Shown: positions 1-64,000 of the stretch, piece after piece
How positions within the stretch are numbered: the stretch's first letter is position 1
Layout of the letters: each line of letters opens with the position of its first letter
From: a virus
Reading direction: 5' to 3' (one strand)
IMG/VR virus record: IMGVR_UViG_3300037225_001188
Location: 1-64,000 of that record
Length of the DNA: 64,000 nucleotides
Program-made: the position numbers and the translations under genes
The notes under the pieces: generated by a model
Told to the model about the DNA's origin: nothing
The model's input: the letters and a program-made list of their open reading frames with translations, nothing else
Databases searched by the model: none

Positions 1-102
1 CGCGTGGCGCAGTTCGCCCGCACGATGATGGCGGTGCGCGGGCTGAAGGTCGCACCGGGCAAGCGGATGACCACGATGCGCGCGGCGGTCGTGACGCCGT
101 AG
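1..102 (+). CDS. C-terminal end of an unidentified gene (partial)
   Basis: The first 33 codons form an open frame entering from outside the window and ending at a TAG at 100-102. The short basic tail ends MRAAVVTP. The next gene starts 4 bases later, so they are probably co-transcribed. Nothing in this fragment identifies its function. Confidence 0.6.
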   Translation, partial: RVAQFARTMMAVRGLKVAPGKRMTTMRAAVVTP

Positions 103-106
103 CCCC

Positions 107-424
107 GTGCTCCCCGTCGGCCACATCGTCTGCCTCGCGGGCAGGTCGCTGCGCGAGGAGATCTCGTACACCATCGACGACCGCCCCGGCCTCGTGCGCA
201 TCTGGTGCGCCGAGTTCCAGTTGTGGGGCTCGGGCGGGAAGATCGCCGACGCCATCCGCGAGCTGCAGAACACGCTCGAGGCGACGTGGGCGGACTTCGT
301 GATGACGGACGACGCCAGCCTCGGCAACGTCGCCCGGCTGCAGAAGGCGCGCCTGCGCTGGCTCATGGGCGACGCGCCGCTCAGCCCCACGTCCATCGAG
401 GGCACCGCCCTCACCGACCCGTAG
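107..424 (+). CDS. Hypothetical protein, 105 aa
   Basis: A GTG-started frame follows the upstream stop by 4 bases. The product is a soluble mixed alpha/beta-looking protein with an LRxxW-type middle and no signal peptide, membrane segment or metal motif. I do not recognise it. It lies directly ahead of the secreted peptidase gene, 12 bases away with a GGAGG site between, so both are likely in one operon. Confidence 0.6.
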   Translation: MLPVGHIVCLAGRSLREEISYTIDDRPGLVRIWCAEFQLWGSGGKIADAIRELQNTLEATWADFVMTDDASLGNVARLQKARLRWLMGDAPLSPTSIEGTALTDP

Positions 425-436
425 GAGGTCCCGACC

Positions 437-1798
437 ATGCGTACCCGAGTCCTGCTGCTCCTCGCCGTCTCCGCGGCGCTCTTCGTCGCGGCCTTCAGCC
501 TCACGTTCGGCTGCGGCCCCACCACGCCCCAGCCAGTGCCGACCCCGATCGTGCAGGCCGACGCCGCCCCGCCGGCGTCCATCCCGGCCTCGCAGCCGAC
601 CTCCGACCGCGCGCCCGTGTCCCTGTGCTCGACCTCGACTGGAAAGCAGGTCGACCGCGGCGCCCACCCGCACTTGATGGAGGCCTTGTCGCGCAAGGTC
701 CACCACAAGCACCGCCGGGTGTGCGCCAAGGCCAAGCCCGGCCACGTCGCCTGCCACTCCCGCGTGCGGCTGGGACCCAAGGGGCTGCGCCCGATGGCCG
801 CGGTGACCCCGCAGGGCTTCGGGCCAGCGGACCTCCGCGCCGCGTACGCGATCCCGAACGGCGGCGCCGGCGCCGTCATCGCCATCGTGGACGCCCAGGA
901 CAACCCCCGGGCCGAGAAGGACCTCGCCACCTACCGGGCGCACTACAAGCTCCCGCCCTGCACGACGGCGAACGGCTGCTTCAGGAAGGTGAACCAGGCG
1001 GGTGCCGCGAAGCCGCTCCCGAAGGCCGACAGCGGCTGGTCCGGGGAGATCAGCCTGGACCTGCAAATGGCGAGCGCGGCGTGCCCCGCGTGCAAGCTCC
1101 TGCTCGTGGAGGCCAACAGCGCCAGCATGCTCGACCTCGGAGCCGCGGTGAATGCCGCGGTGAAGCTCGGGGCGACCGTGATCTCGAACAGCTACGGCGG
1201 CGACGAGGACGGAAGCACCCTCGCTTCCGAGGCGTTCTTCAACCACCCGGGCGTCGCCATCTTCGCGTCTGCTGGCGACGGCGGCTACGGCGCGGAGTAC
1301 CCGGCCAGTTCCGCGCACGTCACCGCGGTCGGCGGCACGGCGCTCATGGCAGCCGCGGGCTCCGTCCGGGGGTGGGTCGAGAGCGTGTGGGGCAGCGCCG
1401 ACGACGCCAACGGCGGGACCGGCAGCGGCTGCAGCAAGTACGTCTCGAAGCCCGCGTGGCAGAAGGACACGGGCTGCGCGAAGCGCACCGTCGGCGACGT
1501 CGCCGCGGTGGCCGACCCGGACACTGGGGTCAGCGTCTACGATAGCTACAGCGGCGGCTGGACCGTCTTCGGCGGCACCTCGGCGGCCTCGCCCCTGGTC
1601 TCCGCCATCTACGCAGCGGCGGGGCAGGGCAAGGCCACCGGCTCGCTGTCCTACGCGCACCCCGCGGCCTTCTACGACGTGCTCCAGGGCACGGACGGCG
1701 CCTGCATCGTCCCCTACTTGTGTACCGCCTGCGTGGGCTACGACGGCCCCACCGGCAACGGCACGCCCAACGGGGCGGCGCTCGCGGCGCTCCCGTGA
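437..1798 (+). CDS. Sedolisin-type (S53) serine-carboxyl peptidase, secreted lipoprotein
   Basis: 453 aa. Residues 1-26 form a signal peptide ending in a TFGC lipobox-like sequence, followed by a proline-rich linker, which suggests export and membrane anchoring. The peptidase domain starts near residue 120. It carries the sedolisin signature: SGEISLD with Glu204 and Asp208 as the acid pair, a SAGDGG turn, and GGTSAASP with nucleophile Ser382. Sedolisins are acid endopeptidases made as proenzymes; the segment at about 60-120 is short for a full propeptide. A secreted protease is an unusual phage cargo and could act on host envelope proteins or be a morphon. The family call is firm; the phage role is not known. 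Confidence 0.85.
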   Translation: MRTRVLLLLAVSAALFVAAFSLTFGCGPTTPQPVPTPIVQADAAPPASIPASQPTSDRAPVSLCSTSTGKQVDRGAHPHLMEALSRKVHHKHRRVCAKAKPGHVACHSRVRLGPKGLRPMAAVTPQGFGPADLRAAYAIPNGGAGAVIAIVDAQDNPRAEKDLATYRAHYKLPPCTTANGCFRKVNQAGAAKPLPKADSGWSGEISLDLQMASAACPACKLLLVEANSASMLDLGAAVNAAVKLGATVISNSYGGDEDGSTLASEAFFNHPGVAIFASAGDGGYGAEYPASSAHVTAVGGTALMAAAGSVRGWVESVWGSADDANGGTGSGCSKYVSKPAWQKDTGCAKRTVGDVAAVADPDTGVSVYDSYSGGWTVFGGTSAASPLVSAIYAAAGQGKATGSLSYAHPAAFYDVLQGTDGACIVPYLCTACVGYDGPTGNGTPNGAALAALP

Positions 1799-1858
1799 AT
1801 TAGAACTCCTCCAGACCTTCCCCCGCTGGTACACTGCAGGCAGCACAGGAGCCGACCC

Positions 1859-2554
1859 ATGGGCGTCGAAACGACCGCGCTCGAGCAGAAGATCAAGGAC
1901 CTGGCCGAGTCATGCGGGACCGAGCCGCCGAAGAACGTGCTCGGCGACCCGGCACACGCCGTTGCCCCGTCAGGGAACGCCAAGGCGCCGGACAAGGTGG
2001 TCCACGACGGGGGCGCGCTCGCCTTCGACCTCAACGGCGTGCTCGGAGGGAGTGACGTCCATGGGGCCAACGTCCGCGTCTCCCTGGTCTCCTCCGGTGC
2101 TCACGAGGACGTCGCCACGACGTGGCTCCCGGGGTCGGGCGACCCGGACAACCAGAACGGGACGGGGAAGAACCAGGCTGCGACCGGGCTGCTCGGGCAG
2201 GGCACGCCGAGCACGGTGGCGGCCGACTACCTCGTCGACAAGCTGCTCGGCCACGGGAGCGCGTGGGCGCTCGACGGCGGCGGGAAGCCGACGTCGCCGC
2301 TGCGCGTGATCGTCGACGGGGTCGGCGCGTACTTCGAGTCGTGCATGTCGCAGTCGACGGAGCAGACCGGGACCGGGAGCGAGCAGTCCATCGCCCACGG
2401 GTTGGGGGTGGTGCCGAAGATAGCCTTGGCCATCCCGTCGTCGTCGCCGGTGGTGCCGACCGCGTGGTCGATCAACCCTGGCACGCACGACGCGACCAAC
2501 TGCAAGTTCACCGCCACGCTCGGCTGGAAGTACAGGGTGCTGGCGATAGCGTAA
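1859..2554 (+). CDS. Possible virion or tail-fibre protein, 231 aa
   Basis: The ATG is preceded by an AGGAG site. The last about 70 residues have the pattern TG-x-EQSIAHGLGVVPKIALAIPS followed by a beta-rich segment ending in YRVLAIA. That pattern is common at the receptor-binding ends of phage fibre and base-plate proteins, where a polar strand is followed by AHGLG-x-xP. The middle is Gly/Asp/Thr-rich. No collagen or coiled-coil repeats are visible. The assignment rests on this C-terminal likeness alone. No other structural gene is next to it, so it could equally be a secreted accessory protein. Confidence 0.35.
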   Translation: MGVETTALEQKIKDLAESCGTEPPKNVLGDPAHAVAPSGNAKAPDKVVHDGGALAFDLNGVLGGSDVHGANVRVSLVSSGAHEDVATTWLPGSGDPDNQNGTGKNQAATGLLGQGTPSTVAADYLVDKLLGHGSAWALDGGGKPTSPLRVIVDGVGAYFESCMSQSTEQTGTGSEQSIAHGLGVVPKIALAIPSSSPVVPTAWSINPGTHDATNCKFTATLGWKYRVLAIA

Positions 2555-2578
2555 ATCTGTCGACGTACCCTCAGCACG

Positions 2579-4078
2579 ATGCTCCGCCTCGAGTTGGATA
2601 GCCTCTACCTGAACCTCCGCGAGGCCAACAGCGAAGTCTTGAAGGTCATCGACCAGGTGACTAGCTACGCTATCGAGGGGGCGTGGTTCTCGTCGGCGTT
2701 CAGGAACAAGACGTGGGACGGGCGACAGCATCTACTCTCGTTCTCGCGCGCCAACGGGTACCGCGTCTACGGCGGGTGCGCGGCCGACGTCGTGGCCGCG
2801 CTGCGCAACGAGCACGTCCCGTTCGAGTACGTCGACCTGAGGAAGGTCCCGGAGCCGACCTGCGACCACGGCTGGACCGGCCTCATCTGCGACCAGAAGG
2901 GGAAGCTCGTCGAGTTCCAGCCGCGCGACTACCAGGTGGCGGCCGCCCGCGCCGTCCTCACCGAGACGCTCCCGCTCGGCCGCGGCATGCTCAAGCTCCC
3001 CATCCGCAGCGGGAAGACCTGCGTCGGAGCGCTCATCATCGCAGCGCTGCAGGTGCCGGCCATCTTCATCGTCACCAACGACCTGCTGCTCCAGCAGACC
3101 GTGAGGTTGTACGAGAGCATGTTCTCGTCCAGGGTCGGGGTCATCGGCGCCGGGCGCTGGGACCCGACCGACCTCACGGTCGCCACCGTGCAGACGCTGC
3201 ACTCGCGGGTCGACCAGCCGGAGTTCAAGCAGCTGATGGAGCGCGCGGACCTGGTGGTCTTCGATGAAGTCCACCACCTACAAGGTAGTACAAAAGCACA
3301 CACCGCGCCACAAGGCGCGAAGCCGAAGGCGAAGAAGGCCTCGGGCGGGTGGAAGGACATCGCGCTTCGCTGCAACGCCTACTACAAGATCGGCCTCAGC
3401 GCGACCATCTACATCGACGTCGCCAAGGCGGCGGAGAAGTCCGCCATCTGGCTCAAGGCGGCCACCGGGAGCATCGCCTACGAGGTCACGACCAAGCGCA
3501 TGATCGAGGAGGGGTGGCTGCTGCGCCCGATCGTCGAGATGCACCGGGTGGTCGGGCCGCAGATCCAGGGTGACTGGGCGGAGGACGAGGTCTACCGGCG
3601 CGGGGTCGTCAACTACGCCAGGCGCAACCAGCTCATCCTGGGGCTCACCATGGACGAGGTGGCGCTCGGGGGGCGCATCATGGTGCACGCGCACCACCAC
3701 GAGCACATCGACGCGCTGCACGAGATGTTGGAGGGGGCCGGCGCGAAGGTGGAGAAGCTCAGCGGGAAGGTCCACGGGCAGGAGCGGAAGGAGGTCATGG
3801 TCCGCTTCCGCCGCGGGAAGACCCAGGTCCTGGTCGGCAACATCTTCGGCGAGGGCCTGGACGTCCCCGAGGTCGACGTGGTGGTGAACGCGGAGGGCGG
3901 GGAATCGAGAAAGAGATCGATACAAAGACTTAGGAACCTTACACCGTCTCCAGGAAAAAAATACGTCAAGGTGATCGACTTCCTCGACGAGCACGAGGCG
4001 CACCTCGCGAAGCACGCTCGGGCCCGGCTCAAGGCCTACCGTGCCGAGGACGCCTTCGACGTACGGGTAGTGGGGTAG
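2579..4078 (+). CDS. SF2 DNA helicase, UvsW-like
   Basis: 499 aa. An N-terminal domain of about 110 residues precedes the helicase core, as in T4 UvsW. Motif I reads LPIRSGKT rather than GxGKT; motif II is VVFDEVHHL (DEVH); motif III is LSATI; motif VI lies in the QRLRNLTPSPGKKY segment. UvsW-type helicases unwind branched intermediates and R-loops and help move origin-dependent to recombination-dependent replication. The gene sits just upstream of the presumed origin. Two stretches (3272-3312 after motif II and 3902-3970 over motif VI) use AT-rich codons unlike the rest of the gene. Helicase identity is well supported; the UvsW subgroup is inferred from domain order. Confidence 0.8.
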   Translation: MLRLELDSLYLNLREANSEVLKVIDQVTSYAIEGAWFSSAFRNKTWDGRQHLLSFSRANGYRVYGGCAADVVAALRNEHVPFEYVDLRKVPEPTCDHGWTGLICDQKGKLVEFQPRDYQVAAARAVLTETLPLGRGMLKLPIRSGKTCVGALIIAALQVPAIFIVTNDLLLQQTVRLYESMFSSRVGVIGAGRWDPTDLTVATVQTLHSRVDQPEFKQLMERADLVVFDEVHHLQGSTKAHTAPQGAKPKAKKASGGWKDIALRCNAYYKIGLSATIYIDVAKAAEKSAIWLKAATGSIAYEVTTKRMIEEGWLLRPIVEMHRVVGPQIQGDWAEDEVYRRGVVNYARRNQLILGLTMDEVALGGRIMVHAHHHEHIDALHEMLEGAGAKVEKLSGKVHGQERKEVMVRFRRGKTQVLVGNIFGEGLDVPEVDVVVNAEGGESRKRSIQRLRNLTPSPGKKYVKVIDFLDEHEAHLAKHARARLKAYRAEDAFDVRVVG

Positions 4079-4199
4079 GGCGGCCTTAGATGCCGACGGC
4101 GGTGCGATTTCTCTTGACGCTCTGGGAGAGCTGTGAGAATGTCGAAAACGTCGCGAAGGCTTGAAGGGCTGAACGCGACGATGTAAAGGAATTGGGAAC

Positions 4200-4310
4200 A
4201 ACGCCTCCGTGCTGATGATGATGGGCCGGGGACGCCGGAACGGGTTTTTCCCTGTTCCTACCGTTCCCGGCACCTTCACCCCGACCCATCATCATCAATT
4301 CGGAGGCGTT
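4200..4310 (+). promoter_or_regulatory. Long inverted repeat that sequesters the initiator gene's ribosome-binding site
   Basis: AACGCCTCCG (4200-4209) is the exact complement of CGGAGGCGTT (4301-4310), and TGATGATGATGGG (4213-4225) of CCCATCATCATCA (4285-4297). They are separated by a 3-nt mismatch and enclose an inner GCCGG/CCGGC stem. The right arm contains GGAGG at 4302-4306, the only plausible ribosome-binding site for the TTG start at 4312. Folding of the transcript would therefore mask translation initiation of the replication initiator. The rest of 4079-4199 holds no gene I can support. Confidence 0.7.
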
Positions 4311-4311
4311 C

Positions 4312-5616
4312 TTGCGTCAAGCCGAACAATCATCATCAACTCCTCGTCGTTACATCGATCCCTACAAGAAGTACGTCGGCGTTCATATCCCGAACTGGCT
4401 GGTATGCAGAACCGAGATCAGCCACGGGGCGAAGATCGTCTGGGGTAGGTTGGCCCAGTTTGCCGGTAAGAACAAAACAGCTTTCCCATACATCAGTACT
4501 CTATCGAAAGAGGTTGGTTTAGGAGAACGTCAGACGAGAGCGTGTCTCAATGAGTTAGTAAAGTTCGATTTAATCGAAGGAACAGATAGACGCGCTGAGT
4601 CAAAGTCCACCGTGTATAAGTTCCTCGACCATCCTTGGTCACACGAAGACGACTACGATGACGCTGCCGGACCCTCCGGCGGAATCCTGCCGGACCCTCC
4701 GGCGGAAGACGAAGAAGGTGATCGAATCGAACAGAATCCTGCCGGACCCTCCGGCGGAATCCTGCCGGACCCTCCGGCGGAATCCTGCCGGACCCTCCGG
4801 CGGAATCCTGCCGGGGTATATAATGAAGTAAGAGAATCAGAGAAGAGAATCATAGTAAGTTCCGCTTCGCCTTCGGCTCAAGCGGCTACCTCGAAGGCGA
4901 AGCCGGCTGGGAAGAAGAAAAGCTCAAAGCCTCAACTCGAAGGGCTCATCGTCCCAGGAGCCGAAGGCCTGAAGAACGAGTACTTCAGGAAGCGCAACCT
5001 GGCAGGCTGCAGGCATACCTCGAAGATGGAGAGAGACGGCCTGGTCCACTTCGAGAAGTGCGTCGCGATGTGCGAAGAGGTGAGTGTCCAGCCGACGAAG
5101 TTCCTCGAGTATCTCATCCAGGAGTTCCCCAAGTTCGCTAAGGGGCAGAAGTTCGTCCCTACCAGCTTGCTCGTCAGTGACTCAATGCTGAATCAGTTCT
5201 TGGCTTACGATCCGAAGTCAGCCCCATCCAGCAGCTCCGCCCATCCCTCCGTCGCGCTCGAGAAGAACCACGAGGACTACCCGGCCGAGCTTGCCAGCCG
5301 CTTCCTCTCGGCCGGTCTCTCGCTACCAGAGAAGAAGAGCAGTATCGGGCGCATCGTCAACGACGCGAAGAACCGGGCCGCCGAGCTGCCGCACACCCAG
5401 GGGCTTCCGTGGGGCCGTCACGTCCACGCCTGCCTCTGCGCCGCCTACGACAACCCGGACGGGCTGCGGGCGTGGATCGTCCGCGACGTTGATCTCATCC
5501 AGGAGCAGTGGCAGGACGTCGTCAGCACCGCGCTCCGGCTCGTTGAGGAGGACGGCGATAGGTTCTCGGTCTGGGAACCGCTCTTCCAGATCTACCAGGA
5601 GGTAGGCGCCAAATGA
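4312..5616 (+). CDS. Replication initiator, lambda O-like organisation
   Basis: 434 aa from TTG at 4312, chosen because GGAGG lies 5 nt upstream and no other in-frame start precedes the domain. Residues about 12-105 look like a winged helix (AFPYISTLSKEVGLGERQTR as the HTH). Residues about 117-170 are low complexity because they are encoded by 23-bp DNA iterons read in three frames. A Lys/Ser linker and a helical C-terminal domain follow, with no ATPase motif. N-terminal origin-binding domain, iterons inside the gene, then a helicase-recruiting C-terminus is the plan of lambda gene O. The DnaC-like loader and DnaB-like helicase genes follow. The first 330 bp are clearly richer in AT than neighbours. 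Confidence 0.65.
   Translation: MRQAEQSSSTPRRYIDPYKKYVGVHIPNWLVCRTEISHGAKIVWGRLAQFAGKNKTAFPYISTLSKEVGLGERQTRACLNELVKFDLIEGTDRRAESKSTVYKFLDHPWSHEDDYDDAAGPSGGILPDPPAEDEEGDRIEQNPAGPSGGILPDPPAESCRTLRRNPAGVYNEVRESEKRIIVSSASPSAQAATSKAKPAGKKKSSKPQLEGLIVPGAEGLKNEYFRKRNLAGCRHTSKMERDGLVHFEKCVAMCEEVSVQPTKFLEYLIQEFPKFAKGQKFVPTSLLVSDSMLNQFLAYDPKSAPSSSSAHPSVALEKNHEDYPAELASRFLSAGLSLPEKKSSIGRIVNDAKNRAAELPHTQGLPWGRHVHACLCAAYDNPDGLRAWIVRDVDLIQEQWQDVVSTALRLVEEDGDRFSVWEPLFQIYQEVGAK
4667..4816 (+). repeat. Origin iterons: five 23-bp repeats plus a half site
   Basis: The dyad CCGGACCCTCCGG recurs at 4667-4679, 4690-4702, 4742-4754, 4765-4777 and 4788-4800, with a half copy CCGG at 4811. Spacing is exactly 23 bp within the groups of two and three, with a 52-bp step between them. 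Each dyad sits in the unit ATCCTG-CCGGACCCTCCGG-CGGA. Because 23 is not a multiple of 3, the same DNA is translated as GPSGGIL, PDPPAE and SCRTLRRN, so selection is on the DNA and not on the peptide. Initiator-binding sites of a replication origin are the simplest reading. Confidence 0.8.
4815..4862 (+). other. AT-rich, purine-rich stretch next to the iterons (candidate unwinding element)
   Basis: Directly after the half iteron the sequence changes from about 70% GC to a run of TATATAATG, AAGTAAGAGAATC and AGAGAAGAGAATC. An AT-rich element flanking iterons is where the duplex opens in lambda-type origins. Assignment is by position and composition only. Confidence 0.5.
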
Positions 5617-5903
5617 CTGCCCAGCAGATCGTCCTGCTGTTCAACCTCTACGACTACTCCCTGTCGCAGCACCCCGACGTTGCGGCGCAGCAGGCCAACC
5701 TGAAGGTCCAGCCACCGTGCCAGCGCGTCGCCTGGGATCACGCGCTCTGGATGTGCCGCGAGGCCACCACGTTCGTGGTCGAGGGTCGCCTCGACAAGGC
5801 CGAGCGCTGGCTCGGTTTCGTCCAGGGCGCGCTGTGGATCCTCGGGGTTTTCTCGATCGACGAGATGCGCGAGCACGTCCGCTCCATGTCGGTGCCGGTT
5901 TGA
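5613..5903 (+). CDS. Hypothetical protein, 96 aa
   Basis: Its ATG overlaps the initiator stop (ATGA) and its own stop overlaps the TTG of the loader gene. The product is a small helical protein with no motif I recognise (WDHALWMCREATTFVVEG in the middle). The placement between initiator and helicase loader suggests a replication accessory role, but this is guilt by association. Confidence 0.7.
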   Translation: MTAQQIVLLFNLYDYSLSQHPDVAAQQANLKVQPPCQRVAWDHALWMCREATTFVVEGRLDKAERWLGFVQGALWILGVFSIDEMREHVRSMSVPV

Positions 5904-6619
5904 TCCCGCGGGCGCGCGACCACCAGGCGCAGCTCGAGGCCTGGTTCGCCAAGGCGGCCGCGGAGGCGAAGAAGGGCTGCGAGGACTGCGGCGGCAAGGG
6001 CTACGTCGTCAAGCTCGACGCCGTGTTCATGCAGCCGAGTTCCAGCCGCTGCGAGTGCATGAAGCGGGCGAACCACGAGTTCGCGATGCGGCGCGGTAAC
6101 GTCCCGTCGGAGTACCGGAAGCTCGGCGGGATGTCGGTGCTCGCGCCCGTCGCCGACTTCATTGCCAAGCTCGACGACGCCGAGGCCAGGCGCGGTCTTC
6201 TCCTCGTCGGCTCCTACGGCAGCGGGAAGACGACGGCTGCCTGCCAGGTGCTCAGCCAGGCTGCGGGACTTGGGCGGAGCATCTTCCGCGTCGAGGCCAC
6301 CGAGGTTGAACGCGCCCTCTCGCTCATCAAGAGCCGCCAGGACTGGGTCGACCAGTGGTTACAGGACGGGATGTACTCCGACGTGGTCGCGGTCGACGAG
6401 CTGGGGGCCGAAGCGGTCGCCGGCACGAACGGCCGCGAGGCGCGCTCGCTGATCTCCTACTTCGTCAAGCACCGCGTCGAGAACGGCATGCCGACGGTCG
6501 TGTGCACGAACCTGGAGCAGGATGACTTCGTCCACCACTACGGCGAGGCCACCGCGTCGGTGGTCTTCGGCCACCGCTACACCGTCGCTACGGTCGGCGA
6601 GCAGGACTTCCGTCGGTGA
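5900..6619 (+). CDS. DnaC-like helicase-loader ATPase
   Basis: 239 aa from TTG at 5900, overlapping the upstream stop as TTGA; the longer upstream frame only shadows the preceding gene. An N-terminal CxxCxGKG zinc-ribbon-like segment is followed by CEC, then an AAA+ core: Walker A GSYGSGKTT, Walker B DVVAVDELGAE, sensor-like VVCTNLE. DnaC/DnaI-type loaders deliver the replicative helicase to the initiator-opened origin. The gene is flanked by the initiator and the DnaB-like helicase, which fits. IstB-type transposition ATPases share the fold, but the context argues for a loader. Confidence 0.8.
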   Translation: MIPRARDHQAQLEAWFAKAAAEAKKGCEDCGGKGYVVKLDAVFMQPSSSRCECMKRANHEFAMRRGNVPSEYRKLGGMSVLAPVADFIAKLDDAEARRGLLLVGSYGSGKTTAACQVLSQAAGLGRSIFRVEATEVERALSLIKSRQDWVDQWLQDGMYSDVVAVDELGAEAVAGTNGREARSLISYFVKHRVENGMPTVVCTNLEQDDFVHHYGEATASVVFGHRYTVATVGEQDFRR

Positions 6620-7995
6620 GCACGACGGCCCGCCTGGAGAAGCAGGTCTTGTTTCGGGCGCTCGTAGAGCCCGCCTTCCGGGCCAAGGCCAGGGGCCCGC
6701 TCGAGAAGGGCGGCTGCTTCGGCGACCCGGCGCTCGCGTGGGTCTGGCGCACTGCGCTCACCCTCCCAGCCGACGAGCCGATCTCCCGCACCGCGCTCAT
6801 GGCGCTGGTCGAGCTGGCGTGGAGGGAGCAGCCGGAGAAGGAGGAGCTGCACGTCACGATGGTCGACCAGGTCTTCGAGCAGGCCGGCGCCAACCTCGCC
6901 AGCATGGCGAGTGTCGAGGCGCTCAACCAGCTCGTCGCCCACGCGCGGCTCGAGAAGGCCGTCGTCGAGGCCGGGACGCTCCTCGACAAGGGCGACGTCG
7001 AGGGGGCGCAGAAGTGCATCGCGGCCATCCAGAAGCAGGGGCTCGGCCAGGGCCGCGTCCGCCGCGTCGACTACGCCGAGTCGGTCCCCGAGCGTCTCGC
7101 GGCGATGCGGGCGCAGGACGGGCCGTCCTACACGTACATCCCGACCGGCATCCCGGGGATCGACAAGTACATCGACGGGGTGCGCCTCAGCGAGCTGCTG
7201 CTCATCGTGGCGACTACGGGCATGGGCAAGTCGATCATGGCGATGTGCCTCGCGGCCGCGTCGGCGATGCCCGACCCGCGCCGCGCCCGGCACCCGGACG
7301 GGTTCGTCACCGCCGTGTTCGCCACCGAGATGCTCATCGAGCAGGTGGCGATGCGCTTCGACGCGCACTTCGCCGGGCTGGAGCATCGCAAGTTCAAGAC
7401 GTGGGGCTTCAGCAGCGAGGAGGAGGATCGGCTCGCCGAGACGTTCGCGGTCAAGATGGAGCAGCTTCGCGGGAAGCTGTTCCTCTTCGACACGCCGATC
7501 CGCGAGTGCAAGCTCGAGGTCGTCGAGCACGCGGTCATGGACCTGGAGGACGAGCTGGGGGTGGCGGTCGAGAACGTGGTCCTCGACTCCCCCGGGCAGT
7601 TCAAGCCGGAGCGCAAGTATGAGCAGAAGCGGCTCGAGGCCGCCGACGTGTTCTGGGACATCAAGGCGATGGCCCGCGGTGAGGGGCTCGTCAAGCACGT
7701 GATGGCGGTCGAGGCCACCGACCAGGCAGCGAAGGAGTACGAGCGCAAGATGGCCGGCTCAAGTGCCACCAGCGAGAGCTACGACAAGGCGCGCATCTGC
7801 GACCTCATGATTACAATGAACCAGGACGGGGTTCAAGAGATCAATGGAGAAATGATCTTGAACCTCGCGAAAGCAAGAGACAGTCAATCGCGTGCACAGG
7901 TGAAGGTTCGCACGATGTACAACGTCATGCGCTTCGAGGAGATCGGTGAGGTATTGCGCTCCGACCTTGTTAGCGACGAGACGAGAGGACGATGA
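6616..7995 (+). CDS. DnaB-like replicative helicase
   Basis: 459 aa, GTG start overlapping the loader stop (GTGA). The N-terminal third is helical, as in DnaB. The RecA-like core has Walker A ATTGMGKS, Walker B VVLDSPG and a conserved C-terminal stretch around CDLMITMNQD. The DnaB-type helicase travels 5'-3' on the lagging strand and recruits primase. The core shows MAVEATDQ where a typical DnaB has a Gln-Leu-Ser motif, so it is a diverged member. From about 7800 to 7915 the codons turn AT-rich (26 G/C in 7801-7860 by my count) over a conserved motif, unlike the rest of the gene. Confidence 0.8.
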   Translation: MSTTARLEKQVLFRALVEPAFRAKARGPLEKGGCFGDPALAWVWRTALTLPADEPISRTALMALVELAWREQPEKEELHVTMVDQVFEQAGANLASMASVEALNQLVAHARLEKAVVEAGTLLDKGDVEGAQKCIAAIQKQGLGQGRVRRVDYAESVPERLAAMRAQDGPSYTYIPTGIPGIDKYIDGVRLSELLLIVATTGMGKSIMAMCLAAASAMPDPRRARHPDGFVTAVFATEMLIEQVAMRFDAHFAGLEHRKFKTWGFSSEEEDRLAETFAVKMEQLRGKLFLFDTPIRECKLEVVEHAVMDLEDELGVAVENVVLDSPGQFKPERKYEQKRLEAADVFWDIKAMARGEGLVKHVMAVEATDQAAKEYERKMAGSSATSESYDKARICDLMITMNQDGVQEINGEMILNLAKARDSQSRAQVKVRTMYNVMRFEEIGEVLRSDLVSDETRGR

Positions 7996-8834
7996 TGAAA
8001 GCACTCTGTGAGAAGATCGAAGTCTACGGTTTCCGGCGTGCGCTCGAAGGGATGCGGAACCCGGAGGAGAGCTGGCGGAAGAGCGACTCGACCTACTGGG
8101 GCAGCAACCCGATGGTGGACGACGGGTCGTTCTCGATTTTCGCGCCAGAGCGTCCGCTGCTCGGCTCTGAGGATCTGCACCTCGCCTGCAAGCTCATCAC
8201 CGCCGGCAGCGACCACCGCAAGTTCTGCCGGCAGATAATGGTGTGGGTCGACTTCAACCTGCCGCGCTTCTTGTGGCAGGAGGCCGACACGTACAAGGTC
8301 GGCACCACGCGCGACTCCTGCTCGACGATGCACACCATCCACCGGCGCGATCTGGGAGCGGACGACTTCGTCGATGGCGACGTCGCCCAGGAGACGCTCG
8401 CCGACATCAACGCGCTCATCGCTGTCTACAAGGGCGACAAGAGCCCCGAGAACCTGCACCGGCTCAAGGCCCACATCACCGAGGGATTCCTCCAGCGGGC
8501 CACGTACACGATGTCGTACGAGACCTGCTTCAACATGTACTTCGCCCGGCGCAACCACCGGATGAAGGAGTGGAGCGGCCCCGACGGCATCTGCGCGATG
8601 ATCGCCCAGCTCCCGCTCATGTCCGTCTTCCTGCCGGCGTACGAGAAGCCGATGCTCGAAGCTGCGCAGAACAAGAAGCTGCTCGGGGACCTCATTTGCC
8701 TGCTCAGCCAGCAGGTCATCGGCGACGAGGGCGCGGTCGACACGCTGAAGCGAGTTATCGCCGAGCGCGACGCACTCGACAATCAAGTGAAGGCTGTCGG
8801 TAGCGCGCTTGAGCTTGAGGCGAACCGTGAGTGA
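7992..8834 (+). CDS. Conserved phage protein, possibly ThyX-related, 280 aa
   Basis: The start overlaps the helicase stop (ATGATGA). Visible motifs are YGFRRALEGMRNP near the N-terminus, FLWQEADTYKVGTTRDS with SCSTMH in the middle, and ARRNHRMKEW near the C-terminus. I recall this motif set from phage proteins sometimes annotated as thymidylate synthase complementing protein, but the classical ThyX signature RHRxxSxNxxSxR is not visible. A nucleotide-metabolism role would fit the dCMP deaminase elsewhere in the window. A structure-based comparison would be needed to decide. Confidence 0.35.
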   Translation: MMKALCEKIEVYGFRRALEGMRNPEESWRKSDSTYWGSNPMVDDGSFSIFAPERPLLGSEDLHLACKLITAGSDHRKFCRQIMVWVDFNLPRFLWQEADTYKVGTTRDSCSTMHTIHRRDLGADDFVDGDVAQETLADINALIAVYKGDKSPENLHRLKAHITEGFLQRATYTMSYETCFNMYFARRNHRMKEWSGPDGICAMIAQLPLMSVFLPAYEKPMLEAAQNKKLLGDLICLLSQQVIGDEGAVDTLKRVIAERDALDNQVKAVGSALELEANRE

Positions 8835-9195
8835 CGACAAGGACGAGAGGGGCGGCCTGTACGGCCTGCTCACGGTGGTCGTGAAGTACATCCTCGGACC
8901 GGTGGTCGCGGCCATCATCTCGTGGGGCTTCGCGGCCGACCGGGCCGACAAGAACCATGCGAAGAGCGAGGTCGGGTACAAGGTCGTGGCGGAGAGCCTG
9001 AACCAGGACGTCTCGAAGCAGATCGACGACCTCGTGAAGCGCCTCGACGTGATGGAGCGGGCGGTGGCCGCGAACCGATCTACCTCCGCCATCCTCGACG
9101 ACATCAAGCACGGGCGGTCGAAGCCGCCGGAGTCTCGTGCTCCTAGGCGCCAGCTCGTCCCCGACAGCCTTGATCGGGCTCAGGGTGCACGATGA
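8827..9195 (+). CDS. Small membrane protein, 122 aa
   Basis: The GTG at 8827 overlaps the upstream stop by 8 bp. A short charged N-terminus is followed by one hydrophobic segment (VVVKYILGPVVAAIISWGFA), then a soluble helical stretch with coiled-coil character and an Arg-rich tail. One N-terminal membrane anchor with a cytoplasmic or periplasmic coil is compatible with a holin-accessory or inhibitor protein, but nothing proves it. Confidence 0.65.
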   Translation: MSDDKDERGGLYGLLTVVVKYILGPVVAAIISWGFAADRADKNHAKSEVGYKVVAESLNQDVSKQIDDLVKRLDVMERAVAANRSTSAILDDIKHGRSKPPESRAPRRQLVPDSLDRAQGAR

Positions 9196-9779
9196 ACGGC
9201 GAGGTCGAGGTGAAGAACGGCGAGGTCGTGGCGTTCAAGCGCAACGAGGAGAACGTCGTGATCGGGACGGCCCACGCTGTCGTCGAGTCCGGTCCGGTCA
9301 CCGCCGAGAAGCGGCGCGGGTACATGCCGGAGAGCGCCTCCGACGAGTGGGGGACTCCGCTCGAGCTGTTCCTGGCGCTCGACGACGAGTTCCAATTCCA
9401 GATCGACGCGGCAGCTTCGAAGGAGAACGCCAACTGCGCCAGGTTCTACACCAGCGAGGACGACGGGCTGCTGCAGGCGTGGGACGCGCCGACCTTCATC
9501 AACCCTCCATACGGCCACGACGTCGGCAGGTGGGTCGAGAAGGCCTACCAGGAGACAATGATCGTCAGGCGCTGTCCTGTCGCGGTTCTCCTGCTCAAGT
9601 CTACCACCGACGTAAAGTGGTTCCATCGGTTCGTGTACGACGAAGAAGCCGGTGCGTTCCGCCATGGCGTCAAGGCGCGCTTCATCAAGGGCCGCCTCAA
9701 GTTCATGTCGCGGGTCGAGGGTGAGTCCGGGCAGGTTGCGCCGTTTGCGTCGGTGGTCGTCATCTTCACGAGGCCCTGA
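9192..9779 (+). CDS. dam: Phage DNA N6-adenine methyltransferase (Dam family)
   Basis: 195 aa; the ATG overlaps the previous stop (ATGA). The DEWGTPLELF segment, the IDAAASKENANC region and the catalytic FINPPYG (an NPPY form of motif IV) are the hallmarks of the phage Dam family, which methylates adenine, often at GATC. The likely role is protection of phage DNA from restriction or marking of origins. It lies inside the replication operon between a membrane protein and the primase. The family call is strong; the target sequence cannot be read from the protein. Confidence 0.85.
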   Translation: MNGEVEVKNGEVVAFKRNEENVVIGTAHAVVESGPVTAEKRRGYMPESASDEWGTPLELFLALDDEFQFQIDAAASKENANCARFYTSEDDGLLQAWDAPTFINPPYGHDVGRWVEKAYQETMIVRRCPVAVLLLKSTTDVKWFHRFVYDEEAGAFRHGVKARFIKGRLKFMSRVEGESGQVAPFASVVVIFTRP

Positions 9780-10744
9780 TGCTCCACAACTTCGACCTCC
9801 TCAGCTACGTCGAGAGCCGCTGCGTCGTCACGCGCCGCTACGGCAAGGGCGAGCACATGCTGCGCGAGTGCCCGCATTGCGGAGCGCGGGAGCACTGCAG
9901 CGTGAACCCTCAGCGGTGCTCGTGGAGGTGCTTCAAGTGCGAGTGGGCGGGGACGGACCCGGTGAGGTTCGTCGCCGAGGTGGAGAACACCGACCTCGGC
10001 ACGGCGCGCGAGCTGATACTCGAGGCTCAGCTCGACACGCGCCGGCCGGAGCAGCTCGAGGCGTTCCTCGTGGAGCACGAGGTCAAGCTGCCCCTGCTCA
10101 AGGCGGTCGAGTGGCGGTCCGGCCTGCCAGCCGAGTACATCCCGTGCTTCAGCAAGGCCACGGGGAAGTCTCGCATCCCGACCTACCTGGTCGAGCGCGG
10201 GATCGCCAAAGAAACGTGCATGACGTACCGCCTTGGGTGGTGCGACAAGGGGCGCTACTCGGGTCGCATCATCATCCCGATCATCACCGGGGACGTCGTC
10301 ACCTTCCAGGCTCGGGCGACGTGGGATGACGCGGTGCCGAAGTACCTCGGCGAGCCCGACGCGCCGCTCAGCAAGGTCCTCATGGGGTACGACCTGCTGC
10401 GGCCGGGTGCGGAGCTGTGGGTCGTCGAGGGCCCGTTCGACAAGCTCGCCTGCCACCAGGCCGGCATCCCGGCCGTGCCGCTCACCGGGAAGCAGCTGTC
10501 GGACGCTCAGGTCAACCTCATCGTTCGCCTGCGCCCGTCGAAGGTCCACGTGATGCTCGACGACGATGCCGAGCTGATGGTGCGGAAGGTCGCGGCCAAG
10601 CTCGCCTACCGCGTCGAGACCGACATCGTCCTCCTCAAGGGCGGAGACCCGAGCGACCTCGGCGACCGCCTGGCCGGTCAGGCTCATCAGTTCAACGTCG
10701 CTTCGCGGCCTGCGATCGCCAGGACGCTCACTAAACAACTATAG
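9779..10744 (+). CDS. DNA primase with zinc ribbon and Toprim domain
   Basis: 321 aa; the ATG overlaps the stop of the methylase (TGATG). The N-terminal zinc ribbon is CPHCGAREHC with CFKC. The core has the Toprim acidic motif VVEGPFDKLA (Glu) and MLDDDAE (DxD-like). A C-terminal helicase domain is absent, consistent with a separate DnaB-like gene upstream. It ends the 4.3-10.7 kb replication operon; an AT-rich promoter region follows immediately. Confidence 0.85.
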   Translation: MLHNFDLLSYVESRCVVTRRYGKGEHMLRECPHCGAREHCSVNPQRCSWRCFKCEWAGTDPVRFVAEVENTDLGTARELILEAQLDTRRPEQLEAFLVEHEVKLPLLKAVEWRSGLPAEYIPCFSKATGKSRIPTYLVERGIAKETCMTYRLGWCDKGRYSGRIIIPIITGDVVTFQARATWDDAVPKYLGEPDAPLSKVLMGYDLLRPGAELWVVEGPFDKLACHQAGIPAVPLTGKQLSDAQVNLIVRLRPSKVHVMLDDDAELMVRKVAAKLAYRVETDIVLLKGGDPSDLGDRLAGQAHQFNVASRPAIARTLTKQL

Positions 10745-10781
10745 TGAGTTCGATGTGTTATGCGAATTTTAACGATTTTTG

Positions 10782-10809
10782 TTGACGCGTAAAAACCTTC
10801 CTGTATAGT
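10782..10809 (+). promoter_or_regulatory. Sigma-70-type promoter
   Basis: TTGACG at 10782-10787 and TATAGT at 10804-10809 are separated by 16 bp, within an AT-rich gap (10745-10828) between convergently spaced operon parts. It points at the sigma-like gene starting at 10829, about 20 bp downstream of the -10 box. Confidence 0.75.
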
Positions 10810-10828
10810 CGAACCATGAGGCCGCACG

Positions 10829-11587
10829 ATGCTTAGCTCGATCCCTCAATCGTTCGTTTCTTCGTCAGCTCTCAACGCGCGGTACAGCGCCATTCGTGGG
10901 ACGTTCATGCCTTTGCTGCGGTCGAAGGCGAAGTTCGCATCCCTGGCCGGGTTCATCGACCAGGACGACCTCCTCCAAGAGATGGAGATGCGGGCGCTCT
11001 ACCGGCTCCCCATGTTCGACCAAGAGCGGAGCAGCCTCACCACGTGGATCGGGCTCATCGCCACGCGCACGGTGGCCGATTTCCTCAACTACGCCGGCAG
11101 GCAGTCGCGGGCGCCGCGCCACGCGATGGAGTGGGACGGAGGGTGGGTCGAGGTTCAAGGGCATGCGGCGTCGCTGGACGAGATGCTCGAGGAGCATCGC
11201 GAAGGTGGCGGAAGCGGGGACGGCAAGCTCTTCATCGCGGGGATGTTCGAGGAGTCCGCTGAGGACTACAGCGTGTCGCGCGAGTACGACGTCAGGGCGC
11301 AGGGGGTGCGTGCCACGTTCCGCGCTCGCGTCAACCGTCTTGTTGGTGGGTTCACGCGCGACCTCTTCTGGGCCCGCATCAACCCGCCGGTCGAGCTGCT
11401 CATCTTTGCGCGCAACAAGACGGGGCGCCTCCCGGAGGCCCCCGACCAGCTTCGGCTGGAGACCATCTCGGCCTACTACGAGGTTGCCCCGCCTGCCGCG
11501 CGAGCGGCATGGGCCGACCTCTGCAGCGCCGTCCGGCGGGTCACCGGAGAGTTCGACGCCGACGACCGCTGCCACCTGGGAGGGTAG
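10829..11587 (+). CDS. Putative sigma-70-like (region 2) protein, 252 aa
   Basis: Residues about 38-95 (IDQDDLLQEMEMRALYRL, then SSLTTWIGLIATRTVADFLNY) resemble sigma region 2: an acidic DLLQE helix followed by an aromatic promoter-melting helix. I see no clear region 4, so it may be a single-domain phage regulator. It has its own strong promoter and begins a new operon. It could drive the AAAACC-N4-5-CGTACAAC promoter-like motif seen five times in this window; that link is inference. Confidence 0.45.
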   Translation: MLSSIPQSFVSSSALNARYSAIRGTFMPLLRSKAKFASLAGFIDQDDLLQEMEMRALYRLPMFDQERSSLTTWIGLIATRTVADFLNYAGRQSRAPRHAMEWDGGWVEVQGHAASLDEMLEEHREGGGSGDGKLFIAGMFEESAEDYSVSREYDVRAQGVRATFRARVNRLVGGFTRDLFWARINPPVELLIFARNKTGRLPEAPDQLRLETISAYYEVAPPAARAAWADLCSAVRRVTGEFDADDRCHLGG

Positions 11588-11591
11588 CCGG

Positions 11592-12521
11592 ATGCGGATC
11601 TTGATCTCCCGGAAGGCGTCCGACTACGCGTTCGTCGCTGCGAGCATCTCCAAGTTCAAGCTCAGCTCGAAGGTGAAGGAGCGCCCCGCCACCGTCAACG
11701 ACGGAGAGATGAGGCGGATCGTCGAGAAGTACGCCTGGGGCGACGTCATGTTCACCTACCGCCCTGACGGCGACTCGACGATCGTCCTGGTCCTGGAGAA
11801 GGCGTCCCCGGTTGGCGTCCAGGAGTGCGTCGGGTTCGCAGCCGAGAAGGACGAGCCGGGGGCGGCCGAGTGCCACGGAGACGCGACCTCGCGCCCGTGC
11901 GCGTTCAAGGCCAAGTGTCAGGCGGTCAAGCGCACGGCAGAGAAGCTCGGCCTGTCGGTCGACACGCTGCTGCTGCGCTGCAGCGTCGAGGACGTCGTGG
12001 CCGGCAAGGCCACCGCGGCGGAGGTGGTCGAGGCGCCGCAGCCTTCGCGCCGCAGGTCGGCGACGAAGCGCTCGGCCGAGCCGAAGATGCTGGACGCTGA
12101 GGCGCAGCTCGTCAGGAAGGCGACCGCGTTCCTCAAGGAGGTTGGGGCGAAGGCCGGGCGGAGCGTCTTGATCGGGGCGTCGGCCGCCGGGCGCCGGGAG
12201 TTCGACCCGGGCCAGGTCTACGTGCGCGACCGGATGGGCTCGAGCGGGTACGTCGGGCTCTACGTCTACAACGACGGGTGGGACGACCCGGTCTGCGTGC
12301 TCCGCCCGGTGCCGCGGCGCATGGTCTACCACGTGAAGGTCCCGGTGACCGAGGCGCAGTTCAACAAGCTCGACCTCGAGAACGCCTGCGGCGACCTCGA
12401 TCGCAAGCCGGCCGACAAGGCCAGCCGCTTCAAGTTCGAGCTGAAGTCCGTCTCGGTCGAGAAGCTGCCGACCTTGGTCAAGATCTTTGCGAGCATGCTG
12501 CAGCGAAGCCTGACCACGTAG
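11592..12521 (+). CDS. Hypothetical protein with a cysteine cluster, 309 aa
   Basis: ATG at 11592 follows the upstream stop by 4 bases. The N-terminal segment (YAFVAASISKFKLSSKVKER) is followed by an acidic/Cys region with four cysteines (ECVGF, AECHG, RPCAFKAKC) that could bind a metal, then a basic linker and a beta-rich C-terminal half. I do not recognise it. Genes of this class sit between regulator and polymerase genes in this operon. Confidence 0.65.
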   Translation: MRILISRKASDYAFVAASISKFKLSSKVKERPATVNDGEMRRIVEKYAWGDVMFTYRPDGDSTIVLVLEKASPVGVQECVGFAAEKDEPGAAECHGDATSRPCAFKAKCQAVKRTAEKLGLSVDTLLLRCSVEDVVAGKATAAEVVEAPQPSRRRSATKRSAEPKMLDAEAQLVRKATAFLKEVGAKAGRSVLIGASAAGRREFDPGQVYVRDRMGSSGYVGLYVYNDGWDDPVCVLRPVPRRMVYHVKVPVTEAQFNKLDLENACGDLDRKPADKASRFKFELKSVSVEKLPTLVKIFASMLQRSLTT

Positions 12522-12528
12522 AGGGTAC

Positions 12529-13899
12529 ATGTCTTTCATTCACCTTCATTCGCACACAGATTTTTCCCTGCTCGATGGCGCGCAGCGGTGCACCGACCTC
12601 GCCGACCGCTGCAAGGCGCTCGGGCACGCGGCCGTGGCGCAGACCGACCACGGCACCATGCGAGGTTTTTTCAAGTTCTTCCAAGCCTGCAAGAAGGCCG
12701 GCATCCGGCCGGTGTACGGCTGCGAGTTCTACCTGTGCAAGGACCGCCACCAGCGCGGCCTGTCCGAGGAGCAGGCAGAGGAGGCGAAGCGCGGGGTCCC
12801 CGGCAAGAAGGACCAGAAGGAGGCGGTCAAGGAGGCGGAGTCGCGGCTCGGCATCCGTGAGCGCTTCCACACCTGCCTGTTCGCGAAGAACGACGTCGGG
12901 CTGAGGAACCTCTTCCGCCTGTCGACCCTCGGCTGGACGGAGGGGTTCTACTACCGCCCCCGCATCGACGTCGCGGCGCTGCGCGAGCACCACGAGGGGC
13001 TCATCCTGTCGACGGCCTGCGTGGACGGCATCCTCGCGCACCTGGCGCGGAAGCAGGCGTACGAGGAGATGCTCGCGATGTTCGACGACCTCGTCGGCAT
13101 CTTCGGCTCCGACCTGTTTTTGGAGGTCATGCCGCACGGGTTCCCTGACCAGGTGGATGCGAACCTGGCGATGGTCCAGTTGGCGCAGTCGGCCAACGTC
13201 CCGCTCGTCGCCACGAACGATGCCCACTACGCGCTCGCGGAGCACTGGCGGCTCCATGAGGCGCTGCTCGCGATGCAGACGCACGCGACGCGGAATGACC
13301 CGAAGCGGTGGACTTTCCCCGGCGGACCCGACTACTACCTCAAGTCGCGCGAGGAGATGGAGGCGAGCTTCTCCGAGCACCACCCAGGGATGTCGCCTGA
13401 GGTCGTGCGGGGCGCACTCGACAATACCGAGGCCCTGGCGGACATGTGCCGGGTCGAGGTAGTGGCGGACACGAAGCGCTGCCTGCTGCCGAGGGTCGAG
13501 GTGGCCGAGCACCACCGCGAGGAGTTCCTGCGGTGGGCGACCGAAACGTACCCGGAGATGTACCAGCTGGACGACGAGGAGTTCCCGAGCACGCCGTGCC
13601 CGCTCGACTGCTCGGCGCCGAGCACGGCTCCGTACGTGGTCGGGAGCGAGACGTCGCGAGAGGCGGCGCTGTCGCTCGAGGGCAAGACCGGATCGATGCG
13701 CCGGGTCGTGCTCGACCACATCACGGGGACCGTCGGCCTGACGTGTGAGGAGGTCGAGGTCCAGCTCGGGATGCGGCACCAGTCGGCCGGGCCGCGGATC
13801 AAGGAGCTGGTCGACGCCGAGCTGCTGTACGACTCGGGGCTGCGGAAGAAGACGACGAGCGGCCGGATGGCGACGGTCTGGCGAGCGAGGGCGCGATGA
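12529..13899 (+). CDS. DNA polymerase III alpha, separate N-terminal PHP part with a C-terminal winged helix
   Basis: 456 aa. Residues 4-17 read IHLHSHTDFSLLDG, the PHP-domain start of bacterial DnaE. The region QTDHGTMRGFFKF, VYGCEFYL and NDAHYAL continues the domain, which is a metal-binding phosphoesterase or proofreading module. Homology to DnaE stops near residue 325 (LPRVEV), exactly where the finger/palm domain normally begins. Instead about 80 residues follow that look like a winged helix (EEVEVQLGMRHQSAGPRIKE, then SGRMATVW). The catalytic half is a separate gene 0.27 kb downstream. This part cannot polymerise alone. Confidence 0.85.
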   Translation: MSFIHLHSHTDFSLLDGAQRCTDLADRCKALGHAAVAQTDHGTMRGFFKFFQACKKAGIRPVYGCEFYLCKDRHQRGLSEEQAEEAKRGVPGKKDQKEAVKEAESRLGIRERFHTCLFAKNDVGLRNLFRLSTLGWTEGFYYRPRIDVAALREHHEGLILSTACVDGILAHLARKQAYEEMLAMFDDLVGIFGSDLFLEVMPHGFPDQVDANLAMVQLAQSANVPLVATNDAHYALAEHWRLHEALLAMQTHATRNDPKRWTFPGGPDYYLKSREEMEASFSEHHPGMSPEVVRGALDNTEALADMCRVEVVADTKRCLLPRVEVAEHHREEFLRWATETYPEMYQLDDEEFPSTPCPLDCSAPSTAPYVVGSETSREAALSLEGKTGSMRRVVLDHITGTVGLTCEEVEVQLGMRHQSAGPRIKELVDAELLYDSGLRKKTTSGRMATVWRARAR

Positions 13900-14174
13900 C
13901 CACCTACGAAGAGCTGGGGGCGAAGATCGGGCGCCTCGTCAGCGAGAAGCAGCTCGCTTACGGTGATTCGTTCAACCGCGCCGGCGACATCATGCGAGTG
14001 CTGTACCCTGACGGAGTGCGGCCGGAGCAGTACACCGACATGCTGTGTCTCGTGCGGATCGTCGACAAGCTGATGCGCATCGCGAACCAGAAGGACGCCT
14101 TCGGCGAGAGCCCATACGGCGACATCGTCGGGTATGCGATCCTCGGGCTCGAGCGGTCGGAGCGTGCGAAGTGA
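13896..14174 (+). CDS. Small conserved phage protein inserted in the split polymerase locus, 92 aa
   Basis: It overlaps both polymerase halves by 4 bp (ATGA at each end). The sequence QLAYGDSFNRAGDI followed by RIVDKLMRI and YGDIVGYAILGL matches a small phage protein family with the YGdS / vR-x-x-DKxxR / DxxgYaiL pattern (DUF1599-like as I recall). Those proteins are thought to take part in nucleotide metabolism. The gene occupies the exact domain boundary of the DNA polymerase. Confidence 0.7.
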   Translation: MTTYEELGAKIGRLVSEKQLAYGDSFNRAGDIMRVLYPDGVRPEQYTDMLCLVRIVDKLMRIANQKDAFGESPYGDIVGYAILGLERSERAK

Positions 14175-16894
14175 ACCTACCAGACGAAGTCGAACTCCAC
14201 GGCCACTACCTCGAGTGGCTCTGCCTGAAGGGGTGGGACGAGCGCGGCATCCCGGCACGGGCTGAGAAGCTCGCCCAGGTCAACGGCGTCGAGCCAGAGG
14301 CCCAGGTCCGGGTCTACATCGACCGCCTCATGCACGAGCTGGAGGCGATCAAACGCCAACGGTTCGTTGATTACACTTTAATTGTATACGATATGATCAA
14401 TTGGGCTCGTCGCAATGACATCATGGTCGGGCCTGGTCGAGGGTCCGGAGCTGGCTCACTGGTTAACTTCTTAATCGGCATCACGGCGATTGACCCGATT
14501 GAGCATAAGCTCCTCTTCGAGCGTTACCTATCGCCGGATCGGACCGATAACCCCGACCTCGATGTCGATTACGAGGACACGCGCCGCGACGAGGTGGTCC
14601 AGTACCTGCACGATAAGTACGGCGACGAGAACGTCGCCCAGATCGCCACGGTCTCGACGCTCAAGGGCAAGAGCTGCCTGAAGGACATCGCCCGCGTCTA
14701 CGAGGTCCCGTACGACGAGGTCAACACCGTCACGTCGGCCATCATCACCCGGGCCGCAGGCGACGAGCGCGTTGACCACACCATCGAGGACAGCTTCAAG
14801 GAGAGCCCGGCGTGCCAGGAGTTCGCCGAGCGGTGGCCCGAGGTCTACCAGCAGAGCGTCCGCGCCGAGGGGCTGCACCGCCAGATGGGCATGCACGCGG
14901 CCGGCGTGGTCACGAGCCCGGTGCCGATCGTCGACCTCGTGCCGCTCGAGGTGAAGCGCGACGACGACGGGAACATGACCAAGTTCATCTCCGTCGACAA
15001 GGACGCCGTCGAGCAGCTCGGTCTGCTGAAGCTGGACATCTTAGGGTTGAAGACGCTGAGCCAGGTGAAGTCAGCCACGCGCGCCATCAAGGAGCGGCAC
15101 GGCGTCGACCTCGACATGGAGAAGCTCGCGCTCGACGACCCGCAGGTGCTGCGCAGGTTCTCCGAGCAGGAGTTCTGCGGGGTCTTCCAGTTCGACAGCA
15201 CGTCGGTAGAGAAGATCTGCGACGGCGTCACGTTCACCCACTTCGACGACCTCGTCGCGGTCAACGCTCTCAACCGCCCGGGGACGACGCGCACCGGGGC
15301 GACGATCACGTGGGCGAAGCGCAAGATGGGGCAGGAGGAGGTGAAGCCGATCCACCCGGTGGTGGACGCCATCGTGCGCGACACGCAGGGCGTCATCCTC
15401 TACCAAGAGCAGGTCGCCAAGATCTTCATCGAGGTCGGCGGGTACACGCCCGGCGAGGCGGACAAGATCCGCAAGCTGATGTCGAAGTCGAAGGGCGTGG
15501 AGATCATCGAGAAGGAGTGGGATAAGTTCCACACGAACGCGACCGCGAGAGGGTTCAGTGACCAGGTCGCGCGAAGCCTGTTCAACTCGTCAAAGTCGCA
15601 CGGAAGTTATTCGTTTAACCGCTCGCACGCTGCTGCTTATTCCGCCATCGCCTACTGGCAGATGTGGCTGAAGCACTACTACACGACGGAGTTCATGTGG
15701 GCGCTCCTGCGCAACGAGGACGACGCCGTCATCCTCACGAAGTACGTGAAGGAGGCGCGGCGCCTCGGCATCGAGGTCCGGTCGCCCGACGTCAACCTCT
15801 CCAGCGACGACTGGAAGATCGTGGGCCCGCGGGTCATCACGGCCTCGATCGGCGACGTCAAGGGCGTCGGTGAGAACGCAGCCCGCGAGGTCATCGCCCA
15901 CCAGCCGTATGCTTCGCTCTCCGACTTCTTCGCCAAGGTCAACCGCCGAGTCGTGAACCGCCGGGTCATCACGAACCTCGTGCTGGCCGACGCCATGACC
16001 GGGGTCGTCGCCAACAAGAAGGCGTTCGTCGACCACGCCGAGGCGGTGTGCGGCGAGAAGGACCCGCTGGCGAAGTACCTGACCTACGTCGGCGAGCCCG
16101 ACTACACCGAGGATGAGGCGACGATCGAGCGCCAGCGGGTCTGCCCGCTCGCGATGGACGTGCACCCGCTCAAGGCGTACGAGGCGACGATCAAGACGAT
16201 GGGCCCGCACGTCCACATGGAGAGCTTCGAGGGCGTCAACTGGAACGGCCGGGTCGGCTGCTTCTGCGGGATGCTGACCAACTACAAGGTCAGCCGCATC
16301 AACTCCCAGACCGACAAGAGCTACGCCCACCTGACGCTCGAGGACGAGCAGGAGCGCCAGCTGCGGGTGAAGGTCGACGTCGACCAGTACGAGCAGCACC
16401 GCCACCTGCTCGACCGTGGCGAGGGGACGTGCCTCGCCATGGTGGCCATCAAGTGGAAGAACGAGACGGCCAGGCTGTGCTACGCCGTCGACCTGGAGGA
16501 CCTGCGCGTGGCCCGGCGCGACAAGCAGCTGCTGACCGGCGCGGCGTCGTGGTTCGAGACCTCGCCGCTCCTGCGACACGGGTCACCGATGGCCGACATC
16601 GCGGCCGTGGTGGCGAAGAAGCTGTCGAAGCGCGGTAGCAAGGTGGCGTTGGTAGGGATGATCGTGGCCGTCAAGGAGCACGAGGACAAGAAGGGGCGCA
16701 CGATGGCGTTCTTCGACCTCGCCGGGTACGAGGGGTCGATCTCCGCCATCTGCTTCGCGTCCAGCTACGACGCCTACGCCGAGGTGCTCAAGCCGGGCGT
16801 CATCTGCGAGATCGAGCTGAAGCGGTCCGACAGCAAGACCTTCGTGCTGGACGCCGAGGCCGGGTGCCGGCTGAAGGTCCTCGAGCGGACCTGA
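14171..16894 (+). CDS. dnaE: DNA polymerase III alpha, catalytic part (C family)
   Basis: 907 aa from GTG at 14171. Conserved C-family blocks occur in order: GPGRGSGAGSLV, the two palm aspartates in NPDLDVDYED, GMHAAGVV, LGLLKLDILGLKT, GVFQFDS, LYQEQV and SFNRSHAAAYS. They are followed by a helix-hairpin-helix region and an OB fold (VALVGMIVAVKEHEDKKGRT). All motifs are intact, so it should be an active replicative polymerase when combined with the PHP part encoded upstream. Between about 14360 and 14560, and again near 15580-15650, codons are strikingly AT-rich over the catalytic motifs. The second patch covers the site that hosts the split DnaE intein in cyanobacteria. Confidence 0.93.
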   Translation: MNLPDEVELHGHYLEWLCLKGWDERGIPARAEKLAQVNGVEPEAQVRVYIDRLMHELEAIKRQRFVDYTLIVYDMINWARRNDIMVGPGRGSGAGSLVNFLIGITAIDPIEHKLLFERYLSPDRTDNPDLDVDYEDTRRDEVVQYLHDKYGDENVAQIATVSTLKGKSCLKDIARVYEVPYDEVNTVTSAIITRAAGDERVDHTIEDSFKESPACQEFAERWPEVYQQSVRAEGLHRQMGMHAAGVVTSPVPIVDLVPLEVKRDDDGNMTKFISVDKDAVEQLGLLKLDILGLKTLSQVKSATRAIKERHGVDLDMEKLALDDPQVLRRFSEQEFCGVFQFDSTSVEKICDGVTFTHFDDLVAVNALNRPGTTRTGATITWAKRKMGQEEVKPIHPVVDAIVRDTQGVILYQEQVAKIFIEVGGYTPGEADKIRKLMSKSKGVEIIEKEWDKFHTNATARGFSDQVARSLFNSSKSHGSYSFNRSHAAAYSAIAYWQMWLKHYYTTEFMWALLRNEDDAVILTKYVKEARRLGIEVRSPDVNLSSDDWKIVGPRVITASIGDVKGVGENAAREVIAHQPYASLSDFFAKVNRRVVNRRVITNLVLADAMTGVVANKKAFVDHAEAVCGEKDPLAKYLTYVGEPDYTEDEATIERQRVCPLAMDVHPLKAYEATIKTMGPHVHMESFEGVNWNGRVGCFCGMLTNYKVSRINSQTDKSYAHLTLEDEQERQLRVKVDVDQYEQHRHLLDRGEGTCLAMVAIKWKNETARLCYAVDLEDLRVARRDKQLLTGAASWFETSPLLRHGSPMADIAAVVAKKLSKRGSKVALVGMIVAVKEHEDKKGRTMAFFDLAGYEGSISAICFASSYDAYAEVLKPGVICEIELKRSDSKTFVLDAEAGCRLKVLERT

Positions 16895-16916
16895 AAAACT
16901 GCTCTCGTACAACCCC
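16894..16916 (+). promoter_or_regulatory. Candidate phage promoter motif, copy 1
   Basis: AAAAACTGCTCTCGTACAAC at 16894-16913 matches the family AAAAC-N7/8-CGTAYAAC found in five places on both strands. It overlaps the polymerase stop and abuts the next start codon, so a transcript starting 6-8 nt after TACAAC would be leaderless. Confidence 0.45.
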
Positions 16917-17501
16917 GTGATGAGGAACGTATCGATCCGAGGCGTCGACCTCAACGTCGACTTCGTCGCCGCCGACGGGCAGCGAGTGCAGCACGACTTC
17001 GCCCCGTGGCTGCCGCCGAGCATGGACCTCGACAAGGACATGGACGAGGCGGCCTCCAAGATCGCCTGGGCCGGCGCGCTCCTGGGCCTGCTCCACGAGG
17101 CCGACGAGGTGCTCGATGCCGAGTACCGAACATGGCGGGCCGACAAGGGCGAGCAGATGCTCTCGATGAGCGAGAAGCTCTCCGAGCACAAGATCAAGCA
17201 GCTCGTCGAGAGCGACCCCGAGTTCGTGGCCTGGAAGCGGCGCCTCGGCAAGGTGCGCCGGGACGTGCGGACGGTGGAGGTCATCGTCAACGCCCTGTCA
17301 GCCCAGGCTGATATGCTTCGAAGCCGCGGCGCGAACCGGCGCGCCGAGCTGCACCACATCGGGATGTCGACGCCGGAGAAGGACCCGGAGGAGAGCTTCC
17401 GGGAGGTCGAGTCGAGCAAGGTCAAACCGCAGCATGACGACGAGGACCGTGAGCGAAGGGTCGCCGCGGCGCTCGCCGAAACCGAAATGGATAGGAGCTA
17501 G
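16917..17501 (+). CDS. Conserved helical phage protein next to the ssDNA-binding gene, 194 aa
   Basis: GTG at 16917 or ATG at 16920. The product is almost wholly alpha-helical with coiled-coil character (DAEYRTWRADKGEQMLSMSE, then VVNALSAQADMLRSRGAN). Proteins with this pattern often precede ssDNA-binding or annealing genes in phages, and a gp32-like gene does follow here. No enzyme motif is visible. A role as a recombination or SSB partner is inferred from position. Confidence 0.65.
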   Translation: MMRNVSIRGVDLNVDFVAADGQRVQHDFAPWLPPSMDLDKDMDEAASKIAWAGALLGLLHEADEVLDAEYRTWRADKGEQMLSMSEKLSEHKIKQLVESDPEFVAWKRRLGKVRRDVRTVEVIVNALSAQADMLRSRGANRRAELHHIGMSTPEKDPEESFREVESSKVKPQHDDEDRERRVAAALAETEMDRS

Positions 17502-17505
17502 AGCC

Positions 17506-18888
17506 ATGGCACCGCAGGACTACGTCGGCGTAGACATCGAAGAGCTGAAGCGCGATCGCGAGGCCCACGAGGGCGGCGTCGGCGCGAGCTGGCCGGAGGG
17601 GGACACCAGGTTCTACGTCCTCGGGCGGCGAGACGGGTACAAGGTCAACTACGCGGAGTACGCCATCCACCGCGTCGGCCAGGGGCAGGGCGAGACGGTC
17701 ATCTGCTTCAACCCGAAGCGCAACAAGATCTTGAAGAACGAGCTGTTCCTCAAGCTCGTCGCCGAGCGCGGCATCAAGGTTCCGAAGGTCTGCAAGATCT
17801 GCCAGAAGGTCGAGGCCGAGAACCTCTGGGACACGAACAAGGAGGAGGCCCAGCGCATCGGCTTCAAGTCCCGCTTCGTGTGGCTCATCATCATGTGGGC
17901 CACCCGCAAGAGCGCGAAGGACGACTGGCAGGACATCAGCCCCAAGCGCGTGAAGCCGTACTTCGCCCCCAAGGCGCAGTGGGATGAGATCTGCGACTAC
18001 ATGTGCGATGCCGGCGACATCACGAACCCAGACAAAGCCAAGCTGATGGTGCTGCACCGCGAGGGCACGAAGACGAGCACGCGCTACAGCGCCAAACCCG
18101 ACATCGCCTCGGCGATCGAGCAGCTGATCTTCACGAAGGAGCAGCGCGCGGTCTGCGCGAAGGCGCTCGCCGCGCCCGAGCTGGTCTACGAGAAGCTCGT
18201 CGCTGACCTCGTCGTCTCGCAGGAGGAGATCGACGCGCTCATGCAGGGCGTGAAGACGGTCGATTCAAGCGATGACACGCCGGATGACGCCGCGGCCGGC
18301 GGCGACAAGAAGAAGGAGTGCTTCGGCAACGCGGCGCTCTACAACCCGAGCGACGACGAGTGCCGCACCCAGTGCCAGCACACGGAGCGCTGCCGCCTCG
18401 CGTGCGAGGCCGTGACCGGCAAGGTGGTCGAGGTCCCCGCGGCGCCGGTGTCGGCTCTGCCGCCCGCCCCCGAGGAGCCGCCGCCGCACACGGATGCCGA
18501 GGCCCCGGCCGACGAGCCAGCCCCCGAGGAGCCGTCGGTCGAGACCAAGCCCAGCTTCGAGGACCTCGAGCCGACCGGCACCCTTTGCAGCCTCTGCAAG
18601 ACGCCGCAGGCCGAGCTGCCCGACGGCCAGGCCACGTGCGCGAACGGCCACACCGGCGCCCCGGCCTACGTGAAGCCGCCCAAGGCCGCCCCCGCCGCGG
18701 CTCCCGCGGCCGCTAAGCCTGCTCCCGCGCCGGCGGCGGCCAAGCCTGCGGCTGCCCCCGCGCCGGCCCCCGCGGCCGCTCCGCCGTCGAAGGCCGCCCA
18801 GGCCTCGGAGCAGAAGACGACGACCGCGGCCAAGGGCAACGCGACTCGCCTCGACGCGCTGCTGGCGTCGCGGTCGGCGAAGAAGTAG
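17506..18888 (+). CDS. Probable gp32-like single-stranded DNA-binding protein
   Basis: 460 aa. The N-terminal half has the layout of T4 gp32-type proteins: a WPEGDTRFYVLGRRDG opening, a histidine (YAIHRV), a conserved strand ending in CFNPKRN, then CKICQK (CxxC) as in the zinc subdomain. The middle holds CFG...CRTQCQHTERC. The C-terminal third is a long Pro/Ala linker (residues about 330-445) with another zinc-ribbon-like LCSLC/TCANGH. Such Pro/Ala tails are typical of flexible SSB tails, though an acidic tip is lacking. The position between polymerase and RecA genes supports the call, but the OB fold is not proven. Confidence 0.5.
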   Translation: MAPQDYVGVDIEELKRDREAHEGGVGASWPEGDTRFYVLGRRDGYKVNYAEYAIHRVGQGQGETVICFNPKRNKILKNELFLKLVAERGIKVPKVCKICQKVEAENLWDTNKEEAQRIGFKSRFVWLIIMWATRKSAKDDWQDISPKRVKPYFAPKAQWDEICDYMCDAGDITNPDKAKLMVLHREGTKTSTRYSAKPDIASAIEQLIFTKEQRAVCAKALAAPELVYEKLVADLVVSQEEIDALMQGVKTVDSSDDTPDDAAAGGDKKKECFGNAALYNPSDDECRTQCQHTERCRLACEAVTGKVVEVPAAPVSALPPAPEEPPPHTDAEAPADEPAPEEPSVETKPSFEDLEPTGTLCSLCKTPQAELPDGQATCANGHTGAPAYVKPPKAAPAAAPAAAKPAPAPAAAKPAAAPAPAPAAAPPSKAAQASEQKTTTAAKGNATRLDALLASRSAKK

Positions 18889-18896
18889 CGCGTCGA

Positions 18897-18944
18897 GCCC
18901 GGCCCCGTCGCGCTGTTGTTGCGGCAGCTGTGGCGGGGCCGGGC
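18897..18944. terminator. GC-rich inverted repeat after the SSB-like gene
   Basis: GCCCGGCCCCG (18897-18907) and CGGGGCCGGGC (18934-18944) are perfect 11-bp complements enclosing 26 nt. There is no T-run, so it may attenuate or protect mRNA ends rather than terminate. The next gene starts 9 bases later. Confidence 0.5.
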
Positions 18945-18952
18945 AGACGTTC

Positions 18953-19915
18953 ATGAGCGGTAAGCGGTACTGGCGCAGCGTCACCTGCAGCGGGTGCTTC
19001 AAGGGGTGTCGGTACTCGAGGTTCAGGGTGATCAACGGGGTCCGCGGGGGCGACGTCTTCAAGCTGGCGAGGGGCCTGTTGCGCGACGACAGCGACGACC
19101 CGGCCGATTGGACCTACAAGACGAAGGGGAAGCTCTTGGGCACGCTGTTCGCGATGAAGCAGGAGGCCTGGCGGCGCCACACCGACGCATGCAGCTCGGT
19201 GCGCGAGGCGGTCATGGCCCGCGCCCCGACCGTCCTGTTCGTCGCGCGCAGCTCCAACCGCAAGACCGGCTACATGCCGACGAGCTGGACCAGCATCGAG
19301 ACCTGCCCTCCAAGCTGCCCGTGGCTCGGCTCCGGCTGTTACGCGGAGTACGGGTACATGGGCAAGCACTGGCTCGCAGCGTCGGTGCGCGGCCTGAGCT
19401 GGGATGCGTTCTGCGGCGAGGTCGCGAAGCTCCCGCGCGGCACGGTGTGGCGGCACAACGTAGCCGGCGACCTGCCAGGTAAGGGCGACCTCCTCGACGC
19501 CGAGGCGCTCGGATACCTAGTCGAGGCCAATCGCGAGCGCCGCGGCTTCACCTACACCCACAAGCCGATGGGCTCCGTCGAGGCCATGGAGGCCGTGAGG
19601 CAGGCATGCGCAGGCGGGTTCACCGTGAACTTGTCAGCGAATACGCTGACGCATGCTGACGCGCTGGCTGCCTACGGAGTCGCGCCGGTGGCGGTCGTGC
19701 TGCCGCGGGTTGGTAACCGGTACCCGGCGTCGACGCCTGGCGGGCGGCGGGTGGTGGTATGCCCGGCTCTGTCAGGCAAGGTCTGCTGCGGCGAGTGCTG
19801 CCTGTGCACAGATCCGGCGCGCGAGGCAATAGTCGGGTTCCCGGCGCACGGGGCCAGGCGGTGGTTCGTGACGCAGAGGCTCCAGCAACGACTGCCGTTC
19901 GACAGGGAGGCGTGA
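18953..19915 (+). CDS. Cysteine-rich phage protein (DUF7227-like), 320 aa
   Basis: The central block [33 protein letters not shown] and, near the end, [23 protein letters not shown] is a signature I know from a widespread phage protein of unknown function (KTGxxPxSxxSxxTCPxsCP...GCYAE...FPAHG). An extra N-terminal segment with CSGCFKGCR is present here. The many paired cysteines suggest an iron-sulfur or zinc site, and radical chemistry has been suggested for relatives. The likeness is clear; the function is unknown. Confidence 0.6.
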
Positions 19916-19922
19916 GGTAGAG

Positions 19923-20984
19923 ATGGACGAGCACCAGAAGAAGCTCGAGCTGGCGATCGGCTCGCTCGAGAAGTCGTTCGGTAAAGGGACCATCATGCGC
20001 CTCGGCAAGCGAGAGGTGGTCCCGGTCGAGGTAGTCCCCAGTGGTAGCCTCGCGCTCGACCTCGCGCTCGGCATCGGCGGGTGGCCGCGTGGGCGCATCG
20101 TGGAAACCTTCGGGCCCGAAAGCTCTGGGAAAACCACGATGGCGCTCCATGCCGTTGCTGAAGCCCAGAAGCTCGGCGGCACGTGCGCGTTCGTGGACGC
20201 GGAGCACGCCCTCGATCTGGAGTACGCTAAGGGCATCGGAGTCAACGCCGACGAGCTGCTCGTGTCACAGCCCGACTGCGGCGAGCAGGCGCTCGAGGTC
20301 GTCGATGTCCTCGTGCGCTCTGGTGAGGTGGCGGTCATCGTCGTCGACTCGGTTGCCGCGCTCGTGCCGAAGGCGGAACTGGAGGGCGAGATGGGCGACG
20401 CGCACGTCGGCCTCCAGGCACGGCTCATGAGCCAGGCGCTGCGCAAGCTCACGGCCATCGTCGCGAAGTCGAATACCCTCATCATCTTCATCAATCAGAT
20501 CCGCATGAAGATCGGCGTCATGTTCGGCAGCCCCGAGACCACGACCGGCGGCAACGCGCTCAAGTTCTACGCCAGCATCCGCCTCGACGTGCGGCGCATC
20601 GGCGCGGTCACCGGGAAGCCGAAGCTCAAGATGGGGGAGGAGCGGCCGAAGGAGGACAAGAGCACGTCCCTCGGTAATCGCACCAGGGCGAAGGTGGTGA
20701 AGAACAAGTGCGCGCCGCCGTTCCGCGAGGCAGAGTTCGACATCATCTACGGCAAGGGCATCGACTCTGTCGGGGAGACGCTCGACTTTGCAGTCCGGGC
20801 CGGGCTGGTCGAGCAGAGCGGGGCGTGGTACGCGCTGCGCGGAGAGCGCATCGGCCAGGGACGCGAGAACACCAAGACCTTCCTGCGCGAGCACCAGGAT
20901 ATCGCCGAGGCGCTGCGCGACGAGGTCATGACGGCGATCAAGGCCGGCAAGGTCAAGGCAGAAGTTCAGCCACCAGAGGAGTAG
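19923..20984 (+). CDS. recA: RecA recombinase
   Basis: 353 aa, full length. [12 protein letters not shown] opens the core; Walker A is [10 protein letters not shown]; Walker B is [13 protein letters not shown]; loop regions [20 protein letters not shown] and [12 protein letters not shown] are intact; the C-terminal domain is present. It should form filaments for strand exchange. Phage RecA, SbcCD and a PD-(D/E)XK nuclease in one stretch suggest recombination-dependent replication independent of the host. Start ATG at 19923 has a purine-rich GGTAGAG just upstream. Confidence 0.97.
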
Positions 20985-20988
20985 AGTG

Positions 20989-21159
20989 ATGGCGTTCAGC
21001 GGGCAGGACGAGCAGATCAAGTGCGTCGAGTGCAGCTACGAGTTCACTTTCTCGATCAAGGATCAGGAGTTCTACGCCAAGCAAGGCTGGGCCGACAAGC
21101 CCAAGCGTTGCAAGAAGTGCCGCGAGGCTCGCAAGGCGCGGGTCGCGAGCAAGGAGTAG
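20989..21159 (+). CDS. Small zinc-ribbon protein, 56 aa
   Basis: The product has CVEC and CKKC pairs separated by about 25 residues ([32 protein letters not shown]), the pattern of a probable-zinc-binding domain common in bacteria and phages. It sits 4 bases after recA and 4 bases before sbcD. A role in recombination is only positional. Confidence 0.75.
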
Positions 21160-21163
21160 CTGC

Positions 21164-22345
21164 ATGGGCGAGCCGTTCCGCGCGTTCGTGATGAGCGACA
21201 TCCATCTCGGGAACCGGCTCGCCCACTCCACAGCCGGAGCCGACGGGGTGACGGACCGGATCGCCGACCAGCTCGACGCCCTGGAGTGGTGCTTTGACCA
21301 AGCTGACGAGCTTGACCTCCCGCTAGTCTGCCTCGGTGACCTCTTCGACGACCACCTGGTGGACACCATTACGCTCGAGCTGGTGGCCGACGCCCTGGCG
21401 CACCGGACCCCGCGGCGCGGATTCTACGTCATCCCCGGGAACCACGACGCCCACGATCAGACCAACCGGCACTTCTCGCCGACCGCGCTCGGGCGGCTGA
21501 CCAGTGGGCTCAGGGTGCTGAACGACTTGACCGGGACCACCGACGGCAACGGCGTCGACCTCCCCGGGCGCAGCCTGGTCTCGGCGCTGCCGTTCTGCTC
21601 TCCGCCTGCGGCGCGGCGGTTCTTTGCCGATCATGCCGGCAAGGACAAGCTGCTCCTGGGCCACCTGGAGGTGGACGGGTTCGGGCACGGCGGGTCGTGG
21701 CTCTGCACCAACGGGCTGGCAGAGGAGGACTTGGTGGCGTGGGGCGCGGTGCTGAGCGGGCACTTCCACGCCCAGCAGCAGTTCAAGCGCACCCAGGGAA
21801 TGTACGTCGGGGCGCTCACCCAGCTCAAGTTCGACGACGTCCGCAAGTCGCAGGGCGGGTGGTCTGTGTCGTGGGACGGGCGGGGCCTGGAGATGGAGTT
21901 CGTGGCCTACTCGGAGGCGCCGACGTTCGGCGTGTTCGAGCTGAAGGCCGTGGACCTGGAGCGCCTGATGGACGAGTCCGACCTCCACGGGGCGGACCCG
22001 TTCCATGTCCAGACGTTTACCAAGTTCGTGGTCTCGGGCACCGACCAGGAGCTGGCCGCGGTCCCGTGGGAGAAGGTGCGCGAGGCGGCGCTGTCGACCG
22101 GGGCGCGCAAGGTCGTCTTCGAACACCGCCCGGTGGCCGGGGTCGAGGTGCGGAGGATGCAGCTCGACGTCAACAGCACCCCGCTCGAGGACCTGGTCGC
22201 TGCGTACGTCGAGCACCCGGCGGTCGACACCAAGGGGCTCGACAAGGACGTGCTGCTCGACCTCGGGCTGCGCATGCTGGGGCAGGCGCTCGAGATGCGC
22301 AAGCAGCTGCCGGTCGTCACGGTCGACGCTGGGGGAGAGGTATGA
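21164..22345 (+). CDS. sbcD: SbcD-like metallophosphoesterase nuclease
   Basis: 393 aa. Calcineurin-type phosphodiesterase motifs appear in order: SDIHLGN, CLGDLFDDH, PGNHDAH and SGHFHAQQ. With SbcC it forms the Mre11/Rad50-type complex that opens hairpins and trims DNA ends. The sbcC start overlaps its stop by 4 bp. T4 gp47 is the phage counterpart. Confidence 0.92.
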   Translation: MGEPFRAFVMSDIHLGNRLAHSTAGADGVTDRIADQLDALEWCFDQADELDLPLVCLGDLFDDHLVDTITLELVADALAHRTPRRGFYVIPGNHDAHDQTNRHFSPTALGRLTSGLRVLNDLTGTTDGNGVDLPGRSLVSALPFCSPPAARRFFADHAGKDKLLLGHLEVDGFGHGGSWLCTNGLAEEDLVAWGAVLSGHFHAQQQFKRTQGMYVGALTQLKFDDVRKSQGGWSVSWDGRGLEMEFVAYSEAPTFGVFELKAVDLERLMDESDLHGADPFHVQTFTKFVVSGTDQELAAVPWEKVREAALSTGARKVVFEHRPVAGVEVRRMQLDVNSTPLEDLVAAYVEHPAVDTKGLDKDVLLDLGLRMLGQALEMRKQLPVVTVDAGGEV

Positions 22346-24273
22346 AGGCCATCGAGGTCAGCGCCAAGGGGTTCGGCCCGTTCCTCGACGAGGTGGTGCT
22401 CAAGCTCCACGACCTCGGGATGGTGCTGATCGAGGGTCGGAACTACGACTCGACCTCGGCAAAGTCGAACGGGGCGGGCAAGACGTCGGTCGCGAAAGCC
22501 ATCACCTGGGCTATGTTCGGCCAGTTCGTCGACGGCGATCGCGGCAGCGAGGTCATCCACAAGCGGGCGAAGCGCGCCGAGGTGCGGATGGTCTGGGTCG
22601 ACGAGGACACCGACACCGCCTACTGCATCACGCGGGCGCAGACGAAGGGCGTCCAGTCGCTGAGCCTCGAGATGACCTCCGGCGACGAGTGGGTCTCGAT
22701 CAACGGCCGCGACAAACGCGACACGCAGGCGAAGATCGAGGTCATCTTCGGGCTCGACTATGACACTTGGTGTAACACCATCTTGTTCGCGGCCGGGGAC
22801 CTGACCCGCTTCGCCTCGCGCGGCACCAGCGACACGGTCCGCAAGGCGATGATCAAGCAGATCTACGGGCTCGGGGTCATCGACCTGGCCCGCGAGGCGG
22901 TCGTCAAAGATCAGCGCATCGCCAAAGAAGCGGTCGCGGTAGCCAGGATGGCGGTCGGCAGGCGTGAAGCTCAGGTCGAGACGGTCGACCTCAATGGCAT
23001 CGAGGCGCGGAAGCAGCAGTTCGAGGACGACCGGGCGGCCGCGGTCGCCATGTGTGAGGAGACGATCGCCGACTTCATGGCACAGTCCGGCGAGGCCGAG
23101 CCCGACACCGAGCTGCTGGTGGACCTGCAAGGGCAGGCGGCGATCGCGCGCTCGAAGGTCACCGGGCTCACGGTTCGCCTCAGCGAGGCGTCGGCCGCGG
23201 CCACGCAGATGTCGGCGACGATCGGCAACGACCTCGTCAGGGGCCAGCGCGCTGATCTGGCGAGCAAGACGACGGAGCTGAGCTTGACCCAGCGCCAGAT
23301 CCGCCAGCTTGCCGGAGACAAGTGCCCGGTGTGTTTGACGTCGTTCACTGACCCCGGCACCTCGGCGAAGCGCTACCGCGACGAGCTGCAGGAGCGCGAG
23401 GGGGTGCTCCTCGCCGCCATCGACGAGCTGCGCGTCGTCGTCTCACAGTTCGACGAGAAGATGCGGAAGCAGCGCTCCGACGCCCGGGTGCAGCTCGAGC
23501 TAGTGCGGCGGCTGGAGACGGAGCTTGCCGGGCTGCGGCAGCAGGAACGGCGGCTCGACGAGCGCATCGGGGAGATCGAGCGCAAGCCGGCGACGCAGTT
23601 CACCAAGCTCATTGAGGCCCAGCGAGCGAAGGCGGAGCAGGTCAAGGCGCGGCCGAACATGTACGTCGAGATGCTCGCCGAGGCGCAGGTGCAGCACGAC
23701 AAGTGGAACGAGCTGCTCGTCAAGGAGCGCGAGGTCCTCGACGACGCCAAGACCAAGGTTCAGTATCACGAGTTTTGGAACGAGGCGTTCTCGGACCGCG
23801 GGCTCATCTCGTTCGTCATCGACCAGATGTTGCCGCAGCTCAACCGTAAGACCAACGAGAAGCTCCAGGTCCTGTCGGACGGCGACATCTTTGTCGTGTT
23901 CGACGGCGAGACGGCGCTGAAGAGCGGGGAGCTGCGCGACAAGGTCGGGATGCGGTCGATGATCGAGGGCATCGAGAACGCCACGCCGAGCACGGCGCAG
24001 GACAAGAAGATCTGCCTGAGCGGCGCGCTGGCGATGATGGACATCGTTGCGACGCGCCAGGGGAAGCGGATCGACCTGCAGATGCTCGACGAGCCGTTCG
24101 ACGGGCTGGACGACGTCGGTAAGCAGCGCCTCGTCGGGCTGCTCCAGAAGCAGCAGGAGATCAAGGGGACGATCTTGGTCACGACCCACGACGCGATGGC
24201 GGCCGGCGCGTTCACCAGGCGCATCCTGGTAGAGCGGCGCGGCGGGGTCGCGAAGCTCGTCGAGGAGGAGTAG
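22342..24273 (+). CDS. sbcC: SbcC/Rad50-like ATPase
   Basis: 643 aa from ATG at 22342 (ATGA overlap with sbcD); the longer upstream frame is an sbcD shadow. Walker A SNGAGKTS lies near the N-terminus, CPVC near the middle is a zinc hook between coiled-coil arms, and LSGALAM plus LQMLDEPFDGLDD form the ABC signature and Walker B. It is shorter than bacterial SbcC (about 1000 aa), matching phage gp46 proteins with short arms. It partners the adjacent SbcD. Confidence 0.92.
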   Translation: MKAIEVSAKGFGPFLDEVVLKLHDLGMVLIEGRNYDSTSAKSNGAGKTSVAKAITWAMFGQFVDGDRGSEVIHKRAKRAEVRMVWVDEDTDTAYCITRAQTKGVQSLSLEMTSGDEWVSINGRDKRDTQAKIEVIFGLDYDTWCNTILFAAGDLTRFASRGTSDTVRKAMIKQIYGLGVIDLAREAVVKDQRIAKEAVAVARMAVGRREAQVETVDLNGIEARKQQFEDDRAAAVAMCEETIADFMAQSGEAEPDTELLVDLQGQAAIARSKVTGLTVRLSEASAAATQMSATIGNDLVRGQRADLASKTTELSLTQRQIRQLAGDKCPVCLTSFTDPGTSAKRYRDELQEREGVLLAAIDELRVVVSQFDEKMRKQRSDARVQLELVRRLETELAGLRQQERRLDERIGEIERKPATQFTKLIEAQRAKAEQVKARPNMYVEMLAEAQVQHDKWNELLVKEREVLDDAKTKVQYHEFWNEAFSDRGLISFVIDQMLPQLNRKTNEKLQVLSDGDIFVVFDGETALKSGELRDKVGMRSMIEGIENATPSTAQDKKICLSGALAMMDIVATRQGKRIDLQMLDEPFDGLDDVGKQRLVGLLQKQQEIKGTILVTTHDAMAAGAFTRRILVERRGGVAKLVEEE

Positions 24274-24274
24274 G

Positions 24275-24667
24275 ATGAACCTGGAACCGCTGCTCCGTAG
24301 GATCGCTGTGGCACTCGAGGACATCGCTGCTTCGATACGGCGGAAGCACGAGGCTGATGAGGAAGCCAGGAAGGCGCTCGTGAAGATGAACGAGACGATG
24401 GTCGCGAAGCTCAAGCAGGTCGAAGAGGAGGTGATGCAGCTGCACCACGTGGCGGAGTACAACTTCTTCAGCGACCTGGCCGAGCGCGCCGCGTACTGGG
24501 GCGAGCTGCTCGTCGGCGGTCATCTGCTGCTCGTCGCGGCCGCGGTGGTCGTCCCGGTTGCTGTCGTCGTGCGGGCAGCGCGCGGCCTCGTGCGGTGGGC
24601 CACGGCGCCGTACTGGTTCGAGCCGGAGCCGGTCGCCTGTGAGAGGGGTCTCCATGTCGCTCGTTGA
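24275..24667 (+). CDS. Membrane protein with N-terminal coiled coil, 130 aa
   Basis: Residues 1-65 are helical and heptad-like; residues about 82-105 form a hydrophobic segment (LLLVAAAVVVPVAVVVRAA) followed by a basic and aromatic tail. Its end overlaps the dCMP deaminase start by 14 bp. Function is unknown; a single C-terminal anchor could tether a cytoplasmic coil. Confidence 0.7.
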   Translation: MNLEPLLRRIAVALEDIAASIRRKHEADEEARKALVKMNETMVAKLKQVEEEVMQLHHVAEYNFFSDLAERAAYWGELLVGGHLLLVAAAVVVPVAVVVRAARGLVRWATAPYWFEPEPVACERGLHVAR

Positions 24668-25226
24668 AGAATCTCGCGTCCGTCCGTCGTGGGACGAGTA
24701 CTTTCTCCAGATGTGCGAGAGCGCCAAGCTGCGGTCGATCGACGTCGATACGCAGAATGGAGCGGTCATCGCCAACTCGCAGCATCGCATCGTGTCGACG
24801 GGGTACAATGCGTTCCCCGCCGGCGTGGACGATCAGTTCTGGCCCAACGCGCGCAACCAGAAGCAGAACGTCCCGCACGTCAATGTGCCGCGTTACTGGC
24901 AAGGGCAGTCGGTGGCCGCGCCGTTGCCGGCACCGGCGGCGAAGATGTCGTCGCAGTACCTGCAGGACGACTGCTTCTACACTGTCGACAAGTACATGGC
25001 GATGACGCACGCCGAGATGAACGCCGTCGTCGCCGCTGGGCAAGACTTGCACGGGTGCTGCATCTACACCCTGCTGTTCCCCTGCCACGAGTGCGCCAAG
25101 GCCATCATCACCGCGGGCATCAAGCGCGTGGTGTACCAGACGACACGCGAGCACGTCTCGTGGGCGGTGGCGAAGGAGCTGTTCGTCCAGGCAGGGGTTG
25201 AGCTGGTGGGGCCGGAGAAACCGTGA
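24654..25226 (+). CDS. dCMP deaminase (zinc-dependent)
   Basis: 190 aa from ATG at 24654, with GAGAGGGG upstream. The deaminase zinc motif is split as THAEMNAVV (HAE) and FPCHECAKAII (PCxxC), and NGAVIANSQHRIVSTGYNAFP is the substrate strand typical of dCMP deaminases. The enzyme makes dUMP for thymidylate synthesis, supporting phage DNA production. An about 25-residue insertion (residues 52-85) precedes the HAE motif, as in T4-type enzymes that bind extra zinc. Confidence 0.9.
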   Translation: MSLVEESRVRPSWDEYFLQMCESAKLRSIDVDTQNGAVIANSQHRIVSTGYNAFPAGVDDQFWPNARNQKQNVPHVNVPRYWQGQSVAAPLPAPAAKMSSQYLQDDCFYTVDKYMAMTHAEMNAVVAAGQDLHGCCIYTLLFPCHECAKAIITAGIKRVVYQTTREHVSWAVAKELFVQAGVELVGPEKP

Positions 25227-25447
25227 TGCGGCGCTTTGGTGGTCTCGCCGTCCTCGTCGCGCTGTGCTTGGCGCTCAGCACGGCGAAGCTCGTCGCGTTC
25301 CCGGGCCTGCCGTGGGCCGCGGCGTGGGCTCCGTTGTGGCTGCCGTTCGTCGTGTTCACGGCCGTCGCGGTGGTGATGCTGCAGCGAGAAGTTGCGAAAG
25401 TACGGCGCGCTGCCACGAGGGCCACGCACGAGGCTGAGAAGAGGTGA
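25226..25447 (+). CDS. Small two-segment membrane protein, 73 aa
   Basis: Two hydrophobic stretches (LAVLVALCLALSTA and WAPLWLPFVVFTAVAVVML) are followed by a basic helical tail. It lies between dCMP deaminase (start/stop overlap at 25223-25226) and the amidase endolysin gene. Size, topology and position fit a holin, but the sequence alone does not prove it. Confidence 0.6.
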   Translation: MRRFGGLAVLVALCLALSTAKLVAFPGLPWAAAWAPLWLPFVVFTAVAVVMLQREVAKVRRAATRATHEAEKR

Positions 25448-25453
25448 CTTGAA

Positions 25454-26455
25454 ATGTACATCGACGACAGCGGGCTGTTCGTGGCGGATCCGGGCGACGG
25501 CTTCAACCTGGTGACGATGCTGAGGAAGCACGATCGAGGCGCGCTCCCGAGTGGCGCCCCAATGCTCGGCATCAACCACACCTACAGCATCCTCGTGCGC
25601 GAGGGGCGCGACGACCCGAAGGGCGACGGCACGGTCGGGTGCGCCTCCAGGTACTCGAGTGAGAAGGCGCCGTACGGGGCGACCGCCTACAATTCCCGCG
25701 GCAGCTCGACGCCCGGGAGTCCCGGGTCGGACCTCTACGTCATGACCCGGGCGTGCCGCGAGAACTGGAGCTGCGAGGGGATGGTGAAGCTCCCTGACCC
25801 GCAGTTCAAGGACGCGCACGGGAAGCCGTTCTCCAACAACGGGTGCAGCATCAGCATCGAGAACGCCGGCAGCGGCTGGTGGCGCGACGACGGCACCGAC
25901 TGGAGCGGCCCGGCGAAGGCGAAGCGCAAGGTCTTCGACGGCGTGGTCATCAACCTGAACCGCCCCGACTTCATCAAGGTCGGCCGGTTCTACTGGCAGG
26001 TCCCGACGGCGCCACAGGTCTACACGCTGCAGCGTTTCTGGGCCGCGGCCTGCAAGCGCTACCCGTCGTTCAGGCCGGAGCACGCCATCCATGGGCACGA
26101 GGAGATGGGCAGCGGGAACCACATGTGCCCCGGGCCGCCGCTGATGGCGGCGCTCGCGCGGCAGGTGCTCCCGTACCTCGTCGGCGAGCAGCCGCAGCCG
26201 GTGGTCGAGCCGGAGCAGATGCAGGGGTGGGCCGACATGTTCTCAGAGGACGCGATGTTCTCGGTCGACCCGGTGGACTGGTTCGCCGACATGGGCGGTC
26301 GGGCGAGCACGGACCAGGTCCTGAAGCAGTTCTCCCAGGACGAGGTCGAGACGCTCTACAAGGCCGGCTACGTTACGCACGACGACGAGGCCAACCAGGT
26401 CTGCGACCCGGACGTCCTCATCTGGGTCGGGCCATCGGCGACGAGCGCGGGGTAG
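25454..26455 (+). CDS. N-acetylmuramoyl-L-alanine amidase-like endolysin
   Basis: 333 aa. The first 230 residues follow the Amidase_2/PGRP plan: a first zinc histidine in LGINHTYS (His42), SISIENAG with the conserved Glu, then HGHEEM and NHMCPGPPLM, equivalent to the H...K-x-CPGP metal/active-site end. The enzyme would cut the peptide from glycan in peptidoglycan. The C-terminal 100 residues (two short helical repeats) may be a binding domain. No signal peptide is visible, so a holin is expected; the two-segment membrane protein directly upstream is the candidate. Confidence 0.7.
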   Translation: MYIDDSGLFVADPGDGFNLVTMLRKHDRGALPSGAPMLGINHTYSILVREGRDDPKGDGTVGCASRYSSEKAPYGATAYNSRGSSTPGSPGSDLYVMTRACRENWSCEGMVKLPDPQFKDAHGKPFSNNGCSISIENAGSGWWRDDGTDWSGPAKAKRKVFDGVVINLNRPDFIKVGRFYWQVPTAPQVYTLQRFWAAACKRYPSFRPEHAIHGHEEMGSGNHMCPGPPLMAALARQVLPYLVGEQPQPVVEPEQMQGWADMFSEDAMFSVDPVDWFADMGGRASTDQVLKQFSQDEVETLYKAGYVTHDDEANQVCDPDVLIWVGPSATSAG

Positions 26456-26458
26456 CCT

Positions 26459-27067
26459 GTGGCTTCCCCCAAGTGTCCCGAGTGCGGCCGCGAGGCCATC
26501 AAGAAGCCGATCGCGGTGTGCGGCACCTGCTACCGCGAGGTGGCGGCGAAGAAGTTCGGCTCGCGAGCGAAGGGCTGCTCGTTCGAGCTGGAGGTCGCCA
26601 AGGCCCTGTCAGCGTGGTGGGGCGTTGAGAAGTCGTTCCGCCGCACCCCGCTGTCGGGGGCGTGGGACCCGCGCGCCGGCGGCGACCTCGTGGCGCCTGA
26701 TGGGTTCCCGTTCACGGTCGAATGCAAGAAGGTCGAGAACTGGGATCTGCTGCAGCTCATCACGAGCGGTCGTCGTAAGGGCGATGAGGACGCGAAGTGC
26801 CTCATCGAGAAGCATTGGTCGCAGGCGGTGCGCGAGTGCCAGCCAGGGAAGCGTCCGATGCTGGTCTTCTCGAGGAACCACCAGCCGGCGTTCTTCATGC
26901 TGCTCGCCGTCGACTGGAGCCACCTCGAAGGCGTGTCCGACGCCCGCACTCTGGTGTTCATGCCGTGCTCGGCTGGAGATGACCGAGATGGCGACGACGT
27001 TCGCGTCATCGGCCTGCTGTCGGACCTGCTCGAGCAGTGGCAAGCGCCGGCGCACGAGGCAATGTGA
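26459..27067 (+). CDS. Zinc-ribbon plus PD-(D/E)XK nuclease, Holliday-junction-resolvase-like
   Basis: 202 aa from GTG. CPECGREA...CGTCYREV forms an N-terminal zinc ribbon. The nuclease core reads FELEVAKALS (Glu), then GDLVAPDGFPFTVECKK, which is the D...ExK triad of PD-(D/E)XK enzymes. Phages often carry such a protein as a resolvase or packaging/recombination nuclease. It ends the recombination block and overlaps the start of the gene interrupted by the transposon. Specific substrate cannot be read. Confidence 0.65.
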   Translation: MASPKCPECGREAIKKPIAVCGTCYREVAAKKFGSRAKGCSFELEVAKALSAWWGVEKSFRRTPLSGAWDPRAGGDLVAPDGFPFTVECKKVENWDLLQLITSGRRKGDEDAKCLIEKHWSQAVRECQPGKRPMLVFSRNHQPAFFMLLAVDWSHLEGVSDARTLVFMPCSAGDDRDGDDVRVIGLLSDLLEQWQAPAHEAM

Positions 27068-27119
27068 AGACGCGCGACGAGGTCGCCGCCTGGCTCGAGG
27101 AGCGCGGTGTCGACGAGGT
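27064..27119 (+). pseudogene. Left fragment of a small phage gene interrupted by a transposon
   Basis: GTG at 27064 overlaps the previous stop (GTGA) and encodes VKTRDEVAAWLEERGVDEV before the transposon end. Removing 27120-32498 (element plus one 9-bp duplication) joins this exactly in frame to 32499, giving LLADGFEEAFVGIVGRCGQP and onward, a small acidic phage-type protein. The gene was therefore intact before insertion. Confidence 0.85.
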
Positions 27120-27200
27120 GGCTTTGCCCTAGAACGCCGTTTTTCGCGCGAGTTTTAGGGCAGGCGCCTGCCTTTTGAGGCAAGAAACGGAGACGAGAAA

Positions 27201-27383
27201 ATGACCGACAAGGTGAGGAAGGCGCTTGAAGCGGCGCGTCACGAACTGACCACTCTGCATGGGCTTCTCGCGGCCGATGGGGTAGCGCCGCAGGAGACCT
27301 GGGCCATCGACACGAGCGCGACCATTGCGCTCATCGACGAGGCTCTCAGCGAATCTGCTGGTACGAGTACCCGCCCTTCTTGA
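27201..27383 (+). CDS. Small hypothetical protein of the transposon, 60 aa
   Basis: The ATG follows GGAGACGAG. The product is helical and acidic (MTDKVRKALEAARHELTT). It runs 38 bp into the 3' end of the convergent KTSC gene. It lies just inside the left end of the element. Function is unknown. Confidence 0.55.
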   Translation: MTDKVRKALEAARHELTTLHGLLAADGVAPQETWAIDTSATIALIDEALSESAGTSTRPS

Positions 27384-27561
27384 TGTACTGGTCGAGATAG
27401 GAGCCGTGCGAGGACGCCGACATGAGCCCGGAGTAGATGAAGGCCGGGACGTCGAAGTACTGGTAGATGCTACCGTTGTGGAACTCCACTTCGAGTGTCC
27501 TGGTCGTCGGGTCGTATCCGACGGAAGCGAGGTTGCTCGACGAGACGGGCGCTCTGTTCAT
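27346..27561 (-). CDS. KTSC-domain protein, 71 aa
   Basis: The sequence SSNLASVGYDPTTRTLEVEF, YQYFDVP and SHGSYLDQYIKKGGYSYQQI matches the KTSC domain, named for its Lys-Thr-Ser-Cys-like motif and related to small RNA/DNA-associated folds in phages and mobile elements. It is carried as cargo next to the transposase regulator. Its biochemical role is unknown. Confidence 0.75.
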   Translation of the reverse strand: MNRAPVSSSNLASVGYDPTTRTLEVEFHNGSIYQYFDVPAFIYSGLMSASSHGSYLDQYIKKGGYSYQQIR

Positions 27562-27638
27562 GGCGGTTGCCCCTCGGTGGTTCTCGATGGAATGGGACGA
27601 CGTTTCTCCCGAAGGATCAAGCCTGTTGTTGCCGAGTC

Positions 27639-27977
27639 CTACTTGACCAGCTTGAGGCCGGCGGTGGGCTCAGGGAGTGGCGCATCCTCGACGACGGTCG
27701 GGTCCTCAGCGAAGTCGGGCAGGTGCCCACAGTGCGGACATGCTCCGGGTAGGTAGCGCCCACCGAGTAGGTCGTCCACCGGCACGCCCGCAACCCGGGC
27801 GACGCGGAGCGCCATGCTGGCTGACACCCCGCGCCCCCGGTTGTTCGCGACCTTCTCCAGGGTGTCGTACTGGAACCCCAGCGCCTTCGCCAGCGGCGTC
27901 CAGCCTCCGGCCCGCCGCTTCAGGTAGCGGAGCGCCGTGCGGACGTGGCCCTGCTCCTTCAGGTCCAGGTCGGTCAC
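27639..27977 (-). CDS. XRE-type regulator with C-terminal zinc ribbon, 112 aa
   Basis: GTG start at 27977 overlaps the transposase stop by 4 bp, so both are one transcript. The helix-turn-helix region is GWTPLAKALGFQYDTLEKVA; a CPHCGH motif follows. As the second gene of the transposase operon it could repress its own promoter; palindromic sites at the divergent promoter are candidate operators. Confidence 0.7.
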   Translation of the reverse strand: MTDLDLKEQGHVRTALRYLKRRAGGWTPLAKALGFQYDTLEKVANNRGRGVSASMALRVARVAGVPVDDLLGGRYLPGACPHCGHLPDFAEDPTVVEDAPLPEPTAGLKLVK

Positions 27978-29275
27978 GGCTTCACCAGGGTCAGGGCCGC
28001 GGGAGCGGTCGGCTGCGGCTTGGGGAACTCGCCGTCGATGCCGAACTCCGTGATGGCGTGGACGATGCACGCGAGGTTGTGGCAGAGCACCTTGGCGAGC
28101 ACCTCGTTCATCTGCGCCGTCGGCAGCTTCGAGCGGACGGCGGTGCCGAACTTCGACTTGATCATCCACATGGTCGTCTCGACGTTGCTGCGCCGATGGT
28201 AGTGGTCCAGGAAGTCGTCGGCCTTGAGGGAGAAGTGCGCCCACATCTTGCGCCAGTGGGGCGAGGTGCTCGCGGCGCCGCTGTTGATCTTGAAGGGGAT
28301 GAACGGGGTGGCACCAACGGCGTCGATGGCTTCGAGGTTCTTCTTGCTGAGGTACGCCTTGTCGCCGCTGACTTCCTTCACGTCGAACCGCTCGGCCGTC
28401 TTCTGGAGAAGCTCAGGCAGGACGGGGCAGTCGCCCTCGGGCGACACCTTCACGCCGGTCACGACGTTGGTCGCGGTCCCGATCATGACGTGGAGCTTCA
28501 CCCAAGCGTGCATCGCCATGAGCTTGCCGTGCTTCTGGTCGAACCAGCGGTCGTAGGTCACGGTGGAGAAGCCCGTCGAGTCCTGGGCGAACTGGCCCGC
28601 GACGTTCTCGATCTCCGCCAGCGGCGCCGCACTCTCCTCGATGAGGCGGGTCAGGACGGCCGTCGTCGCCGGGTTCTCCAGGCAGCGGAAGATGCTGTTG
28701 TAGTGGGGCGCGTCCGCGATGTGGCCTCGCTCGGCGCAGCCGCGGATGTCCGTCGAGGCCCGACGCCCCGAGAAGGTCGTGTAGACCTTCATGACGGCAG
28801 CGAACACCGCGTCGCGGAGCGGGATGCGGGGGCGCCCCGTCTTCTTGGGCGCTGGCTCCTCGATGCCCGCGCACAGCGACTTGAGGAGGGCCTCGACGCG
28901 CGCCTTCTCCGTCGTCTGGGCCAAGTTGTAGGCGGTCCAGTTCTGGCCATACGTCTTCCGCTTCTCAGGCGGGGGGACCTCGCCGTCGGTGCTCACGCCC
29001 CCCTCCCACGCCAGCCAGAAGTAGACGCCTTCGATGTGCTTGCAGCGCAGGCGGCGAAGCTCGTAGTCCGGGCAGGTACACGTCTCGTCGACAAGGTCGA
29101 CGAGGTAGGTAGGCGCGTCGGCGCCGACCGACTGCGACGGGACGGAGAACCGCGCCCCGACGCGGCGGATGCCGCCCCGCTGGGCAAGCTGGCGCCCGCG
29201 CTCCTCGCGGGTCGTCGTGAGGGGACCGTGCTCGACGGGGGTCTGAACTTCCGCGACGCCATGTCCGATGCTCAT
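27974..29275 (-). CDS. DDE transposase with N-terminal SWIM zinc finger
   Basis: 433 aa. Residues about 60-85 hold the SWIM motif CTCPDYELRRLRCKH (CxC...CxH). The DDE core follows: QDSTGFS (first Asp), VSGDKAYLSKKN (second Asp) and HYHRRSNVETTMWMIKSKFG (Glu with Y-x-R-x-x-x-E form), as in IS4/IS5-like transposases. The SWIM finger probably recognises the repeated sites at the element ends. The gene is intact and preceded by a promoter, so the element may be active and able to mobilise the 86-bp mini-element in trans. Confidence 0.85.
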   Translation of the reverse strand: MSIGHGVAEVQTPVEHGPLTTTREERGRQLAQRGGIRRVGARFSVPSQSVGADAPTYLVDLVDETCTCPDYELRRLRCKHIEGVYFWLAWEGGVSTDGEVPPPEKRKTYGQNWTAYNLAQTTEKARVEALLKSLCAGIEEPAPKKTGRPRIPLRDAVFAAVMKVYTTFSGRRASTDIRGCAERGHIADAPHYNSIFRCLENPATTAVLTRLIEESAAPLAEIENVAGQFAQDSTGFSTVTYDRWFDQKHGKLMAMHAWVKLHVMIGTATNVVTGVKVSPEGDCPVLPELLQKTAERFDVKEVSGDKAYLSKKNLEAIDAVGATPFIPFKINSGAASTSPHWRKMWAHFSLKADDFLDHYHRRSNVETTMWMIKSKFGTAVRSKLPTAQMNEVLAKVLCHNLACIVHAITEFGIDGEFPKPQPTAPAALTLVKP

Positions 29276-29280
29276 GGGAC

Positions 29281-29354
29281 TAATGTAGCAACATTAAGCC
29301 GACATGTCAAGTAGAAAAACAGGGCTTGACATCGCGGCCTAATGTGGGTACAGT
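29281..29354. promoter_or_regulatory. Divergent promoters and operator-like palindrome of the transposon
   Basis: Minus strand: TTGACA (29305-29310 complement) and TACATT (29282-29287 complement), 17-bp spacing, with the transposase ATG only 6 nt after the -10, implying a leaderless mRNA. Plus strand: TTGACA 29326-29331, 17 bp, TACAGT 29349-29354, ahead of the ribbon-helix-helix gene. The palindrome TAATGTAGCAACATTA (29281-29296) covers the minus -10 box and a related TAATGTGGGTACAGTA covers the plus one, a good operator arrangement for the element's XRE protein. Confidence 0.7.
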
Positions 29355-29360
29355 AGGTCT

Positions 29361-29540
29361 ATGAAACGACGGAAGCCCAAGGCAGAGCGCAAGGAGGCCG
29401 ACATCCGCATCCGGGTAACACCCGAGCAGAAGAAGGTCCTTACGGAGGCTGCCCTCCGGGCTGGTCTGGATGTGTCGTCGTGGTTGAGGTCACTTGGGAT
29501 GCGCGAGGCGGCGGGGCGGAGCCCCAGCCCGACACCATAA
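29361..29540 (+). CDS. Ribbon-helix-helix protein (MobC/CopG-like), 59 aa
   Basis: ATG follows a consensus promoter by only 6 nt. The segment ADIRIRVTPEQKKVLTEAAL then DVSSWLRSLGMREA has the strand-helix-helix profile of small DNA-binding proteins found on mobile elements. It may regulate the element or assist transposition. Confidence 0.65.
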   Translation: MKRRKPKAERKEADIRIRVTPEQKKVLTEAALRAGLDVSSWLRSLGMREAAGRSPSPTP

Positions 29541-29773
29541 TGTCGGGCTGGAGGCGCCCTCAGTCTAACCTCGTGCGCATGCCGCACCAATCCCCTCGGC
29601 GGCTCGACAAGCCGTCGTTTGGGGCTTGCAGACCAGGCGCAGCCAGGGTAGGATCGGATTTGCGGTTCCGTCCTGCCTTGGTGGCCGGAAGGTCTGCCAG
29701 CCGGTTGTTTCTCCGGCCAGCGCCCCGACGAGTTCATGGCTCGCCGGGGCGTCTGCTATCTGGGGTTCGTGTT
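29541..29773. other. Non-coding stretch inside the transposon
   Basis: No frame here has a convincing start or composition. It contains one inverted repeat (GCCCCG ... CGGGGC near 29723-29750). I see nothing else. Confidence 0.4.
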
Positions 29774-30172
29774 CTAGGCCACCTCCCACCGAGCTTGCTT
29801 GCCCGGGACGCGCTTCACCATCTTCTTCCCCTTCAAGAAGTGCAACAGGCTACGGAGTCGGTTGCGGTTTGGCCGGGTGTCCTCGCCATAGAGTTGAAGG
29901 ACAAGGGTTGGGTTGGTGGCCCCCGGGTTGGCTCGCAGCAGGGCCACGACCTTGTCTCCCTGGGTCTTGCCATCCCCATTGGTAGGAACCTCGGCCTCGT
30001 CCTGGGGCTTGTCGGCCGTGCTGCGGTCTCCAACCTCTCCGAAGAGGGCGGCATACTCGGCAGTCAGCCGACGGATACGGCCGTCAATCTCGGCGGTGAT
30101 CTTCGCCCGCTCAGCCTCGGCCGCGTCGAGTTGACGGCCAAGGTCGCGGGCTCGGTTCAGGCGTTCGGTCAT
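29774..30172 (-). CDS. Coiled-coil plus winged-helix-like protein of the transposon, 132 aa
   Basis: ATG at 30172 was chosen over an upstream start at 30229 because AGGAG lies 10 nt ahead of it. The N-terminal 50 residues are a coiled coil (RDLGRQLDAAEAERAKITAE); the C-terminal 60 look like a winged helix (DTRPNRNRLRSLLHFLKGKK). It lies upstream of and divergent from the methyltransferase gene, so it may regulate the restriction-modification pair; this is inference. Confidence 0.6.
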   Translation of the reverse strand: MTERLNRARDLGRQLDAAEAERAKITAEIDGRIRRLTAEYAALFGEVGDRSTADKPQDEAEVPTNGDGKTQGDKVVALLRANPGATNPTLVLQLYGEDTRPNRNRLRSLLHFLKGKKMVKRVPGKQARWEVA

Positions 30173-30290
30173 GGACGTTGTGCTCCTGACCTCTATCTTA
30201 CACGGTACGTCAGAGAGAGCAAGCACCATCTAACACACAGAACTTCTCCTTGGCCGCGAACGTTAGACGCGCCGGCTGGCGGCAAGCCTT

Positions 30291-31304
30291 ATGGAGTGCA
30301 ATGTGAAGAGGAGAATCTCCGTCGGTGTTGCACACGAAACCGCGAGGCATGACATGCTCAGGATGACAGCCAAACTCACCGCCAGCAAGAGGCAGTGCGA
30401 AGCGGTGTTGAGAAGTGGGGTTGTAGATCCCTCTCGCCACGAGAAGGTCGTTGCGCCGAAGGCTCTCCGGGTCGGGGGCAAGACCTACAAGACAGACCTC
30501 GGCGAGTTCCTCGTCGACGACTGCCTAGAGGTGCTGCGCCGGCTTCCGGCAGAGAGCGTTGACCTTGTGGTGACTTCTCCTCCGTACGACGGTCAACCGA
30601 AGTACGGCAACGGGGAGAAGTACGAGAAGGACTGGTATTCGGGCTTCTTCCTCCAGGTCACCAAGGAAATCCTGCGGGTGCTGAAGCCGCGCGGAAGTTT
30701 CGTGCTGAACTACCGCTCCAAGCGCCATGGCGATGAGCGAGGGACGCTCCAGTATGAACTCGTGTTCTGGCTGCGGGAACAGGGGTTCCTCTTCTGTGAG
30801 GACTTCGTATGGGGGAAGCCGTCGCCACCGCCGGGGAGGTTCAACCGCTTCCTCAAGGATGCGGTCGAGTACTGCTTCCAGTTTGCCAAGACGGCCGACT
30901 GGCAGTTCTTCCCTGAGCACTGCTTGTCCCCGGCGCGATGGGACGCCAAAGACCGGGAGCGCCGGAAGAAGCTGGCGCACAACTACGTCCGCGTGAACGA
31001 GCCTTCTGGCCAAGGACGCAAACGGGTACAGGCAGGCCCGGATATGGTGCGTCCTTCGACGCTACTGCACTTTGAGCCAGAGTTCAGCCCGAACCCGGTC
31101 CAGCATCCGGCTCGCTTCCCGGTGGACCTCCCCGACTTCTTCGTCCGGCTGCTCACCGAGCCTGGCCAGATGGTTGTCGACCCGTTCGGGGGAACGGGGA
31201 CGACGGCCCTGGTCGCCGAGCGACTCGGGCGCAGGTGGCTTGCGGTCGAGATCGATCCGAAGTACGCTGCGGTCCTCCCGTCACGGTTCGAGACGGGCCG
31301 CTGA
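30291..31304 (+). CDS. DNA methyltransferase (N4-cytosine/N6-adenine, beta class)
   Basis: 337 aa. Catalytic motif IV is VTSPPYDGQPKYG (SPPY); motif I is VVDPFGGTGTTALVAERLGR near the C-terminus; this order defines the beta class. SPPY favours N4-cytosine but does not exclude N6-adenine. The first 45 residues are not domain-like, so the true start may be an internal ATG at 30354 or 30363. It is followed 4 bases later by a PD-(D/E)XK protein, forming a type II restriction-modification pair carried by the transposon. Confidence 0.85.
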   Translation: MECNVKRRISVGVAHETARHDMLRMTAKLTASKRQCEAVLRSGVVDPSRHEKVVAPKALRVGGKTYKTDLGEFLVDDCLEVLRRLPAESVDLVVTSPPYDGQPKYGNGEKYEKDWYSGFFLQVTKEILRVLKPRGSFVLNYRSKRHGDERGTLQYELVFWLREQGFLFCEDFVWGKPSPPPGRFNRFLKDAVEYCFQFAKTADWQFFPEHCLSPARWDAKDRERRKKLAHNYVRVNEPSGQGRKRVQAGPDMVRPSTLLHFEPEFSPNPVQHPARFPVDLPDFFVRLLTEPGQMVVDPFGGTGTTALVAERLGRRWLAVEIDPKYAAVLPSRFETGR

Positions 31305-31308
31305 GTAC

Positions 31309-32415
31309 GTGTCGGCAACAGACGACATCGAAGCGACCGTCGCCGCGATAGCAGCCGCGACGACCTGGAACAAGCGCGTCATCCTCATTCGACGCATTCC
31401 CGAAGAGTTCGGCAAGGCGCAGCATCAAGAGGTCTACTCTGCCGTCGCCAAGGCCGTGTACGTGCCTCATCTCGCCCCCGACTTCGCGTATGTCCACTGG
31501 CGTCCCGAATACGAGCTTGAGGAGATCGAGCACGCCTACGGCGAGGCCGATGCGCTCACCCAAGGGTTCAAGGACGTCGACGAGGCTTCTCTGGCGAAGG
31601 TCATCCAGAAGGAACCCTCAACGCTGCGCATCTTCCGGCTGCTCCTCGGACTCACCACGCAGGAGTTCGCATCGGCGACTGACTTGGTCAGCGACGATGT
31701 CGGTGCCAGCGCGCTATCCAGCGGGGCAGTCAAGTCGATGGAGTCCGGCAAGCAGGGTCCGGCGAAAGCCCATCGAGTTGCCGCCGCGGTCGTAGACCGG
31801 GCCATGCGCGCTGTTCTGTTCACCGCTCCTACCGGCGGCGTGAGGAGCAAGCTCGATAAGCCAGACACCGCAGGTGGGTGGAAGACCGTCCGCAGGTACG
31901 CATCCGAGGGGGTGTCTCTCCCGGTCCTGTTGCACCAGCGCCACTACGGAGGTGCCTTCCGGCAACTACTCGACGCGACTTCGGGGAAGCGTGGTGACGT
32001 GCTTGAGGATGCTGTCGAGGAGTTGTTCGACGGGGACGGCCTGCTCTACGTCAGAACCGGCAGCAGCAACCAGGCAGAGATAGCCACCAAGTTCGGCCTG
32101 ACCGTGAGGCCAGCCCCCGACTTCGTCATCTACGATGCGGGAGGCACCCTCCGGGCGATCCTGGAGTGCAAGGTTGCCAACGACGGCGGCACGGCGAGGG
32201 ACAAGGCGGCTCGGTTCGCCGCCCTGCGCTCGGAGGCGTCTAGGCTCGGGGGCATCCCAGTATTCGCGGTGCTGGCCGGGCTCGGGTGGCGGAGGGCTGC
32301 GGATGCCCTCGGGCCGGTCGTCAGGGACGCAGATGGCCGCGTGTTCACCATACAGACTCTCGGCGAGATGTTGGCTGTGCAACCGTTTCCGGCGCTTGTC
32401 GCTGGCCGTCGGTAG
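31309..32415 (+). CDS. Putative type II restriction endonuclease (PD-(D/E)XK)
   Basis: 368 aa from GTG at 31309, 4 nt after the methyltransferase stop. The C-terminal third contains RPAPDFVIYDAGGTLRAILECKV, a D...ExK nuclease triad. The middle has an XRE-like helix-turn-helix pattern (GLTTQEFASATDLVSDD, then KSMESGKQG). The partner methylase directly upstream supports restriction function. The gene stops 74 bp before the right end of the element, and the right-end repeats begin right after the stop codon. Confidence 0.65.
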   Translation: MSATDDIEATVAAIAAATTWNKRVILIRRIPEEFGKAQHQEVYSAVAKAVYVPHLAPDFAYVHWRPEYELEEIEHAYGEADALTQGFKDVDEASLAKVIQKEPSTLRIFRLLLGLTTQEFASATDLVSDDVGASALSSGAVKSMESGKQGPAKAHRVAAAVVDRAMRAVLFTAPTGGVRSKLDKPDTAGGWKTVRRYASEGVSLPVLLHQRHYGGAFRQLLDATSGKRGDVLEDAVEELFDGDGLLYVRTGSSNQAEIATKFGLTVRPAPDFVIYDAGGTLRAILECKVANDGGTARDKAARFAALRSEASRLGGIPVFAVLAGLGWRRAADALGPVVRDADGRVFTIQTLGEMLAVQPFPALVAGRR

Positions 32416-32489
32416 ATTCTGAGGCAGCCTCCAGAGTTTTGAGGCAGCCGACCGACTTTTGGGGCAAGCGGGGGTTCTAGGGCAAAGCC
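32416..32489. repeat. Right-end array of transposase-site-like repeats
   Basis: TTCTGAGGCAGCC, TTTTGAGGCAGCC, TTTTGGGGCAAGC and TTCTAGGGCAAAGCC start about 20 bp apart (near 32417, 32437, 32457 and 32475). The same unit occurs at the left end (27120-27134 inverted, about 27152 and 27173) and in the mini-element at 37095-37180. Confidence 0.7.
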
Positions 32490-32498
32490 CGACGAGGT

Positions 32499-32661
32499 GC
32501 TCCTGGCCGATGGGTTCGAGGAGGCGTTCGTCGGCATCGTCGGCCGCTGCGGGCAGCCGGTGGTCGCCATCTACGACCGCGTCGACTGCATCGGCGTCCT
32601 CATGCGGCGCGACGGGATGACCGCCGACGAGGCTGAGGAGTTCTTCGAGTTCAACGTCTAG
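32499..32661 (+). pseudogene. Right fragment of the transposon-interrupted gene, ending in amber
   Basis: Continues in frame from 27119. The joined product ends DEAEEFFEFNV then TAG (32659-32661). After this TAG the frame continues GAWVGPGTPGFIVTKTSLV to a TAA at 32720-32722. I recall relatives of this small phage protein ending FEFNV-x-GAWVG, so the TAG looks like a later nonsense mutation in an already broken gene. Confidence 0.75.
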
Positions 32662-32702
32662 GGAGCTTGGGTGGGGCCCGGCACGCCCGGCTTCATCGTC
32701 AC

Positions 32703-32724
32703 CAAAACCTCCCTCGTATAACCC
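32703..32724 (+). promoter_or_regulatory. Candidate phage promoter motif, copy 2
   Basis: CAAAACCTCCCTCGTATAAC (32703-32722) matches the AAAAC-N7/8-CGTAYAAC family and lies 8 nt ahead of the exonuclease ATG. No ribosome-binding site lies between, so a leaderless transcript is possible. Confidence 0.5.
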
Positions 32725-32730
32725 TCTGCG

Positions 32731-33684
32731 ATGCCAACCCTCTTCGTCGTCGACGGCCCGCACGCGCTGTTTCGCTCGTGCTACGCCCACGCCGAGCTGA
32801 CGTACGAGCGGCGCGGAGAGCTGCACAAGTCGGGCGGCGTGTTCGGGTTCGTTCAGATGATCCGCTGCGCCCACCGCGACCTCGGCGGCGACGCCATCGT
32901 GGTCGTCGCGTGGGAGGACCCGCGGCGCCACGAGCGCAGCGTCCGCCGGCTGCTCTACCCGGAGTACAAGCAGAAGCTCAAGCCAGAGGACGAGGTCGAC
33001 TTCGGGGTCGTCGAGCTGCGTCAGTTCGTGCGCGAGCAGCAGAAGCTCCTCTCTCCGGTCCTGACGAAGATCGGCATCCCGCAGGCGTTCGCCCCGGCGT
33101 GGGAGGCGGACGACGTGGCCGCCGTGCTGTGCCACGAGCTGGGCGAGCACGAGGTCATCCTCCTCAGCGGCGACAAGGACTGGTGGCAGCTGGTCAGCGA
33201 CCGCGTCACCGTCATGCGCCCGCTGAAGGAGGGCTACCAGCTCGTCACGCCGAAGGTCTGGGAGGAGGAGCACAAGGTCGCCGTCACGGCGTGGCCTCAG
33301 GTCTTGGCCCTGGCCGGGGACGACGCCGACAACATCCCCGGGGTCAGGAACATCGGCTTCAAGACGGCGGAGAAGCTGCTCGCCAAGCACGGCGGGCTCG
33401 AGGGCGTCATCGCCGCGGCCGCCGGCGGGAAGGTCGAGCGCTTCGGCCTGAAGAACTTCGACAAGCGCACCGGCGCCGAGTGCCCCGGCATCGCCGAGAT
33501 GCAGGACCAGCTGCGCCTCAACTTGAAGCTCACGACGCTCAACCGCAACGCCGACCTCATCTGGACGAAGCCGGAGCAGGATGAGGACGAGGTGGCGCGG
33601 AGGTTCCGCGAGATGAAGTTCGCCAGCTTCACCTCATACGCCGACCTGCAGAGCGTGATGAGCATGGGGGTGGCGTCGTGGTGA
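32731..33684 (+). CDS. 5'-3' exonuclease (FEN/PolI N-terminal domain type)
   Basis: 317 aa. LFVVDGPHALFRS carries the first acidic residue. APAWEADDVAAVL, LLSGDKDWWQLV and LAGDDADNIPGVRNIGFKTA (the helix-hairpin-helix with metal ligands) are the ordered motifs of the PolI/T5 D15 exonuclease family. It removes RNA primers and flaps, complementing the phage polymerase, which lacks a 5' nuclease. It starts a new plus-strand operon after the transposon. Confidence 0.92.
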   Translation: MPTLFVVDGPHALFRSCYAHAELTYERRGELHKSGGVFGFVQMIRCAHRDLGGDAIVVVAWEDPRRHERSVRRLLYPEYKQKLKPEDEVDFGVVELRQFVREQQKLLSPVLTKIGIPQAFAPAWEADDVAAVLCHELGEHEVILLSGDKDWWQLVSDRVTVMRPLKEGYQLVTPKVWEEEHKVAVTAWPQVLALAGDDADNIPGVRNIGFKTAEKLLAKHGGLEGVIAAAAGGKVERFGLKNFDKRTGAECPGIAEMQDQLRLNLKLTTLNRNADLIWTKPEQDEDEVARRFREMKFASFTSYADLQSVMSMGVASW

Positions 33685-33878
33685 AATACCCGAAGACCAT
33701 CATGTGTGCGATGACCGGGAAACGTGAGCCGGCCGAGTTCCACATCACCAAGCTCTGCCGGTTCTACGCCGGGCAGCCGTACAAGCCGTCGCTCGGGAAC
33801 GGCCCGTGCCACGACCTCTGCACGGTGCCGAAGCGGTTCGAGATCGTGCCGCTGGCTAAGAACGACGGCGAAGCGTAA
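33681..33878 (+). CDS. Small cysteine-containing protein, 65 aa
   Basis: GTG at 33681 overlaps the exonuclease stop (GTGA). Cysteines are spaced CAMTGKREPAEF, LCRFYAG and GPCHDLC, possibly a zinc knuckle. Not recognised. Confidence 0.6.
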   Translation: MKYPKTIMCAMTGKREPAEFHITKLCRFYAGQPYKPSLGNGPCHDLCTVPKRFEIVPLAKNDGEA

Positions 33879-33888
33879 GCTCGCCCAC

Positions 33889-34557
33889 ATGAGCACGACC
33901 GCCCGCACGATCGCGTCCGTCCTGGCCGGCGGCATGGTCTTGGCTGCCCCGGCGCAGGCGCAGGCGCCGAAGCATCTACACGTCGAACACCACCGCAGCG
34001 CGGCACCACCAGCTTCGCGTCCCGTGGTGGCGCGCGGGGAGCTGGATGAGGGGCTGGTCTACCGGCTCACGCAGCGTGGCAGGTACGACGGTGCAATCGC
34101 CGATGCCGCAAAGAGGTGGGGCGTGTCCCCATTCCTCCTGGCCGGGCTGCTCGAGCATGAGAGCGGTCGTACTCCGAAGGTCGAGAACCGAGCGTCAGGG
34201 GCGCGAGGGATAGCGCAGTTCGTCCCGTCCGGCGCCGCCGCGGTAGGGAACCTCCAGCGCCGCCGCGGGGCCAAGAGCCCGTTCAACTACCGCAAAGCGC
34301 TCGACCCAGTGGTCTCTATCCACGCGGCCGCCGAGCTGCTCGATTACCTCAACGACGTGTGCCGCGGGGTCGCGTTCGGGGTCGAGGTCATCCTGGCCGG
34401 GTATAACACCGGGAGCTGCCGCGCCAGGGTGTCGGGCTTCGTGCACGGGGTCATCAAGCAGGCCAACCGGCTACGGACGATGAGCGGGCTGCCGCCCATG
34501 CCGCCGCCGAGGTTCTGGTGGCGGCGCCGCACCCTGCAGCGTCAGCCAAACTCGTAG
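33889..34557 (+). CDS. Lytic transglycosylase with signal peptide
   Basis: 222 aa. A signal peptide (TIASVLAGGMVLAAPAQAQA) directs export. The SLT/goose-lysozyme-like core has LLEHESGRTPKVENRASGA with catalytic Glu, GIAQFVPSGAAAVG and LAGYNTGS, the E-S...GLMQ-like...AYN order of family 1 transglycosylases. The secreted enzyme would cut glycan strands and may act in entry or in lysis beside the amidase at 25.5 kb. A basic Pro-rich tail ends the protein. Confidence 0.85.
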   Translation: MSTTARTIASVLAGGMVLAAPAQAQAPKHLHVEHHRSAAPPASRPVVARGELDEGLVYRLTQRGRYDGAIADAAKRWGVSPFLLAGLLEHESGRTPKVENRASGARGIAQFVPSGAAAVGNLQRRRGAKSPFNYRKALDPVVSIHAAAELLDYLNDVCRGVAFGVEVILAGYNTGSCRARVSGFVHGVIKQANRLRTMSGLPPMPPPRFWWRRRTLQRQPNS

Positions 34558-34602
34558 GGCTGCGGAGCCTCGTCGCGAGGCGACTCCGCGAGGAGGCAGA
34601 CG

Positions 34603-34920
34603 ATGGACGAGACCGAGCAGAAGAGCGTTGCGGGCGCTGGTGACTACGCCGCGGCCGAGGGCGAGATCTCCAGCTACCAGGTCGACGCCGACCAGGTGCA
34701 CACGCTGGACGCCTGCGACAAGCACATCGAGTTCCTGAAGGAGGAGGTGGTGAAGCGCAGCCGCCTCCTCGAGCGCACGCAGCAGGCGAAGAAGGACGTG
34801 ATGGCCGGGTGGCGCGACGTCCTCAAGGTGCAGAAAGAGAGCCTCACCGACAGCCACGAGCGCCTCGGCGCCATGGAGGACCGCAAGCGGGTCCTGGCGG
34901 CGGGCAGCAGCGAGTCGTAG
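34603..34920 (+). CDS. Helical hypothetical protein, 105 aa
   Basis: ATG follows GAGGAGGCAGACG. A disordered N-terminus precedes a long helix with heptads (HIEFLKEEVVKRSRLLERTQ). No motif is recognised. First gene of a run of small overlapping genes to 37.9 kb. Confidence 0.65.
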   Translation: MDETEQKSVAGAGDYAAAEGEISSYQVDADQVHTLDACDKHIEFLKEEVVKRSRLLERTQQAKKDVMAGWRDVLKVQKESLTDSHERLGAMEDRKRVLAAGSSES

Positions 34921-34922
34921 CC

Positions 34923-35159
34923 GTGCGGCTCAGGCTCATCAAGAAGGACGAAGACGGCGACGAGGTCGTCGTCGAGACGCTTTGGATCAAGAGCGTCATC
35001 GGGTTCACTCCGAGCCAGTTGATCGTCGTCAAAGGGAAGACGTACTTCATCGCGGTCATCAAGAACCTGCTCAACGGCGAGGGCTTCGACGTCGACCTCA
35101 CGGTCATCGACGTGCCGCCTGCGGCTGCCGGGAGCTTGATCGCAGCCACGGTGGCGTGA
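34923..35159 (+). CDS. Hypothetical beta-rich protein, 78 aa
   Basis: GTG start 2 nt after the previous stop. The sequence alternates strands (VRLRLIKKDEDGDEVVVETL, then LTVIDVPPAAAG), suggesting a small beta barrel. Stop and next start share ATGA-type overlap at 35159. Confidence 0.6.
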   Translation: MRLRLIKKDEDGDEVVVETLWIKSVIGFTPSQLIVVKGKTYFIAVIKNLLNGEGFDVDLTVIDVPPAAAGSLIAATVA

Positions 35160-35482
35160 TGTCGATCTACAACCACATCAAGGTGGAGCGTTTCATCAAG
35201 CTGGCGGTCGAGGTCTACGACCGTTGCAGCCTGCTCCTCCTGGCGGCCAGGCTGGTGCAGGACGGGGACTCGGGGAGCATGCCGCCGACGAGTCTCAGAC
35301 CGACGAGCGGCGACTGGCCCGAGACGCTGCTGCTGAGGACGTGGATGACGGCAACCCCGTGGGAGCGCGCCAACATCCTGTACAAGTTGGCCCCGTTGGC
35401 GCATGCTGCGGCCGAGGCGCGGGCCACAGAGTGGGTCGCCAAGGCCCGGCGGCTGGACGACATCGAGGCAGGGTACCCATGA
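35159..35482 (+). CDS. Hypothetical protein, 107 aa
   Basis: Helical protein with PTSGDWPETLLLRTWMTATP in the middle and an Ala-rich C-terminal helix. Overlaps both neighbours by 3-4 bp. Not recognised. Confidence 0.6.
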   Translation: MSIYNHIKVERFIKLAVEVYDRCSLLLLAARLVQDGDSGSMPPTSLRPTSGDWPETLLLRTWMTATPWERANILYKLAPLAHAAAEARATEWVAKARRLDDIEAGYP

Positions 35483-36021
35483 GCGAAGAGAAGACTGGCA
35501 TCACGTACCAAGGCAAGGACGGCGAGGCGAAGGACGTGACCTTCGACGACCTGCGGCAGCTCGCTGTCGAGCAGCCGGTCCAGGAGGCCGTCGCGACGGA
35601 GGCGAAGAAGCGCCCGCCGCGCCCAGCGTTCGAGCGGCGCGAGCTGTTCGACGCGCTGATGCTGCAGAGCGACACGGTGCGCGTGCTCGCGGTCGGCAGC
35701 GACCTCGGCGTGGTCCTGCCGCCGGAGCTGAGTATCCCGAAGCTCGTCGCGATCCACTTCGGGAAGGGCGTGCCGAAGCCGCCGAAGGACGTCTCGTCAG
35801 ACGAGTGGGGGGTGCGAGCGACCGTGTTCTTCTCCAGCGGCGAGCACCTGGCGGCCATCCCGTGGGACGCCGTCGTCCAGGTCACCGACATGGACAAGAT
35901 GGTCTGGCAGGACTCGCGCCGCATGAACGAGTTCAGCGAGCGCGCCTCGAACGAGAAGCTGCCGCCGAAGCACACGAAGCGCGGCAAGGCAGCGCGGCGG
36001 CACCTGCACGCGGTGCACTAG
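35479..36021 (+). CDS. SspB-like protein (possible ClpXP adaptor), 180 aa
   Basis: Residues about 55-150 read LFDALMLQSDTVRVLAVGSD, GVVLPPEL, VAIHFGKG, DEWGVRATVFFSSGEHLAAI and PWDAVVQVTD. This follows the SspB fold order: strand with a V-x-(V/L)P motif, an L-x-(I/L) strand, a GV-(R/S)-(A/V)-T-x-x-F strand and (V/I)PW-x-A(V/I). SspB delivers ssrA-tagged proteins to ClpXP in proteobacteria. The C-terminus is basic and the typical acidic ClpX-binding tail is missing, so it could act as a decoy. The match is by pattern only. Confidence 0.4.
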   Translation: MSEEKTGITYQGKDGEAKDVTFDDLRQLAVEQPVQEAVATEAKKRPPRPAFERRELFDALMLQSDTVRVLAVGSDLGVVLPPELSIPKLVAIHFGKGVPKPPKDVSSDEWGVRATVFFSSGEHLAAIPWDAVVQVTDMDKMVWQDSRRMNEFSERASNEKLPPKHTKRGKAARRHLHAVH

Positions 36022-36022
36022 C

Positions 36023-36445
36023 ATGACGAGCCTCGAGCACGAGTTGCTGTCGTCGACGACGAAGGTCACCTTCGAGTGCGGCTGCTGGTTCGTCATCTCT
36101 GACGACGTCGTGGAGCGGGCGCCGCGCGATCTCGACTGCTCGTTCGAGGAGTTGTACACCCGCGTCGAGCAGGCCCACGAGCACGGCGCTGGCCCGCACC
36201 GGCTAGAGTGCATGTTCGAGCGCCGAGAAGCCGGCGCTCAGTGGAACCTCGTCGTGCGGGCGCATGTCGCGCCGGAGTTCGACCCACGGCATGCCGCCAT
36301 GCTCACCAAGCTCGATGCCGTCACGCACGGGCTGGCTCCTCGCGTCTGCGAGGCATGCCGTACAGCGATCCCGCGGGGGCAACCGATCACCGCGTGCATA
36401 GATGGGCGCGTCCTCTGTTCACAGTGCCGGAGGCGGAGGAGATGA
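36023..36445 (+). CDS. Zinc-binding-type hypothetical protein, 140 aa
   Basis: ATG 2 nt after the previous stop. The C-terminus has CEACRTAIPRGQ and LCSQC, two CxxC pairs of a treble-clef-like ribbon; the N-terminal half has CGCW. Not recognised beyond that. Confidence 0.6.
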   Translation: MTSLEHELLSSTTKVTFECGCWFVISDDVVERAPRDLDCSFEELYTRVEQAHEHGAGPHRLECMFERREAGAQWNLVVRAHVAPEFDPRHAAMLTKLDAVTHGLAPRVCEACRTAIPRGQPITACIDGRVLCSQCRRRRR

Positions 36446-36771
36446 TGGATCCTGAGGCGGAGTTCGGGCTGCTCCTGCGCGAGGTCGGGTGGAGCCTCGT
36501 GATGTCGCAGAACGGGCAGTACTACTTCGCCAACGGGCGCCCGGAGACCATTTCGGCCTTCATCGTCATCGACAAGGTGGACGCCCCACTCGTGGTGCGT
36601 CGCGGCGACGAGCGGGTCACCATCTCTTCAGCCAGCTCGGCCAAGCTGCTCTTGATCGGCATGTTCCGCGCCTTCCTGCGCGTGGAGGCGGTCGGAGTCA
36701 TCCCGGACGTCAGGCCGTATTACGACGAGCAGCGGAAGCTCCTGCGCGAGATGATCGCCAGGCTGGGGTGA
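36442..36771 (+). CDS. Hypothetical protein, 109 aa
   Basis: ATGATG start overlapping the previous stop. Alternating strands and helices (VVRRGDERVTISSASSAKLL) with no known motif. Likely soluble. Confidence 0.6.
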   Translation: MMDPEAEFGLLLREVGWSLVMSQNGQYYFANGRPETISAFIVIDKVDAPLVVRRGDERVTISSASSAKLLLIGMFRAFLRVEAVGVIPDVRPYYDEQRKLLREMIARLG

Positions 36772-36777
36772 CCGCCG

Positions 36778-36852
36778 GTGCTCACCAGCCTCGTGGCCTG
36801 CCTCATCATGGTCGCCATCTTGTGGTGGCTCCAGCGGCCGAGGTTCTGGTGA
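36778..36852 (+). CDS. 24-residue membrane peptide
   Basis: GTG at 36778 encodes a peptide that is one hydrophobic helix (SLVACLIMVAILWW) ending RPRFW. The stop overlaps the next gene's GTG (GTGA). Peptides of this kind are common between phage lysis and regulatory genes but it may be untranslated. Confidence 0.4.
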   Translation: MLTSLVACLIMVAILWWLQRPRFW

Positions 36853-37031
36853 AGGTCGTCGACGTCAAGGTCGGCATCGAGGTCTGGGAGAAGGTCGGCG
36901 TCGATGTCGACGGGACGAACGTGTTCGACGTCCGCATGCCGGTGAGGGTGCGGCTCGCGGGCGCGATCGAGAAGGTCACGCTCCAGCTCGTTAAGATAGA
37001 GGACCTGCTGGAGGAGAACGGAGGAGCGTAG
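36849..37031 (+). CDS. Small beta-rich hypothetical protein, 60 aa
   Basis: GTG at 36849. The sequence VKVVDVKVGIEVWEKVGVDV alternates hydrophobic and charged residues like a small beta sheet. The next ATG immediately follows its stop. Not recognised. Confidence 0.55.
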   Translation: MKVVDVKVGIEVWEKVGVDVDGTNVFDVRMPVRVRLAGAIEKVTLQLVKIEDLLEENGGA

Positions 37032-37405
37032 ATGCCGAAGCAGTGGTTTGCGTGCGTGGCTGAGGAGGTCTTCTGCGTCAGGGAGGCGGAGAGCAGCTTT
37101 GCCCTAGAAATGCCCTCTGCCTCAGAATTCTGGCGCCTGCCTCAAAATTCGCGCTTCCGCCGGCATTCTGAGGCAAAGCCACGGAGAGCCAGGAGGCAGC
37201 CCAGGCGTACGTCGATGGCTTCAGCGATGGCGGCGACCAGTACGGCGCCGGGTGCTGCTTCGGCGTCCTCCTGCCGCAGGGTTGGAAGGAGGGACTGTCG
37301 AGGCAGAATCGGAAGGACATCATCTCGGAGATCGAGCGGATTAAGCGCGACCCGGCCGAGGTCCTCGGTCTCGACTACACCGCCTTCGTGAAGGAGGGGG
37401 ACTAG
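37032..37405 (+). pseudogene. Small phage gene split by the mini-element
   Basis: The frame starts MPKQWFACVAEEVFCVREAE and runs into the 86-bp insert at 37095. Removing 37095-37189 (insert plus one duplication) restores 92 codons: ...REAESQEAAQAYVDGFSDG, GAGCCFGVLLPQGWKEG, and ...TAFVKEGD ending at TAG 37403-37405. The restored frame and coding style prove the gene was intact. The present frame reads through the insert into a scrambled Arg/Ser-rich product. Confidence 0.85.
37095..37180. mobile_element. 86-bp MITE-like mini-element of the 27-kb transposon family
   Basis: Left end GCTTTGCCCTAGAA and right end TTCTGAGGCAAAGCC copy the ends of the large transposon. The flanks GCGGAGAGC (37086-37094) and ACGGAGAGC (37181-37189) share 8 of 9 bases at the same register as the 9-bp duplication of the large element. 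The inside is made only of further TGCCTCARAA-type repeats. It has no coding capacity and is presumably mobilised by the SWIM-DDE transposase. Confidence 0.85.
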
Positions 37406-37690
37406 ATGTCGAAGAAGCCTGATGTGCGCGGGTGGGGCTACTCCGACGACTGCGCCGGGTTCGCCCCGCTGAAGACCGACGACTCCGAGTACGATGTCGA
37501 CGGCAAGTGGTACTCGCTCTTCCAGGGCGAGGAGCGGATCGGTCGCATCCGCATGACGTACGAGGACGGCAACTGGGAGGTCCAGCTCGTCGGGACCAGC
37601 GGCAAGTTCTCGCTCAAGGACGACGTGCCAGTCAAGTTTCATGACGAGCGCGTCCAGGAGCGCATCAGGGAGCGCGAGGAGGACCGATGA
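37406..37690 (+). CDS. Hypothetical protein, 94 aa
   Basis: Starts directly after the broken gene. Trp/Tyr/Asp-rich compact sequence (GKWYSLFQGEERIGRIRMTY) with a helical charged tail. Overlaps the next gene by 4 bp. Not recognised. Confidence 0.65.
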   Translation: MSKKPDVRGWGYSDDCAGFAPLKTDDSEYDVDGKWYSLFQGEERIGRIRMTYEDGNWEVQLVGTSGKFSLKDDVPVKFHDERVQERIREREEDR

Positions 37691-37935
37691 GGAAGCGAGC
37701 TAGGTTCACCGTCACCATCTGCCCGCTCGGCGTGCCGACGAGGGAGCAGATGGAGATCGCACTCCGTGACGACGGCGCCTGGGTCGCCATGTGCCCAGCC
37801 ATCGGCAGCCGGTGGTTCCACAAGCTCGACGCGAAGACCATGCTCGCGGCCATGAAGGAGGCGCTCGCCGCTGTGGCTGCCGTCCACGAGGAGAAGGCCG
37901 CGAGCTTCAGCGCGGTCCTCGGCGAGCTGAGGTAG
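37687..37935 (+). CDS. Hypothetical protein, 82 aa
   Basis: Last gene of the plus-strand block. A short alpha/beta protein with helix MLAAMKEALAAVAAVHEEKA. It is followed by a promoter-like sequence and then the convergent terminator. Confidence 0.65.
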   Translation: MRKRARFTVTICPLGVPTREQMEIALRDDGAWVAMCPAIGSRWFHKLDAKTMLAAMKEALAAVAAVHEEKAASFSAVLGELR

Positions 37936-37977
37936 CCCCTCCTGGCAGAGGTGCGGCACCAGCTGGTCACCCAGCAC

Positions 37978-38019
37978 TTGACATCTTGCTTGACTACTCG
38001 TTGTAACCAGCGCTATAGT
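37978..38019 (+). promoter_or_regulatory. Sigma-70-type promoter in the convergent gap
   Basis: TTGACT at 37990-37995 and TATAGT at 38014-38019, 18 bp apart; a second TTGACA lies at 37978. It points into a 90-bp gap with no gene, so any product is a short structured RNA ending in the inverted repeat at 38047-38100. Confidence 0.55.
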
Positions 38020-38036
38020 GGCGGCATCGAACTGAG

Positions 38037-38107
38037 AAAAGATAACGGCCCGCGTAGAGCCCAGGGCAAGCCGGCGACATCCTGGTGACTCACGCGGGCC
38101 GATCTTT
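38037..38107. terminator. Bidirectional terminator between convergent blocks
   Basis: GGCCCGCGT (38047-38055) pairs with ACGCGGGCC (38092-38100), and the flanks AAAAGAT and GATCTTT supply U-runs in both directions. An inner CCAGG/CCTGG stem is present. The plus block ends at 37935 and the minus block at 38110. A similar sequence (GAAAATAAATC followed by GGCCCGGCG) is at 50443-50490. Confidence 0.7.
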
Positions 38108-38109
38108 GT

Positions 38110-38352
38110 CTACCGCGGCTCGCCGTTGACCACGACCAGCACGTTCCTCGGGCTGAACCGGCCGGGGCTCGCCAGGTCGAGCAGCCTCGCCACCATGATG
38201 AACGCCGTCGTCAGGAGGGCGATGCTGAGCCAGGCGAGCACCTCGATGACGACCGGCTCGCCGGAGCACAGGCGGCGCATCGAGGCCATGACGGCGAAGT
38301 CGGCGGCGAGCGTCGAGGCGTAGAGGAGCCGGAGGTACGTGCGCTTGCTCAC
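38110..38352 (-). CDS. Small membrane protein, 80 aa
   Basis: GTG start overlapping the neighbour's stop (GTGA). Two hydrophobic stretches (LLYASTLAADFAVMASM and VLAWLSIALLTTAFIMVARL). Last gene of the minus-strand block. Function unknown. Confidence 0.6.
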   Translation of the reverse strand: MSKRTYLRLLYASTLAADFAVMASMRRLCSGEPVVIEVLAWLSIALLTTAFIMVARLLDLASPGRFSPRNVLVVVNGEPR

Positions 38353-38609
38353 GGCCGCGTCAGCTTCGGCGCCTCGTGCACCGTGATGCTGTTCTCGCTG
38401 CTCGAGTGCTGCCGGTGCGCTAGCGACTGGATGCTGCGGTGCTTGATGACCATTTCGGCCCCGAACTGCTCGCCCTCCACCCACGGGAAGATGAGGATGA
38501 CGGCGGTGTTCAGGTCAATGGTGGCCGGCATGGGATCGGTGCTTGCGTAGAACTTACAGCCGTCCTTGTCGAGCTTCCCCTGCAGGTCGATTCGGATCTG
38601 GTTCGGCAT
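38349..38609 (-). CDS. Hypothetical protein, 86 aa
   Basis: ATG start sharing a base with the neighbouring stop. Sequence MPNQIRIDLQGKLDKDGCKF is beta-strand-like; no motif recognised. Confidence 0.6.
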   Translation of the reverse strand: MPNQIRIDLQGKLDKDGCKFYASTDPMPATIDLNTAVILIFPWVEGEQFGAEMVIKHRSIQSLAHRQHSSSENSITVHEAPKLTRP

Positions 38610-38860
38610 CAGCTACCACCTTTTTTCCTCTGCCCGTGCTCCTTGAGCCACTGCTCGACCACACACTTTGCGACTTCTTGCGACGTGAAGTGGCCGGGCC
38701 ATTCGTGGTGCTGGCCGCGGCACCAAGCCTCGGCGGCGAAGAGCCCGTGGATGCGCCACCACACGGCCCCTCCGGCGCCGACGTTGACGCCGCGGCCGTT
38801 CATCGCCTGCGAGCCGATGAGCAGGTCGGCACCGTCAGCCGTCCACCTACGCCGCGGCAT
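38609..38860 (-). CDS. Hypothetical protein, 83 aa
   Basis: Gly/Trp-rich start (RRRWTADGADLLIGSQAMNG), then a helical tail with HFTSQEVAKCVVEQWLKEHG. Overlaps the upstream gene by 14 bp. Not recognised. Confidence 0.6.
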   Translation of the reverse strand: MPRRRWTADGADLLIGSQAMNGRGVNVGAGGAVWWRIHGLFAAEAWCRGQHHEWPGHFTSQEVAKCVVEQWLKEHGQRKKGGS

Positions 38861-39335
38861 CGGGGTCTTCGTAGCTGACGTCGAGACCGGCGGCGTCCAT
38901 AACGTGAGCCAGGGCCCTGGCGCGCTGCTCGTGCAGCTCCTTCATCGGCACTACTTTTTCCCCGGCCCACGTCCTGACTAAGTAGATCTCATCGTGCAGG
39001 AGCTGGCGCAGGACCTTGCACTCGTCGGGGGTGATGACGTTCCCGATGATGACGACGTCGCGATTGAGAAGGTCCTGGCTCACCGGCGTCTCGTTGACCA
39101 GGAACTCGAAGTCCTCGGTCTTTCGCGGCACCAGGCGGCCGCCGACGACCGCGCCGTCCCTGCGGACCACCAGCACGACCTCAGCGTACTCGCCGCACTC
39201 TAGGAATTTCGCCCGCTCCTCCTCACCCCAGCCGAGGCGAGAAGCCATGCTGCCCCACTCGTCGGGGTCCTTGATGTCGCCGAGGCGGACGGTGGCCGCG
39301 ACCTCGATGTCGGCCGGCATCTCGATCTGGTCCAT
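38847..39335 (-). CDS. Hypothetical protein, 162 aa
   Basis: ATG at 39335 with a GGAGGGG site upstream. Acidic alpha/beta protein (SMASRLGWGEEERAKFLE, then VVLVVRRDGAVVGGRLVPRK). Not recognised. Confidence 0.6.
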   Translation of the reverse strand: MDQIEMPADIEVAATVRLGDIKDPDEWGSMASRLGWGEEERAKFLECGEYAEVVLVVRRDGAVVGGRLVPRKTEDFEFLVNETPVSQDLLNRDVVIIGNVITPDECKVLRQLLHDEIYLVRTWAGEKVVPMKELHEQRARALAHVMDAAGLDVSYEDPDAAA

Positions 39336-39337
39336 GT

Positions 39338-40132
39338 TCACCCCTCCTCGTCGAGGAGCTTGCCCGAGTCGACCACCTTCGCCAGTGGCGGCACCAGCTT
39401 CGCCCGCCGCCCCCGCAGCCGCTCGACGTCGGCCTGGTACCGGCGGTATCGCCCGTCGCTCTTGGCGAGGTCGACGGCGCCCTGGTACTCCACCTCGGTC
39501 GTGCGGACCCGGTCGCGGGCCTCGTCGGCGTCGAGCTTCGCCAGCTCCTCGGTGAGGTGCTCGGCGCGCACGAGCAGGTCCTTGGCCTCGGCGCGCAGTT
39601 CGTGGATCCGCTCCTCGCAAGCCTCAGCCATGACGAGCAGCGAGTCGTGCTCCTCTTCCAAGGCGGCCTCGTCGACCAGAGTCTGCTCAACCTCGGCCTG
39701 CACCTTGGCGATGGCCTCGTCGCGCTCGACCTTGAGCTGCGAGATGACCTTGGTGCGCTCGTCGACGTAGCGCTGCTTCTGGGTGATGACCTCGTCGATG
39801 CGCTCCACCTGCAGCTCGAGCGCGCTCTTGCCGTTGGGTTTGGGCGGAGGGGAGAGGTAGCCTGGCTGGACGTGCTCCTTGCGCAGGAACTCGGCGAGCT
39901 GTGACAGGATGCAGGCGCACGGCTCCAGCTTCTCTTTGTCCTTCTTGTGCTTCGCCCCGGGCTGGTACGTCAGCATGAGGCCGGGCTCGTTGGTGAGGCA
40001 GCTCTTGCACCTGGGCCGCGGTAGCACGGCGTAGCGGCCGGCGGCGTCCCCCTTCTCGATCTTGATGGAGTGGTAGCCCTTGGGCGGGTCGAGGTCGTCT
40101 GGGATGCGGATGACGGGCGTGACGGTGGACAT
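39338..40132 (-). CDS. Coiled-coil protein with N-terminal cysteines, 264 aa
   Basis: Residues about 40-80 hold CKSCL and CACI. Residues 105-225 are one long coiled coil (TKVISQLKVERDEAIAKVQA and following heptads) ending in a basic segment. Likely a structural or scaffolding-type phage protein, but no family is recognised. A 54-bp repeat lies 25 bp upstream of its start. Confidence 0.65.
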   Translation of the reverse strand: MSTVTPVIRIPDDLDPPKGYHSIKIEKGDAAGRYAVLPRPRCKSCLTNEPGLMLTYQPGAKHKKDKEKLEPCACILSQLAEFLRKEHVQPGYLSPPPKPNGKSALELQVERIDEVITQKQRYVDERTKVISQLKVERDEAIAKVQAEVEQTLVDEAALEEEHDSLLVMAEACEERIHELRAEAKDLLVRAEHLTEELAKLDADEARDRVRTTEVEYQGAVDLAKSDGRYRRYQADVERLRGRRAKLVPPLAKVVDSGKLLDEEG

Positions 40133-40353
40133 CAGCGTCTCCTCTTCTTTCCACGGGTCTCAGTGTCTCGGTGATTCTCCCGCCGAGCATGGTATTGGGT
40201 GAGCATGATGACCGGGCCCCGGCGGGCGGCCCGGCGGGCGGCGATGGCGCGGTAGATGAAATTGAGTGGTGGGGCCCCTTCGATGGCCCAGATGATGACG
40301 AGCGGGGTCATGAAGACGGCGACGGCGACGAGGTCGAACTGGGTGACGGTCAT
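40132..40353 (-). CDS. Small membrane protein, 73 aa
   Basis: One hydrophobic segment (FDLVAVAVFMTPLVIIWAI) then a basic region. Its last 25 codons run through copy 1 of a 54-bp repeat and encode HARRENHRDTET, so the C-terminus is partly dictated by the repeat. Confidence 0.5.
   Translation of the reverse strand: MTVTQFDLVAVAVFMTPLVIIWAIEGAPPLNFIYRAIAARRAARRGPVIMLTQYHARRENHRDTETRGKKRRR
40157..40210. repeat. 54-bp direct repeat, copy 1
   Basis: Identical over 54 bp to 41326-41379. Read on the minus strand it lies 25 bp upstream of the coiled-coil gene start at 40132. It begins CATCATGCTCACCCAATACC on that strand. Confidence 0.9.
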
Positions 40354-40505
40354 CGTCCTTGGTCCCAGTCTTTCTGCGCTCGTCGCCGGGCGCGGATCCC
40401 CTTGGCGATGCAGGCGACGACCGGGGCCGCGTCGAGCAGGAGGACCCCGAAGAACCATGCGGCGGCCAGCGCGAGCACCGCCTCCCAGGGTGAGAGGCCG
40501 ATCAT
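40350..40505 (-). CDS. 51-residue membrane peptide
   Basis: ATG at 40505. Hydrophobic helix VLALAAAWFFGVLLLDAAPV followed by a basic tail (RARRRAQKDWDQGR). Overlaps both neighbours by 4 bp. Function unknown. Confidence 0.55.
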   Translation of the reverse strand: MIGLSPWEAVLALAAAWFFGVLLLDAAPVVACIAKGIRARRRAQKDWDQGR

Positions 40506-41314
40506 GCTGCCAGCCCGCGGAACTCTTCGGCGAGGTAGCCGCTGGGGCAGCGCAGGTCTATCCACCGGATGACGTAGTCGAGGACGCTCTTGCAGGTCTT
40601 GATCTCCGGCGGGGAGCCGCGGACGAAGCCACTCGGCTCGAACTGCTGGAGCTTGAACTTCTCGTGCAAGATCTTCAGCGACACTCCGTACTGCATGGAG
40701 ATGCTGATCGACGTCGCGAAGGCGTCGATGAACCCGCTGATGTAGCCGCCCATCTTCGCCGCCTTGATGAACACCTCGCCAACCTTCCAGTCTTCGTAGA
40801 ACCCGACGGTGACGTAAACGCTGACGCCGTCCTTGTCCTCGTCGCCGATCTCAAAATGGTGGGTCAGGCTCTTGCGCTCGTCCGGTAGCTTCCAGCGGCA
40901 TGGCTCGGTGCACGGTGACTTGGTGTTCTTGCGGTACCACTCCTTACGAGCTTGCTCCCAGCTACGGATGGCGCCGACGTGGACCGGGGCCGCCGGCTCG
41001 GTCATGGGGATGGTGCTCATCCCGAAGACGTCGCGCAGCGATTCCTGGGTGATGAACCCAAACGGCGCAGCCTTGGCCGTAGCCATGTCGCGCTCGCGCT
41101 GGATCTTCCCGACGATGGCCTCGACTTCCTTGTCGCCGACTTCTTGGTCGCACTGGCGGCAGCGCTTCTGGTCGCCGGCCACATAGCGGTGGACAGCGCT
41201 GTGGCGCTGGCACGGTTCGCCGCTGGCCTCGCGCCACTGCTGGGTCTTGCCCGGCTTGAGGCCGTCGTCTGGGTGCTGGTCGATCGCGGCTGGCTTCGGC
41301 TTCCTCTTGCGCAC
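40502..41314 (-). CDS. Stand-alone TSCPD-domain protein, 270 aa
   Basis: GTG at 41314 with CAGGAGA upstream. Residues about 30-65 have RYVAGDQKRCRQCDQ, a possible zinc site. The C-terminal half (LPDERKSLTHHFEIGDEDKD, YEDWKVGEVFIKAAKMGGYI, SGFIDAFATSISISMQYGVS, LKILHEKFKLQQFEPSG) matches the TSCPD domain normally found at the C-terminus of class II ribonucleotide reductases. No reductase catalytic domain is present. TSCPD-only proteins occur in phages; the function is unproven, possibly nucleotide-level sensing. Confidence 0.7.
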   Translation of the reverse strand: MRKRKPKPAAIDQHPDDGLKPGKTQQWREASGEPCQRHSAVHRYVAGDQKRCRQCDQEVGDKEVEAIVGKIQRERDMATAKAAPFGFITQESLRDVFGMSTIPMTEPAAPVHVGAIRSWEQARKEWYRKNTKSPCTEPCRWKLPDERKSLTHHFEIGDEDKDGVSVYVTVGFYEDWKVGEVFIKAAKMGGYISGFIDAFATSISISMQYGVSLKILHEKFKLQQFEPSGFVRGSPPEIKTCKSVLDYVIRWIDLRCPSGYLAEEFRGLAA

Positions 41315-41325
41315 GTGGTTCTCCT

Positions 41326-41379
41326 GTCTCAGTGTCTCGGTGATTCTCCCGCCGAGCATGGTATTGGGTGAGCATGATG
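41326..41379. repeat. 54-bp direct repeat, copy 2
   Basis: Identical to 40157-40210. On the minus strand TTGACA directly precedes it and CATGCT lies 17 bp further, so this copy may provide the promoter for the TSCPD gene starting at 41314. Confidence 0.85.
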
Positions 41380-41427
41380 TCAAAGCCCCACTACCGCATC
41401 TCCGCCGTCATGAGGTGTGGGTACCTG

Positions 41428-41449
41428 ACTGGGCGTACGAGATTGGTTT
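41428..41449 (-). promoter_or_regulatory. Candidate phage promoter motif, copy 5 (weaker)
   Basis: On the minus strand AAAACCAATCTCGTACGCCC matches the AAAAC-N7/8-CGTAYAAC family except for its last bases. It lies in the 41380-41481 gap, upstream of repeat copy 2 and the TSCPD gene. That gap otherwise holds no gene. Confidence 0.35.
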
Positions 41450-41481
41450 TGGCGGTCAGGTGGTTGACGAGGCTTCTAGCC

Positions 41482-41772
41482 TCACGACTTCCACTTCGGC
41501 TCGCCGTGCTGCACCTCTGGCGAACGCAGCGGGAATTGCATGAGGGTGAGCGGGTCGACGCGCCGGAAGCTCTCGACCTCTCCCTTGGAGTTGCGCGTGA
41601 CCTCACAGAAGGCGTTGCCGAAGAGCAGCATGTCGCGCTCCATGAGGGCTCCGTCTCGCAGGAGGCGCTTGAGGCGAGCGTGGCGTACGAGGGCCCGCAC
41701 CATGAAAACAACAGCGACGAAGGTCGTGACCCCGACGACGACGTAGCCGAGCCAACCCCCGGCAAAGGTCAC
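41482..41772 (-). CDS. Membrane-anchored small protein, 96 aa
   Basis: N-terminal helix (GYVVVGVTTFVAVVFMVRAL) then a soluble part containing MLLFGNAFCEVTRNSKGEVE. That segment reminds me of the GNAY-x-E motif of portal proteins, but the size and anchor argue against a portal. Unknown. Confidence 0.55.
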   Translation of the reverse strand: MTFAGGWLGYVVVGVTTFVAVVFMVRALVRHARLKRLLRDGALMERDMLLFGNAFCEVTRNSKGEVESFRRVDPLTLMQFPLRSPEVQHGEPKWKS

Positions 41773-41794
41773 AGTGGCACCTCGACGTGTTTGT

Positions 41795-42007
41795 TCACGG
41801 CCGCCTCCGCGGCCGCTCGTCGCAGACGATGAGCGCGCTCATCGGGATGAGGGCGAGCTGCCCCGGGCGCAGCGGCCCGGCCGGCTCGCCGCGGTCGCTC
41901 CACGGAAGCTCGACGTCGACCTCGTCGCCGACCTTGCGGCCGGTTACCTTCACAGGGATGAAGGTCTCCAGGCTCCCGAACCTCGACTGCAGCCAGACCT
42001 GCGGCAT
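41795..42007 (-). CDS. Hypothetical beta-rich protein, 70 aa
   Basis: ATG at 42007 overlaps the neighbouring stop. VTGRKVGDEVDVELPWSDRG suggests a small barrel. Not recognised. Confidence 0.5.
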   Translation of the reverse strand: MPQVWLQSRFGSLETFIPVKVTGRKVGDEVDVELPWSDRGEPAGPLRPGQLALIPMSALIVCDERPRRRP

Positions 42008-42315
42008 CAGCCCCTCCTCGTCCACAGCTCGTGGAGGTCGCCGGCGATGTCGAGGCGTTCGCTCTTTTCCGGGTAGTAGTCCTCGCCGCGCGCCTCGTAG
42101 AAGGCGCGGTCGTCTTCGTGCGGCGCCGGGCAGAGGGTGAATGACGGGGTGGTGTACGCCTCGCCGTCGATCATGGAGAGCGCGGCGAAGATCGCCCCGC
42201 GGATCTTCTTGCGCTCCGTGTCCCACCGCGGCTCGGTCACGGCGTACTCGACGATGTCGTCGAGGCGCTCGAGGAACCGCTCCTGCACCTGCTCGCGCGT
42301 CAGCTTCTCGCTCAT
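42007..42315 (-). CDS. Hypothetical protein, 102 aa
   Basis: Helical N-terminus (SEKLTREQVQERFLERLDDI), acidic C-terminus. Translation-coupled (4-bp overlap) to the helicase gene upstream. Not recognised. Confidence 0.55.
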   Translation of the reverse strand: MSEKLTREQVQERFLERLDDIVEYAVTEPRWDTERKKIRGAIFAALSMIDGEAYTTPSFTLCPAPHEDDRAFYEARGEDYYPEKSERLDIAGDLHELWTRRG

Positions 42316-43712
42316 CGCCACTCCTTCGGGAGCAGCGCTCGGAACTCGTCGAGCAGCCGCTCCTTGTCCGCGGACATCTTCGTGAGGTACTGATCGGTGG
42401 ACAGGCCCTTCGCCCGCGTCGTCATGAGGTAGCTCTGGACCTCGACCGTGCGCTCCGCCTCGGGCAGGTGGGCGTGGCTGCCGTACCTGATGGCGCGCCC
42501 CTCGACCTGCTCGACCTTGCTGCGGTTCCAGCACGGCTCGATGACCTGCACCACGCGCGTGCCGACGAGGTCGAGGCCCTCGCCGCCGGCGCTGCTCACC
42601 AGCAGCACGCGGACCTCGCCGCGGTTGTACTGCAGCACGCCGAGGTCGCGCTTCGCCCTGGGGTCCTCGCCAGTGAAGGTGGCGTAGCGGATGCCGAGCG
42701 CGTCCAGGCGGCGGCGGTACGGCTCGAGGCCGGCGGCGATGAAGTTGGAGTAGACGAGGACCTTGGCCCGCGGGCTGCTGCCGAGCGCATCCTGCAGCCT
42801 CCTGACCGCAGCGTCCACCTTCGGCGCCGCCCCCTCCCACTCGTCGCACACCTGGCGCGAGCGGCACAGGAAGGCGTTCACCTTGCCGGCGTCCCTGCGC
42901 CGCGGGGCGAGGCCGGCGGCGACCATGATGCTGACCCAGGCAGGCACCTCCCCGCGCAGCCGGAGGTGCTCCTCCTCCTGCTGGTCGGTCATCGGCACCA
43001 ACACCTCGGTCCGCCGGACGCGCGGGAAGCCGACCGTGCTGTTGGGGTGATAGTCGACGGTGCGTGAGAGGACGCCGCGCAGCTCCTCGGCGTAGTAGGC
43101 ATCGAGGTGCGGTTCGACGCCGTCGCGGGCGCCACGGAGGAGCCGCTCCCACCACCGGGCCGGGGCCGGGCGGTCCTTGACGAAGTAGCTCTCGAAGTCT
43201 TTGCCGACCTGGAGGGTGTCGTCGTCGATGGTGACGGCGTGGAGCAGCGTGGAGATGTCCTTCGGGTGGTCGTAGAACGGGGTCGCCGTCAAGATGAGCC
43301 GCTTCTGCGACATCTTCCTCACGTTGAAGACTCGCTGGGCGGTAGCAGAGAGGTCGTTGCGGCCGCGGTGCCCTTCGTCGATGATGACGAGCGGGGCGGC
43401 GATCGACGCGGCCAAGGTGTAGTCCTTGGCGCAGCTCTGGAGGCTGAGGATGCGGCGCTTGAGCGTGCTGCCGGGCGCCCAGCGGCGGACCTCCTTCTCG
43501 TAATTCTTGACGAGGCTGGCTGGGACTACGATGTCGGCTTCGCAGTTCAGCGCCTCCTGGACGGCGATGCTGGTCAGCGTCTTGCCGGAGCCGAGTCCGT
43601 GCGCGGCGATGAGCCCCTCTCGATCGGGCTCGAGCATCCGCATGACGACGCGCTGCTGGTGGGGGAGGAGCATCGGCCAGAGGCTGTTGGCTGCTGCGGT
43701 GGACGGCATCAC
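42312..43712 (-). CDS. SNF2/DEAH-type helicase or translocase
   Basis: 466 aa. LPHQQRVVMRML opens the core; Walker A AAHGLGSGKTLTS; motif II VIIDEGHRG; motif III LILTATPFYD; in the second domain VLVYSNFIAAGLEPY, SSAGGEGLDL and EGRAIRYG. This is the order of SNF2-family dsDNA translocases, in the short form seen in large viruses. It may remodel DNA-protein complexes or act in transcription or repair. It is distinct from the UvsW-like helicase at 2.6 kb. Confidence 0.85.
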   Translation of the reverse strand: MMPSTAAANSLWPMLLPHQQRVVMRMLEPDREGLIAAHGLGSGKTLTSIAVQEALNCEADIVVPASLVKNYEKEVRRWAPGSTLKRRILSLQSCAKDYTLAASIAAPLVIIDEGHRGRNDLSATAQRVFNVRKMSQKRLILTATPFYDHPKDISTLLHAVTIDDDTLQVGKDFESYFVKDRPAPARWWERLLRGARDGVEPHLDAYYAEELRGVLSRTVDYHPNSTVGFPRVRRTEVLVPMTDQQEEEHLRLRGEVPAWVSIMVAAGLAPRRRDAGKVNAFLCRSRQVCDEWEGAAPKVDAAVRRLQDALGSSPRAKVLVYSNFIAAGLEPYRRRLDALGIRYATFTGEDPRAKRDLGVLQYNRGEVRVLLVSSAGGEGLDLVGTRVVQVIEPCWNRSKVEQVEGRAIRYGSHAHLPEAERTVEVQSYLMTTRAKGLSTDQYLTKMSADKERLLDEFRALLPKEWR

Positions 43713-43984
43713 GCTCTACCTCCCGGCTCCCACGCTCGCACCGCGTCGACCACCTCGCAGCGTTCCTCGGGCGTGAGCTTGCCCCACATCTTGTTAGTCT
43801 TGATGTGCTTCAGCATCACGCTGAACCACCATTCGTCGCCGGCGATGTCGCTGTTCATCCTGAGGTTGACGTCGAGGAACCTGACCGCTTCGCGAAAAGC
43901 AGCATCGTCGCTGCCGCCGGCTCGCAGGAACTCGTGGCGCGCGTGCTGGTAGATCCCTTTTACCTTGCCGATCGAGATGATCAT
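43709..43984 (-). CDS. Hypothetical protein, 91 aa
   Basis: ATG at 43984 was chosen because the upstream frame runs through an insertion-sequence end. Helical protein (RLxD-type, EAVRFLDVNLRMNSDIAGDE). Its natural leader was probably displaced by that remnant. Confidence 0.55.
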   Translation of the reverse strand: MIISIGKVKGIYQHARHEFLRAGGSDDAAFREAVRFLDVNLRMNSDIAGDEWWFSVMLKHIKTNKMWGKLTPEERCEVVDAVRAWEPGGRA

Positions 43985-43990
43985 CAGAAC

Positions 43991-44048
43991 CTCGGCGCGG
44001 AAGCCCCGTCCTTCAGGGCGGGGAGGAAGCGCCGCTCCCCTGGTTGAC
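43991..44048 (+). mobile_element. Orphan left end of a TnpB-type (IS200/IS605-like) element
   Basis: Reads TCGGCGCGG, a hairpin CCCCGTCCTTCAGGGCGGGG, then GAGGAAGCGCCGCTCC and TGGTTGAC. The same flanks and spacing surround a different-sequence hairpin at 52155-52218 beside the intact tnpB, so the stems covary. No transposase or TnpB gene accompanies this copy. The rest of the gap (43985-44112) holds nothing else I can support. Confidence 0.7.
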
Positions 44049-44112
44049 GGCTGAGGTATCCATGGTTGCGGCGTTGCCCGGTGCTGCCTCGCCCGCTCGA
44101 CGATCGAGCGGG

Positions 44113-44436
44113 TCACCGCTTCCCTCCGCCGAAGTCGAGGTGCGGGATGATGATGCGGTGCTCGCCGGCGATGGCCCGCTTGACGTGCCGCACCAGCATG
44201 GTGCCGACCTGCTGGCGCAGCGCCGGCAGGTCGTGGATGAGCTGGTCGACCATCTTCATCGCCACCCCGGCGCTCGCCTCGTCGACCCCGAGGTCGTCGA
44301 CCATCTCGCGCGAGAATGCGAGGCCGAGCTTGAGGACGTTCTGCATGGGCGGCTTGCGGTGGACCAGGGCGTCGTCCCCGCTGCGCACCCCGAGGTCGAG
44401 CAGCATCTGCAAGTGGTAGATCGTAGGCTCAGCCAT
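44113..44436 (-). CDS. Hypothetical helical protein, 107 aa
   Basis: Helical (QMLLDLGVRSGDDALVHRK, EMVDDLGVDEASAGVAMKMV). Overlaps the upstream gene by 8 bp. Not recognised. Confidence 0.55.
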   Translation of the reverse strand: MAEPTIYHLQMLLDLGVRSGDDALVHRKPPMQNVLKLGLAFSREMVDDLGVDEASAGVAMKMVDQLIHDLPALRQQVGTMLVRHVKRAIAGEHRIIIPHLDFGGGKR

Positions 44437-44698
44437 GGGTCGCCTCCTTCACGTACGTCGCCAGCGCGGCGAGCGTCGTGGCCCAGTCCTGGGCCTGGGG
44501 CCCGACCTCGATGGTGGTCTCCCCCTCCAGGTCCTCGCCGACGATGTCATCGCTCCCGCAGACGGGGCACTTGCCGTCGGCGTACATGACGCTGTTGGTG
44601 ACGGTCCACGTCAGGGACCCGGGGTGGTCGGCCACGCGGCCGCAGCCGTTGCAGGTGATGCGACAGGTGTGGACGACGACCGAGATCTTGCCGGTCAC
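44429..44698 (-). CDS. Zinc-ribbon protein, 89 aa
   Basis: GTG at 44698. CNGCG and CPVCG form a four-cysteine ribbon between short strands (VVVHTCRITCNGCGRVADHP). The GTG overlaps the upstream stop. Role unknown. Confidence 0.65.
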   Translation of the reverse strand: MTGKISVVVHTCRITCNGCGRVADHPGSLTWTVTNSVMYADGKCPVCGSDDIVGEDLEGETTIEVGPQAQDWATTLAALATYVKEATHG

Positions 44699-44901
44699 GG
44701 CTTGATCCCGCACGCCCGGTCCACCTGCGACCTCAGGCTCGGCTCCGGGTGCGTCAGGGCCCCGCACTCCGGGCACTCCCCGCTCGGCGTGGGCTCGCCC
44801 GGAGCCACGCGCTGCTCCAGGCACTTCACCTCCTCGAGCGGGATGATCATGTCGTCGCTGAAGACCAGGTCGCAGTTCTGGCAGCGGTGGTGCTCCATCA
44901 C
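44695..44901 (-). CDS. Zinc-ribbon protein, 68 aa
   Basis: CQNCDLVFSD and ECPECGALT pairs, a small ribbon protein adjacent to another one. Overlaps both neighbours by 4 bp. Confidence 0.65.
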   Translation of the reverse strand: MMEHHRCQNCDLVFSDDMIIPLEEVKCLEQRVAPGEPTPSGECPECGALTHPEPSLRSQVDRACGIKP

Positions 44902-45041
44902 TTGCCCTCCTTGTCGATCTCCGCGATGGCGAACTCGAGGGCCTCGCGGTACTGGTCAGCCATCGCCTTGACCGTGCTCTGCTCGAGCGACGCGAGCATC
45001 TCCCGCAGGCGTCGCTTCATCTCCTCGGCGTGCTCGCTCAT
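44898..45041 (-). CDS. Small helical protein, 47 aa
   Basis: ATG at 45041 with GGTGAGGAGG upstream. Amphipathic helix MKRRLREMLASLEQSTVKAM. It is the first gene after the promoter motif at 45057-45077. Confidence 0.6.
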   Translation of the reverse strand: MSEHAEEMKRRLREMLASLEQSTVKAMADQYREALEFAIAEIDKEGK

Positions 45042-45056
45042 CGTCGCCTCCTCACC

Positions 45057-45077
45057 TCGTTGTACGTGGGCGGTTTT
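45057..45077 (-). promoter_or_regulatory. Candidate phage promoter motif, copy 3
   Basis: Minus strand AAAACCGCCCACGTACAAC followed by GAGGTGAGGAGG and the ATG at 45041. It matches the AAAAC-N7/8-CGTAYAAC family and shares CCACGTACAACGAG with copy 4 at 50.37 kb. Confidence 0.55.
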
Positions 45078-45904
45078 CACCGCTTTGCCAGCCGGTTGAC
45101 GTCGAACCGCTCGTCGGGCACGAACTGGGACCAGAAGTACGTGGACTTCTTCAGGTCCTTGCACGTCACCGCCCGCAAGAGCGACCGCTTCTGGACCTCG
45201 TTGGTCATGGCCTCGGCGCGGCGGCGCATCTTGTCGAGGATGGTGGCGGCGACGTCGGCCTCGTCGATGCACTCCCAGCTCTCGGCCACCACGAAGCTCC
45301 GCCCCTGGCGCCGCATGCGCCTGACCACGGCGTGGCAGGCGTCGGCGACGTGGACGAGCCGGGCCGGGCGACGACCCTTGGCCTGCTCGTCGGCGCGGTG
45401 CTCGGGCTTGGCGGCTGAGGCCTCGGCCTGGCTCGCGCCACGGCGCACGACGGTTAGGTCGAAGAACGCCAGCTCCTCGACCAGGTCTTCTCCCGTGGTG
45501 TAGCTGGAGTTCTCGAGCTGGTTCGAGACCTCGCCGGCCGCGTCCTCCACCTGGATGGCAGCCTCGTTCGCCTCCTCTCGCATGGGCTCGAGCGTGGTCA
45601 CGAGCGTCGCGAGCTTCTCCGCGACCTTGCCAAGCTCGGCGTTCAGCTCCTTGGAGAGGGTCTTCCATTCGTCGAGGTCGTGGTAGTCCTCCTCGTCGAT
45701 GCCGTCGCCGATGGTCTCGCCGACGTCCTTCAGCTCGCCCACCACGTTGTCGACGATCTTCCCGATGGCTTCCTCGAGCTTGGTGCGCTTCTCGGCCAGG
45801 TCGTTGACGAGCTTCGAGACGCTGCCGTCGACCGGGTTGAGCATCCGCTCGACCACGCGGTCGAGGTCCAGCTTGACCAGGAACTGGGCAGACTTGATGG
45901 ACAT
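45077..45904 (-). CDS. Coiled-coil protein, 275 aa
   Basis: First 130 residues are heptad-rich (KLVNDLAEKRTKLEEAIGKI and on). The rest is basic with FVVAESWECIDEADVAATIL and ends in VPDERFDVNRLAKR. Likely an oligomeric phage protein. A hairpin plus GAGAGGAG module precedes it at 45917-45933. Confidence 0.6.
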   Translation of the reverse strand: MSIKSAQFLVKLDLDRVVERMLNPVDGSVSKLVNDLAEKRTKLEEAIGKIVDNVVGELKDVGETIGDGIDEEDYHDLDEWKTLSKELNAELGKVAEKLATLVTTLEPMREEANEAAIQVEDAAGEVSNQLENSSYTTGEDLVEELAFFDLTVVRRGASQAEASAAKPEHRADEQAKGRRPARLVHVADACHAVVRRMRRQGRSFVVAESWECIDEADVAATILDKMRRRAEAMTNEVQKRSLLRAVTCKDLKKSTYFWSQFVPDERFDVNRLAKR

Positions 45905-45916
45905 TGACGCTCCTCT

Positions 45917-45933
45917 CCCGAGTGAAGCTCGGG
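45917..45933 (-). promoter_or_regulatory. Hairpin adjoining a ribosome-binding site (module 1)
   Basis: CCCGAG/CTCGGG stem with a 5-nt loop, followed on the minus strand by AGAGGAGCGTCA and the ATG at 45904. Confidence 0.6.
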
Positions 45934-45947
45934 GCTGGTGACGTGGG

Positions 45948-46190
45948 TCAGTCCTCCCACTTCATGCCGAGGATCTTCTTGATCGCTCGGGCCGGGCCGC
46001 CGATGCTGGCGAGCTGGTCCTTGCTCCCGCCCCGGCGTAGGTACTCGTCGTAGGCGGTGCGGGCGAAGAACGGGGTGGACGCCGCTGACGCCGCCTCTCG
46101 TCCATGCTCGCGCCGCAGGTCGCTCACCATCGCGATGATGATCGGGTCCTTCTCCAGGCGCTCGACCTCCTTGATGCGGTAGAGGTCCAT
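45948..46190 (-). CDS. Hypothetical protein, 80 aa
   Basis: ATG at 46190 overlaps the true stop of the upstream gene (TGATG). Basic helical protein (RIKEVERLEKDPIIIAMVSD). It appears fused to the upstream frame only because of the frameshift at 46282-46285. Confidence 0.65.
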   Translation of the reverse strand: MDLYRIKEVERLEKDPIIIAMVSDLRREHGREAASAASTPFFARTAYDEYLRRGGSKDQLASIGGPARAIKKILGMKWED

Positions 46191-46892
46191 CACAGCGCGA
46201 CCCCGTTGCCGCCGCAGGTCTTGCAATCTGAGTTGACGTGGCCGCCTGGCTCGCCGTCTCCGTTGCAGTCCTTGCACCCGTGGGGTACCGTCCCAGATCT
46301 CCTGCGCCTGGTCCTCCACGTTGCTCACCGCGTCGTCCAGGTCCTTGGGCGCGCACGGCAGGTCGACCGGGCTGGCCTGGGCCTCCGCGTCGCTGCCCTC
46401 CACGATGCTGCCGCACAGGAAGGTCCAGACCTTGCGCTCGGCCTTGGGCATGTCGATGTCGCAGGTGACGCGCACCTGCGACTTGCCGATCAAGTAGTGC
46501 GGCTGGTGCTCGCGCTCGAAGACTTCGAGCAGTTCCTGGAAGGTCTCATCCATCTCGACGAGGTCGCCTTCCAGGTCGCGGACCCCGATGCACAGGTAAG
46601 CCTTGACCGCGCCCGGCAGCTGCTCGAGCGGGACCAGCTTGCCGTGGAGCGGACGGGCGCTCACGACCTTGACGCCAGGGCTGGCGTCCTCGAGCAGCAC
46701 GACCCACTTCACCGGGCGCTTCCCGACCTCGCGCTTGACCTGGATGACCTTGCCCCAGGCGCCGCAGCTCGTGTCCTTGTAGAGGCGGCGGGAGAGCCGC
46801 TCGTTGAGGGATTCGAGGTCGGTGTGCGGGTCGGACCCGAAGTACCTGGCGACGTCCTGCGGGGTGCGGATGGACTGAGCGATCTTGGTCAT
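46190..46892 (-). CDS. Frameshifted protein with a C-terminal DnaJ-like zinc ribbon
   Basis: The frame from ATG 46892 encodes an alpha/beta protein to about residue 203 (EDQAQEIWDGT). Then the coding signal jumps to the +1 frame: HGCKDCNGDGEPGG and SDCKTCGGNGVAL, two CxxCxGxG repeats of a DnaJ-type zinc ribbon, ending at TGA 46190-46192. One fewer C in the CCCC run (46282-46285 on the plus strand as GGGG) makes the protein continuous. Either a sequencing or mutational indel, or programmed frameshifting. Confidence 0.65.
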
Positions 46893-46913
46893 CGGCTACC
46901 TCCGCTTGGCTTC

Positions 46914-46932
46914 GCCAGCCCGAGTGGCTGGC
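46914..46932 (-). promoter_or_regulatory. Hairpin adjoining a ribosome-binding site (module 2)
   Basis: GCCAGCC/GGCTGGC stem, 5-nt loop, followed by a spacer, GGAGG and the ATG at 46892. Less close-packed than the other modules. Confidence 0.5.
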
Positions 46933-46967
46933 CGGTGGCGCACCGCTGCGTTCCCGCACGCGGCCAG

Positions 46968-47030
46968 CTACGTCCGCATCGTGAAGCCGGTCTCCTTGTT
47001 CGCGAGGACGATGTGCTCAGGGTTCTTCAT
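46968..47030 (-). CDS. 20-residue peptide
   Basis: ATG at 47030 encodes MKNPEHIVLANKETGFTMRT. It has a ribosome-binding site (GGAGTAGCC) and lies just after the 47033 stop. It may be a real microprotein or a leader. Confidence 0.35.
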   Translation of the reverse strand: MKNPEHIVLANKETGFTMRT

Positions 47031-47032
47031 GG

Positions 47033-47392
47033 CTACTCCTTCCCGTAGAAGTCGAAGGTGATGCTGTAGTTGAACTCGCCGTCGTCGAACTCGAACGGCG
47101 CTTCGTCGAGGTCATCGATGACGTCCTCCATGTCGTAGAGGTGCTCGCCGCTCGGGCTGGTGATGAGGACCCCGCCGTAGTAGTTGCTCTCGCCGCTCGC
47201 GAGGAACAGCCAGATCGTGTTGCCGTTGGGCAGCTTGTCGCGCACCTGGCGGAGGTCGCGGCGGTACGGCTTCGGGTTGTTGGCGCGGACGTCGTACGCC
47301 CGGGGTGCCTCGATGTCGTCGAAGCCCAGCTTGATGAGCCGCTTCCAGCAGAGGGGGACGTTGAGCTTGGCGTAGAAGGTGGGCCTACTCAT
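47033..47392 (-). CDS. Hypothetical protein, 119 aa
   Basis: Soluble acidic protein, with GNTIWLFLASGESNYYGGVL in the centre and an acidic C-terminal sheet. Overlaps the upstream gene by 8 bp. Not recognised. Confidence 0.6.
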   Translation of the reverse strand: MSRPTFYAKLNVPLCWKRLIKLGFDDIEAPRAYDVRANNPKPYRRDLRQVRDKLPNGNTIWLFLASGESNYYGGVLITSPSGEHLYDMEDVIDDLDEAPFEFDDGEFNYSITFDFYGKE

Positions 47393-48011
47393 GGCAGCAC
47401 GCCTCGGCCGCCGGCGCCGTCAGCTTCTCCGGCATCTCGGGCTTCTTGCCGATGAAGTCGTGGTAGTTCTTGAGGTACTCGGCGTCGCCCTCGAAGCGGC
47501 ACTCGTCGCCTTGGACGTAGTGCGCCACCTCTGAGGTCATGTAGTCCATGTCGTTCCCGTAGTAGCCGAAGCCGCTGGCGTCCGGGATGTCGCGAACCTC
47601 CGTGTGCCCGCACGGGAGGGTGACCTCCTCCTGGACCCTGTAGCCGTAGCACTCGCCGTTGCACCAGCAAGTGAAGGTCTCGAGGAAGGTGTCGGCATCC
47701 TTCTCCCGATCGGCGTAGGTCTTGTTGCCTATCTCCTTCGGGTCGTACTCCCAGAGCAAGAGCCCGTCGGCGTGGTCGAAGTCCTGCTGGTCACCGGCCG
47801 TCGTCCACGAGCAGAGGCCGTGCTCGGAGTAGCGGAGCAGGAAGGCGAGCCCGACCTGCAGCTTGCGGCGCAGGCCGATGGTGGGCGGGAGGAGCTTCTC
47901 CTTGTCGACGCTGTGCTTGTGGTGACGCTTGAACGAGTAGACCTTCCACTGGCAGTCCATCTCGTCGGGGCGCGGGGCGAAGTCGTCGGTCATCAGGCGG
48001 ACGATCTTCAT
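47385..48011 (-). CDS. Cysteine-containing hypothetical protein, 208 aa
   Basis: FTCWCNGECYGY and LPCGH suggest a zinc site in the C-terminal half. Aromatic-rich (ASGFGYYGNDMDYMTSEVAH). Preceded by a hairpin module. Not recognised. Confidence 0.6.
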   Translation of the reverse strand: MKIVRLMTDDFAPRPDEMDCQWKVYSFKRHHKHSVDKEKLLPPTIGLRRKLQVGLAFLLRYSEHGLCSWTTAGDQQDFDHADGLLLWEYDPKEIGNKTYADREKDADTFLETFTCWCNGECYGYRVQEEVTLPCGHTEVRDIPDASGFGYYGNDMDYMTSEVAHYVQGDECRFEGDAEYLKNYHDFIGKKPEMPEKLTAPAAEACCHE

Positions 48012-48028
48012 GGGTGCTTGCTCCTTCT

Positions 48029-48045
48029 CCTGCCGGGAGGGCAGG
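48029..48045 (-). promoter_or_regulatory. Hairpin adjoining a ribosome-binding site (module 3)
   Basis: CCTGCC/GGCAGG stem with a 5-nt loop, followed by AGAAGGAGCAAGCACCC and the ATG at 48011. Confidence 0.6.
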
Positions 48046-48054
48046 CGGTAGTGG

Positions 48055-48279
48055 CTATGAGCTGCTCCTGGCGAACTGGTTGACGTTCTCCGCCTCGGTG
48101 TCGGCCTCGTACATCAGCGACTCCCAGTCGCGGATGTCGATGGGGCTCTGCCGGTTCACGTACTCGTACGATTCCTGGTAGCTCATCCCGCACCGGAAGC
48201 GCAGTACGTCGGCCACCTTCCCGGCGAGGGCGGAGTCGCGGTTGGCGACGGCCTGCTTGATGGCGTCGGTGAGCTTCAC
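48055..48279 (-). CDS. Hypothetical protein, 74 aa
   Basis: Helical (KLTDAIKQAVANRDSALAGK) with a Ser-rich tail. Overlaps the upstream gene by 4 bp. Confidence 0.6.
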   Translation of the reverse strand: MKLTDAIKQAVANRDSALAGKVADVLRFRCGMSYQESYEYVNRQSPIDIRDWESLMYEADTEAENVNQFARSSS

Positions 48280-48593
48280 GTCTCCTCGATCTCGACGTCC
48301 GGGTTGACCGCGTCGAGCAGCGCCTGGGCGTCGGTCTTCCGGCAGCGCATCCGCCCGTCCTTGTCGCGGTACATCTCGACCGCACCCTCGGCGTAGCGGC
48401 TCACGTTGTTCGTCTCCCCGAGCCAGCCATCGAGCCGCTGCTCGTGGCTCTGGTTCGTGCGGCCTGGCTCGGCGGCGAGGCGGTACACCTCGCGCCCGTT
48501 GCGATCATTGTAGACCACGCGGATGAGGAAGTACTTGCCGGGGCGGATGTCGTCGTCAACGTCGTCTTGCACTTCGATACCGTGGATGCGCAT
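48276..48593 (-). CDS. Hypothetical protein, 105 aa
   Basis: Starts MRIHGIEVQDDVDDDIRPGK, with a beta-rich first half and a charged helical end. Not recognised. Confidence 0.6.
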   Translation of the reverse strand: MRIHGIEVQDDVDDDIRPGKYFLIRVVYNDRNGREVYRLAAEPGRTNQSHEQRLDGWLGETNNVSRYAEGAVEMYRDKDGRMRCRKTDAQALLDAVNPDVEIEET

Positions 48594-48594
48594 G

Positions 48595-48876
48595 CTATTT
48601 CCTCCCTTGTGCGATGAGCTTCTGAAGCAAGTCGTAGACCTTGTCGATCACTTCGTTGATGCTATGCTCTTTGTAGTATTTGAACGCCTCCTCCTGGGCC
48701 TCGTCGCTGATGGTCATCTCGCTTGAGTCCAGGAGATGCAGAGCTTCAGCTAGGTCGAACACGAACCGCAGGTCGCTGTGCAGCTCCCGCCGCTGCCAGA
48801 GGACAGAAGCAGGGAGCTGCCGCGGGGCGCGCTTCTTCTTCGGCGACGGCCGCTCCTCAGCCTTGCGCTTCGCCAT
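48595..48876 (-). CDS. Hypothetical protein, 93 aa
   Basis: ATG at 48876 (MAKRKAEERPSPKKKRAPRQ), very basic start, then helical segments. It overlaps the end of the upstream gene by 20 bp. The basic N-terminus could bind nucleic acid. Confidence 0.6.
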   Translation of the reverse strand: MAKRKAEERPSPKKKRAPRQLPASVLWQRRELHSDLRFVFDLAEALHLLDSSEMTISDEAQEEAFKYYKEHSINEVIDKVYDLLQKLIAQGRK

Positions 48877-49624
48877 CGGCCTTCCACCCTGGCAGGTCGT
48901 GACCGAACTCGTCGAGCCCAAGCTTGGCCTCGATACCGTACGGCAGGTAAGGGTTGTAGACGCGCGGGTTCACTCCCCTCGCCCACGCCATCTTGATCTG
49001 CTCGCGCAGCGACGGCGACCGCCCGCGGTTGATGATCTCCTCGTCGAGCTTCTCCCGCACCTTGGCCTCGACGATGTAGTAGCCGAGGCGGTAGGTGCTG
49101 CCGAACGGCCCGCTGTACGCCCGCGGCTGGTTGTCCTCGGGCTTGAACTCCTCCCGGATGCGGACCTCGATGTTGCCGTACTGTCGCGCCATGTCGGCCG
49201 TCATCTCGGCCGCGTTCTTGGCGTAGGTCTCAGCCCCGAACCCTTGGGTGCTGTAGCTGCCGGGGTGGATGCGGTCCAGCTCGACCCACTGGTCGCCGGG
49301 CTCGGGCGTGCAGCGCAGGGCCGCAGCCTTCACGAGCTTGGCCGCGGCCTCGACCGCAGCCTGGCGCTCGGCGTAGAGGCGGTCGGCCTCGGGTTGGAGC
49401 TTGGTCTTGATGGCCTGCAGCTTCTCGCTAGGCAGTACCTTGCAGGCGGTGTCGAAGTCATTGACCACCCGCTGCCCCTTCTTCCTGGAGACCTTGGCCG
49501 CCGCGATGACCTCCTCGTGGAAGGCGACGGTCAGCGGGTGGTCGGGGGAGTAGAGCTTGCGTGCCTCAGCTTCGGCAGAGCGGAGCTGCTCGAGCGCCGC
49601 GGCGAACTCCTCACGTGGGGTCAT
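48857..49624 (-). CDS. Hypothetical protein, 255 aa
   Basis: Helical first 110 residues (EEFAAALEQLRSAEAEARKL), then a mixed region with GPFGSTYRLGYYIVEAKVRE. No motif recognised. Preceded by a hairpin module. Confidence 0.6.
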   Translation of the reverse strand: MTPREEFAAALEQLRSAEAEARKLYSPDHPLTVAFHEEVIAAAKVSRKKGQRVVNDFDTACKVLPSEKLQAIKTKLQPEADRLYAERQAAVEAAAKLVKAAALRCTPEPGDQWVELDRIHPGSYSTQGFGAETYAKNAAEMTADMARQYGNIEVRIREEFKPEDNQPRAYSGPFGSTYRLGYYIVEAKVREKLDEEIINRGRSPSLREQIKMAWARGVNPRVYNPYLPYGIEAKLGLDEFGHDLPGWKADGEAQG

Positions 49625-49638
49625 TAGTTCTCCGTTCT

Positions 49639-49657
49639 CCTGGCTGGAAGAACCAGG
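49639..49657 (-). promoter_or_regulatory. Hairpin adjoining a ribosome-binding site (module 4)
   Basis: CCTGGTT/AGCCAGG stem (one G-U pair), loop CTTCC, followed by AGAACGGAGAACTA and the ATG at 49624. Confidence 0.6.
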
Positions 49658-49670
49658 GTTCGTTGGTATC

Positions 49671-50357
49671 CTACGGTCTGGCGCAGGTGGCGGTGGTGAT
49701 GAACCCGCCGACGTAGACCTGGCCGACGTAGAAGACGCTGCACCAGCAATCGGCGCCGGTCGCCGTGTCGCTGCTCAGGTAGAACGCGCTGATGTAGAAG
49801 CCCTCGCCGTCGTCAGACCTGAGCTGCGGCGAAGCAGTCCCGTGCAGCAGGACGTCGGCAGCGTCGCGGCAGCAGACGCAGTCGGTCATCGTGATGGCCG
49901 GGTCGTACGGGGTGGACAGGTGGGACGAGGTGTAGACCTTGGACTTGGATAGGAGGCCGGTCGCGCCCGTCGGACCGCGGCTGCCCTGAGGGCCAGCAAC
50001 TCCGACGCCCGTCGGCCCCGTCGGGCCAGCTATGCCGGCACCGGTCGGCCCCGTCGGGCCGCGGCTGCCCACGGCGCCGTCCGCGCCGCGCCCGCCCTGC
50101 GGACCCTGCGGCCCGGCAGGTCCAGCCTGCCCCTGCCCTTGAGGGCCGGCCGGGCCGACGGCACCGGCCGGGCCGCGCGCCCCGGTGTCGCCCTTGACGC
50201 CGACGCCCGTCGGCCCTGCGGGGCCAGCGGGACCCGTGGCGCCAGCCGGCCCGGCTGGGCCGATCACGTTTGCGCCCTCGGGGCCGACCGGGCCTGGCTG
50301 ACCGGTCGCCCCGTCGCAACCGACGAGCAGGACCAGCAGCAGCATCGCTCTCAGCAT
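49671..50357 (-). CDS. Collagen-like lipoprotein, 228 aa
   Basis: N-terminal signal with lipobox LLVGC (Cys14). Residues about 20-140 are Gly-X-Y triplets rich in Pro, Ala and Thr, with short interruptions ([15 protein letters not shown]-like). The C-terminal about 90 residues are a Cys-rich, beta-looking domain ([29 protein letters not shown]). Triplet repeats form trimeric collagen-like stalks. Lipid anchoring implies display on the infected host envelope rather than on the virion. It has its own promoter motif. Confidence 0.85.
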
Positions 50358-50370
50358 CGCGGTCCTCCTT

Positions 50371-50395
50371 GTCTCGTTGTACGTGGCTGGTTTTC
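50371..50395 (-). promoter_or_regulatory. Candidate phage promoter motif, copy 4
   Basis: Minus strand GAAAACCAGCCACGTACAAC followed by GAGACAAGGAGGACCGCG and the ATG at 50357. Nearly identical to copy 3 at 45.06 kb. Confidence 0.55.
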
Positions 50396-50442
50396 TCGAC
50401 AGCCAATCCGTGATATGCTGGTCGCCGAGGCAGAAAATAAAT

Positions 50443-50490
50443 CGGCCCGGCGAAGAGTCGCAAGCTCCGCGCCGGGCCTAACCAGCAAGG
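50443..50490 (-). terminator. Terminator-like hairpin between the 51-kb genes and the collagen-like gene
   Basis: GGCCCGGCG (50454-50462) pairs with CGCCGGGCC; on the minus strand the stem is followed by GATTTATTTTCTG, a U-rich tail. On the plus strand the hairpin is in the leader of the 50503 gene. The flank and arm sequences resemble those at 38037-38107. Confidence 0.55.
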
Positions 50491-50502
50491 TCGGGAGGGA
50501 CC

Positions 50503-50871
50503 ATGCCAGCTTTGAAGAAGAGCGTACCAGAACCAGCCGGCAGAGCCAACGTCGAACCGCCGTGGCTCTTCTACTCGCTGCCGCTGGAGCGAGCCGGCCT
50601 GGACTCGATGTCCTTCCGCGTCTTGATCCACGTGTGGTCGCGCGCCAGGCACGAGAATGGCGTCGCCTACGAGGCCGTGCCGTCCATGGCGCGGGCCATG
50701 AAGATGAGCGAGCGCACGGTGCAACGAGCCCTGGAGTATCTCGTGTCGTGCTGCTTCCTGGAGATCGACGGCTCGCACAAGGGCGGTCGCGAGAACCCCA
50801 CCCGCTATGTCCCGCTGCCGCCAGATCGCTGGGTGGTTGGCGTGCCGCGAACGAGCGGGGAGCGAAAGTAA
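50503..50871 (+). CDS. Winged-helix initiator-like protein, 122 aa
   Basis: A plus-strand gene within the minus-strand block, with GGGAGGGACC before the ATG. LDSMSFRVLIHVWSRARHEN, VPSMARAMKMSERTVQRALE and FLEIDGSHKGG form a replication-initiator-type winged helix similar in layout to the N-terminal domain of the 4312 gene. There is no C-terminal domain. 22-bp iterons begin 10 bp after its stop. It could be a second initiator, a repressor of one, or the relic of an O-like gene truncated at its iterons. Confidence 0.65.
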   Translation: MPALKKSVPEPAGRANVEPPWLFYSLPLERAGLDSMSFRVLIHVWSRARHENGVAYEAVPSMARAMKMSERTVQRALEYLVSCCFLEIDGSHKGGRENPTRYVPLPPDRWVVGVPRTSGERK

Positions 50872-50880
50872 AGGGTGCAC

Positions 50881-50949
50881 GGGGGTCACCCTTTATCGGA
50901 ACGGGGGTCACCCTTTATCGGAACGGGGTCACCGCTAGGGGTGACCCCC
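50881..50949 (+). repeat. 22-bp iterons of a second origin-like locus
   Basis: GGGGGTCACCCTTTATCGGA starts at 50881 and 50903 (22-bp period). A third, partial copy GGGGTCACC is at 50925 and an inverted GGGGTGACCCCC at 50938. The core GGGTCACCC is a dyad. A purine-rich stretch (GAAGAGATACAGTAGAAGAG and on) follows to about 50995. The remainder to 51089 holds two small hairpins (near 51001 and 51031) and no gene. Confidence 0.75.
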
Positions 50950-51089
50950 TGACACCCGAAGAGATACAGTAGAAGAGATCATGAAGACGATGTAAGAGTT
51001 CCGCGGCTGGCGCCGCGGCGTGTACCTCTCGGACCTTCGGAGTCCTGGAGGTTCTTCTCGAACCCGCCCAGCGAAGCCGAAGGCTTTGG

Positions 51090-51500
51090 TCACAGCCTCC
51101 AGTTCGCGTTGACGTTCTCGAGCGCGTTTTCCATCGTCGGCTCGTCCAGGTCGATGATGATGTGCCGCTTCGGGTTACGCTTCACGAAGCCCTCGATGCT
51201 CCGGACGTGGTGGTATCCGGGCTCGCTGCGCACGTCGTCGCAGTAGCGTTCGGTCAGCTCCTCACGCTTCTCCTCGTTCGGCTCCTTCGCCCACACGATG
51301 TAGGAGTAGGCCGGCTCGAGGTAGAAGGTCGGGGTGATCTCGCAGCAGAACGTCTCCTCTCGGTAGTCGTAGACGTAGACCTGCTCGATGCGGCGGATGT
51401 ACTGCTTGTCGCCGAGCTGGAAACTGTAGTCCTGGGTCTCGTCGAAGAGGACGGCGTGGAACTCGGGCACGATGTCTTGGCGCGGCTGGTTCATGGGCAT
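51090..51500 (-). CDS. Hypothetical protein, 136 aa
   Basis: Acidic alpha/beta protein with HAVLFDETQDYSFQLGDKQY and YSYIVWAKEPNEEKREEL. No motif recognised. Confidence 0.6.
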   Translation of the reverse strand: MPMNQPRQDIVPEFHAVLFDETQDYSFQLGDKQYIRRIEQVYVYDYREETFCCEITPTFYLEPAYSYIVWAKEPNEEKREELTERYCDDVRSEPGYHHVRSIEGFVKRNPKRHIIIDLDEPTMENALENVNANWRL

Positions 51501-51524
51501 CTTGATCTCCAGTTTCTCCAGGCT

Positions 51525-51626
51525 TCACTTGCCGGGGTAGGTTGCGACTGCTCCGAACACGGCTAACCCCAATGCCGCCAGGTAGACGGCGATGGCGACC
51601 AGCTCCTTCCACGACGGGCGCGTCAC
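51525..51626 (-). CDS. 33-residue membrane peptide
   Basis: GTG at 51626 overlaps the upstream stop. One transmembrane helix (LVAIAVYLAALGLAVFGAVA) with a short basic N-terminus. Possibly a holin-like or regulatory peptide. Confidence 0.45.
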   Translation of the reverse strand: MTRPSWKELVAIAVYLAALGLAVFGAVATYPGK

Positions 51627-51736
51627 TCGGTCACCCGCAGTCGCTCGTCCCAACAGCACTCGTCGCCGATCAGCTTTCCTTGGTGACGATGGGCGTTTGA
51701 CTTCAGGACGATGTGCCCGCAGAGACTGCACTCTAT
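51623..51736 (-). CDS. Zinc-ribbon peptide with an apparent ATA start, 37 aa
   Basis: Between the TAG of the upstream gene and this ribbon only the codons ACC ATA precede GAG-TGC. The product IECSLCGHIVLKSNAHRHQG then GDECCWDERL has the Cys/His spacing of a small ribbon. AAGGGG lies 6 nt upstream of ATA, and the stop overlaps the next GTG. A G-to-A change of an ATG start, or real use of ATA, explains it. Confidence 0.5.
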   Translation of the reverse strand: MECSLCGHIVLKSNAHRHQGKLIGDECCWDERLRVTE

Positions 51737-51739
51737 GGT

Positions 51740-52147
51740 CTACCCCTTCAGCTTGCGCAGGCGCACGTAGAGCGACGGCCCGCCGGTGTACCCGAACCAC
51801 ATCTGCCCATGCACGTCGCGCACCCGGACGTAGTACCAGTGGTTCGTGAGGCACCCGCGCTTCACCCAGGCGTTCTCCACCTCGTGGCGGTGGGTGACCT
51901 CACCGAGCTTGCCACCGCTCCAGGTGGTGACGAGCCACTGGCCCATCTCCGCTCCCTTGATGTACGCGAAGAAGCGCTTCTCCGTGAGCAGGTCGACTAC
52001 CTGCCGTTTGTCCCCGCACTCCCAGCAGATCTCCTCGACCGTGCCGTCGGGCATTGGGTGGTGCACCGTCCCCGTGGTGTGCTCGCCATGCTTGCTGGGC
52101 TTGTGCCCGCAGTCCAAGGTGCAGCGGTCTCTCTCTGCTACCGTCAT
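51740..52147 (-). CDS. Cysteine/histidine-rich hypothetical protein, 135 aa
   Basis: N-terminal CTLDCGHK...HHP and ICWECGDKRQV form a likely zinc site. The C-terminal half is beta-rich (HWYYVRVRDVHGQMWFGYTG). The TnpB element begins only 7 bp upstream of its ATG, so its own promoter and leader have probably been displaced. Confidence 0.6.
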   Translation of the reverse strand: MTVAERDRCTLDCGHKPSKHGEHTTGTVHHPMPDGTVEEICWECGDKRQVVDLLTEKRFFAYIKGAEMGQWLVTTWSGGKLGEVTHRHEVENAWVKRGCLTNHWYYVRVRDVHGQMWFGYTGGPSLYVRLRKLKG

Positions 52148-52210
52148 TGGTTCTTCGGCGCGGAGACTGCCTGCTTTAGCTGGCAGAGGAAGCGCCGCTC
52201 CTGTTGTTGG

Positions 52211-52239
52211 TTGACTTGCTTTGGTTGGACGACTATACT
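52211..52239 (+). promoter_or_regulatory. tnpB promoter
   Basis: TTGACT 52211-52216, 17-bp spacer, TATACT 52234-52239, ending 8 bp before the tnpB ATG, so the mRNA would have almost no leader. Confidence 0.7.
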
Positions 52240-52246
52240 CCAAGAC

Positions 52247-53386
52247 ATGAAGTTGGTCGCGGTCGCGAAGCTGCTCCCCACCGACGAACAGGCGACGGCT
52301 CTGCTTGCCACCATGGAGCGCGTCAACGAAGCCTGCGAGTGGCTCGGGGCGCGTGCCTTCGAGGGGCAGACCGCTAACAAGTTCGCCCTTCACCATCTCC
52401 ACTACGGTGACCTCCGGGAGCAGTTCGGGTTGTCGGCCCAGATGGCAGTCAGGGCCATTGGCAAGGTCTGCGACGCCTACAAGCGCGACCGGACGCGGCA
52501 GCCCCACTTCAAGCCCCACGGCGCCATCGCCTACGACCAGCGCATCATGAGCTTCAAGGCCATGGACCGGGTATCGCTCCTGACGCTTGCCGGACGCATC
52601 CTCGTTCCGTTCGTCGCCGGGGCCTACCACCGCGCCCGGCTCGAAGGCGTCCGTGGTCAGGCCGACCTCGTGCTCCGCAAGGGAAAGTGGTACCTCTACG
52701 TGACCGTCGAAGTTCCCGACGGCGCACCAGTTGACCCCGAGGGATGGCTGGGCGTGGACCTCGGCATCCGCAACCTTGCCACCGACTCCGATGGCGAGCG
52801 GCACAGCGGGGCCGGCGTGGAGGCGGTGCGTCAGCGCATGCAGCAGCTCCGCACCGCGCTTCAGTCCGTCGGCACGAAGAGCGCCAAGCGCCACCTCAAG
52901 CGACTCGCGGGGCACGAGGCCCGCTTCCGTTCCGACGTGAACCACATCATCTCGAAGCGCATCGTTGCCAAGGCCAAAGACACCGCGCGCTGGGTCGCAG
53001 TCGAGGATCTGACCCACATTCGCGAGCGGACCACGGTTCGACACGGCCAACGGGCGATGCACTCCGGGTGGGCTTTCTTCCAGCTCCGGTCGTTCTTGAC
53101 GTACAAGGGCAGGCTCGCTGGCGTGCCGGTTGTCGCCGTCGACCCGCGCAACACCTCGCGCACCTGCCCCCGTTGCGGTCACGTCGACAAGCGCAACCGA
53201 CGCACGCAGGCTGAGTTCCGCTGCGTCGCTTGCGCCTTTGAGGCGCACGCCGATGTAGTGGGAGCGACCAACATTGCAGCACGGGCCGCCTTCAACCGGC
53301 CCATCGTCTCGAGTATTGGGAGTGAAACGCACCTTGCGATACCTCTCCTAGCTCAGGGGCAAGCCGCCAGCTTCAGCGGGCGGTAG
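52247..53386 (+). CDS. tnpB: TnpB RNA-guided nuclease
   Basis: 379 aa. RuvC-like catalytic blocks are GVDLGIRNLATDS (Asp), AVEDLTHIRER (Glu) and AHADVVGATNIAAR (Asp). The zinc finger is CPRCGH...CVAC. All residues are intact. TnpB is the ancestor of Cas12 and uses an RNA from the element's right end (here the hairpin at 53364-53383 overlapping the 3' end) to cut DNA matching the flank, which favours element retention. On a phage it could also act against competing DNA. Confidence 0.93.
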   Translation: MKLVAVAKLLPTDEQATALLATMERVNEACEWLGARAFEGQTANKFALHHLHYGDLREQFGLSAQMAVRAIGKVCDAYKRDRTRQPHFKPHGAIAYDQRIMSFKAMDRVSLLTLAGRILVPFVAGAYHRARLEGVRGQADLVLRKGKWYLYVTVEVPDGAPVDPEGWLGVDLGIRNLATDSDGERHSGAGVEAVRQRMQQLRTALQSVGTKSAKRHLKRLAGHEARFRSDVNHIISKRIVAKAKDTARWVAVEDLTHIRERTTVRHGQRAMHSGWAFFQLRSFLTYKGRLAGVPVVAVDPRNTSRTCPRCGHVDKRNRRTQAEFRCVACAFEAHADVVGATNIAARAAFNRPIVSSIGSETHLAIPLLAQGQAASFSGR

Positions 53387-53389
53387 TTG
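53352..53389 (+). ncRNA. Right-end hairpin, likely 3' part of the TnpB guide RNA scaffold
   Basis: CCGCC (53364-53368) and GGCGG (53379-53383) with an inner GC-TTCA-GC stem overlap the tnpB stop. In known TnpB elements the guide RNA ends at the right end with the guide immediately outside. The 5' limit cannot be seen. Confidence 0.4.
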
Positions 53390-54794
53390 ACGCTGCCTCC
53401 AGGTTGATGACGGGGGCCACGGGGTCGTCCCCCTCGGCCACGTCGCGGACCATCGTGATGCTCGTGGCGATGGGCACCAGCGATGCCAAGCTCCCGACGT
53501 CGCGCCCGACGCCGACGCAGAACCATGACACACCCTCGGTCTTGGTGAGGTTCGTCGCCGCCTTGATGGCCGTGTCGTTGAGCAAGTCTTCGCCATCCGT
53601 GATGACCACGACGTCGGCCTTCTTCATGGCCCGGCTGGTCCGCACCAGCTCGCACGCCCGCAGGACCGGGGCGTTGAAGTCGGTGCCGCCCTCGCAGCGG
53701 TGGTCGAGGGCGTCGCTGAGGTCCTTCGGCGTGGCTCGCCCGGCCTCGATGCCGATCTCGCGGACGATGTCCCCGTTGAAGGCGACGAGGTGGAAGGACC
53801 GCCGCTGCTTGGTCGCCGTGCTAAGGAGGGCGAGCGCGACCGCCTTGCTCCAGACGTCCTTGCCGTCTTCGCGCATGGAGCTGGACTCGTCCAGCAGGAC
53901 CACGACCGGGCCGCGGGTCTCCGTCTCCCGTCCGCTCATCTCGTAAGTGAGGGCCCGCCCCTCCATGAGCTTGGCGAAGAGGGCGAGCTTGAGACGCGGG
54001 TGACGCAGGGCCACCAGCTCCGATGGCAGGAGCCGGGCGAGGTCGCTGCCCATGCCCACGCCGTGGACCTCACCCACGCCGGGCTTGACCTTGGAGCGGG
54101 CCTTGGCCGCGGCCACCCGTTCCAGCCGTCCGGCCAGCTCGGCGATGCGCTTGAGGCGGGGCGAGTCGCGGAGGCAGCGGTGCGCTTCGCGGACCGCCCG
54201 CATGTTCGCCGGGCCGGTGTTCTTCGCGACCGCGGTTCCTGGGGAGCTGATGCCGAGCGGCGTCTCCACGCCCTCCATCTCGGCCTCGGCCTCCTGCACC
54301 TGGGCGGCCGCCTGGCGCGCGGCCTTGCGAATGGTGGCGCGCAGGTCGGCGTCGGACGCCTGGCCTTGGCCTGAGCCGCCGCCCTGGCCGGGCTGAGGCT
54401 GCTCGCCGCTCTGGCCTCCCGGTTGCTGCTCCTGGCCCGGCTGTCCCTCGTCCTTCGGGGCGTCGGGCACGTGCGGGAGCAGGCTCTCCAGCATGCACTC
54501 GGTCGCGATGCCAGCGGCGAAGCCGTTGCGGGCGCACATGACGCGGAGCCGGCCCCACTCGGCCAGCTCCCCCGCCATCTCGTGCAGCTTGGTCGCCCAC
54601 TCGGGGGCGTTGTCCAGGGCCTGCGGCTCGCCTTGAAGATACAACCTGGCGTGAAGGTCGGCAGGGAACCCGGCGAACGCCGGGCCTTGCTTGCCGATGC
54701 CCGCGGTCACGAGGTCGGCCGCGGGCTGGGAGGTGGCGATGTGCTCTGACCAGAGGCGGTCGAGCCACTTGCCGGTCTTGTAGCAGAGGCCCAT
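53373..54794 (-). CDS. CobT/ViaA-like VWA-domain protein
   Basis: 473 aa; ATG at 54794 chosen because it is the first Met of the conserved start. The middle is a Gln/Gly/Pro-rich linker (residues about 125-150). The C-terminal VWA domain has the MIDAS residues: VVVLLDESSSM (DxSxS), GGTDFNAP (Thr) and VVVITDGEDL (Asp). MIDAS proteins bind partners or substrates for MoxR AAA+ ATPases. The last five codons and the stop are supplied by the TnpB element's right end, so the natural C-terminus may be altered. Confidence 0.85.
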   Translation of the reverse strand: MGLCYKTGKWLDRLWSEHIATSQPAADLVTAGIGKQGPAFAGFPADLHARLYLQGEPQALDNAPEWATKLHEMAGELAEWGRLRVMCARNGFAAGIATECMLESLLPHVPDAPKDEGQPGQEQQPGGQSGEQPQPGQGGGSGQGQASDADLRATIRKAARQAAAQVQEAEAEMEGVETPLGISSPGTAVAKNTGPANMRAVREAHRCLRDSPRLKRIAELAGRLERVAAAKARSKVKPGVGEVHGVGMGSDLARLLPSELVALRHPRLKLALFAKLMEGRALTYEMSGRETETRGPVVVLLDESSSMREDGKDVWSKAVALALLSTATKQRRSFHLVAFNGDIVREIGIEAGRATPKDLSDALDHRCEGGTDFNAPVLRACELVRTSRAMKKADVVVITDGEDLLNDTAIKAATNLTKTEGVSWFCVGVGRDVGSLASLVPIATSITMVRDVAEGDDPVAPVINLEAASTTAR

Positions 54795-54805
54795 GCTGGT
54801 TCTCC

Positions 54806-55078
54806 TCAGACGTACAACAGGAGCTTGTAGGCTCCGGTCGCGCACGCCTCATTATAGGTCTTGATGAACTCCTCAGTGCAGCCGTGCTTCCGCATGTGGC
54901 TGACGGTGCTCTCGATGAACCTGGCGCGGGCAGCGTATTCCCCAATCGGGCAGTGCAGCAGGAACTCGCATGCATCCTTGTGGGCGAACGTGGCGTACTC
55001 CATGCAGTACTGCCAGTTGATGTTATCGTCCTCGAACAGGTCGCTAGCCTCGACCTCGGCGATGACGTGGAAGCGCAT
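54806..55078 (-). CDS. Hypothetical protein, 90 aa
   Basis: Alpha/beta-looking with Cys and aromatic residues (NINWQYCMEYATFAHKDACE). It lies between the MoxR and VWA genes, 3 bp after a zinc-ribbon gene, so it may belong to the same system. Confidence 0.6.
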   Translation of the reverse strand: MRFHVIAEVEASDLFEDDNINWQYCMEYATFAHKDACEFLLHCPIGEYAARARFIESTVSHMRKHGCTEEFIKTYNEACATGAYKLLLYV

Positions 55079-55081
55079 GGT

Positions 55082-55357
55082 CTACCCCTTTTTGTTCTTG
55101 GTCTGGTTGTCGTACCGCGGGTCGCCCTTGATCTTGCTCGGCCAGTCGTGGCCGTTGTGGCAGCAGACCAGCGGGAGCTTCGTCTCCGAGTCGAGGTCCG
55201 TCATCTGTCCGTTCCAACAGACCTCAGTCTCTCCGTCCCACTCCACGTCGTTGCCGCCGGTAGGACAGCCGTCGAACAGAGCGATGCCTGGGATGGTGTC
55301 GCAGGTCCCGATGGCGGGCTCGCCGCACGTCGGGCAGATCGGTTTGCTGAGCTTCAT
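55082..55357 (-). CDS. Zinc-ribbon protein of the MoxR-VWA locus, 91 aa
   Basis: CPTCGEPAIGTC near the N-terminus and LVCCHNGH near the C-terminus. It begins 2 bp after the MoxR stop, so it is translationally linked. Function unknown. Confidence 0.65.
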   Translation of the reverse strand: MKLSKPICPTCGEPAIGTCDTIPGIALFDGCPTGGNDVEWDGETEVCWNGQMTDLDSETKLPLVCCHNGHDWPSKIKGDPRYDNQTKNKKG

Positions 55358-55359
55358 GG

Positions 55360-56505
55360 CTATGCCACGCTTCCCGGCGCCATGTGCAGCCGCGAGAGGG
55401 ACTGGAGGGCGAGCTGCGAGAGCGCTCGGTGCCAGGTCTGCACTTTCTGCAGCGCCGCCTTGGCGCGGGCCGTCTTCTTCTCCGGGACGCCGGCGATCTT
55501 CGTCTCGAGGCGCGAGTGGATGTCGCCGAGCTGCCGGAGCAGCGGCTCGAGCGCCTGGGTGAGCTGCGGGTTGTCGATGGTCGGGCGCTGGTCGTAGAGG
55601 TCCTTCGCCGCGTCCTCCAGCTCGACAGCCTCCAGGTTGAGCGGGTTGGCGACCTTCGCCACGACGCGCTCGACGACGCGGATCTGCGCGGGCTCGGTCC
55701 ACAGGGAGTGGACGAGGACCTCGCAGTGGTCGGCGCTGGTCTCCGTTTCGCCGTCGAGGAAAGCCTTGGCGCGGAGGAGCTTGCCGCACGCCTTCCAGCG
55801 GCGGTCGCTGGCGCTGACGCCTTCCTCTTCGAGCCCGTGCTTGATGTTGATGAGCCCATCCACCGTGTCGTCGGTGAGCGGCGTCATCGCCACGAGGCGC
55901 TGCGCCTCGGCCAGCTCGACGAGGGAGACGGTGGCGTTGACCGAGGTGGCGTTGCAGCGGAGCAGCATCTTGAGGCTGTCGTCATCGGCGAGCGGCTGGA
56001 CCACGAGGCGCACGAGGAAGCGGTCGTACATGGCGCCGAGGCTGGCGTCCTCGGGCAGCTCGTTCGAGGCTCCGACCATGGAGAGCAGCTTCGCGGGCAC
56101 CGCCGCCCCCGCCTCGTGGTAGACGCGCTCGTTCATCAGGCTGAGCATGGAGTTCAGGATGGCCGAATTCGCCTTCATGCATTCGTCGACGAAAACGAGA
56201 TGCGCGTCGACGATGCTGCCCTTGATGATGCGCTTGTACTCGTCGTGCTCCAGGGCGCTGAGGCTGAGCGGCCCGAAGAGTTCCTCGGGGGTAGAGAAGC
56301 GGGTGAGCAGCCGCTCGAAGTAGGTGGCGCCCGTGATGCGCTCGCACACGGAGCGCACGAGCATCGACTTCGCGGTCCCGGGAGGGCCGAGGAGCAGCAG
56401 GTGCTCCCGGGTGAGGAGCGCGAGGAGCGCGGCCTCGACGGCGGTCTCACGCTCGAGCAGGTTCGCGTTGAGGTCCTGGGCGAGAGCGATGATCTTCTGG
56501 TGCAT
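55360..56505 (-). CDS. MoxR AAA+ ATPase, RavA-like
   Basis: 381 aa. Walker A LLGPPGTAKSML; LLTRFSTPEELFGPLSLSAL; Walker B HLVFVDECMKANSAILN; MNERVYHE; sensor VGASNELPED and MYDRFLVRL. These follow E. coli RavA closely through the AAA+ core. The C-terminal about 130 residues differ from the RavA LARA domain. MoxR ATPases act with VWA-domain proteins, one of which is encoded 0.6 kb downstream in the same operon. A hairpin module and a tRNA-like minihelix precede the gene. Confidence 0.88.
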   Translation of the reverse strand: MHQKIIALAQDLNANLLERETAVEAALLALLTREHLLLLGPPGTAKSMLVRSVCERITGATYFERLLTRFSTPEELFGPLSLSALEHDEYKRIIKGSIVDAHLVFVDECMKANSAILNSMLSLMNERVYHEAGAAVPAKLLSMVGASNELPEDASLGAMYDRFLVRLVVQPLADDDSLKMLLRCNATSVNATVSLVELAEAQRLVAMTPLTDDTVDGLINIKHGLEEEGVSASDRRWKACGKLLRAKAFLDGETETSADHCEVLVHSLWTEPAQIRVVERVVAKVANPLNLEAVELEDAAKDLYDQRPTIDNPQLTQALEPLLRQLGDIHSRLETKIAGVPEKKTARAKAALQKVQTWHRALSQLALQSLSRLHMAPGSVA

Positions 56506-56520
56506 GGTGACTGCCTTTCT

Positions 56521-56539
56521 CCAGGTTGGCAGAACCTGG
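56521..56539 (-). promoter_or_regulatory. Hairpin adjoining a ribosome-binding site (module 5)
   Basis: CCAGGTT/AACCTGG stem with loop CTGCC, followed by AGAAAGGCAGTCACC and the ATG of the MoxR gene at 56505. Confidence 0.65.
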
Positions 56540-56554
56540 GTTGCGGTGCTGCGT

Positions 56555-56590
56555 TGGCCGGACCACGACGAGTCGAACGTCGAGGCCCGG
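56555..56590 (-). ncRNA. tRNA-like acceptor/T-arm minihelix 1
   Basis: Minus strand: CCGGGCC, T, T-arm CGACG-TTCGACT-CGTCG, T, GGTCCGG, then CCA. A 7-bp acceptor stacks directly on a 5-bp T stem with a standard 7-nt T loop; D and anticodon arms are absent. It lies between the 55-residue membrane-protein gene and the MoxR gene. Confidence 0.7.
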
Positions 56591-56622
56591 GGTACTATCG
56601 AGCCAGGGCTCCGAGCCCTGCT

Positions 56623-56790
56623 CTATCCTGGCAGCTTCCCCATTCCGCTCAGGCCGAAGATGAGTCCAAGCGCAAAGGCCATCAGCACGAAGGCGATGCC
56701 GGCCAGGATGGTTCCATTCATCACGGCCGTCTGGACCACGCGCCGTAGCTCGCCCGCCGTCAATTGCGTAGCTGGTTTGAGATTGTCCAT
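56623..56790 (-). CDS. 55-residue membrane protein of the MoxR-VWA locus
   Basis: ATG at 56790 overlaps the region of the upstream stop (56792). Residues about 25-50 are a membrane helix with Gly pairs (ILAGIAFVLMAFALGLIFGL). The preceding soluble part is LKPATQLTAGELRRVVQTAV. It could anchor the MoxR complex. Confidence 0.65.
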   Translation of the reverse strand: MDNLKPATQLTAGELRRVVQTAVMNGTILAGIAFVLMAFALGLIFGLSGMGKLPG

Positions 56791-56791
56791 C

Positions 56792-58009
56792 TCAGTTCCC
56801 CTTGGTGAAGACGCCGAGCTGCGCCAGCGCGACCGCGTTCGAGTACACGTTGCCGCCGCTCATCGTCAGGCGCAGCGACACCTCGTGGCCCACGGGACCG
56901 CTGTTCTGCACGACGACCTTGACCTTGCCGCTCACCATCGGCTTGCCGCTGAGGCCCATCGCGCTCATCCGCAGCACGGCCTCGCGTGCCGCCGCCTCGC
57001 TGCTCGTGAACAGCATGGTGCCGTCAGTCTCGACGAGCTGCTGCTGGAAGCAGGCCCCGCCGAAGGACAGGCGCAGGCCCTCGGGCGACGCGGCCGCCGC
57101 CTTGACCTCGGGCGCCGTCTCCGCCACCGGCGTCGAGCCGTTGCCGCCGCGGTGGAGGACGACGCTCTTGCGGATGTCCAGCATGGCGTTCACCTTGATA
57201 TCCAGGTCGGCAAGGACCTTGACTGCCTGTTCCACGCCGATGCCGAGCGCCGCCTTGTACAGACCAGCACGCTCGCGCAGGGCCTGGTACTCCTCGAGCC
57301 GCTTGGTGTATGTCGACGGCTTCTGCGTCCCGTCGAACGCCGCCGCCTCCTCCTCCAGCTTCTGGAGCTGCTCGGCCAGGCTCTCGCTGGCCACGGCCTG
57401 GACGACGACCTGGGCCTCGGCCTCCACCTCGCAGAGGACGAGGTCGATGCCGACCTCGGAGATGAACGCGCCGAAGCGTCGGATGGCGTCGAGGCGCTGC
57501 GGCGGCGCCCAGTAGATGCGGCCGTCGCCGCGCACCCGGGAGGCGTCGTGCGCCTCGAAGTAGGCGGAGATGGACTTGGTCCAATCGTCGGCGACCACCT
57601 TCCCGCGCAGGTCCTGGTACTTCACCGCCACCCGCTTGGCGACGTCGTGCTCGCCTTGGACGACGCTCGGGTCCGGCTCGGCCTGCCACCGCAGGGCGGC
57701 GAGGAACTCCGGGTTCTGCCCCTGCGCCAGCTTCACCTTGTCAGCCTCGACGATACCCCATGTCACCTCGTCCCCCTTCTGGACGATCGGAAGCAGCACC
57801 AGGTTCTCCTTCTGCTGGAGGCCCGCCTTCACGCTGTCGATGGCCCGGCTGACGGCGGTGCGGTCGCCAGCGTAGCTGGGGATGTACTTCTCGTCGATGC
57901 CGTGCTTGACGGCGAGGGCCGCGACCTCCTCGGTGGAGACGGCGTTGATGCCGCGGGCGCGGGTGAACACGAACGCGCCCTGAGAGAACTTGCTGGTCGT
58001 GGTTGCCAT
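56792..58009 (-). CDS. Partner protein of the MoxR-VWA locus (DUF6744-like), 405 aa
   Basis: An N-terminal domain (AFVFTRARGINAVSTEEVAA, YIPSYAGDRTAVSRAIDSVK) is followed by DDWTKSISAYFEAHDASRVR and GRIYWAPPQRLDAIRRF, a coiled coil (residues about 220-290) and a beta-rich C-terminus. I recall similar proteins (DUF6744) next to MoxR and CobT-like genes in actinobacterial phages; this is memory, not a search. It is the first gene of the locus. Confidence 0.55.
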   Translation of the reverse strand: MATTTSKFSQGAFVFTRARGINAVSTEEVAALAVKHGIDEKYIPSYAGDRTAVSRAIDSVKAGLQQKENLVLLPIVQKGDEVTWGIVEADKVKLAQGQNPEFLAALRWQAEPDPSVVQGEHDVAKRVAVKYQDLRGKVVADDWTKSISAYFEAHDASRVRGDGRIYWAPPQRLDAIRRFGAFISEVGIDLVLCEVEAEAQVVVQAVASESLAEQLQKLEEEAAAFDGTQKPSTYTKRLEEYQALRERAGLYKAALGIGVEQAVKVLADLDIKVNAMLDIRKSVVLHRGGNGSTPVAETAPEVKAAAASPEGLRLSFGGACFQQQLVETDGTMLFTSSEAAAREAVLRMSAMGLSGKPMVSGKVKVVVQNSGPVGHEVSLRLTMSGGNVYSNAVALAQLGVFTKGN

Positions 58010-58026
58010 GTTGCTTGGTCCCTTCT

Positions 58027-58045
58027 CCCGGCGAGGAGCGCCGGG
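58027..58045 (-). promoter_or_regulatory. Hairpin adjoining a ribosome-binding site (module 6)
   Basis: CCCGGCG/CGCCGGG stem with loop CTCCT, then AGAAGGGACCAAGCAAC and the ATG at 58009. Confidence 0.65.
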
Positions 58046-58093
58046 GTGTGAGGTGGGTGGGCCTACTTACTCGCGGCAAGAGGGCCGCCGCCT

Positions 58094-58192
58094 TTAGGCG
58101 GTGGATGAATTGCCGCAGGGAATGTAGCTGGACTCCGGGTCCGTGGTGCGCTTCTTGCCCTTGAAGAAGTACCTGACGATCTTGTAGGTCAT
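58094..58192 (-). CDS. 32-residue protein
   Basis: ATG at 58192 encodes MTYKIVRYFFKGKKRTTDPE and a short tail. The 5' part resembles small phage proteins with a KIVR-x-(Y/F)-x-x-G-x-x-R-x-x start, but it is much shorter; the end runs into an inverted repeat (CCGCC-TTTA-GGCGG). Possibly truncated. Confidence 0.45.
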   Translation of the reverse strand: MTYKIVRYFFKGKKRTTDPESSYIPCGNSSTA

Positions 58193-58195
58193 CAG

Positions 58196-58786
58196 CTACG
58201 CCTCCATCAGCAGTTGCGATAGGCACGCGAGGGCGGAATCCATGAATGCAGCCCTCGCCACAGCCCACGCCGCAGCCCCCGCCGCAGCCCCCGCCGCAGC
58301 CGACGCCGCAGCCCCCGCCGCATCCCACGCCGCAGCCCCCGCCGCAGCCCCCGCCGCAGCCCCCGCCGCAGCCCCCGCCGCATCCCACGCCGCATCCCAC
58401 GCCGCAGCCGACGCCGCATCCGACGCCGCATCCCACGCCGCAGCCCCCGCCGACGCCGCATCCCACGCCGCATCCGCCATCTCCTCTTGGCTCACGCTCT
58501 CCGGGTCCTCGACGCACCGCCGCACGACCGCGAGGCACTGCGCCACGCGCGGATCGGTGCTTAGGTGCGCAACCTGCTCCGCGCACCAGAGCGCGTACGC
58601 CCGCTGGGACCCCGGCCCTTCGTCGGACAGGACGTGCCAGAGCCACCACGAGTCTAGCCCCTCAGCGGCGAGGTCGAACAGCGTCTCCACCGTCGGCTCG
58701 CAGCCGGCGGGATAGAGGTTCTTGAAGGCGTCGCGCTGCCCCTCGCAGGCGCCGTGCTTCACGAGCAGGTCGTAGGTGATCTTCAT
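58196..58786 (-). CDS. Alanine/WDAA-repeat protein, 196 aa
   Basis: Residues 1-100 form a folded-looking domain (KITYDLLVKHGACEGQRDAF). Residues about 105-178 are AAWDAA and GAAA tetrapeptide-type repeats encoded by imperfect 12-bp units, then a short hydrophobic end. Such WDAA-repeat proteins occur in phages and bacteria; function unknown. Confidence 0.7.
   Translation of the reverse strand: MKITYDLLVKHGACEGQRDAFKNLYPAGCEPTVETLFDLAAEGLDSWWLWHVLSDEGPGSQRAYALWCAEQVAHLSTDPRVAQCLAVVRRCVEDPESVSQEEMADAAWDAASAGAAAWDAASDAASAAAWDAAWDAAGAAAGAAAGAAAGAAAWDAAGAAASAAAGAAAGAAAWAVARAAFMDSALACLSQLLMEA
58252..58470. repeat. Imperfect 12-bp tandem repeats inside the WDAA gene
   Basis: Units GCCGCAGCCCCC and GCCGCATCCCAC alternate many times over about 220 bp. 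The period is a multiple of 3, so the protein repeat is preserved. Replication slippage is likely to change its length. Confidence 0.85.
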
Positions 58787-58798
58787 GGCCGGTCTCCT

Positions 58799-59173
58799 TT
58801 ACGCCTGGTTCAAGCTGCGGAGGTAGCGGAGGTAGTGGACGCTCTCGACGATGGCGTCCTGCATGAGGCTCGCCTCGTACCGCGCGCTGCACGCCGCGGC
58901 GATGAACTGCGCCTGCGACCGGTGGTTCTTCTTCGCCTTGGCCGCCTGTTCCAGGGCCGCCATCTCCTGCCGGTGGGCCGCGACCTTCGCCATGATCGCC
59001 ACGTCCCGCTCGTACTTCGCTGCCCGCACGGCCCGGCGGCGGGCGAGGTAGGCGGAGTCGAGGTCGCGGAGCCACGCCATGATGGTGGTTACGGCCATGA
59101 CCGCGGGGTTGCTCTGGAGGATGCGGTTGCCGATGGAGACGGTCATGTTCTGCTTCATGTTCTGCATTTGCAT
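58799..59173 (-). CDS. Helical hypothetical protein, 124 aa
   Basis: MQMQNMKQNMTVSIGNRILQ offers several start Mets. The rest is basic and helical (RRRAVRAAKYERDVAIMAKV). A hairpin module precedes it. Not recognised. Confidence 0.6.
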   Translation of the reverse strand: MQMQNMKQNMTVSIGNRILQSNPAVMAVTTIMAWLRDLDSAYLARRRAVRAAKYERDVAIMAKVAAHRQEMAALEQAAKAKKNHRSQAQFIAAACSARYEASLMQDAIVESVHYLRYLRSLNQA

Positions 59174-59182
59174 GGTCCTTCT

Positions 59183-59200
59183 CCAGGCTCGACGGCCTGG
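59183..59200 (-). promoter_or_regulatory. Hairpin adjoining a ribosome-binding site (module 7)
   Basis: CCAGGC/GCCTGG stem with a 6-nt loop, then AGAAGGACC and the ATG at 59173. Confidence 0.65.
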
Positions 59201-59209
59201 TGTTGTTGC

Positions 59210-59238
59210 TTGACAACTGCTGCGTGTAGCGGTAGGTT
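59210..59238 (+). promoter_or_regulatory. Plus-strand promoter
   Basis: TTGACA 59210-59215, 17-bp spacer, TAGGTT 59233-59238. Drives the plus-strand gene at 59281. Confidence 0.6.
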
Positions 59239-59280
59239 AGCGCTGTTCACTTGGCCAAACAAGAATACAGGAGCTACGAG

Positions 59281-59493
59281 ATGGCGACGAAGAAGACCGA
59301 AGGCAAGATGCGGCGCGGCATGCAGTTCGTGCTCGGCGAGGACGGGCAGCCGGTGCGGTGCCCGAAGTGCAAGCAGAAGATCCGCGAGGTGAGCCCGAAG
59401 AAGCTGCTCACCAAGGAGGAGGTCATCAAGCGAGAGGCCAGGATCGCCAAGATGCAGGCGAACCTGGAGGAGATCAAGCTCATCAACAAGTAG
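59281..59493 (+). CDS. Small zinc-binding-type protein, 70 aa
   Basis: ATG at 59281 has CAGGAGCTACGAG upstream and is preferred over TTG at 59251. CPKCKQKI provides one CxxC; the C-terminal half is a basic helix (EEVIKREARIAKMQANLEEI). An isolated plus-strand gene with its own promoter and terminator in the minus-strand block, suggesting expression at another time. Confidence 0.7.
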   Translation: MATKKTEGKMRRGMQFVLGEDGQPVRCPKCKQKIREVSPKKLLTKEEVIKREARIAKMQANLEEIKLINK

Positions 59494-59512
59494 CACCACC
59501 GCTCCACGATGA

Positions 59513-59530
59513 GGGCGAGCCGTCTCGCCC
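59513..59530. terminator. Terminator-like hairpin
   Basis: GGGCGAG/CTCGCCC stem, 4-nt loop, just after the plus-strand gene and before the convergent gene end at 59555. No strong U-run. Confidence 0.5.
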
Positions 59531-59554
59531 CCACCATGCAACGCTAGGTACTGC

Positions 59555-59833
59555 CTACCCCTCCACCATTAGCACGGTGTTCTCTCCCGGCACCCACATG
59601 GTCATCAGCACCTTGGTGATGCCGAAGTCCCGCAGGTTGGCGAGCTGGTTCTCCAGGCTGTGGCGCCTGGTGGACAGCTCGACCTCCCGCTCGAAGGCGT
59701 CGAGGAACTCGGGCTGGCTGACCGAGTAGAGCCACTTCCTGGCAGTGGCCTCGGCCAACTGGAGGATCGTCTCGTGGAGCTTCTCCTGTATGATGGCCTT
59801 GGCCTGGGCATAGGTGACACCGATCGGAGACAT
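59555..59833 (-). CDS. Hypothetical protein, 92 aa (nested start)
   Basis: ATG at 59833 follows a hairpin and AGAAAGGCCACCACC, the arrangement seen before other genes. Product MSPIGVTYAQAKAIIQEKLH is helical with EFLDAFEREVELSTRRHSLE. Probably the real gene in this frame. Confidence 0.65.
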   Translation of the reverse strand: MSPIGVTYAQAKAIIQEKLHETILQLAEATARKWLYSVSQPEFLDAFEREVELSTRRHSLENQLANLRDFGITKVLMTMWVPGENTVLMVEG

Positions 59834-60070
59834 GGTGGTGGCCTTTCTCCGGCGTGGAGCGCCGGCTTTGCGGAGCTGCTGGCTGGTCTGGCTGCGGACG
59901 TCGAGGTAGAAGCGGAGCCCCTTCATGCTGAGGCCGTCGCAGTTCTCTGGGACCTCGGCGATGCAGGCGACGGCCCGCTCCTCGACCCAGAGGTCCTGCT
60001 GCACGGAGAGGCAGAGCACGAGGACGATGGCGGGGAGCAGGGCGGACGCGAGCATGACGGTCTCGAGCAT
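59555..60070 (-). CDS. Apparent fusion of two small genes, 171 aa
   Basis: From ATG 60070 the product has a membrane helix (LETVMLASALLPAIVLVLCL) then a soluble part. The frame continues without stop through a hairpin/ribosome-binding-site module (translated as KAGAPRRRKATT) into a second protein whose own ATG is at 59833. Elsewhere a stop codon precedes each module, so the first gene seems to have lost its stop. Confidence 0.5.
   Translation of the reverse strand: MLETVMLASALLPAIVLVLCLSVQQDLWVEERAVACIAEVPENCDGLSMKGLRFYLDVRSQTSQQLRKAGAPRRRKATTMSPIGVTYAQAKAIIQEKLHETILQLAEATARKWLYSVSQPEFLDAFEREVELSTRRHSLENQLANLRDFGITKVLMTMWVPGENTVLMVEG
59849..59865 (-). promoter_or_regulatory. Hairpin adjoining a ribosome-binding site (module 8)
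   Basis: CCGGCG/CGCCGG stem with loop CTCCA, then AGAAAGGCCACCACC and the ATG at 59833. Confidence 0.65.
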
Positions 60071-60084
60071 GGGTGAGCCCTTCT

Positions 60085-60101
60085 CCGGCGTCAGGCGCCG
60101 G
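60085..60101 (-). promoter_or_regulatory. Hairpin adjoining a ribosome-binding site (module 9)
   Basis: CCGGCG/CGCCGG stem with loop CCTGA, then AGAAGGGCTCACCC and the ATG at 60070. Confidence 0.65.
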
Positions 60102-60117
60102 GCTTGACGTATGGCGT

Positions 60118-60166
60118 TGGCCCGCGGCGGCCGGAGTCGAACCGGCCTGACCTCACCGTCCGCGGG
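60118..60166 (-). ncRNA. tRNA-like acceptor/T-arm minihelix 2
   Basis: Minus strand: CCCGCGG, a 12-nt linker (ACGGTGAGGTCA), T-arm GCCGG-TTCGACT-CCGGC (6 bp with the flanking pair), CCGCGGG, then CCA at 60118-60120. No anticodon arm. Confidence 0.7.
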
Positions 60167-60173
60167 ATGCTAC

Positions 60174-60446
60174 CTACTCGGTCTCGAGCCCGGCGAGCGC
60201 GAAGATCTCCTCCTTCTCGTCGTCATCTAGCCCCTCCCCGTACTGCTCGATCAGCACGGCCGGGTCCCCGATCTCCCAGCGGTGGCCGTTGCTCCACTGC
60301 GAGGGCGTCTCGCAGTACCACGTCCCCTTGCTGGACAGGTACAGGTCCCCGGTGTGGAGGTTGTGCCCGTCGTGGTAGTTCAGGCTCCACGACTTCTTCG
60401 CCTTCTCCGTGTCGAACCTGTGGCCCTCGATCAGAACGATGCTTAT
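60174..60446 (-). CDS. Hypothetical protein with an apparent ATA start, 90 aa
   Basis: The frame ISIVLIEGHRFDTEKAKKSW, then GTWYCETPSQWSNGHRW and a helical acidic end, is clearly coding, but no ATG, GTG or TTG precedes it in frame. At the expected position stands ATA (60444-60446), with AGAAAG-N8-ACC before it exactly as for neighbouring ATG-started genes. Upstream lies a short CCCC/GGGG hairpin. Confidence 0.6.
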   Translation of the reverse strand: MSIVLIEGHRFDTEKAKKSWSLNYHDGHNLHTGDLYLSSKGTWYCETPSQWSNGHRWEIGDPAVLIEQYGEGLDDDEKEEIFALAGLETE

Positions 60447-60463
60447 GGTGCTCTCGCTTTCTG

Positions 60464-60483
60464 GGGGGTTGCCCCTGCCGGGG
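60464..60483 (-). promoter_or_regulatory. Hairpin near the ATA-start gene (module 10, weaker)
   Basis: CCCC/GGGG stem with a 4-nt loop (60472-60483), followed on the minus strand by GCAACCCCCCAGAAAG. Shorter and further from the start than the other modules. Confidence 0.4.
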
Positions 60484-60494
60484 TTGCCGGCTCT

Positions 60495-60545
60495 AGCCCT
60501 GCCGCCCGGGAGTCGAACCCGGAGCGGTCTCCGATTGCGGCAGGG
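60495..60545 (-). ncRNA. tRNA-like acceptor/T-arm minihelix 3
   Basis: Minus strand: CCCTGCCG, a 15-nt linker (CAATCGGAGACCGCT), T-arm CCGGG-TTCGACT-CCCGG, G, CGGCAGGG, then CTA where the others have CCA. Confidence 0.65.
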
Positions 60546-60553
60546 GTTCTGCG

Positions 60554-61003
60554 CTACGCCGGCTCCTTCGGCGCGGCGAAGCTCTCCGCCGCGGCGGTGG
60601 CGGCCTTGGCGTTCGCGGCGTCGGGCTTCGAGCCGCAGACCACGAGGTTGACGCCGACCTGGTAACCGGTCGCCTTGGTCGTCGAGCCCGGCTTGCTGCC
60701 CATCTTGACGAGGTTGCCGGAGACCTGCAGCGTGACGGGCACGCCGGCGATGGTGGTCTCGACCTTGCCGCCGATGCGGCTCCCGGTCGAGCCGGTCGAG
60801 AACGCCTTGGCCTCGGGCTTGAACTCGACGCCGAGGACCGCGACCTTCTCTGCGGTCGGGCTCTTGCCAGAGGCGTACCAGCCCAGGCTTCCCGTCGAGA
60901 AGCGACGGGGCAAGGCGACGATGCTGGTGTCGTCGATGGCGAGGGCGAGCGGGGCGGCGGCGGCGAGGAACTCGGACTCGGTCATGTTGAACTTGGTGGT
61001 CAT
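60554..61003 (-). CDS. Hypothetical protein, 149 aa
   Basis: A conserved-looking beta-rich protein (LPRRFSTGSLGWYASGKSPT, VPVTLQVSGNLVKMGSKPGS) with an Ala-rich tail. The pattern LPxRxFSTGSxGWYxxGK is one I recall from phage single-domain proteins of unknown function. Preceded by module 11 and minihelix 4. Confidence 0.65.
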   Translation of the reverse strand: MTTKFNMTESEFLAAAAPLALAIDDTSIVALPRRFSTGSLGWYASGKSPTAEKVAVLGVEFKPEAKAFSTGSTGSRIGGKVETTIAGVPVTLQVSGNLVKMGSKPGSTTKATGYQVGVNLVVCGSKPDAANAKAATAAAESFAAPKEPA

Positions 61004-61017
61004 GTCGTGCTCCTTCT

Positions 61018-61036
61018 CCCGGTTGGAAGAACTGGG
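61018..61036 (-). promoter_or_regulatory. Hairpin adjoining a ribosome-binding site (module 11)
   Basis: CCCAGTT/AACCGGG stem (one G-U pair), loop CTTCC, then AGAAGGAGCACGAC and the ATG at 61003. Confidence 0.65.
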
Positions 61037-61082
61037 TTGGTCTTGGTCGCTACGCCCGCGGCGAAGCACTCGTCGCAGGCAG

Positions 61083-61124
61083 CGGCCGCCCGTGCCGGAG
61101 TTGAACCGGCGAGCCGTCGGGCGG
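61083..61124 (-). ncRNA. tRNA-like acceptor/T-arm minihelix 4
   Basis: Minus strand: CCGCCCG, a 7-nt linker (ACGGCTC), T-arm GCCGG-TTCAACT-CCGGC, A, CGGGCGG, then CCG instead of CCA. Confidence 0.65.
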
Positions 61125-61148
61125 GTGCTACGTTCTCCAGGAACCGTG

Positions 61149-61988
61149 CTACTTGATGAGCGGGTTGCCGTTGCTCCGCAGCCCGCTATCGCTGAGGTAG
61201 CCGTCGTTGCTCAGCTTCACCACCTCCGACGCACGCTCTCGCACCACCTCCGGCGTGAGGCCGGCGAGCATGGAGAGAAACGCAGCCGGCACCGACCCGC
61301 ACTGCGTCACGTTCTTCGGGTCGATGAGGCGGATGTACATGTGCCCCAGCTCGAGGTGCAGCTCCATCACCACCAGCCGCCCGGCCACGTCCTCGGACCC
61401 GGTGACCCGCCCCATGACGAGGCCGGTTGCGTGACCCTCGGTCCCGCCGACGAACGTGACCTTGTAGCCGATCATGGAGCCGACCGCCGCCTCGTGGCTG
61501 CTCAGGCTGCCGGTGCTGATGCCCGGCAGGTACACCTCGCGGCTGTCGAAGTCGAGGTCGCGGCAGTACTGGACGCCGCGCAGCAGGTGCTTCTTGACGG
61601 ACGCCTGCGGCTGCCGGCTCTTGAGCAGGGCCTTGCCCCACTCGTGCAGCGTCAGGCCCTCTGACCCGGCGGAGTTGTGCCCGCCCTCGCCCTTCCAGTA
61701 CGCCTCCTCGATCTCCGGCGGCAGCTTGGTGAGGCAGCCGCGGTTCCAGGAGCGCACCTCGTAGAGGCTCAGCGGCAGGCCGTCGCCGCCGTAGGTCCCG
61801 CTGAGGGAGACCTCCTGGTCGCCGAGGTGCAGCGTGCCGCCCATGAATTGGCCGCACTGGCGCATGGAGACGTGGCGCACGATGCCGTAGAGGCCCTCCT
61901 TCTTGCTACCGAAGAGGACGAGGAACTGTCCGGCGGCAAGCTGCTCGCCGTCCTTGCTGTAGCCCCTGCGCGAGTTGGTGATGAACAT
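61149..61988 (-). CDS. Hypothetical protein, 279 aa
   Basis: Soluble alpha/beta protein; central segments GMVRQ-type VRHVSMRQCGQFMGGTLHLG and SMIGYKVTFVGGTEGHATGL. No motif recognised. Preceded by module 12 and minihelix 5. Confidence 0.65.
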   Translation of the reverse strand: MFITNSRRGYSKDGEQLAAGQFLVLFGSKKEGLYGIVRHVSMRQCGQFMGGTLHLGDQEVSLSGTYGGDGLPLSLYEVRSWNRGCLTKLPPEIEEAYWKGEGGHNSAGSEGLTLHEWGKALLKSRQPQASVKKHLLRGVQYCRDLDFDSREVYLPGISTGSLSSHEAAVGSMIGYKVTFVGGTEGHATGLVMGRVTGSEDVAGRLVVMELHLELGHMYIRLIDPKNVTQCGSVPAAFLSMLAGLTPEVVRERASEVVKLSNDGYLSDSGLRSNGNPLIK

Positions 61989-62003
61989 CTGCGTGCTCCT
62001 TCT

Positions 62004-62020
62004 CCCGGCTCGTGGCCGGG
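62004..62020 (-). promoter_or_regulatory. Hairpin adjoining a ribosome-binding site (module 12)
   Basis: CCCGGC/GCCGGG stem with loop CACGA, then AGAAGGAGCACGCAG and the ATG at 61988. Confidence 0.65.
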
Positions 62021-62027
62021 TGAACGT

Positions 62028-62075
62028 TGGTCGGGCCGGCGCGAGTCGGACGCGCCTCGGTCTCCGATGGCCCGC
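62028..62075 (-). ncRNA. tRNA-like acceptor/T-arm minihelix 5
   Basis: Minus strand: GCGGGCC, a 13-nt linker (ATCGGAGACCGAG), T-arm GCGCG-TCCGACT-CGCGC, C, GGCCCGA, then CCA. The linker shares ATCGGAGACCG with minihelix 3 and could form a 3-bp stub. The first acceptor pair is mismatched. Confidence 0.65.
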
Positions 62076-62082
62076 ACAGCAA

Positions 62083-62115
62083 GGAGCCCCGGCAACATCA
62101 CGCTGCCGGGGCTCC
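62083..62115. terminator. Strong GC hairpin
   Basis: GGAGCCCCGGCA (62083-62094) pairs perfectly with TGCCGGGGCTCC (62104-62115), 9-nt loop. On the minus strand it is followed by TTGCTGTG rather than a U-run, just upstream of minihelix 5. The rest of 62116-62348 has a weaker inverted repeat (GGTGAGG ... CCTCACC near 62140-62180) and no gene I can support. Confidence 0.55.
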
Positions 62116-62348
62116 GGTACTTCGTCCACGGTTCCATGTCGGTGAGGCCAGGGTCCGCAGCGGACCTACCATCCTCACCCTGCAGCATCTATCGGCGCTC
62201 GCCTCTAGGCGGGGGTGCCAGCCCGTGCGCGCCTCAGCGTCTCAACTCCTGCCGTCTCGTGGTGGCCGGTCGCTTGGAGCAACTCATGGTGTCGGGCTCG
62301 TGCCCATCCAACAGAGGCCCCAGCGTACCATGCCGGTGGAGTGATGGT

Positions 62349-62585
62349 CTAGTCGTCGCCCCGCTTGCGTCGCGCCTCGCAGTACGAGCGCAGGATGGAG
62401 TAGCGCTCAGGGTGCATCTTGATGAGCTGCTCCACCTCGCTCAGCGTGAGCGGGTTGGGCCCCGTCTGCACCTCGTTGAAGGTGCGGAGGACGATGCGGA
62501 TGCGTTCATCGGCGTTCTGGCACATGCGCTTCTGGCCGGCGGTCGTGGCGTTGAACGCCTTCTCGATCTTCGCGTTGAGGCACAT
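62349..62585 (-). CDS. Hypothetical helical protein, 78 aa
   Basis: ATG at 62585, next to the upstream stop. MCLNAKIEKAFNATTAGQKR then LSEVEQLIKMHPERYSILRS. Not recognised. Confidence 0.6.
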   Translation of the reverse strand: MCLNAKIEKAFNATTAGQKRMCQNADERIRIVLRTFNEVQTGPNPLTLSEVEQLIKMHPERYSILRSYCEARRKRGDD

Positions 62586-62586
62586 G

Positions 62587-63012
62587 CTACTCGTCCTCAT
62601 TGCTCTCTTTGCCGCACTCGCAGTCGTCCTCGAACTCGCCGCACTCCGAGCAGCCGTGGTGCTCCTTGAGCTGGGAGACCACCGCCTCCTCGGTGTCGCC
62701 GGTCTCCCAGTCGGTGCAGTCGAGGTAGCCGGGCGCGCTCATCCGCCCGACCCAGCCGTGGCAGCGCTCGATGGAGTACGCCTTCCGGTTCTCGCAGTAG
62801 TCGGCCAGCTCGGGCGGGACGAGGAAGGGGCCGTCCGGGTACTCGACCCGGACCCAGCTGCCGGCCGGGTCGCTCTCCGTGACCTCGGCGTCGTGCCGCA
62901 TCTCCGGGGTCGGGGTGAAGTCGGCCACGTCGCACGGGATGACGTCGGTGCCTGACGGGCCGTCGACCAGCAGGTAGTCGGTCTCGTAGGCGGTCGGCTG
63001 CATGAAGCTCAT
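62587..63012 (-). CDS. Acidic cysteine-rich protein, 141 aa
   Basis: The C-terminus has CSECGEFEDDCECGKESNED, a four-Cys zinc-ribbon-like end. The front is LLVDGPSGTDVIPCDVADFT. Overlaps the upstream gene by 4 bp. Not recognised. Confidence 0.6.
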   Translation of the reverse strand: MSFMQPTAYETDYLLVDGPSGTDVIPCDVADFTPTPEMRHDAEVTESDPAGSWVRVEYPDGPFLVPPELADYCENRKAYSIERCHGWVGRMSAPGYLDCTDWETGDTEEAVVSQLKEHHGCSECGEFEDDCECGKESNEDE

Positions 63013-63503
63013 GGTCTCCTCCAGTTGTACACCGCGGCCCCGAGCCGGCGGTTCATCTCCAGGTACACGTCGAGCGGGGCGTACATCAGGCCGCCCCACG
63101 TGCCGTCCGCCCGCGGTGGCTCGTCGCGCCCCGGCACGCACAGCGGGAGCTTCAGCGTCGCCATGATGTGGCCATCGTCGATGACCATGGTGTTGACGCC
63201 CGGCACGCCGCAGATCAACGCGGCCTTGACGCGGCCGTTCCGCATCCCGCCGTAGCCCTGGTGACTGACGGTGGAGTCGGGGCCCGTGCGGTACTCGATG
63301 CTGTACCCGCCGCGGCCCACGTGAAAGTGCCCGCCGGCGGCCGCGGCCCGGAGCATCCTGAGGTCGCTGCGCATACTCTCCCGCTCCAGGCCGGCGGCCT
63401 TCTCCACCTGCCCGTCCTCACGGAGCTTGCGGTAGTACCACCAGCCCTTGGCCTCCCGGCGGAGTAGCCGGAGGAGGTGGTGGGCCCGGCGTGCGGTGGT
63501 CAT
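63009..63503 (-). CDS. Hypothetical protein, 164 aa
   Basis: Basic helical start (TTARRAHHLLRLLRREAKGW), then a Gly-rich beta part (GHFHVGRGGYSIEYRTG). It starts inside the RadC stop codon region (TGATG). Not recognised. Confidence 0.6.
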   Translation of the reverse strand: MTTARRAHHLLRLLRREAKGWWYYRKLREDGQVEKAAGLERESMRSDLRMLRAAAAGGHFHVGRGGYSIEYRTGPDSTVSHQGYGGMRNGRVKAALICGVPGVNTMVIDDGHIMATLKLPLCVPGRDEPPRADGTWGGLMYAPLDVYLEMNRRLGAAVYNWRRP

Positions 63504-63982
63504 CACAGCACGCCCCGGTCGGTCAGGCTCACGTAGTTGTCGCCGCCGATGATGCAGTGATCCAACAGCAGGATGCCGAGGAGCTGACCGCACTCCTTGA
63601 GCCGGCTCGTCAGGGCGAGGTCGTCGCCGGATGGCTCCGGGTCGCCGCTCGGGTGGTTGTGCACGGCGAACCAGGCCGCGGCCGCGGCGGAGATGAGCGG
63701 GCGGAACACCTCGCGTGGGTGGACGTCCACCTGCGCGAGCGTGCCGCGGCTGACCTCGAAGCACGCCTTGACGCGGTGCTTGCTGTCGAGCGCCAGGGCG
63801 AAGAAGCTCTCCTGCTCGCGCGTCGGCAGGTCCGGGTAGCGCTGCAGGACGAACTCGTAGACTTGCTGCGGGCTGCGTAGGCGATCGGAGAGCGGGCGAG
63901 GGCGAGCGTAGCGCACCACCTCGGCCTCCGCGAGGAAGGTGCGGGCGGCCTCCACGGCCGCGGCAAATGACCTCTGGGCCAT
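63503..63982 (-). CDS. RadC-type JAB/MPN-domain protein
   Basis: 159 aa. FALALDSKHRVKACFEVSRG, then FAVHNHPSGDPEPSGDD, which is the JAMM metal motif (HxHPxGDxxPSxxD), and GILLLDHCIIGG. RadC-like proteins are common on mobile elements and phages and bind zinc; their biochemical role remains unclear. Start ATG at 63982 has AGGAGCAGC upstream near the window edge. Confidence 0.88.
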   Translation of the reverse strand: MAQRSFAAAVEAARTFLAEAEVVRYARPRPLSDRLRSPQQVYEFVLQRYPDLPTREQESFFALALDSKHRVKACFEVSRGTLAQVDVHPREVFRPLISAAAAAWFAVHNHPSGDPEPSGDDLALTSRLKECGQLLGILLLDHCIIGGDNYVSLTDRGVL

Positions 63983-64000
63983 GCTGCTCCTGTCTCCGGG

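Follow-up and report, generated by a model that had tools for sequence, protein, structure and literature searches.

We analysed a window that spans bases 1-64000 of a virus record of 130,793 bp; the record is classed as linear and is without end repeats. Within this 64,000-bp window, a gene for a replication initiator contains an array of dyad repeats inside its own reading frame; the gene lies downstream of one for a phrog_16-type helicase (2579-4078) and is followed by genes for helicase loading. The features of the locus are:

4197-4313, + strand: leader inverted repeat with 35-nt arms that are 86% complementary (repeat search; RNA fold z = -7.2)
4312-5616, + strand: initiator gene, 434 aa, with a TTG start after GGAGG (open frame, PHROG matches)
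4411-4575, + strand: HTH_36 winged-helix domain, aa 34-88 (Pfam PF13730, 35.4 bits, cut-off 25)
4666-4680, + strand: iteron 1, GCCGGACCCTCCGGC (this and the next four by pattern search and repeat search)
4689-4703, + strand: iteron 2
4741-4755, + strand: iteron 3, beyond a 29-bp insert
4764-4778, + strand: iteron 4
4787-4801, + strand: iteron 5
4810-4814, + strand: half site GCCGG (sequence, repeat search)
4817-4866, no strand assigned: predicted unwinding element, rich in A+T and purines (lowest stability of any 50-bp window in the 130,793 bp)
4921-5616, + strand: C-terminal part of the initiator (no Pfam family above cut-off; GC3 0.84)
5613-5903, + strand: 96-aa protein, phrog_7775, function not assigned (PHROG)
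5900-6619, + strand: DnaC-like helicase loader (phrog_50, E 1e-18; phrog_3277; Pfam IstB-like)
6616-7995, + strand: DnaB-like replicative helicase (phrog_19, E 3e-38; DnaB_C, E 2e-13)

Dyads inside an initiator gene

The PHROG families matched by the initiator (270, 186, 391, 1032 and 8102) are all concerned with replication initiation or loading. Among these, phrog_391, annotated as "replication initiation O-like", aligns over aa 40-175 with an E-value of 1.1e-5, other initiator families scoring equally well or better. The Pfam search returned no dedicated phage O family, HTH_36 alone passing its cut-off, and at an E-value of 10 the only addition was a sub-threshold match to Arc_MA. Searches of the phage, viral and bacterial genomes of IMG/VR, INPHARED and GTDB found no close relatives of the protein, and nothing relevant was matched among solved structures; an AlphaFold model computed from the single sequence was discarded (mean pLDDT 37). 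We infer that the HTH_36 wing is the iteron-binding domain and that the C-terminal part is the one that recruits the loader and helicase.

Pattern and repeat searches recovered five exact copies of GCCGGACCCTCCGGC on the + strand, starting at 4666, 4689, 4741, 4764 and 4787. Each is a 15-bp dyad, GCCGGA-CCC-TCCGGC, so that every repeat by itself has the symmetry of a dimer site. The original prediction of five repeats and a half site between the winged-helix and C-terminal parts is thus borne out by five exact dyads and the GCCGG at 4810; the dyad that it gave as CCGGA-CCC-TCCGG is real, with arms of 6 bp and its first start at 4666, and the array is not a uniform 23-bp tandem. The spacings are 23, 52, 23 and 23 bp, with a further 23 bp to the half site, a 29-bp insert parting copies 2 and 3. 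With up to three mismatches allowed, the 18-mer pattern has five occurrences in the window, where 0.39 are expected, and none of 100 shuffles reached five. At one mismatch, the dyad pattern has no further copy in the whole 130,793-bp record, and a reversed control pattern has no copies there. The dyad pair pattern found no match in IMG/VR, and nine single exact 17-mers returned there by the iteron DNA patterns were taken as chance. Repeats of other kinds are also present in the record, namely 17 copies of the 12-bp unit GCAGCCCACGCC at 58248-58452 of the window and repeats with a 123-bp period at 90645-91456 of the record (L007 9645-10456), the latter within a gene on the - strand (90255-93161).

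Counted from the TTG at 4312, the dyads begin at offsets 354, 377, 429, 452 and 475 (half site 498), which places them in frames 0, 2, 0, 2 and 1 (half site 0). All three frames are used, as had been predicted and as a separate scan also indicates, and identical dyad DNA is translated as AGPSGGI, LPDPPAE and CRTLRRNP. Since the same DNA is read in three frames, selection or homogenisation acts on the DNA and not on the peptide, in line with the earlier view of the repeats as DNA sites. From the first dyad to the half site the array measures 144 bp, a multiple of 3 that is kept because the 29-bp insert brings the frame back; gaining or losing one 23-bp unit would disrupt the initiator frame. 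These facts bear on whether replication slippage within an unstructured linker might have expanded a minisatellite, or a palindromic element inserted there, that has no function as DNA. The copies are identical, 8-bp spacers included, which would fit recent duplication, and protein linkers tolerate repeats; yet a 23-bp unit breaks the frame unless compensated, and the array nonetheless keeps it. Moreover, DNA resembling an unwinding element adjoins the array and, as described below, other initiators hold unrelated repeats at the same slot, and we consider this explanation very improbable.

Surroundings of the array

When nearest-neighbour stability was computed over the whole record, 4817-4866 emerged as its least stable 50 bp; the most AT-rich 45-bp window of the record also begins at 4817, 3 bp beyond the half site, and the least stable 100 bp likewise fall within the initiator gene, at 4488. 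The AT- and purine-rich stretch predicted to follow the iterons therefore coincides with the extremes of the record both in AT content (45 bp) and in instability (50 bp). Easily melted A+T-rich DNA thus adjoins the array, as in a lambda-type origin, and the lambda control concurs. The DnaC-like loader and DnaB-like helicase genes that had been placed downstream were confirmed by both PHROGs and Pfam, giving an initiator-DnaC-DnaB loading cassette whose order is shared with relatives. Beyond the helicase come a primase and, at a greater distance, a PHP/polymerase pair; judged by this gene content, the phage appears to supply most of its own replisome. The interval 7992-8834 of the window codes for a 280-aa phrog_6721 protein with kin in Enterocloster and Clostridioides phages.

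Wing proteins are often repressors, and the dyads could be read as operators through which the wing protein autoregulates transcription of the replication operon, the origin itself lying elsewhere. Neither promoter nor skew evidence fixes the position of the origin, which leaves room for this reading: a sigma-70 scan gave no convincing promoter, the raw cumulative GC-skew minimum at 1968 is near the array and ambiguous as an origin marker, and strand-corrected skew at fourfold sites places no switch at the array, the fit preferring other breakpoints. Against it, the dyads lie about 350-500 nt into the gene and away from the promoter, they are next to the weakest DNA of the record, a loader and a helicase follow downstream, the matched families are initiators, and lambda O offers an exact precedent for an origin within a gene. 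We accordingly judge the operator explanation improbable.

Relative to its GC content, the leader inverted repeat of the initiator (4197-4313) is more strongly structured than anything else on either strand of the whole record. Its 3' arm covers the ribosome site GGAGG (about 4301-4305), which the predicted RNA form pairs, and extends to the start codon; the simplest guess is that the hairpin might act as a brake on translation of the initiator. A third, partly complementary copy at 4317-4351 is a possible alternative partner (duplex -21.7 versus -54.7 kcal/mol). Rfam returned nothing other than sub-threshold matches of vertebrate or snoRNA type.

The base composition of the gene is uneven. 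The wing part has a GC3 of 0.54, the lowest among 238 coding segments across the record, which average 0.91; that of the C-terminal part is 0.84, and those of the loader and helicase are 0.92-0.93. Based on this, we propose that the wing and the origin were probably acquired jointly from a lower-GC source, that is, as a graft. An alternative is that origin function itself needs AT-rich DNA; joint acquisition fits better because the low GC3 extends back across the wing domain.

Comparison with lambda and with other phages

The phage lambda origin, which lies inside the O gene, has four inverted-repeat iterons to which O dimers bind; beyond these comes an A+T-rich region of 40 bp, which is opened by O binding (PMC5043065). 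Some lambdoid phages carry two extra iterons, six in total, which add 13 residues to the protein, and the iteron number is tied to the reading frame (PMC7466680). The locus described here resembles that of lambda in having a wHTH initiator with mid-gene dyad iterons at about 20-24 bp (PMC5043065, PMC7466680), in the distance of the first iteron from the start of the gene (348 nt in lambda O, 354 nt here), in where the DNA near the origin is least stable over 50 bp (beginning 5 bp past the last iteron in lambda, 3 bp past the half site here) and in having helicase-loading genes downstream. It differs in that lambda has four iterons of 18-19 bp, whereas here there are five GC-rich 15-bp dyads and a half site; in its loader, which is a DnaC-like AAA+ protein and not of the lambda P type; in coding for its own DnaB, primase and DnaE-type polymerase; and in the Pfam profile of its initiator, limited to HTH_36. 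We hence describe the initiator as lambda-O-like by design, a label that does not establish membership of the lambda O family.

The same repeat scan was applied to 11 other phage wHTH initiators, with codon shuffles as the control. In seven of these, three or more repeats, falling into more than one frame, occur soon after the wing, against 1-2 in shuffles; the seven are lambda O, MT835699 and the initiators of Rhodococcus phage Tonitrus 63, Moraxella phage Mcat8, Edwardsiella phage EPP-1, Microbacterium phage Margaery 51 and Pseudomonas phage SC_8. In the last five the spacing is mostly 19-26 bp, and they differ from the present phage in that their repeat sequences are unrelated and their C-terminal parts distinct. 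The initiators of IME-SA4 and mosaic phi11 have repeats in frame only, that of Gingerbug has two copies, and that of Jenst has no repeats past the wing. With multi-frame repeats in seven of 11 initiators, the in-gene design is therefore both widespread and known.

To find uncultivated relatives, a terminase probe was used, which gave 70 related contigs; DnaB matches in eight of the 70 then led to syntenic replication loci, DnaB as a single-protein probe for relatives having found no match. Two further loci, L120 and L121, were added by means of a profile of the C-terminal part, and the comparison covers G008, G010, G011, G027, G029, G038, L120 and L121, with the G030 and G031 loci left out. 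An ORF at L114 3807-4877, probably spurious, was set aside. The relatives share the order helicase, wing, C-terminal part, DnaC-like loader and DnaB, and most have repeats between the wing and the C-terminal part, although the sequences of these repeats are unrelated to the dyads of our phage. Homology between the C-terminal part in the window and those of the relatives was not established (hhalign probability 2%), and the comparison therefore rests on gene order together with the wing, the repeats and the loader.

Across these loci, the reading frame either runs through the origin repeats or is split around them. In G011 the gene is fused through the repeats CCAAAGTTTA, four direct and two inverted; in L120 a fused 539-aa gene contains four copies of AGTCGGACTT at 22 bp; and in the near-identical pair G029 and G038 it is fused through 11 copies that are read in two frames (VTKEFP and SDERVS). 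In this pair, whose loci are L117 and L116, the repeats are 18 bp long and number 11 or more, mainly in-frame VTKEFP and then, in the second frame, SDERVS. Split forms are found in G008 and G010, where a wing gene of 111 aa and a distinct gene for the C-terminal part flank the repeats. The G008 slot is a weaker case, its four copies being reached by two of 100 shuffles and by none of 63 other segments, and G010 is weak, its three copies being reached by one of 100 shuffles but by seven of 67 other segments. Neither G027, which is split, nor L121, which is fused, shows clear repeats between the wing and the C-terminal part. In G011, G010 and G038, the 50 bp of lowest stability in the fetched locus are at most 300 bp away from the array; in G008 and L120 they are not within that distance. 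The occurrence of fused and split genes suggests how in-gene origins of the lambda type may arise, namely from an origin situated between two domains.

Taking the locus as a whole, we propose that it very probably contains, at 4.7 kb, a theta-type origin of replication built on the lambda O design. A lambda-O-like origin had been the original prediction, and it is supported by the presence of all the anatomical elements in the right order and at nearly lambda distances, as well as by the O-like family match and the unrelated repeats in the same slot of other phages. The N-terminal winged-helix domain would bind the five dyads as dimers, one to each dyad and about two helical turns apart, and the assembled initiator complex would melt the adjoining 4817-4866. 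The iterons themselves would encode the linker joining the wing to the C-terminal part, which would recruit the phage DnaC-like loader, and the loader in turn would place the phage DnaB-like helicase. Binding, dimers, melting, loading and the start of replication at the array are all inferred from the anatomy of the DNA.

A second module and the possible inheritance of the design

The record has only one other HTH_36 protein above the cut-off, a 122-aa protein encoded at 50503-50871. Right past its stop, GGGGTCACC occurs three times (50882, 50904 and 50925), with its reverse complement at 50940; this 9-mer or its complement is found at one further place in the whole record, 802. These repeats are followed by a purine-rich stretch that shares a 25-nt alignment with the one downstream of the first array (0.0035 for a random genome, 0.001 for shuffles). 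No C-terminal part follows the 122-aa wing gene in any frame, no loader or helicase lies beside it, and its melting DNA is weaker than that of the first module. The module stands alone on the + strand amid - strand genes and near an IS605 TnpB-type gene. That adjoining gene (52247-53386 of the window) is IS605 OrfB/TnpB-like, with a Cas12f1-like TNB domain. The module at 50503-50948 could represent a second cassette or a remnant; alternatively, it may be a cargo gene accompanied by its operators.

That just two proteins in the record pass the HTH_36 cut-off, each followed by repeats, and that the 25-nt purine-rich stretch is common to both raises the prospect of two origins, the one at 4.7 kb being real but secondary or alternative and 50503-50948 being the main or a stage-specific one. 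In light of the missing C-terminal part, loader and helicase, the isolated position of the second module on the + strand near the TnpB-type gene and its weaker melting DNA, we give this very little credence. More broadly, we tentatively raise an idea that we hold to be rather doubtful, in which a wing gene with its own iterons and melting DNA would be an inherited cassette that is swapped between phages and joined to the local C-terminal part, either fused or separate. On this view, the present phage would carry two of these cassettes, which differ in their iterons: a fused one of foreign composition at 4.3-4.9 kb, and one without a C-terminal part at 50.5-51.0 kb, maybe a second, conditional origin.

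The in-gene origin design was already known, and what our reading of the sequence would add to it is a comparison between fused and split genes, along with the probable graft and the second module. The origin proposed at 4.7 kb would be a sharply defined one for a large environmental phage with its own replisome, and the fused and split loci would make an old lambda curiosity testable across phages.

Follow-up and report, generated by a model that had tools for sequence, protein, structure and literature searches.

Repeated acceptor/T-arm minihelices without an anticodon domain between genes of a myophage, and their possible use as RNase P cut sites

At least nine copies of the acceptor/T end of a tRNA stand in the gaps between genes of a single gene cluster in a large bacterial virus, the myophage record IMGVR_UViG_3300037225_001188 (130.8 kb). 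We suggest that these minihelices are transcribed and are best explained as RNase P recognition sites that punctuate the minus-strand phage mRNA, a reading that we hold to be slightly better than an even bet. The broader proposal, that the phage evolved multiple anticodon-less minihelices as cut sites dedicated to RNase P, in effect tRNA punctuation without tRNAs, strikes us as evenly balanced.

The minihelices and their module

The window, that is, the whole stretch of 64,000 nucleotides analysed (positions 1 to 64,000 of the record), had been annotated with five minihelices on the minus strand. All five are present, but the set was incomplete, as the same phage record contains four more beyond the window; the observation of anticodon-less minihelices is hence confirmed, and is larger than first noted. 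The nine fall inside 11 kb, every one of them on the minus strand and between a stop codon and the next start, in a region that is ~20% intergenic, and no further minihelices were found elsewhere in the 130,793 bp. The elements are listed below, all on the minus strand, with bit scores where available.

62083 to 62115, strong hairpin GGAGCCCCGGCA ... TGCCGGGGCTCC, 5' of minihelix 62050
62028 to 62076, minihelix 62050: acceptor CGGGCC/GGCCCG; T-arm GCGCG-TCCGACT-CGCGC; tail A-CCA; 48.8 bits
62004 to 62020, ribosome-binding-site (RBS) hairpin CCCGGC-CACGA-GCCGGG, then AGAAGGAG and ATG at 61988
61083 to 61125, minihelix 61105: acceptor CCGCCCG/CGGGCGG; 7-nt linker; T-arm GCCGG-TTCAACT-CCGGC; tail CCG; 39 bits
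61018 to 61036, RBS hairpin CCCAGTT-CTTCC-AACCGGG with one A-C mismatch, then AGAAGGAG and ATG at 61003; the inverted repeat is also listed on the plus strand
60495 to 60545, minihelix 60517: 9-bp acceptor CCCTGCCGC/GCGGCAGGG; T-arm CCGGG-TTCGACT-CCCGG; tail CTA; 44 bits
60477 to 60491, weaker hairpin GCCGG-CAACC-CCGGC, 3' of minihelix 60517, where the RBS hairpin is usual
60118 to 60167, minihelix 60141: acceptor CCCGCGG/CCGCGGG; 13-nt linker; T-arm GCCGG-TTCGACT-CCGGC (6 bp possible); tail CCA; 48.3 bits
60085 to 60101, RBS hairpin CCGGCG-CCTGA-CGCCGG, then AGAAGGG and ATG at 60070
56604 to 56620, hairpin CAGGGCT-CGG-AGCCCTG, directly past the TAG stop, 5' of minihelix 56577
56555 to 56591, minihelix 56577: acceptor CCGGGCC/GGTCCGG; 1-nt linker; T-arm CGACG-TTCGACT-CGTCG; tail CCA; 33 bits
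56521 to 56539, RBS hairpin CCAGGTT-CTGCC-AACCTGG, then AGAAAGG and ATG at 56505
T-loops at 67510, 66768, 66177 and 64042, the four minihelices beyond the window

The architecture first described for the five window sites holds at all of them: an acceptor of 6-9 pairs joined to a T-stem of 5-6, a T-loop of the TTCGACT type (TTCGACT at three sites, TTCAACT at one, TCCGACT at one), and short linkers of 1, 7, ~12-13, 13 and 14-16 nt in place of the D and anticodon arms. Three tails are CCA, as noted initially (56577, 60141 and 62050), and the others are CCG (61105) and CTA (60517). The RBS hairpin said to follow four of the minihelices is regular at four, and the hairpins at the fifth (60517) are weaker. 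The linker of minihelix 62050 contains a possible small third hairpin (TCGG-AGA-CCGA), and that of 60517 a small hairpin (CGG-AGA-CCG).

These parts recur in a fixed order: TAG stop, GYAGCA-type spacer, minihelix, CAGCACC-type spacer, RBS hairpin and ATG. The distance from stop to T-loop is 33-52 nt at seven of the nine sites, the next start lies ~70 nt beyond the minihelix, and a separate hairpin precedes the minihelix on its 5' side at four of nine. None of the nine minihelices is followed by the T-run of an intrinsic terminator, and the terminator scan lists none there; the terminator-like hairpin at 65127-65094 points to more than one transcript. A scan of the cluster found no promoter-like sites, which fits processing better than new starts.

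Structure, covariation and chance

Stem sequences differ between the nine copies while pairing is retained, as first proposed from five: 10 of 12 stem pairs vary on both sides. Because MAFFT misaligned the 5' arms, the copies were aligned again after padding or trimming the linkers and taking out single bases at bulges or junctions. Pairing across this set stands at 97%, and pair counts made on it lean towards the structure by construction. G-U pairs are present and A-C pairs absent when the minus strand is read, as would be expected under selection on a minus-strand RNA. The T-loop is strict, with G53, T54, C56, A58 and C61 constant in all nine; the canonical T-arm positions (G53, T54, T55, C56, R57, A58, C61) hold in every copy, save T55 in one (TCCGACT).

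The unbiased tests are comparison of a strict descriptor with random sequence and shuffling of the flanks with the T-arms fixed. The descriptor finds six sites against 0.075 expected per genome in Markov-1 sequence, and none in the reversed genome, and a full 7-bp acceptor partner accompanies six of the nine T-arms, against 2% of shuffled trials (p ~4e-9). Only ten canonical T-arms occur in the whole genome, nine of them at minihelix sites. Run on 2.63 Mb of other loci, the descriptor returned four matches, three of which are real tRNA-Thr genes and one an isolated match. Descriptor counts, flank shuffling and the scan of other loci lead us to reject a chance origin.

Nor are these canonical tRNA genes, since linkers of 1-16 nt occupy the place of the D and anticodon arms. 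ARAGORN reports no complete tRNA in the window, and the 130,793-bp record contains no credible tRNA gene. Known Rfam families were likewise rejected, with no hits at the gathering threshold and, up to an E of 10, nothing matching tRNA.

A comparable array was absent from the ~50 phage or viral records, and from the bacterial loci, that were searched. A portal query recovered the two close relatives, 78% and 76% identical in the portal protein, as contigs of ~7 kb (metagenomes 3300031952 and 3300037225) that lack the minihelix region. Searching IMG/VR with one protein at a time (the ATPase, a leader-associated ORF, the terminase) turned up no relatives, DNA patterns of the module returned unrelated matches only, and an ATPase profile and a conserved-motif query recovered relatives at 35-58% identity, none with minihelix arrays. 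GTDB contigs gave no portal match, and their ATPase matches were confined to MoxR genes that are cellular or distant; the regions surrounding distant portals in Myxococcota genomes held no array. In ten further phage genomes, the matches inspected were real tRNAs or tmRNA, except for two weak ones (18 bits).

RNase P and competing readings

Acceptor/T minihelices are familiar as laboratory substrates, and also as the hypothetical ancestral half of tRNA. The initial annotation called them minimal substrates of RNase P, and in this it agrees with the literature: model substrates composed of acceptor stem, T-stem and T-loop are cleaved in vitro by RNase P at the canonical site, the contacts of the enzyme include a 12-bp ruler and RCCA, and its natural substrates include phage RNAs and polycistronic RNAs (PMC11143913). 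In the phage copies the acceptor and T-stem stack to 11-14 bp, usually with one unpaired nucleotide at the junction, so that the ~12 bp of stacked stems closed by a T-loop in RNase P model substrates is reproduced. RCC is found at the helix edge in seven of nine copies and RCT in two, giving RC-pyrimidine throughout; the encoded tail is CCA or CCG in seven and CTA in two. This edge and the tRNA-like loop-to-tail distance of 13-14 nt match the RNase P ruler and RCCA contacts (PMC11143913; PMC12710915), and it is the match to acceptor/T hairpins cleaved in vitro that makes RNase P-directed cutting the best explanation.

We posit that RNase P would hold the T-loop, gauge the ~12-bp stacked acceptor and T-stems, and pair with the R-C-C/T 3' end. 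Cleavage would occur on the 5' side of the first acceptor pair, a short way past the stop codon of the gene upstream. There the upstream message, if the region is indeed polycistronic, would end, and at four of the nine sites a hairpin would lie close to this new end; at minihelix 62050, for instance, cutting at the 5' edge would place the hairpin at 62083 to 62115 close to the 3' terminus of the product upstream. The 5'-monophosphate at the start of the downstream message would be enclosed in a stable helix, with the RBS hairpin and the gene after it, and this burial should slow 5'-end-dependent decay and make the segments independently stable.

Several features speak against RNase P. In most copies the acceptor is shifted by one relative to a textbook tRNA, with -1 pairing to position 73 and one unpaired nucleotide 3' of the T-stem; C-G usually takes the place of G-C as first acceptor pair, and two tails are CTA. 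The weakest copy, 67510, has six of seven acceptor pairs and a T-stem probability of 0.35 in the full-leader fold, and copies 66768, 60141 and 60517 meet rival structures in such folds (T-stem probability 0.47-0.66). The sign of more than one transcript in the terminator-like hairpin at 65127-65094 likewise counts against it.

An encoded CCA usually inhibits RNase Z. With CCA or CCG encoded in seven of nine copies and an unpaired discriminator mostly missing, RNase Z and the CCA enzyme are therefore less well supported than RNase P, and the same points count against taking the minihelix as a 3'-end element of the upstream gene, whose message would be cut or trimmed past the CCA by RNase Z, exonucleases and the CCA enzyme and protected by the tRNA-like helix. 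We consider such a role unlikely, since two copies end in CTA and four sites already have a separate 5' hairpin able to give 3' protection, although the copies do lie close to the upstream stop and ~70 nt ahead of the next start, encoded CCA or CCG would suit it, and the plant mitochondrial t-elements it recalls set mRNA ends via RNase P and RNase Z (PMC11658184). It is similarly unlikely that the minihelices are mere structural spacers that insulate or stabilise the mRNA, or shape the leader beside the RBS hairpin, independently of any tRNA enzyme. Their stems are stable and regularly placed, and the cluster uses structured leaders throughout, as its RBS hairpins show, but a spacer role leaves unexplained both the strict T-loop and the 13-14 nt spacing to the C-pyrimidine tail, and offers no reason why the plain hairpins also present would not do.

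Decay of tRNA genes, by deletion and drift, or functionless tRNA-derived repeats would account for a linker in copy 67510 (TAGCACAGCGG) that resembles the 5' half of a D-arm, and BLAST of the 66768 leader matched Caulobacter phage tRNA-Pro genes, if at chance level (E ~1). Decay would not keep pairing in nine differing copies, however, nor hold them always intergenic, on one strand and in one module, and the genome has no credible complete tRNA; we judge this origin quite improbable. T-arm enzymes accept minihelices as substrates, so the copies might act as translation regulators or decoys by binding other proteins that handle tRNA (TruB, TrmA, EF-Tu, a synthetase or a phage protein). This seems about as improbable, as nine leader-embedded copies fit a role in cis better than a decoy and, among the proteins scanned, no candidate phage RNA-binding or tRNA enzyme was recognised. 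Least probable of all, and very improbable in our view, are DNA-level elements: inverted repeats in intergenic DNA may be operators, and attachment sites are commonly found at tRNA 3' ends, but arms that vary around a constant loop are the opposite of an operator, G-U pairs occur without A-C pairs, and promoter-like sites are missing.

Were the RNase P reading true, the virus would employ a host enzyme for mRNA processing at purpose-made, repeated sites, putting the minimal model substrate to natural use within a standard module that runs from stop through cut site and RBS hairpin to start. The array would offer nine natural variants for testing RNase P requirements, and a search rule for sites missed by tRNA finders and Rfam.

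Relation to known systems

The nearest likeness is to RNase P model substrates of the pAT1/pATSer type (McClain, Guerrier-Takada and Altman 1987, as described in PMC11143913), which also consist of acceptor stem, T-stem and T-loop only, without D and anticodon domains, and carry a 3' RCCA. Those are designed laboratory RNAs, whereas the phage copies are natural, multi-copy and mRNA-embedded, with an acceptor usually shifted by one, position 73 paired and some tails CCG or CTA. Host RNase P also cuts other phage transcripts, namely C4 antisense RNA of P1/P7, M3 RNA and T4 gene 32 mRNA (PMC11143913); we set these apart as single sites that form no repeated family of T-loop minihelices in leaders.

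As tRNA-like elements between genes on the sense strand, the minihelices resemble both mitochondrial tRNA punctuation and plant mitochondrial t-elements, the latter lying at mRNA ends. In the account of Forner (2007) given in PMC11658184, t-elements define transcript ends via RNase P and RNase Z, and have whole-tRNA homology, a typical tRNA-like secondary structure and no encoded CCA; the phage copies have the acceptor and T-arm only, often encode CCA, and showed no homology to a whole tRNA in ARAGORN, Rfam and BLAST checks. Metazoan mitochondrial punctuation (PMC4394434) places tRNA-like cut sites between genes of a long transcript, as we infer for the phage, but uses real decoding tRNAs, whereas the phage copies have no anticodon and release no tRNA. 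Armless mitochondrial tRNAs of Romanomermis and others (PMC4394434) are also strongly shortened, to <50 nt, yet retain acceptor and anticodon arms and lose the D and T arms, opposite to the pattern in the phage.

Nine tRNA-like minihelices in one gene cluster

We confirmed and extended the minihelix observation, from five copies to nine. On re-reading the sequence, all five minus-strand sites that the initial annotation had described in the window, each a tRNA-like acceptor stem and T-arm with a short linker in place of the D and anticodon arms, were present as described (T-loops at 62050, 61105, 60517, 60141 and 56577). Reading on through the rest of the record, of which the window is bases 1-64000, into the stretch past the window (L007), added four more on the same strand, listed here with a gene pair that bears on the host.

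Features located in the record (window and record share one numbering)
67537-67488, minus strand: minihelix with T-loop 67510 (L007, outside the window; read past the window)
66789-66746, minus strand: minihelix with T-loop 66768 (L007, outside the window; read past the window)
66203-66154, minus strand: minihelix with T-loop 66177 (L007, outside the window; read past the window)
64068-64019, minus strand: minihelix with T-loop 64042 (L007, outside the window; read past the window)
56505-53373, minus strand: MoxR-type ATPase and VWA protein pair (in the window; PHROG match)

The nine span 11 kb, and nothing comparable was found in the rest of the 130,793-bp genome. In the covariance-model search of this genome that had been proposed as a check, with a model built from the nine minihelices themselves, the nine sites score 33-49 bits; the next match, at 26 bits, lies on the opposite strand within an ORF, and all others score 17 bits or less. 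ARAGORN found no tRNA in the window and made a single low-scoring call in the whole genome, overlapping a minihelix. Rfam returned no match over the window at the gathering threshold and no tRNA match over 56400-62300 at E-values up to 10.

PHROG matches (tail sheath, portal, large terminase, DnaE-type polymerase, helicases and the MoxR-type ATPase with its VWA protein) identify the virus as a myophage, the closest sequenced phages sharing only ~25-40% identity in single proteins. A Myxococcota host is a reasonable guess, because the phage ATPase has its nearest counterparts on Myxococcota chromosomes (65% across the conserved core) and distant relatives of the portal occur in 30 of 195 Myxococcota genomes. 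Close relatives in IMG/VR (portal 78% and 76%) are represented only by contigs of ~7 kb without the minihelix region. Neither the more distant viral records that carry the ATPase, nor ten known phages, nor stretches of Myxococcota genomes showed the array. Most of the covariance-model matches inspected there proved to be complete tRNAs or tmRNA, alongside a few weak, isolated ones.

Structure and departure from chance

The acceptor stems vary among copies (CCTGCCG/CGGCAGG, CCGCCCG/CGGGCGG, CCCGCGG/CCGCGGG, CCGGGCC/GGTCCGG, CGGGCAG/CTGCTCG), and the original claim that stems differ while pairing is kept holds: across the nine copies standard pairs fill 97% of cells, both sides change in 10 of 12 pairs, and the covariation score reaches 0.861, compared with 0.182 after shuffling and no more than 0.222 when partners are slid. 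RNAalifold, run on the same alignment with no structure supplied, returned the same 12 pairs. These results overstate the case, because the alignment had been adjusted to the structure and sites were picked partly for pairing. G-U occurs in four cells and A-C in none, a sign that selection acts on the minus-strand RNA.

The fair tests are instead a strict-descriptor count and a flank-shuffle test. Requiring a 5-bp T-stem, a T-loop, acceptor pairs at 7/7 positions and a linker of at most 20 nt, the descriptor finds six sites in the genome. The expectation from first-order Markov sequence is 0.075, the reversed genome gives none, and 2.63 Mb of other fetched sequence yielded four matches, three of them real tRNA-Thr genes and the fourth isolated. 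Ignoring the acceptor, the genome holds only ten canonical T-arms, nine of them at the minihelix sites. With T-arms fixed and flanks shuffled, a perfect 7-bp acceptor arises in 2% of trials; it is observed in six of nine minihelices (p ~4e-9), the remaining three having 6/7 pairs.

Every copy keeps the T-arm constants of tRNA (G53, T54, C56, A58 and C61), and the distance from loop to 3' tail, 13-14 nt, is that of tRNA. At the helix edge five copies have the tail CCA, two have CCG and two CTA. In most copies one unpaired nucleotide separates the T-stem from the acceptor 3' strand and position 73 base pairs with position -1, so that the stem is displaced by one relative to textbook tRNA. In minihelices 62050 and 60517 the linker can fold into a tiny third hairpin (CGG-AGA-CCG) where the arms are missing.

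The leader module and its transcription

All nine minihelices sit in gaps that separate one gene's stop from the following start, and ~20% of the surrounding region is intergenic. The upstream gene ends in TAG in 9/9 cases; genome-wide, 53 of 136 predicted ORFs do so. In six of nine the T-loop stands 69-75 nt ahead of the next start codon (the start after 60517 being a putative ATA). The module runs in the order TAG, a GYAGCA-type spacer, the minihelix, a spacer such as CCAACGCAGCACC, a stem-loop just 5' of the ribosome-binding site (6-7 bp stem, mostly 5-nt loop), GAGAAGG or a variant, and ATG. Three minihelix sites carry a hairpin with a CGG loop directly after TAG, and a 12-bp hairpin separates stop from minihelix at 62050.

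Genes without a minihelix also carry such ribosome-binding-site hairpins on the same strand. About a dozen modules of hairpin, GAGAAGG and ATG, with differing stems, occur at ~48-67.5 kb (window and L007), on the minus strand only. After minihelix 60517, a ~90-codon minus-strand frame (window 60446-60174) lacks an in-frame ATG, GTG or TTG; its sole plausible start is an ATA following GAGAGCACC, which may be a rarely used start codon or an ATG altered by mutation. In the minus-strand ORF at window 58786-58196, WDAA/GAAA units form a long tandem codon repeat rich in Ala.

A search of the cluster turned up no sigma-70-like promoter. A strong terminator-like hairpin with a T-rich tail lies inside it on the minus strand (record 65127-65094; L007:3127-3094), adjoining an opposite-strand ORF, and the cluster may therefore be transcribed as two transcripts. 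Upstream of its first gene, a repeat-rich minus-strand stretch with CCATGTACCTAG-type repeats (record ~68000-68300) is a possible promoter region.

Proposed processing of the phage message

In hairpins that combine an acceptor stem with a T-stem and T-loop, RNase P cuts at the canonical site; their 12-bp length presumably serves as its ruler, a 3' RCCA pairs with RNase P RNA, and natural substrates include phage RNAs and polycistronic mRNAs (PMC11143913). Like those hairpin substrates, our nine sites carry the T-loop and come close to the length, and 7/9 have RCC. The simplest reading, plausible and the best supported, is that the minihelices serve as RNase P punctuation of the phage mRNA. A cut at each would divide the message, leaving the downstream segment with its 5' end closed in a helix and, at some sites, the upstream segment with a hairpin near its 3' end. 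Divergence of the stems, with loops and flanks conserved, may also prevent recombination or cross-pairing among the nine repeats.

The nearest rival, less probable but viable, is that each minihelix acts as a 3'-end element of the upstream message, the role described for plant mitochondrial t-elements (PMC11658184). Searches of an open-access library on phage minihelices, on truncated tRNAs of phages and on phage tRNA punctuation returned no report of such an array. We class the minihelices as putative tRNA-like mRNA processing signals, a known kind to which they would add a minimal form, multiplicity and a phage setting.
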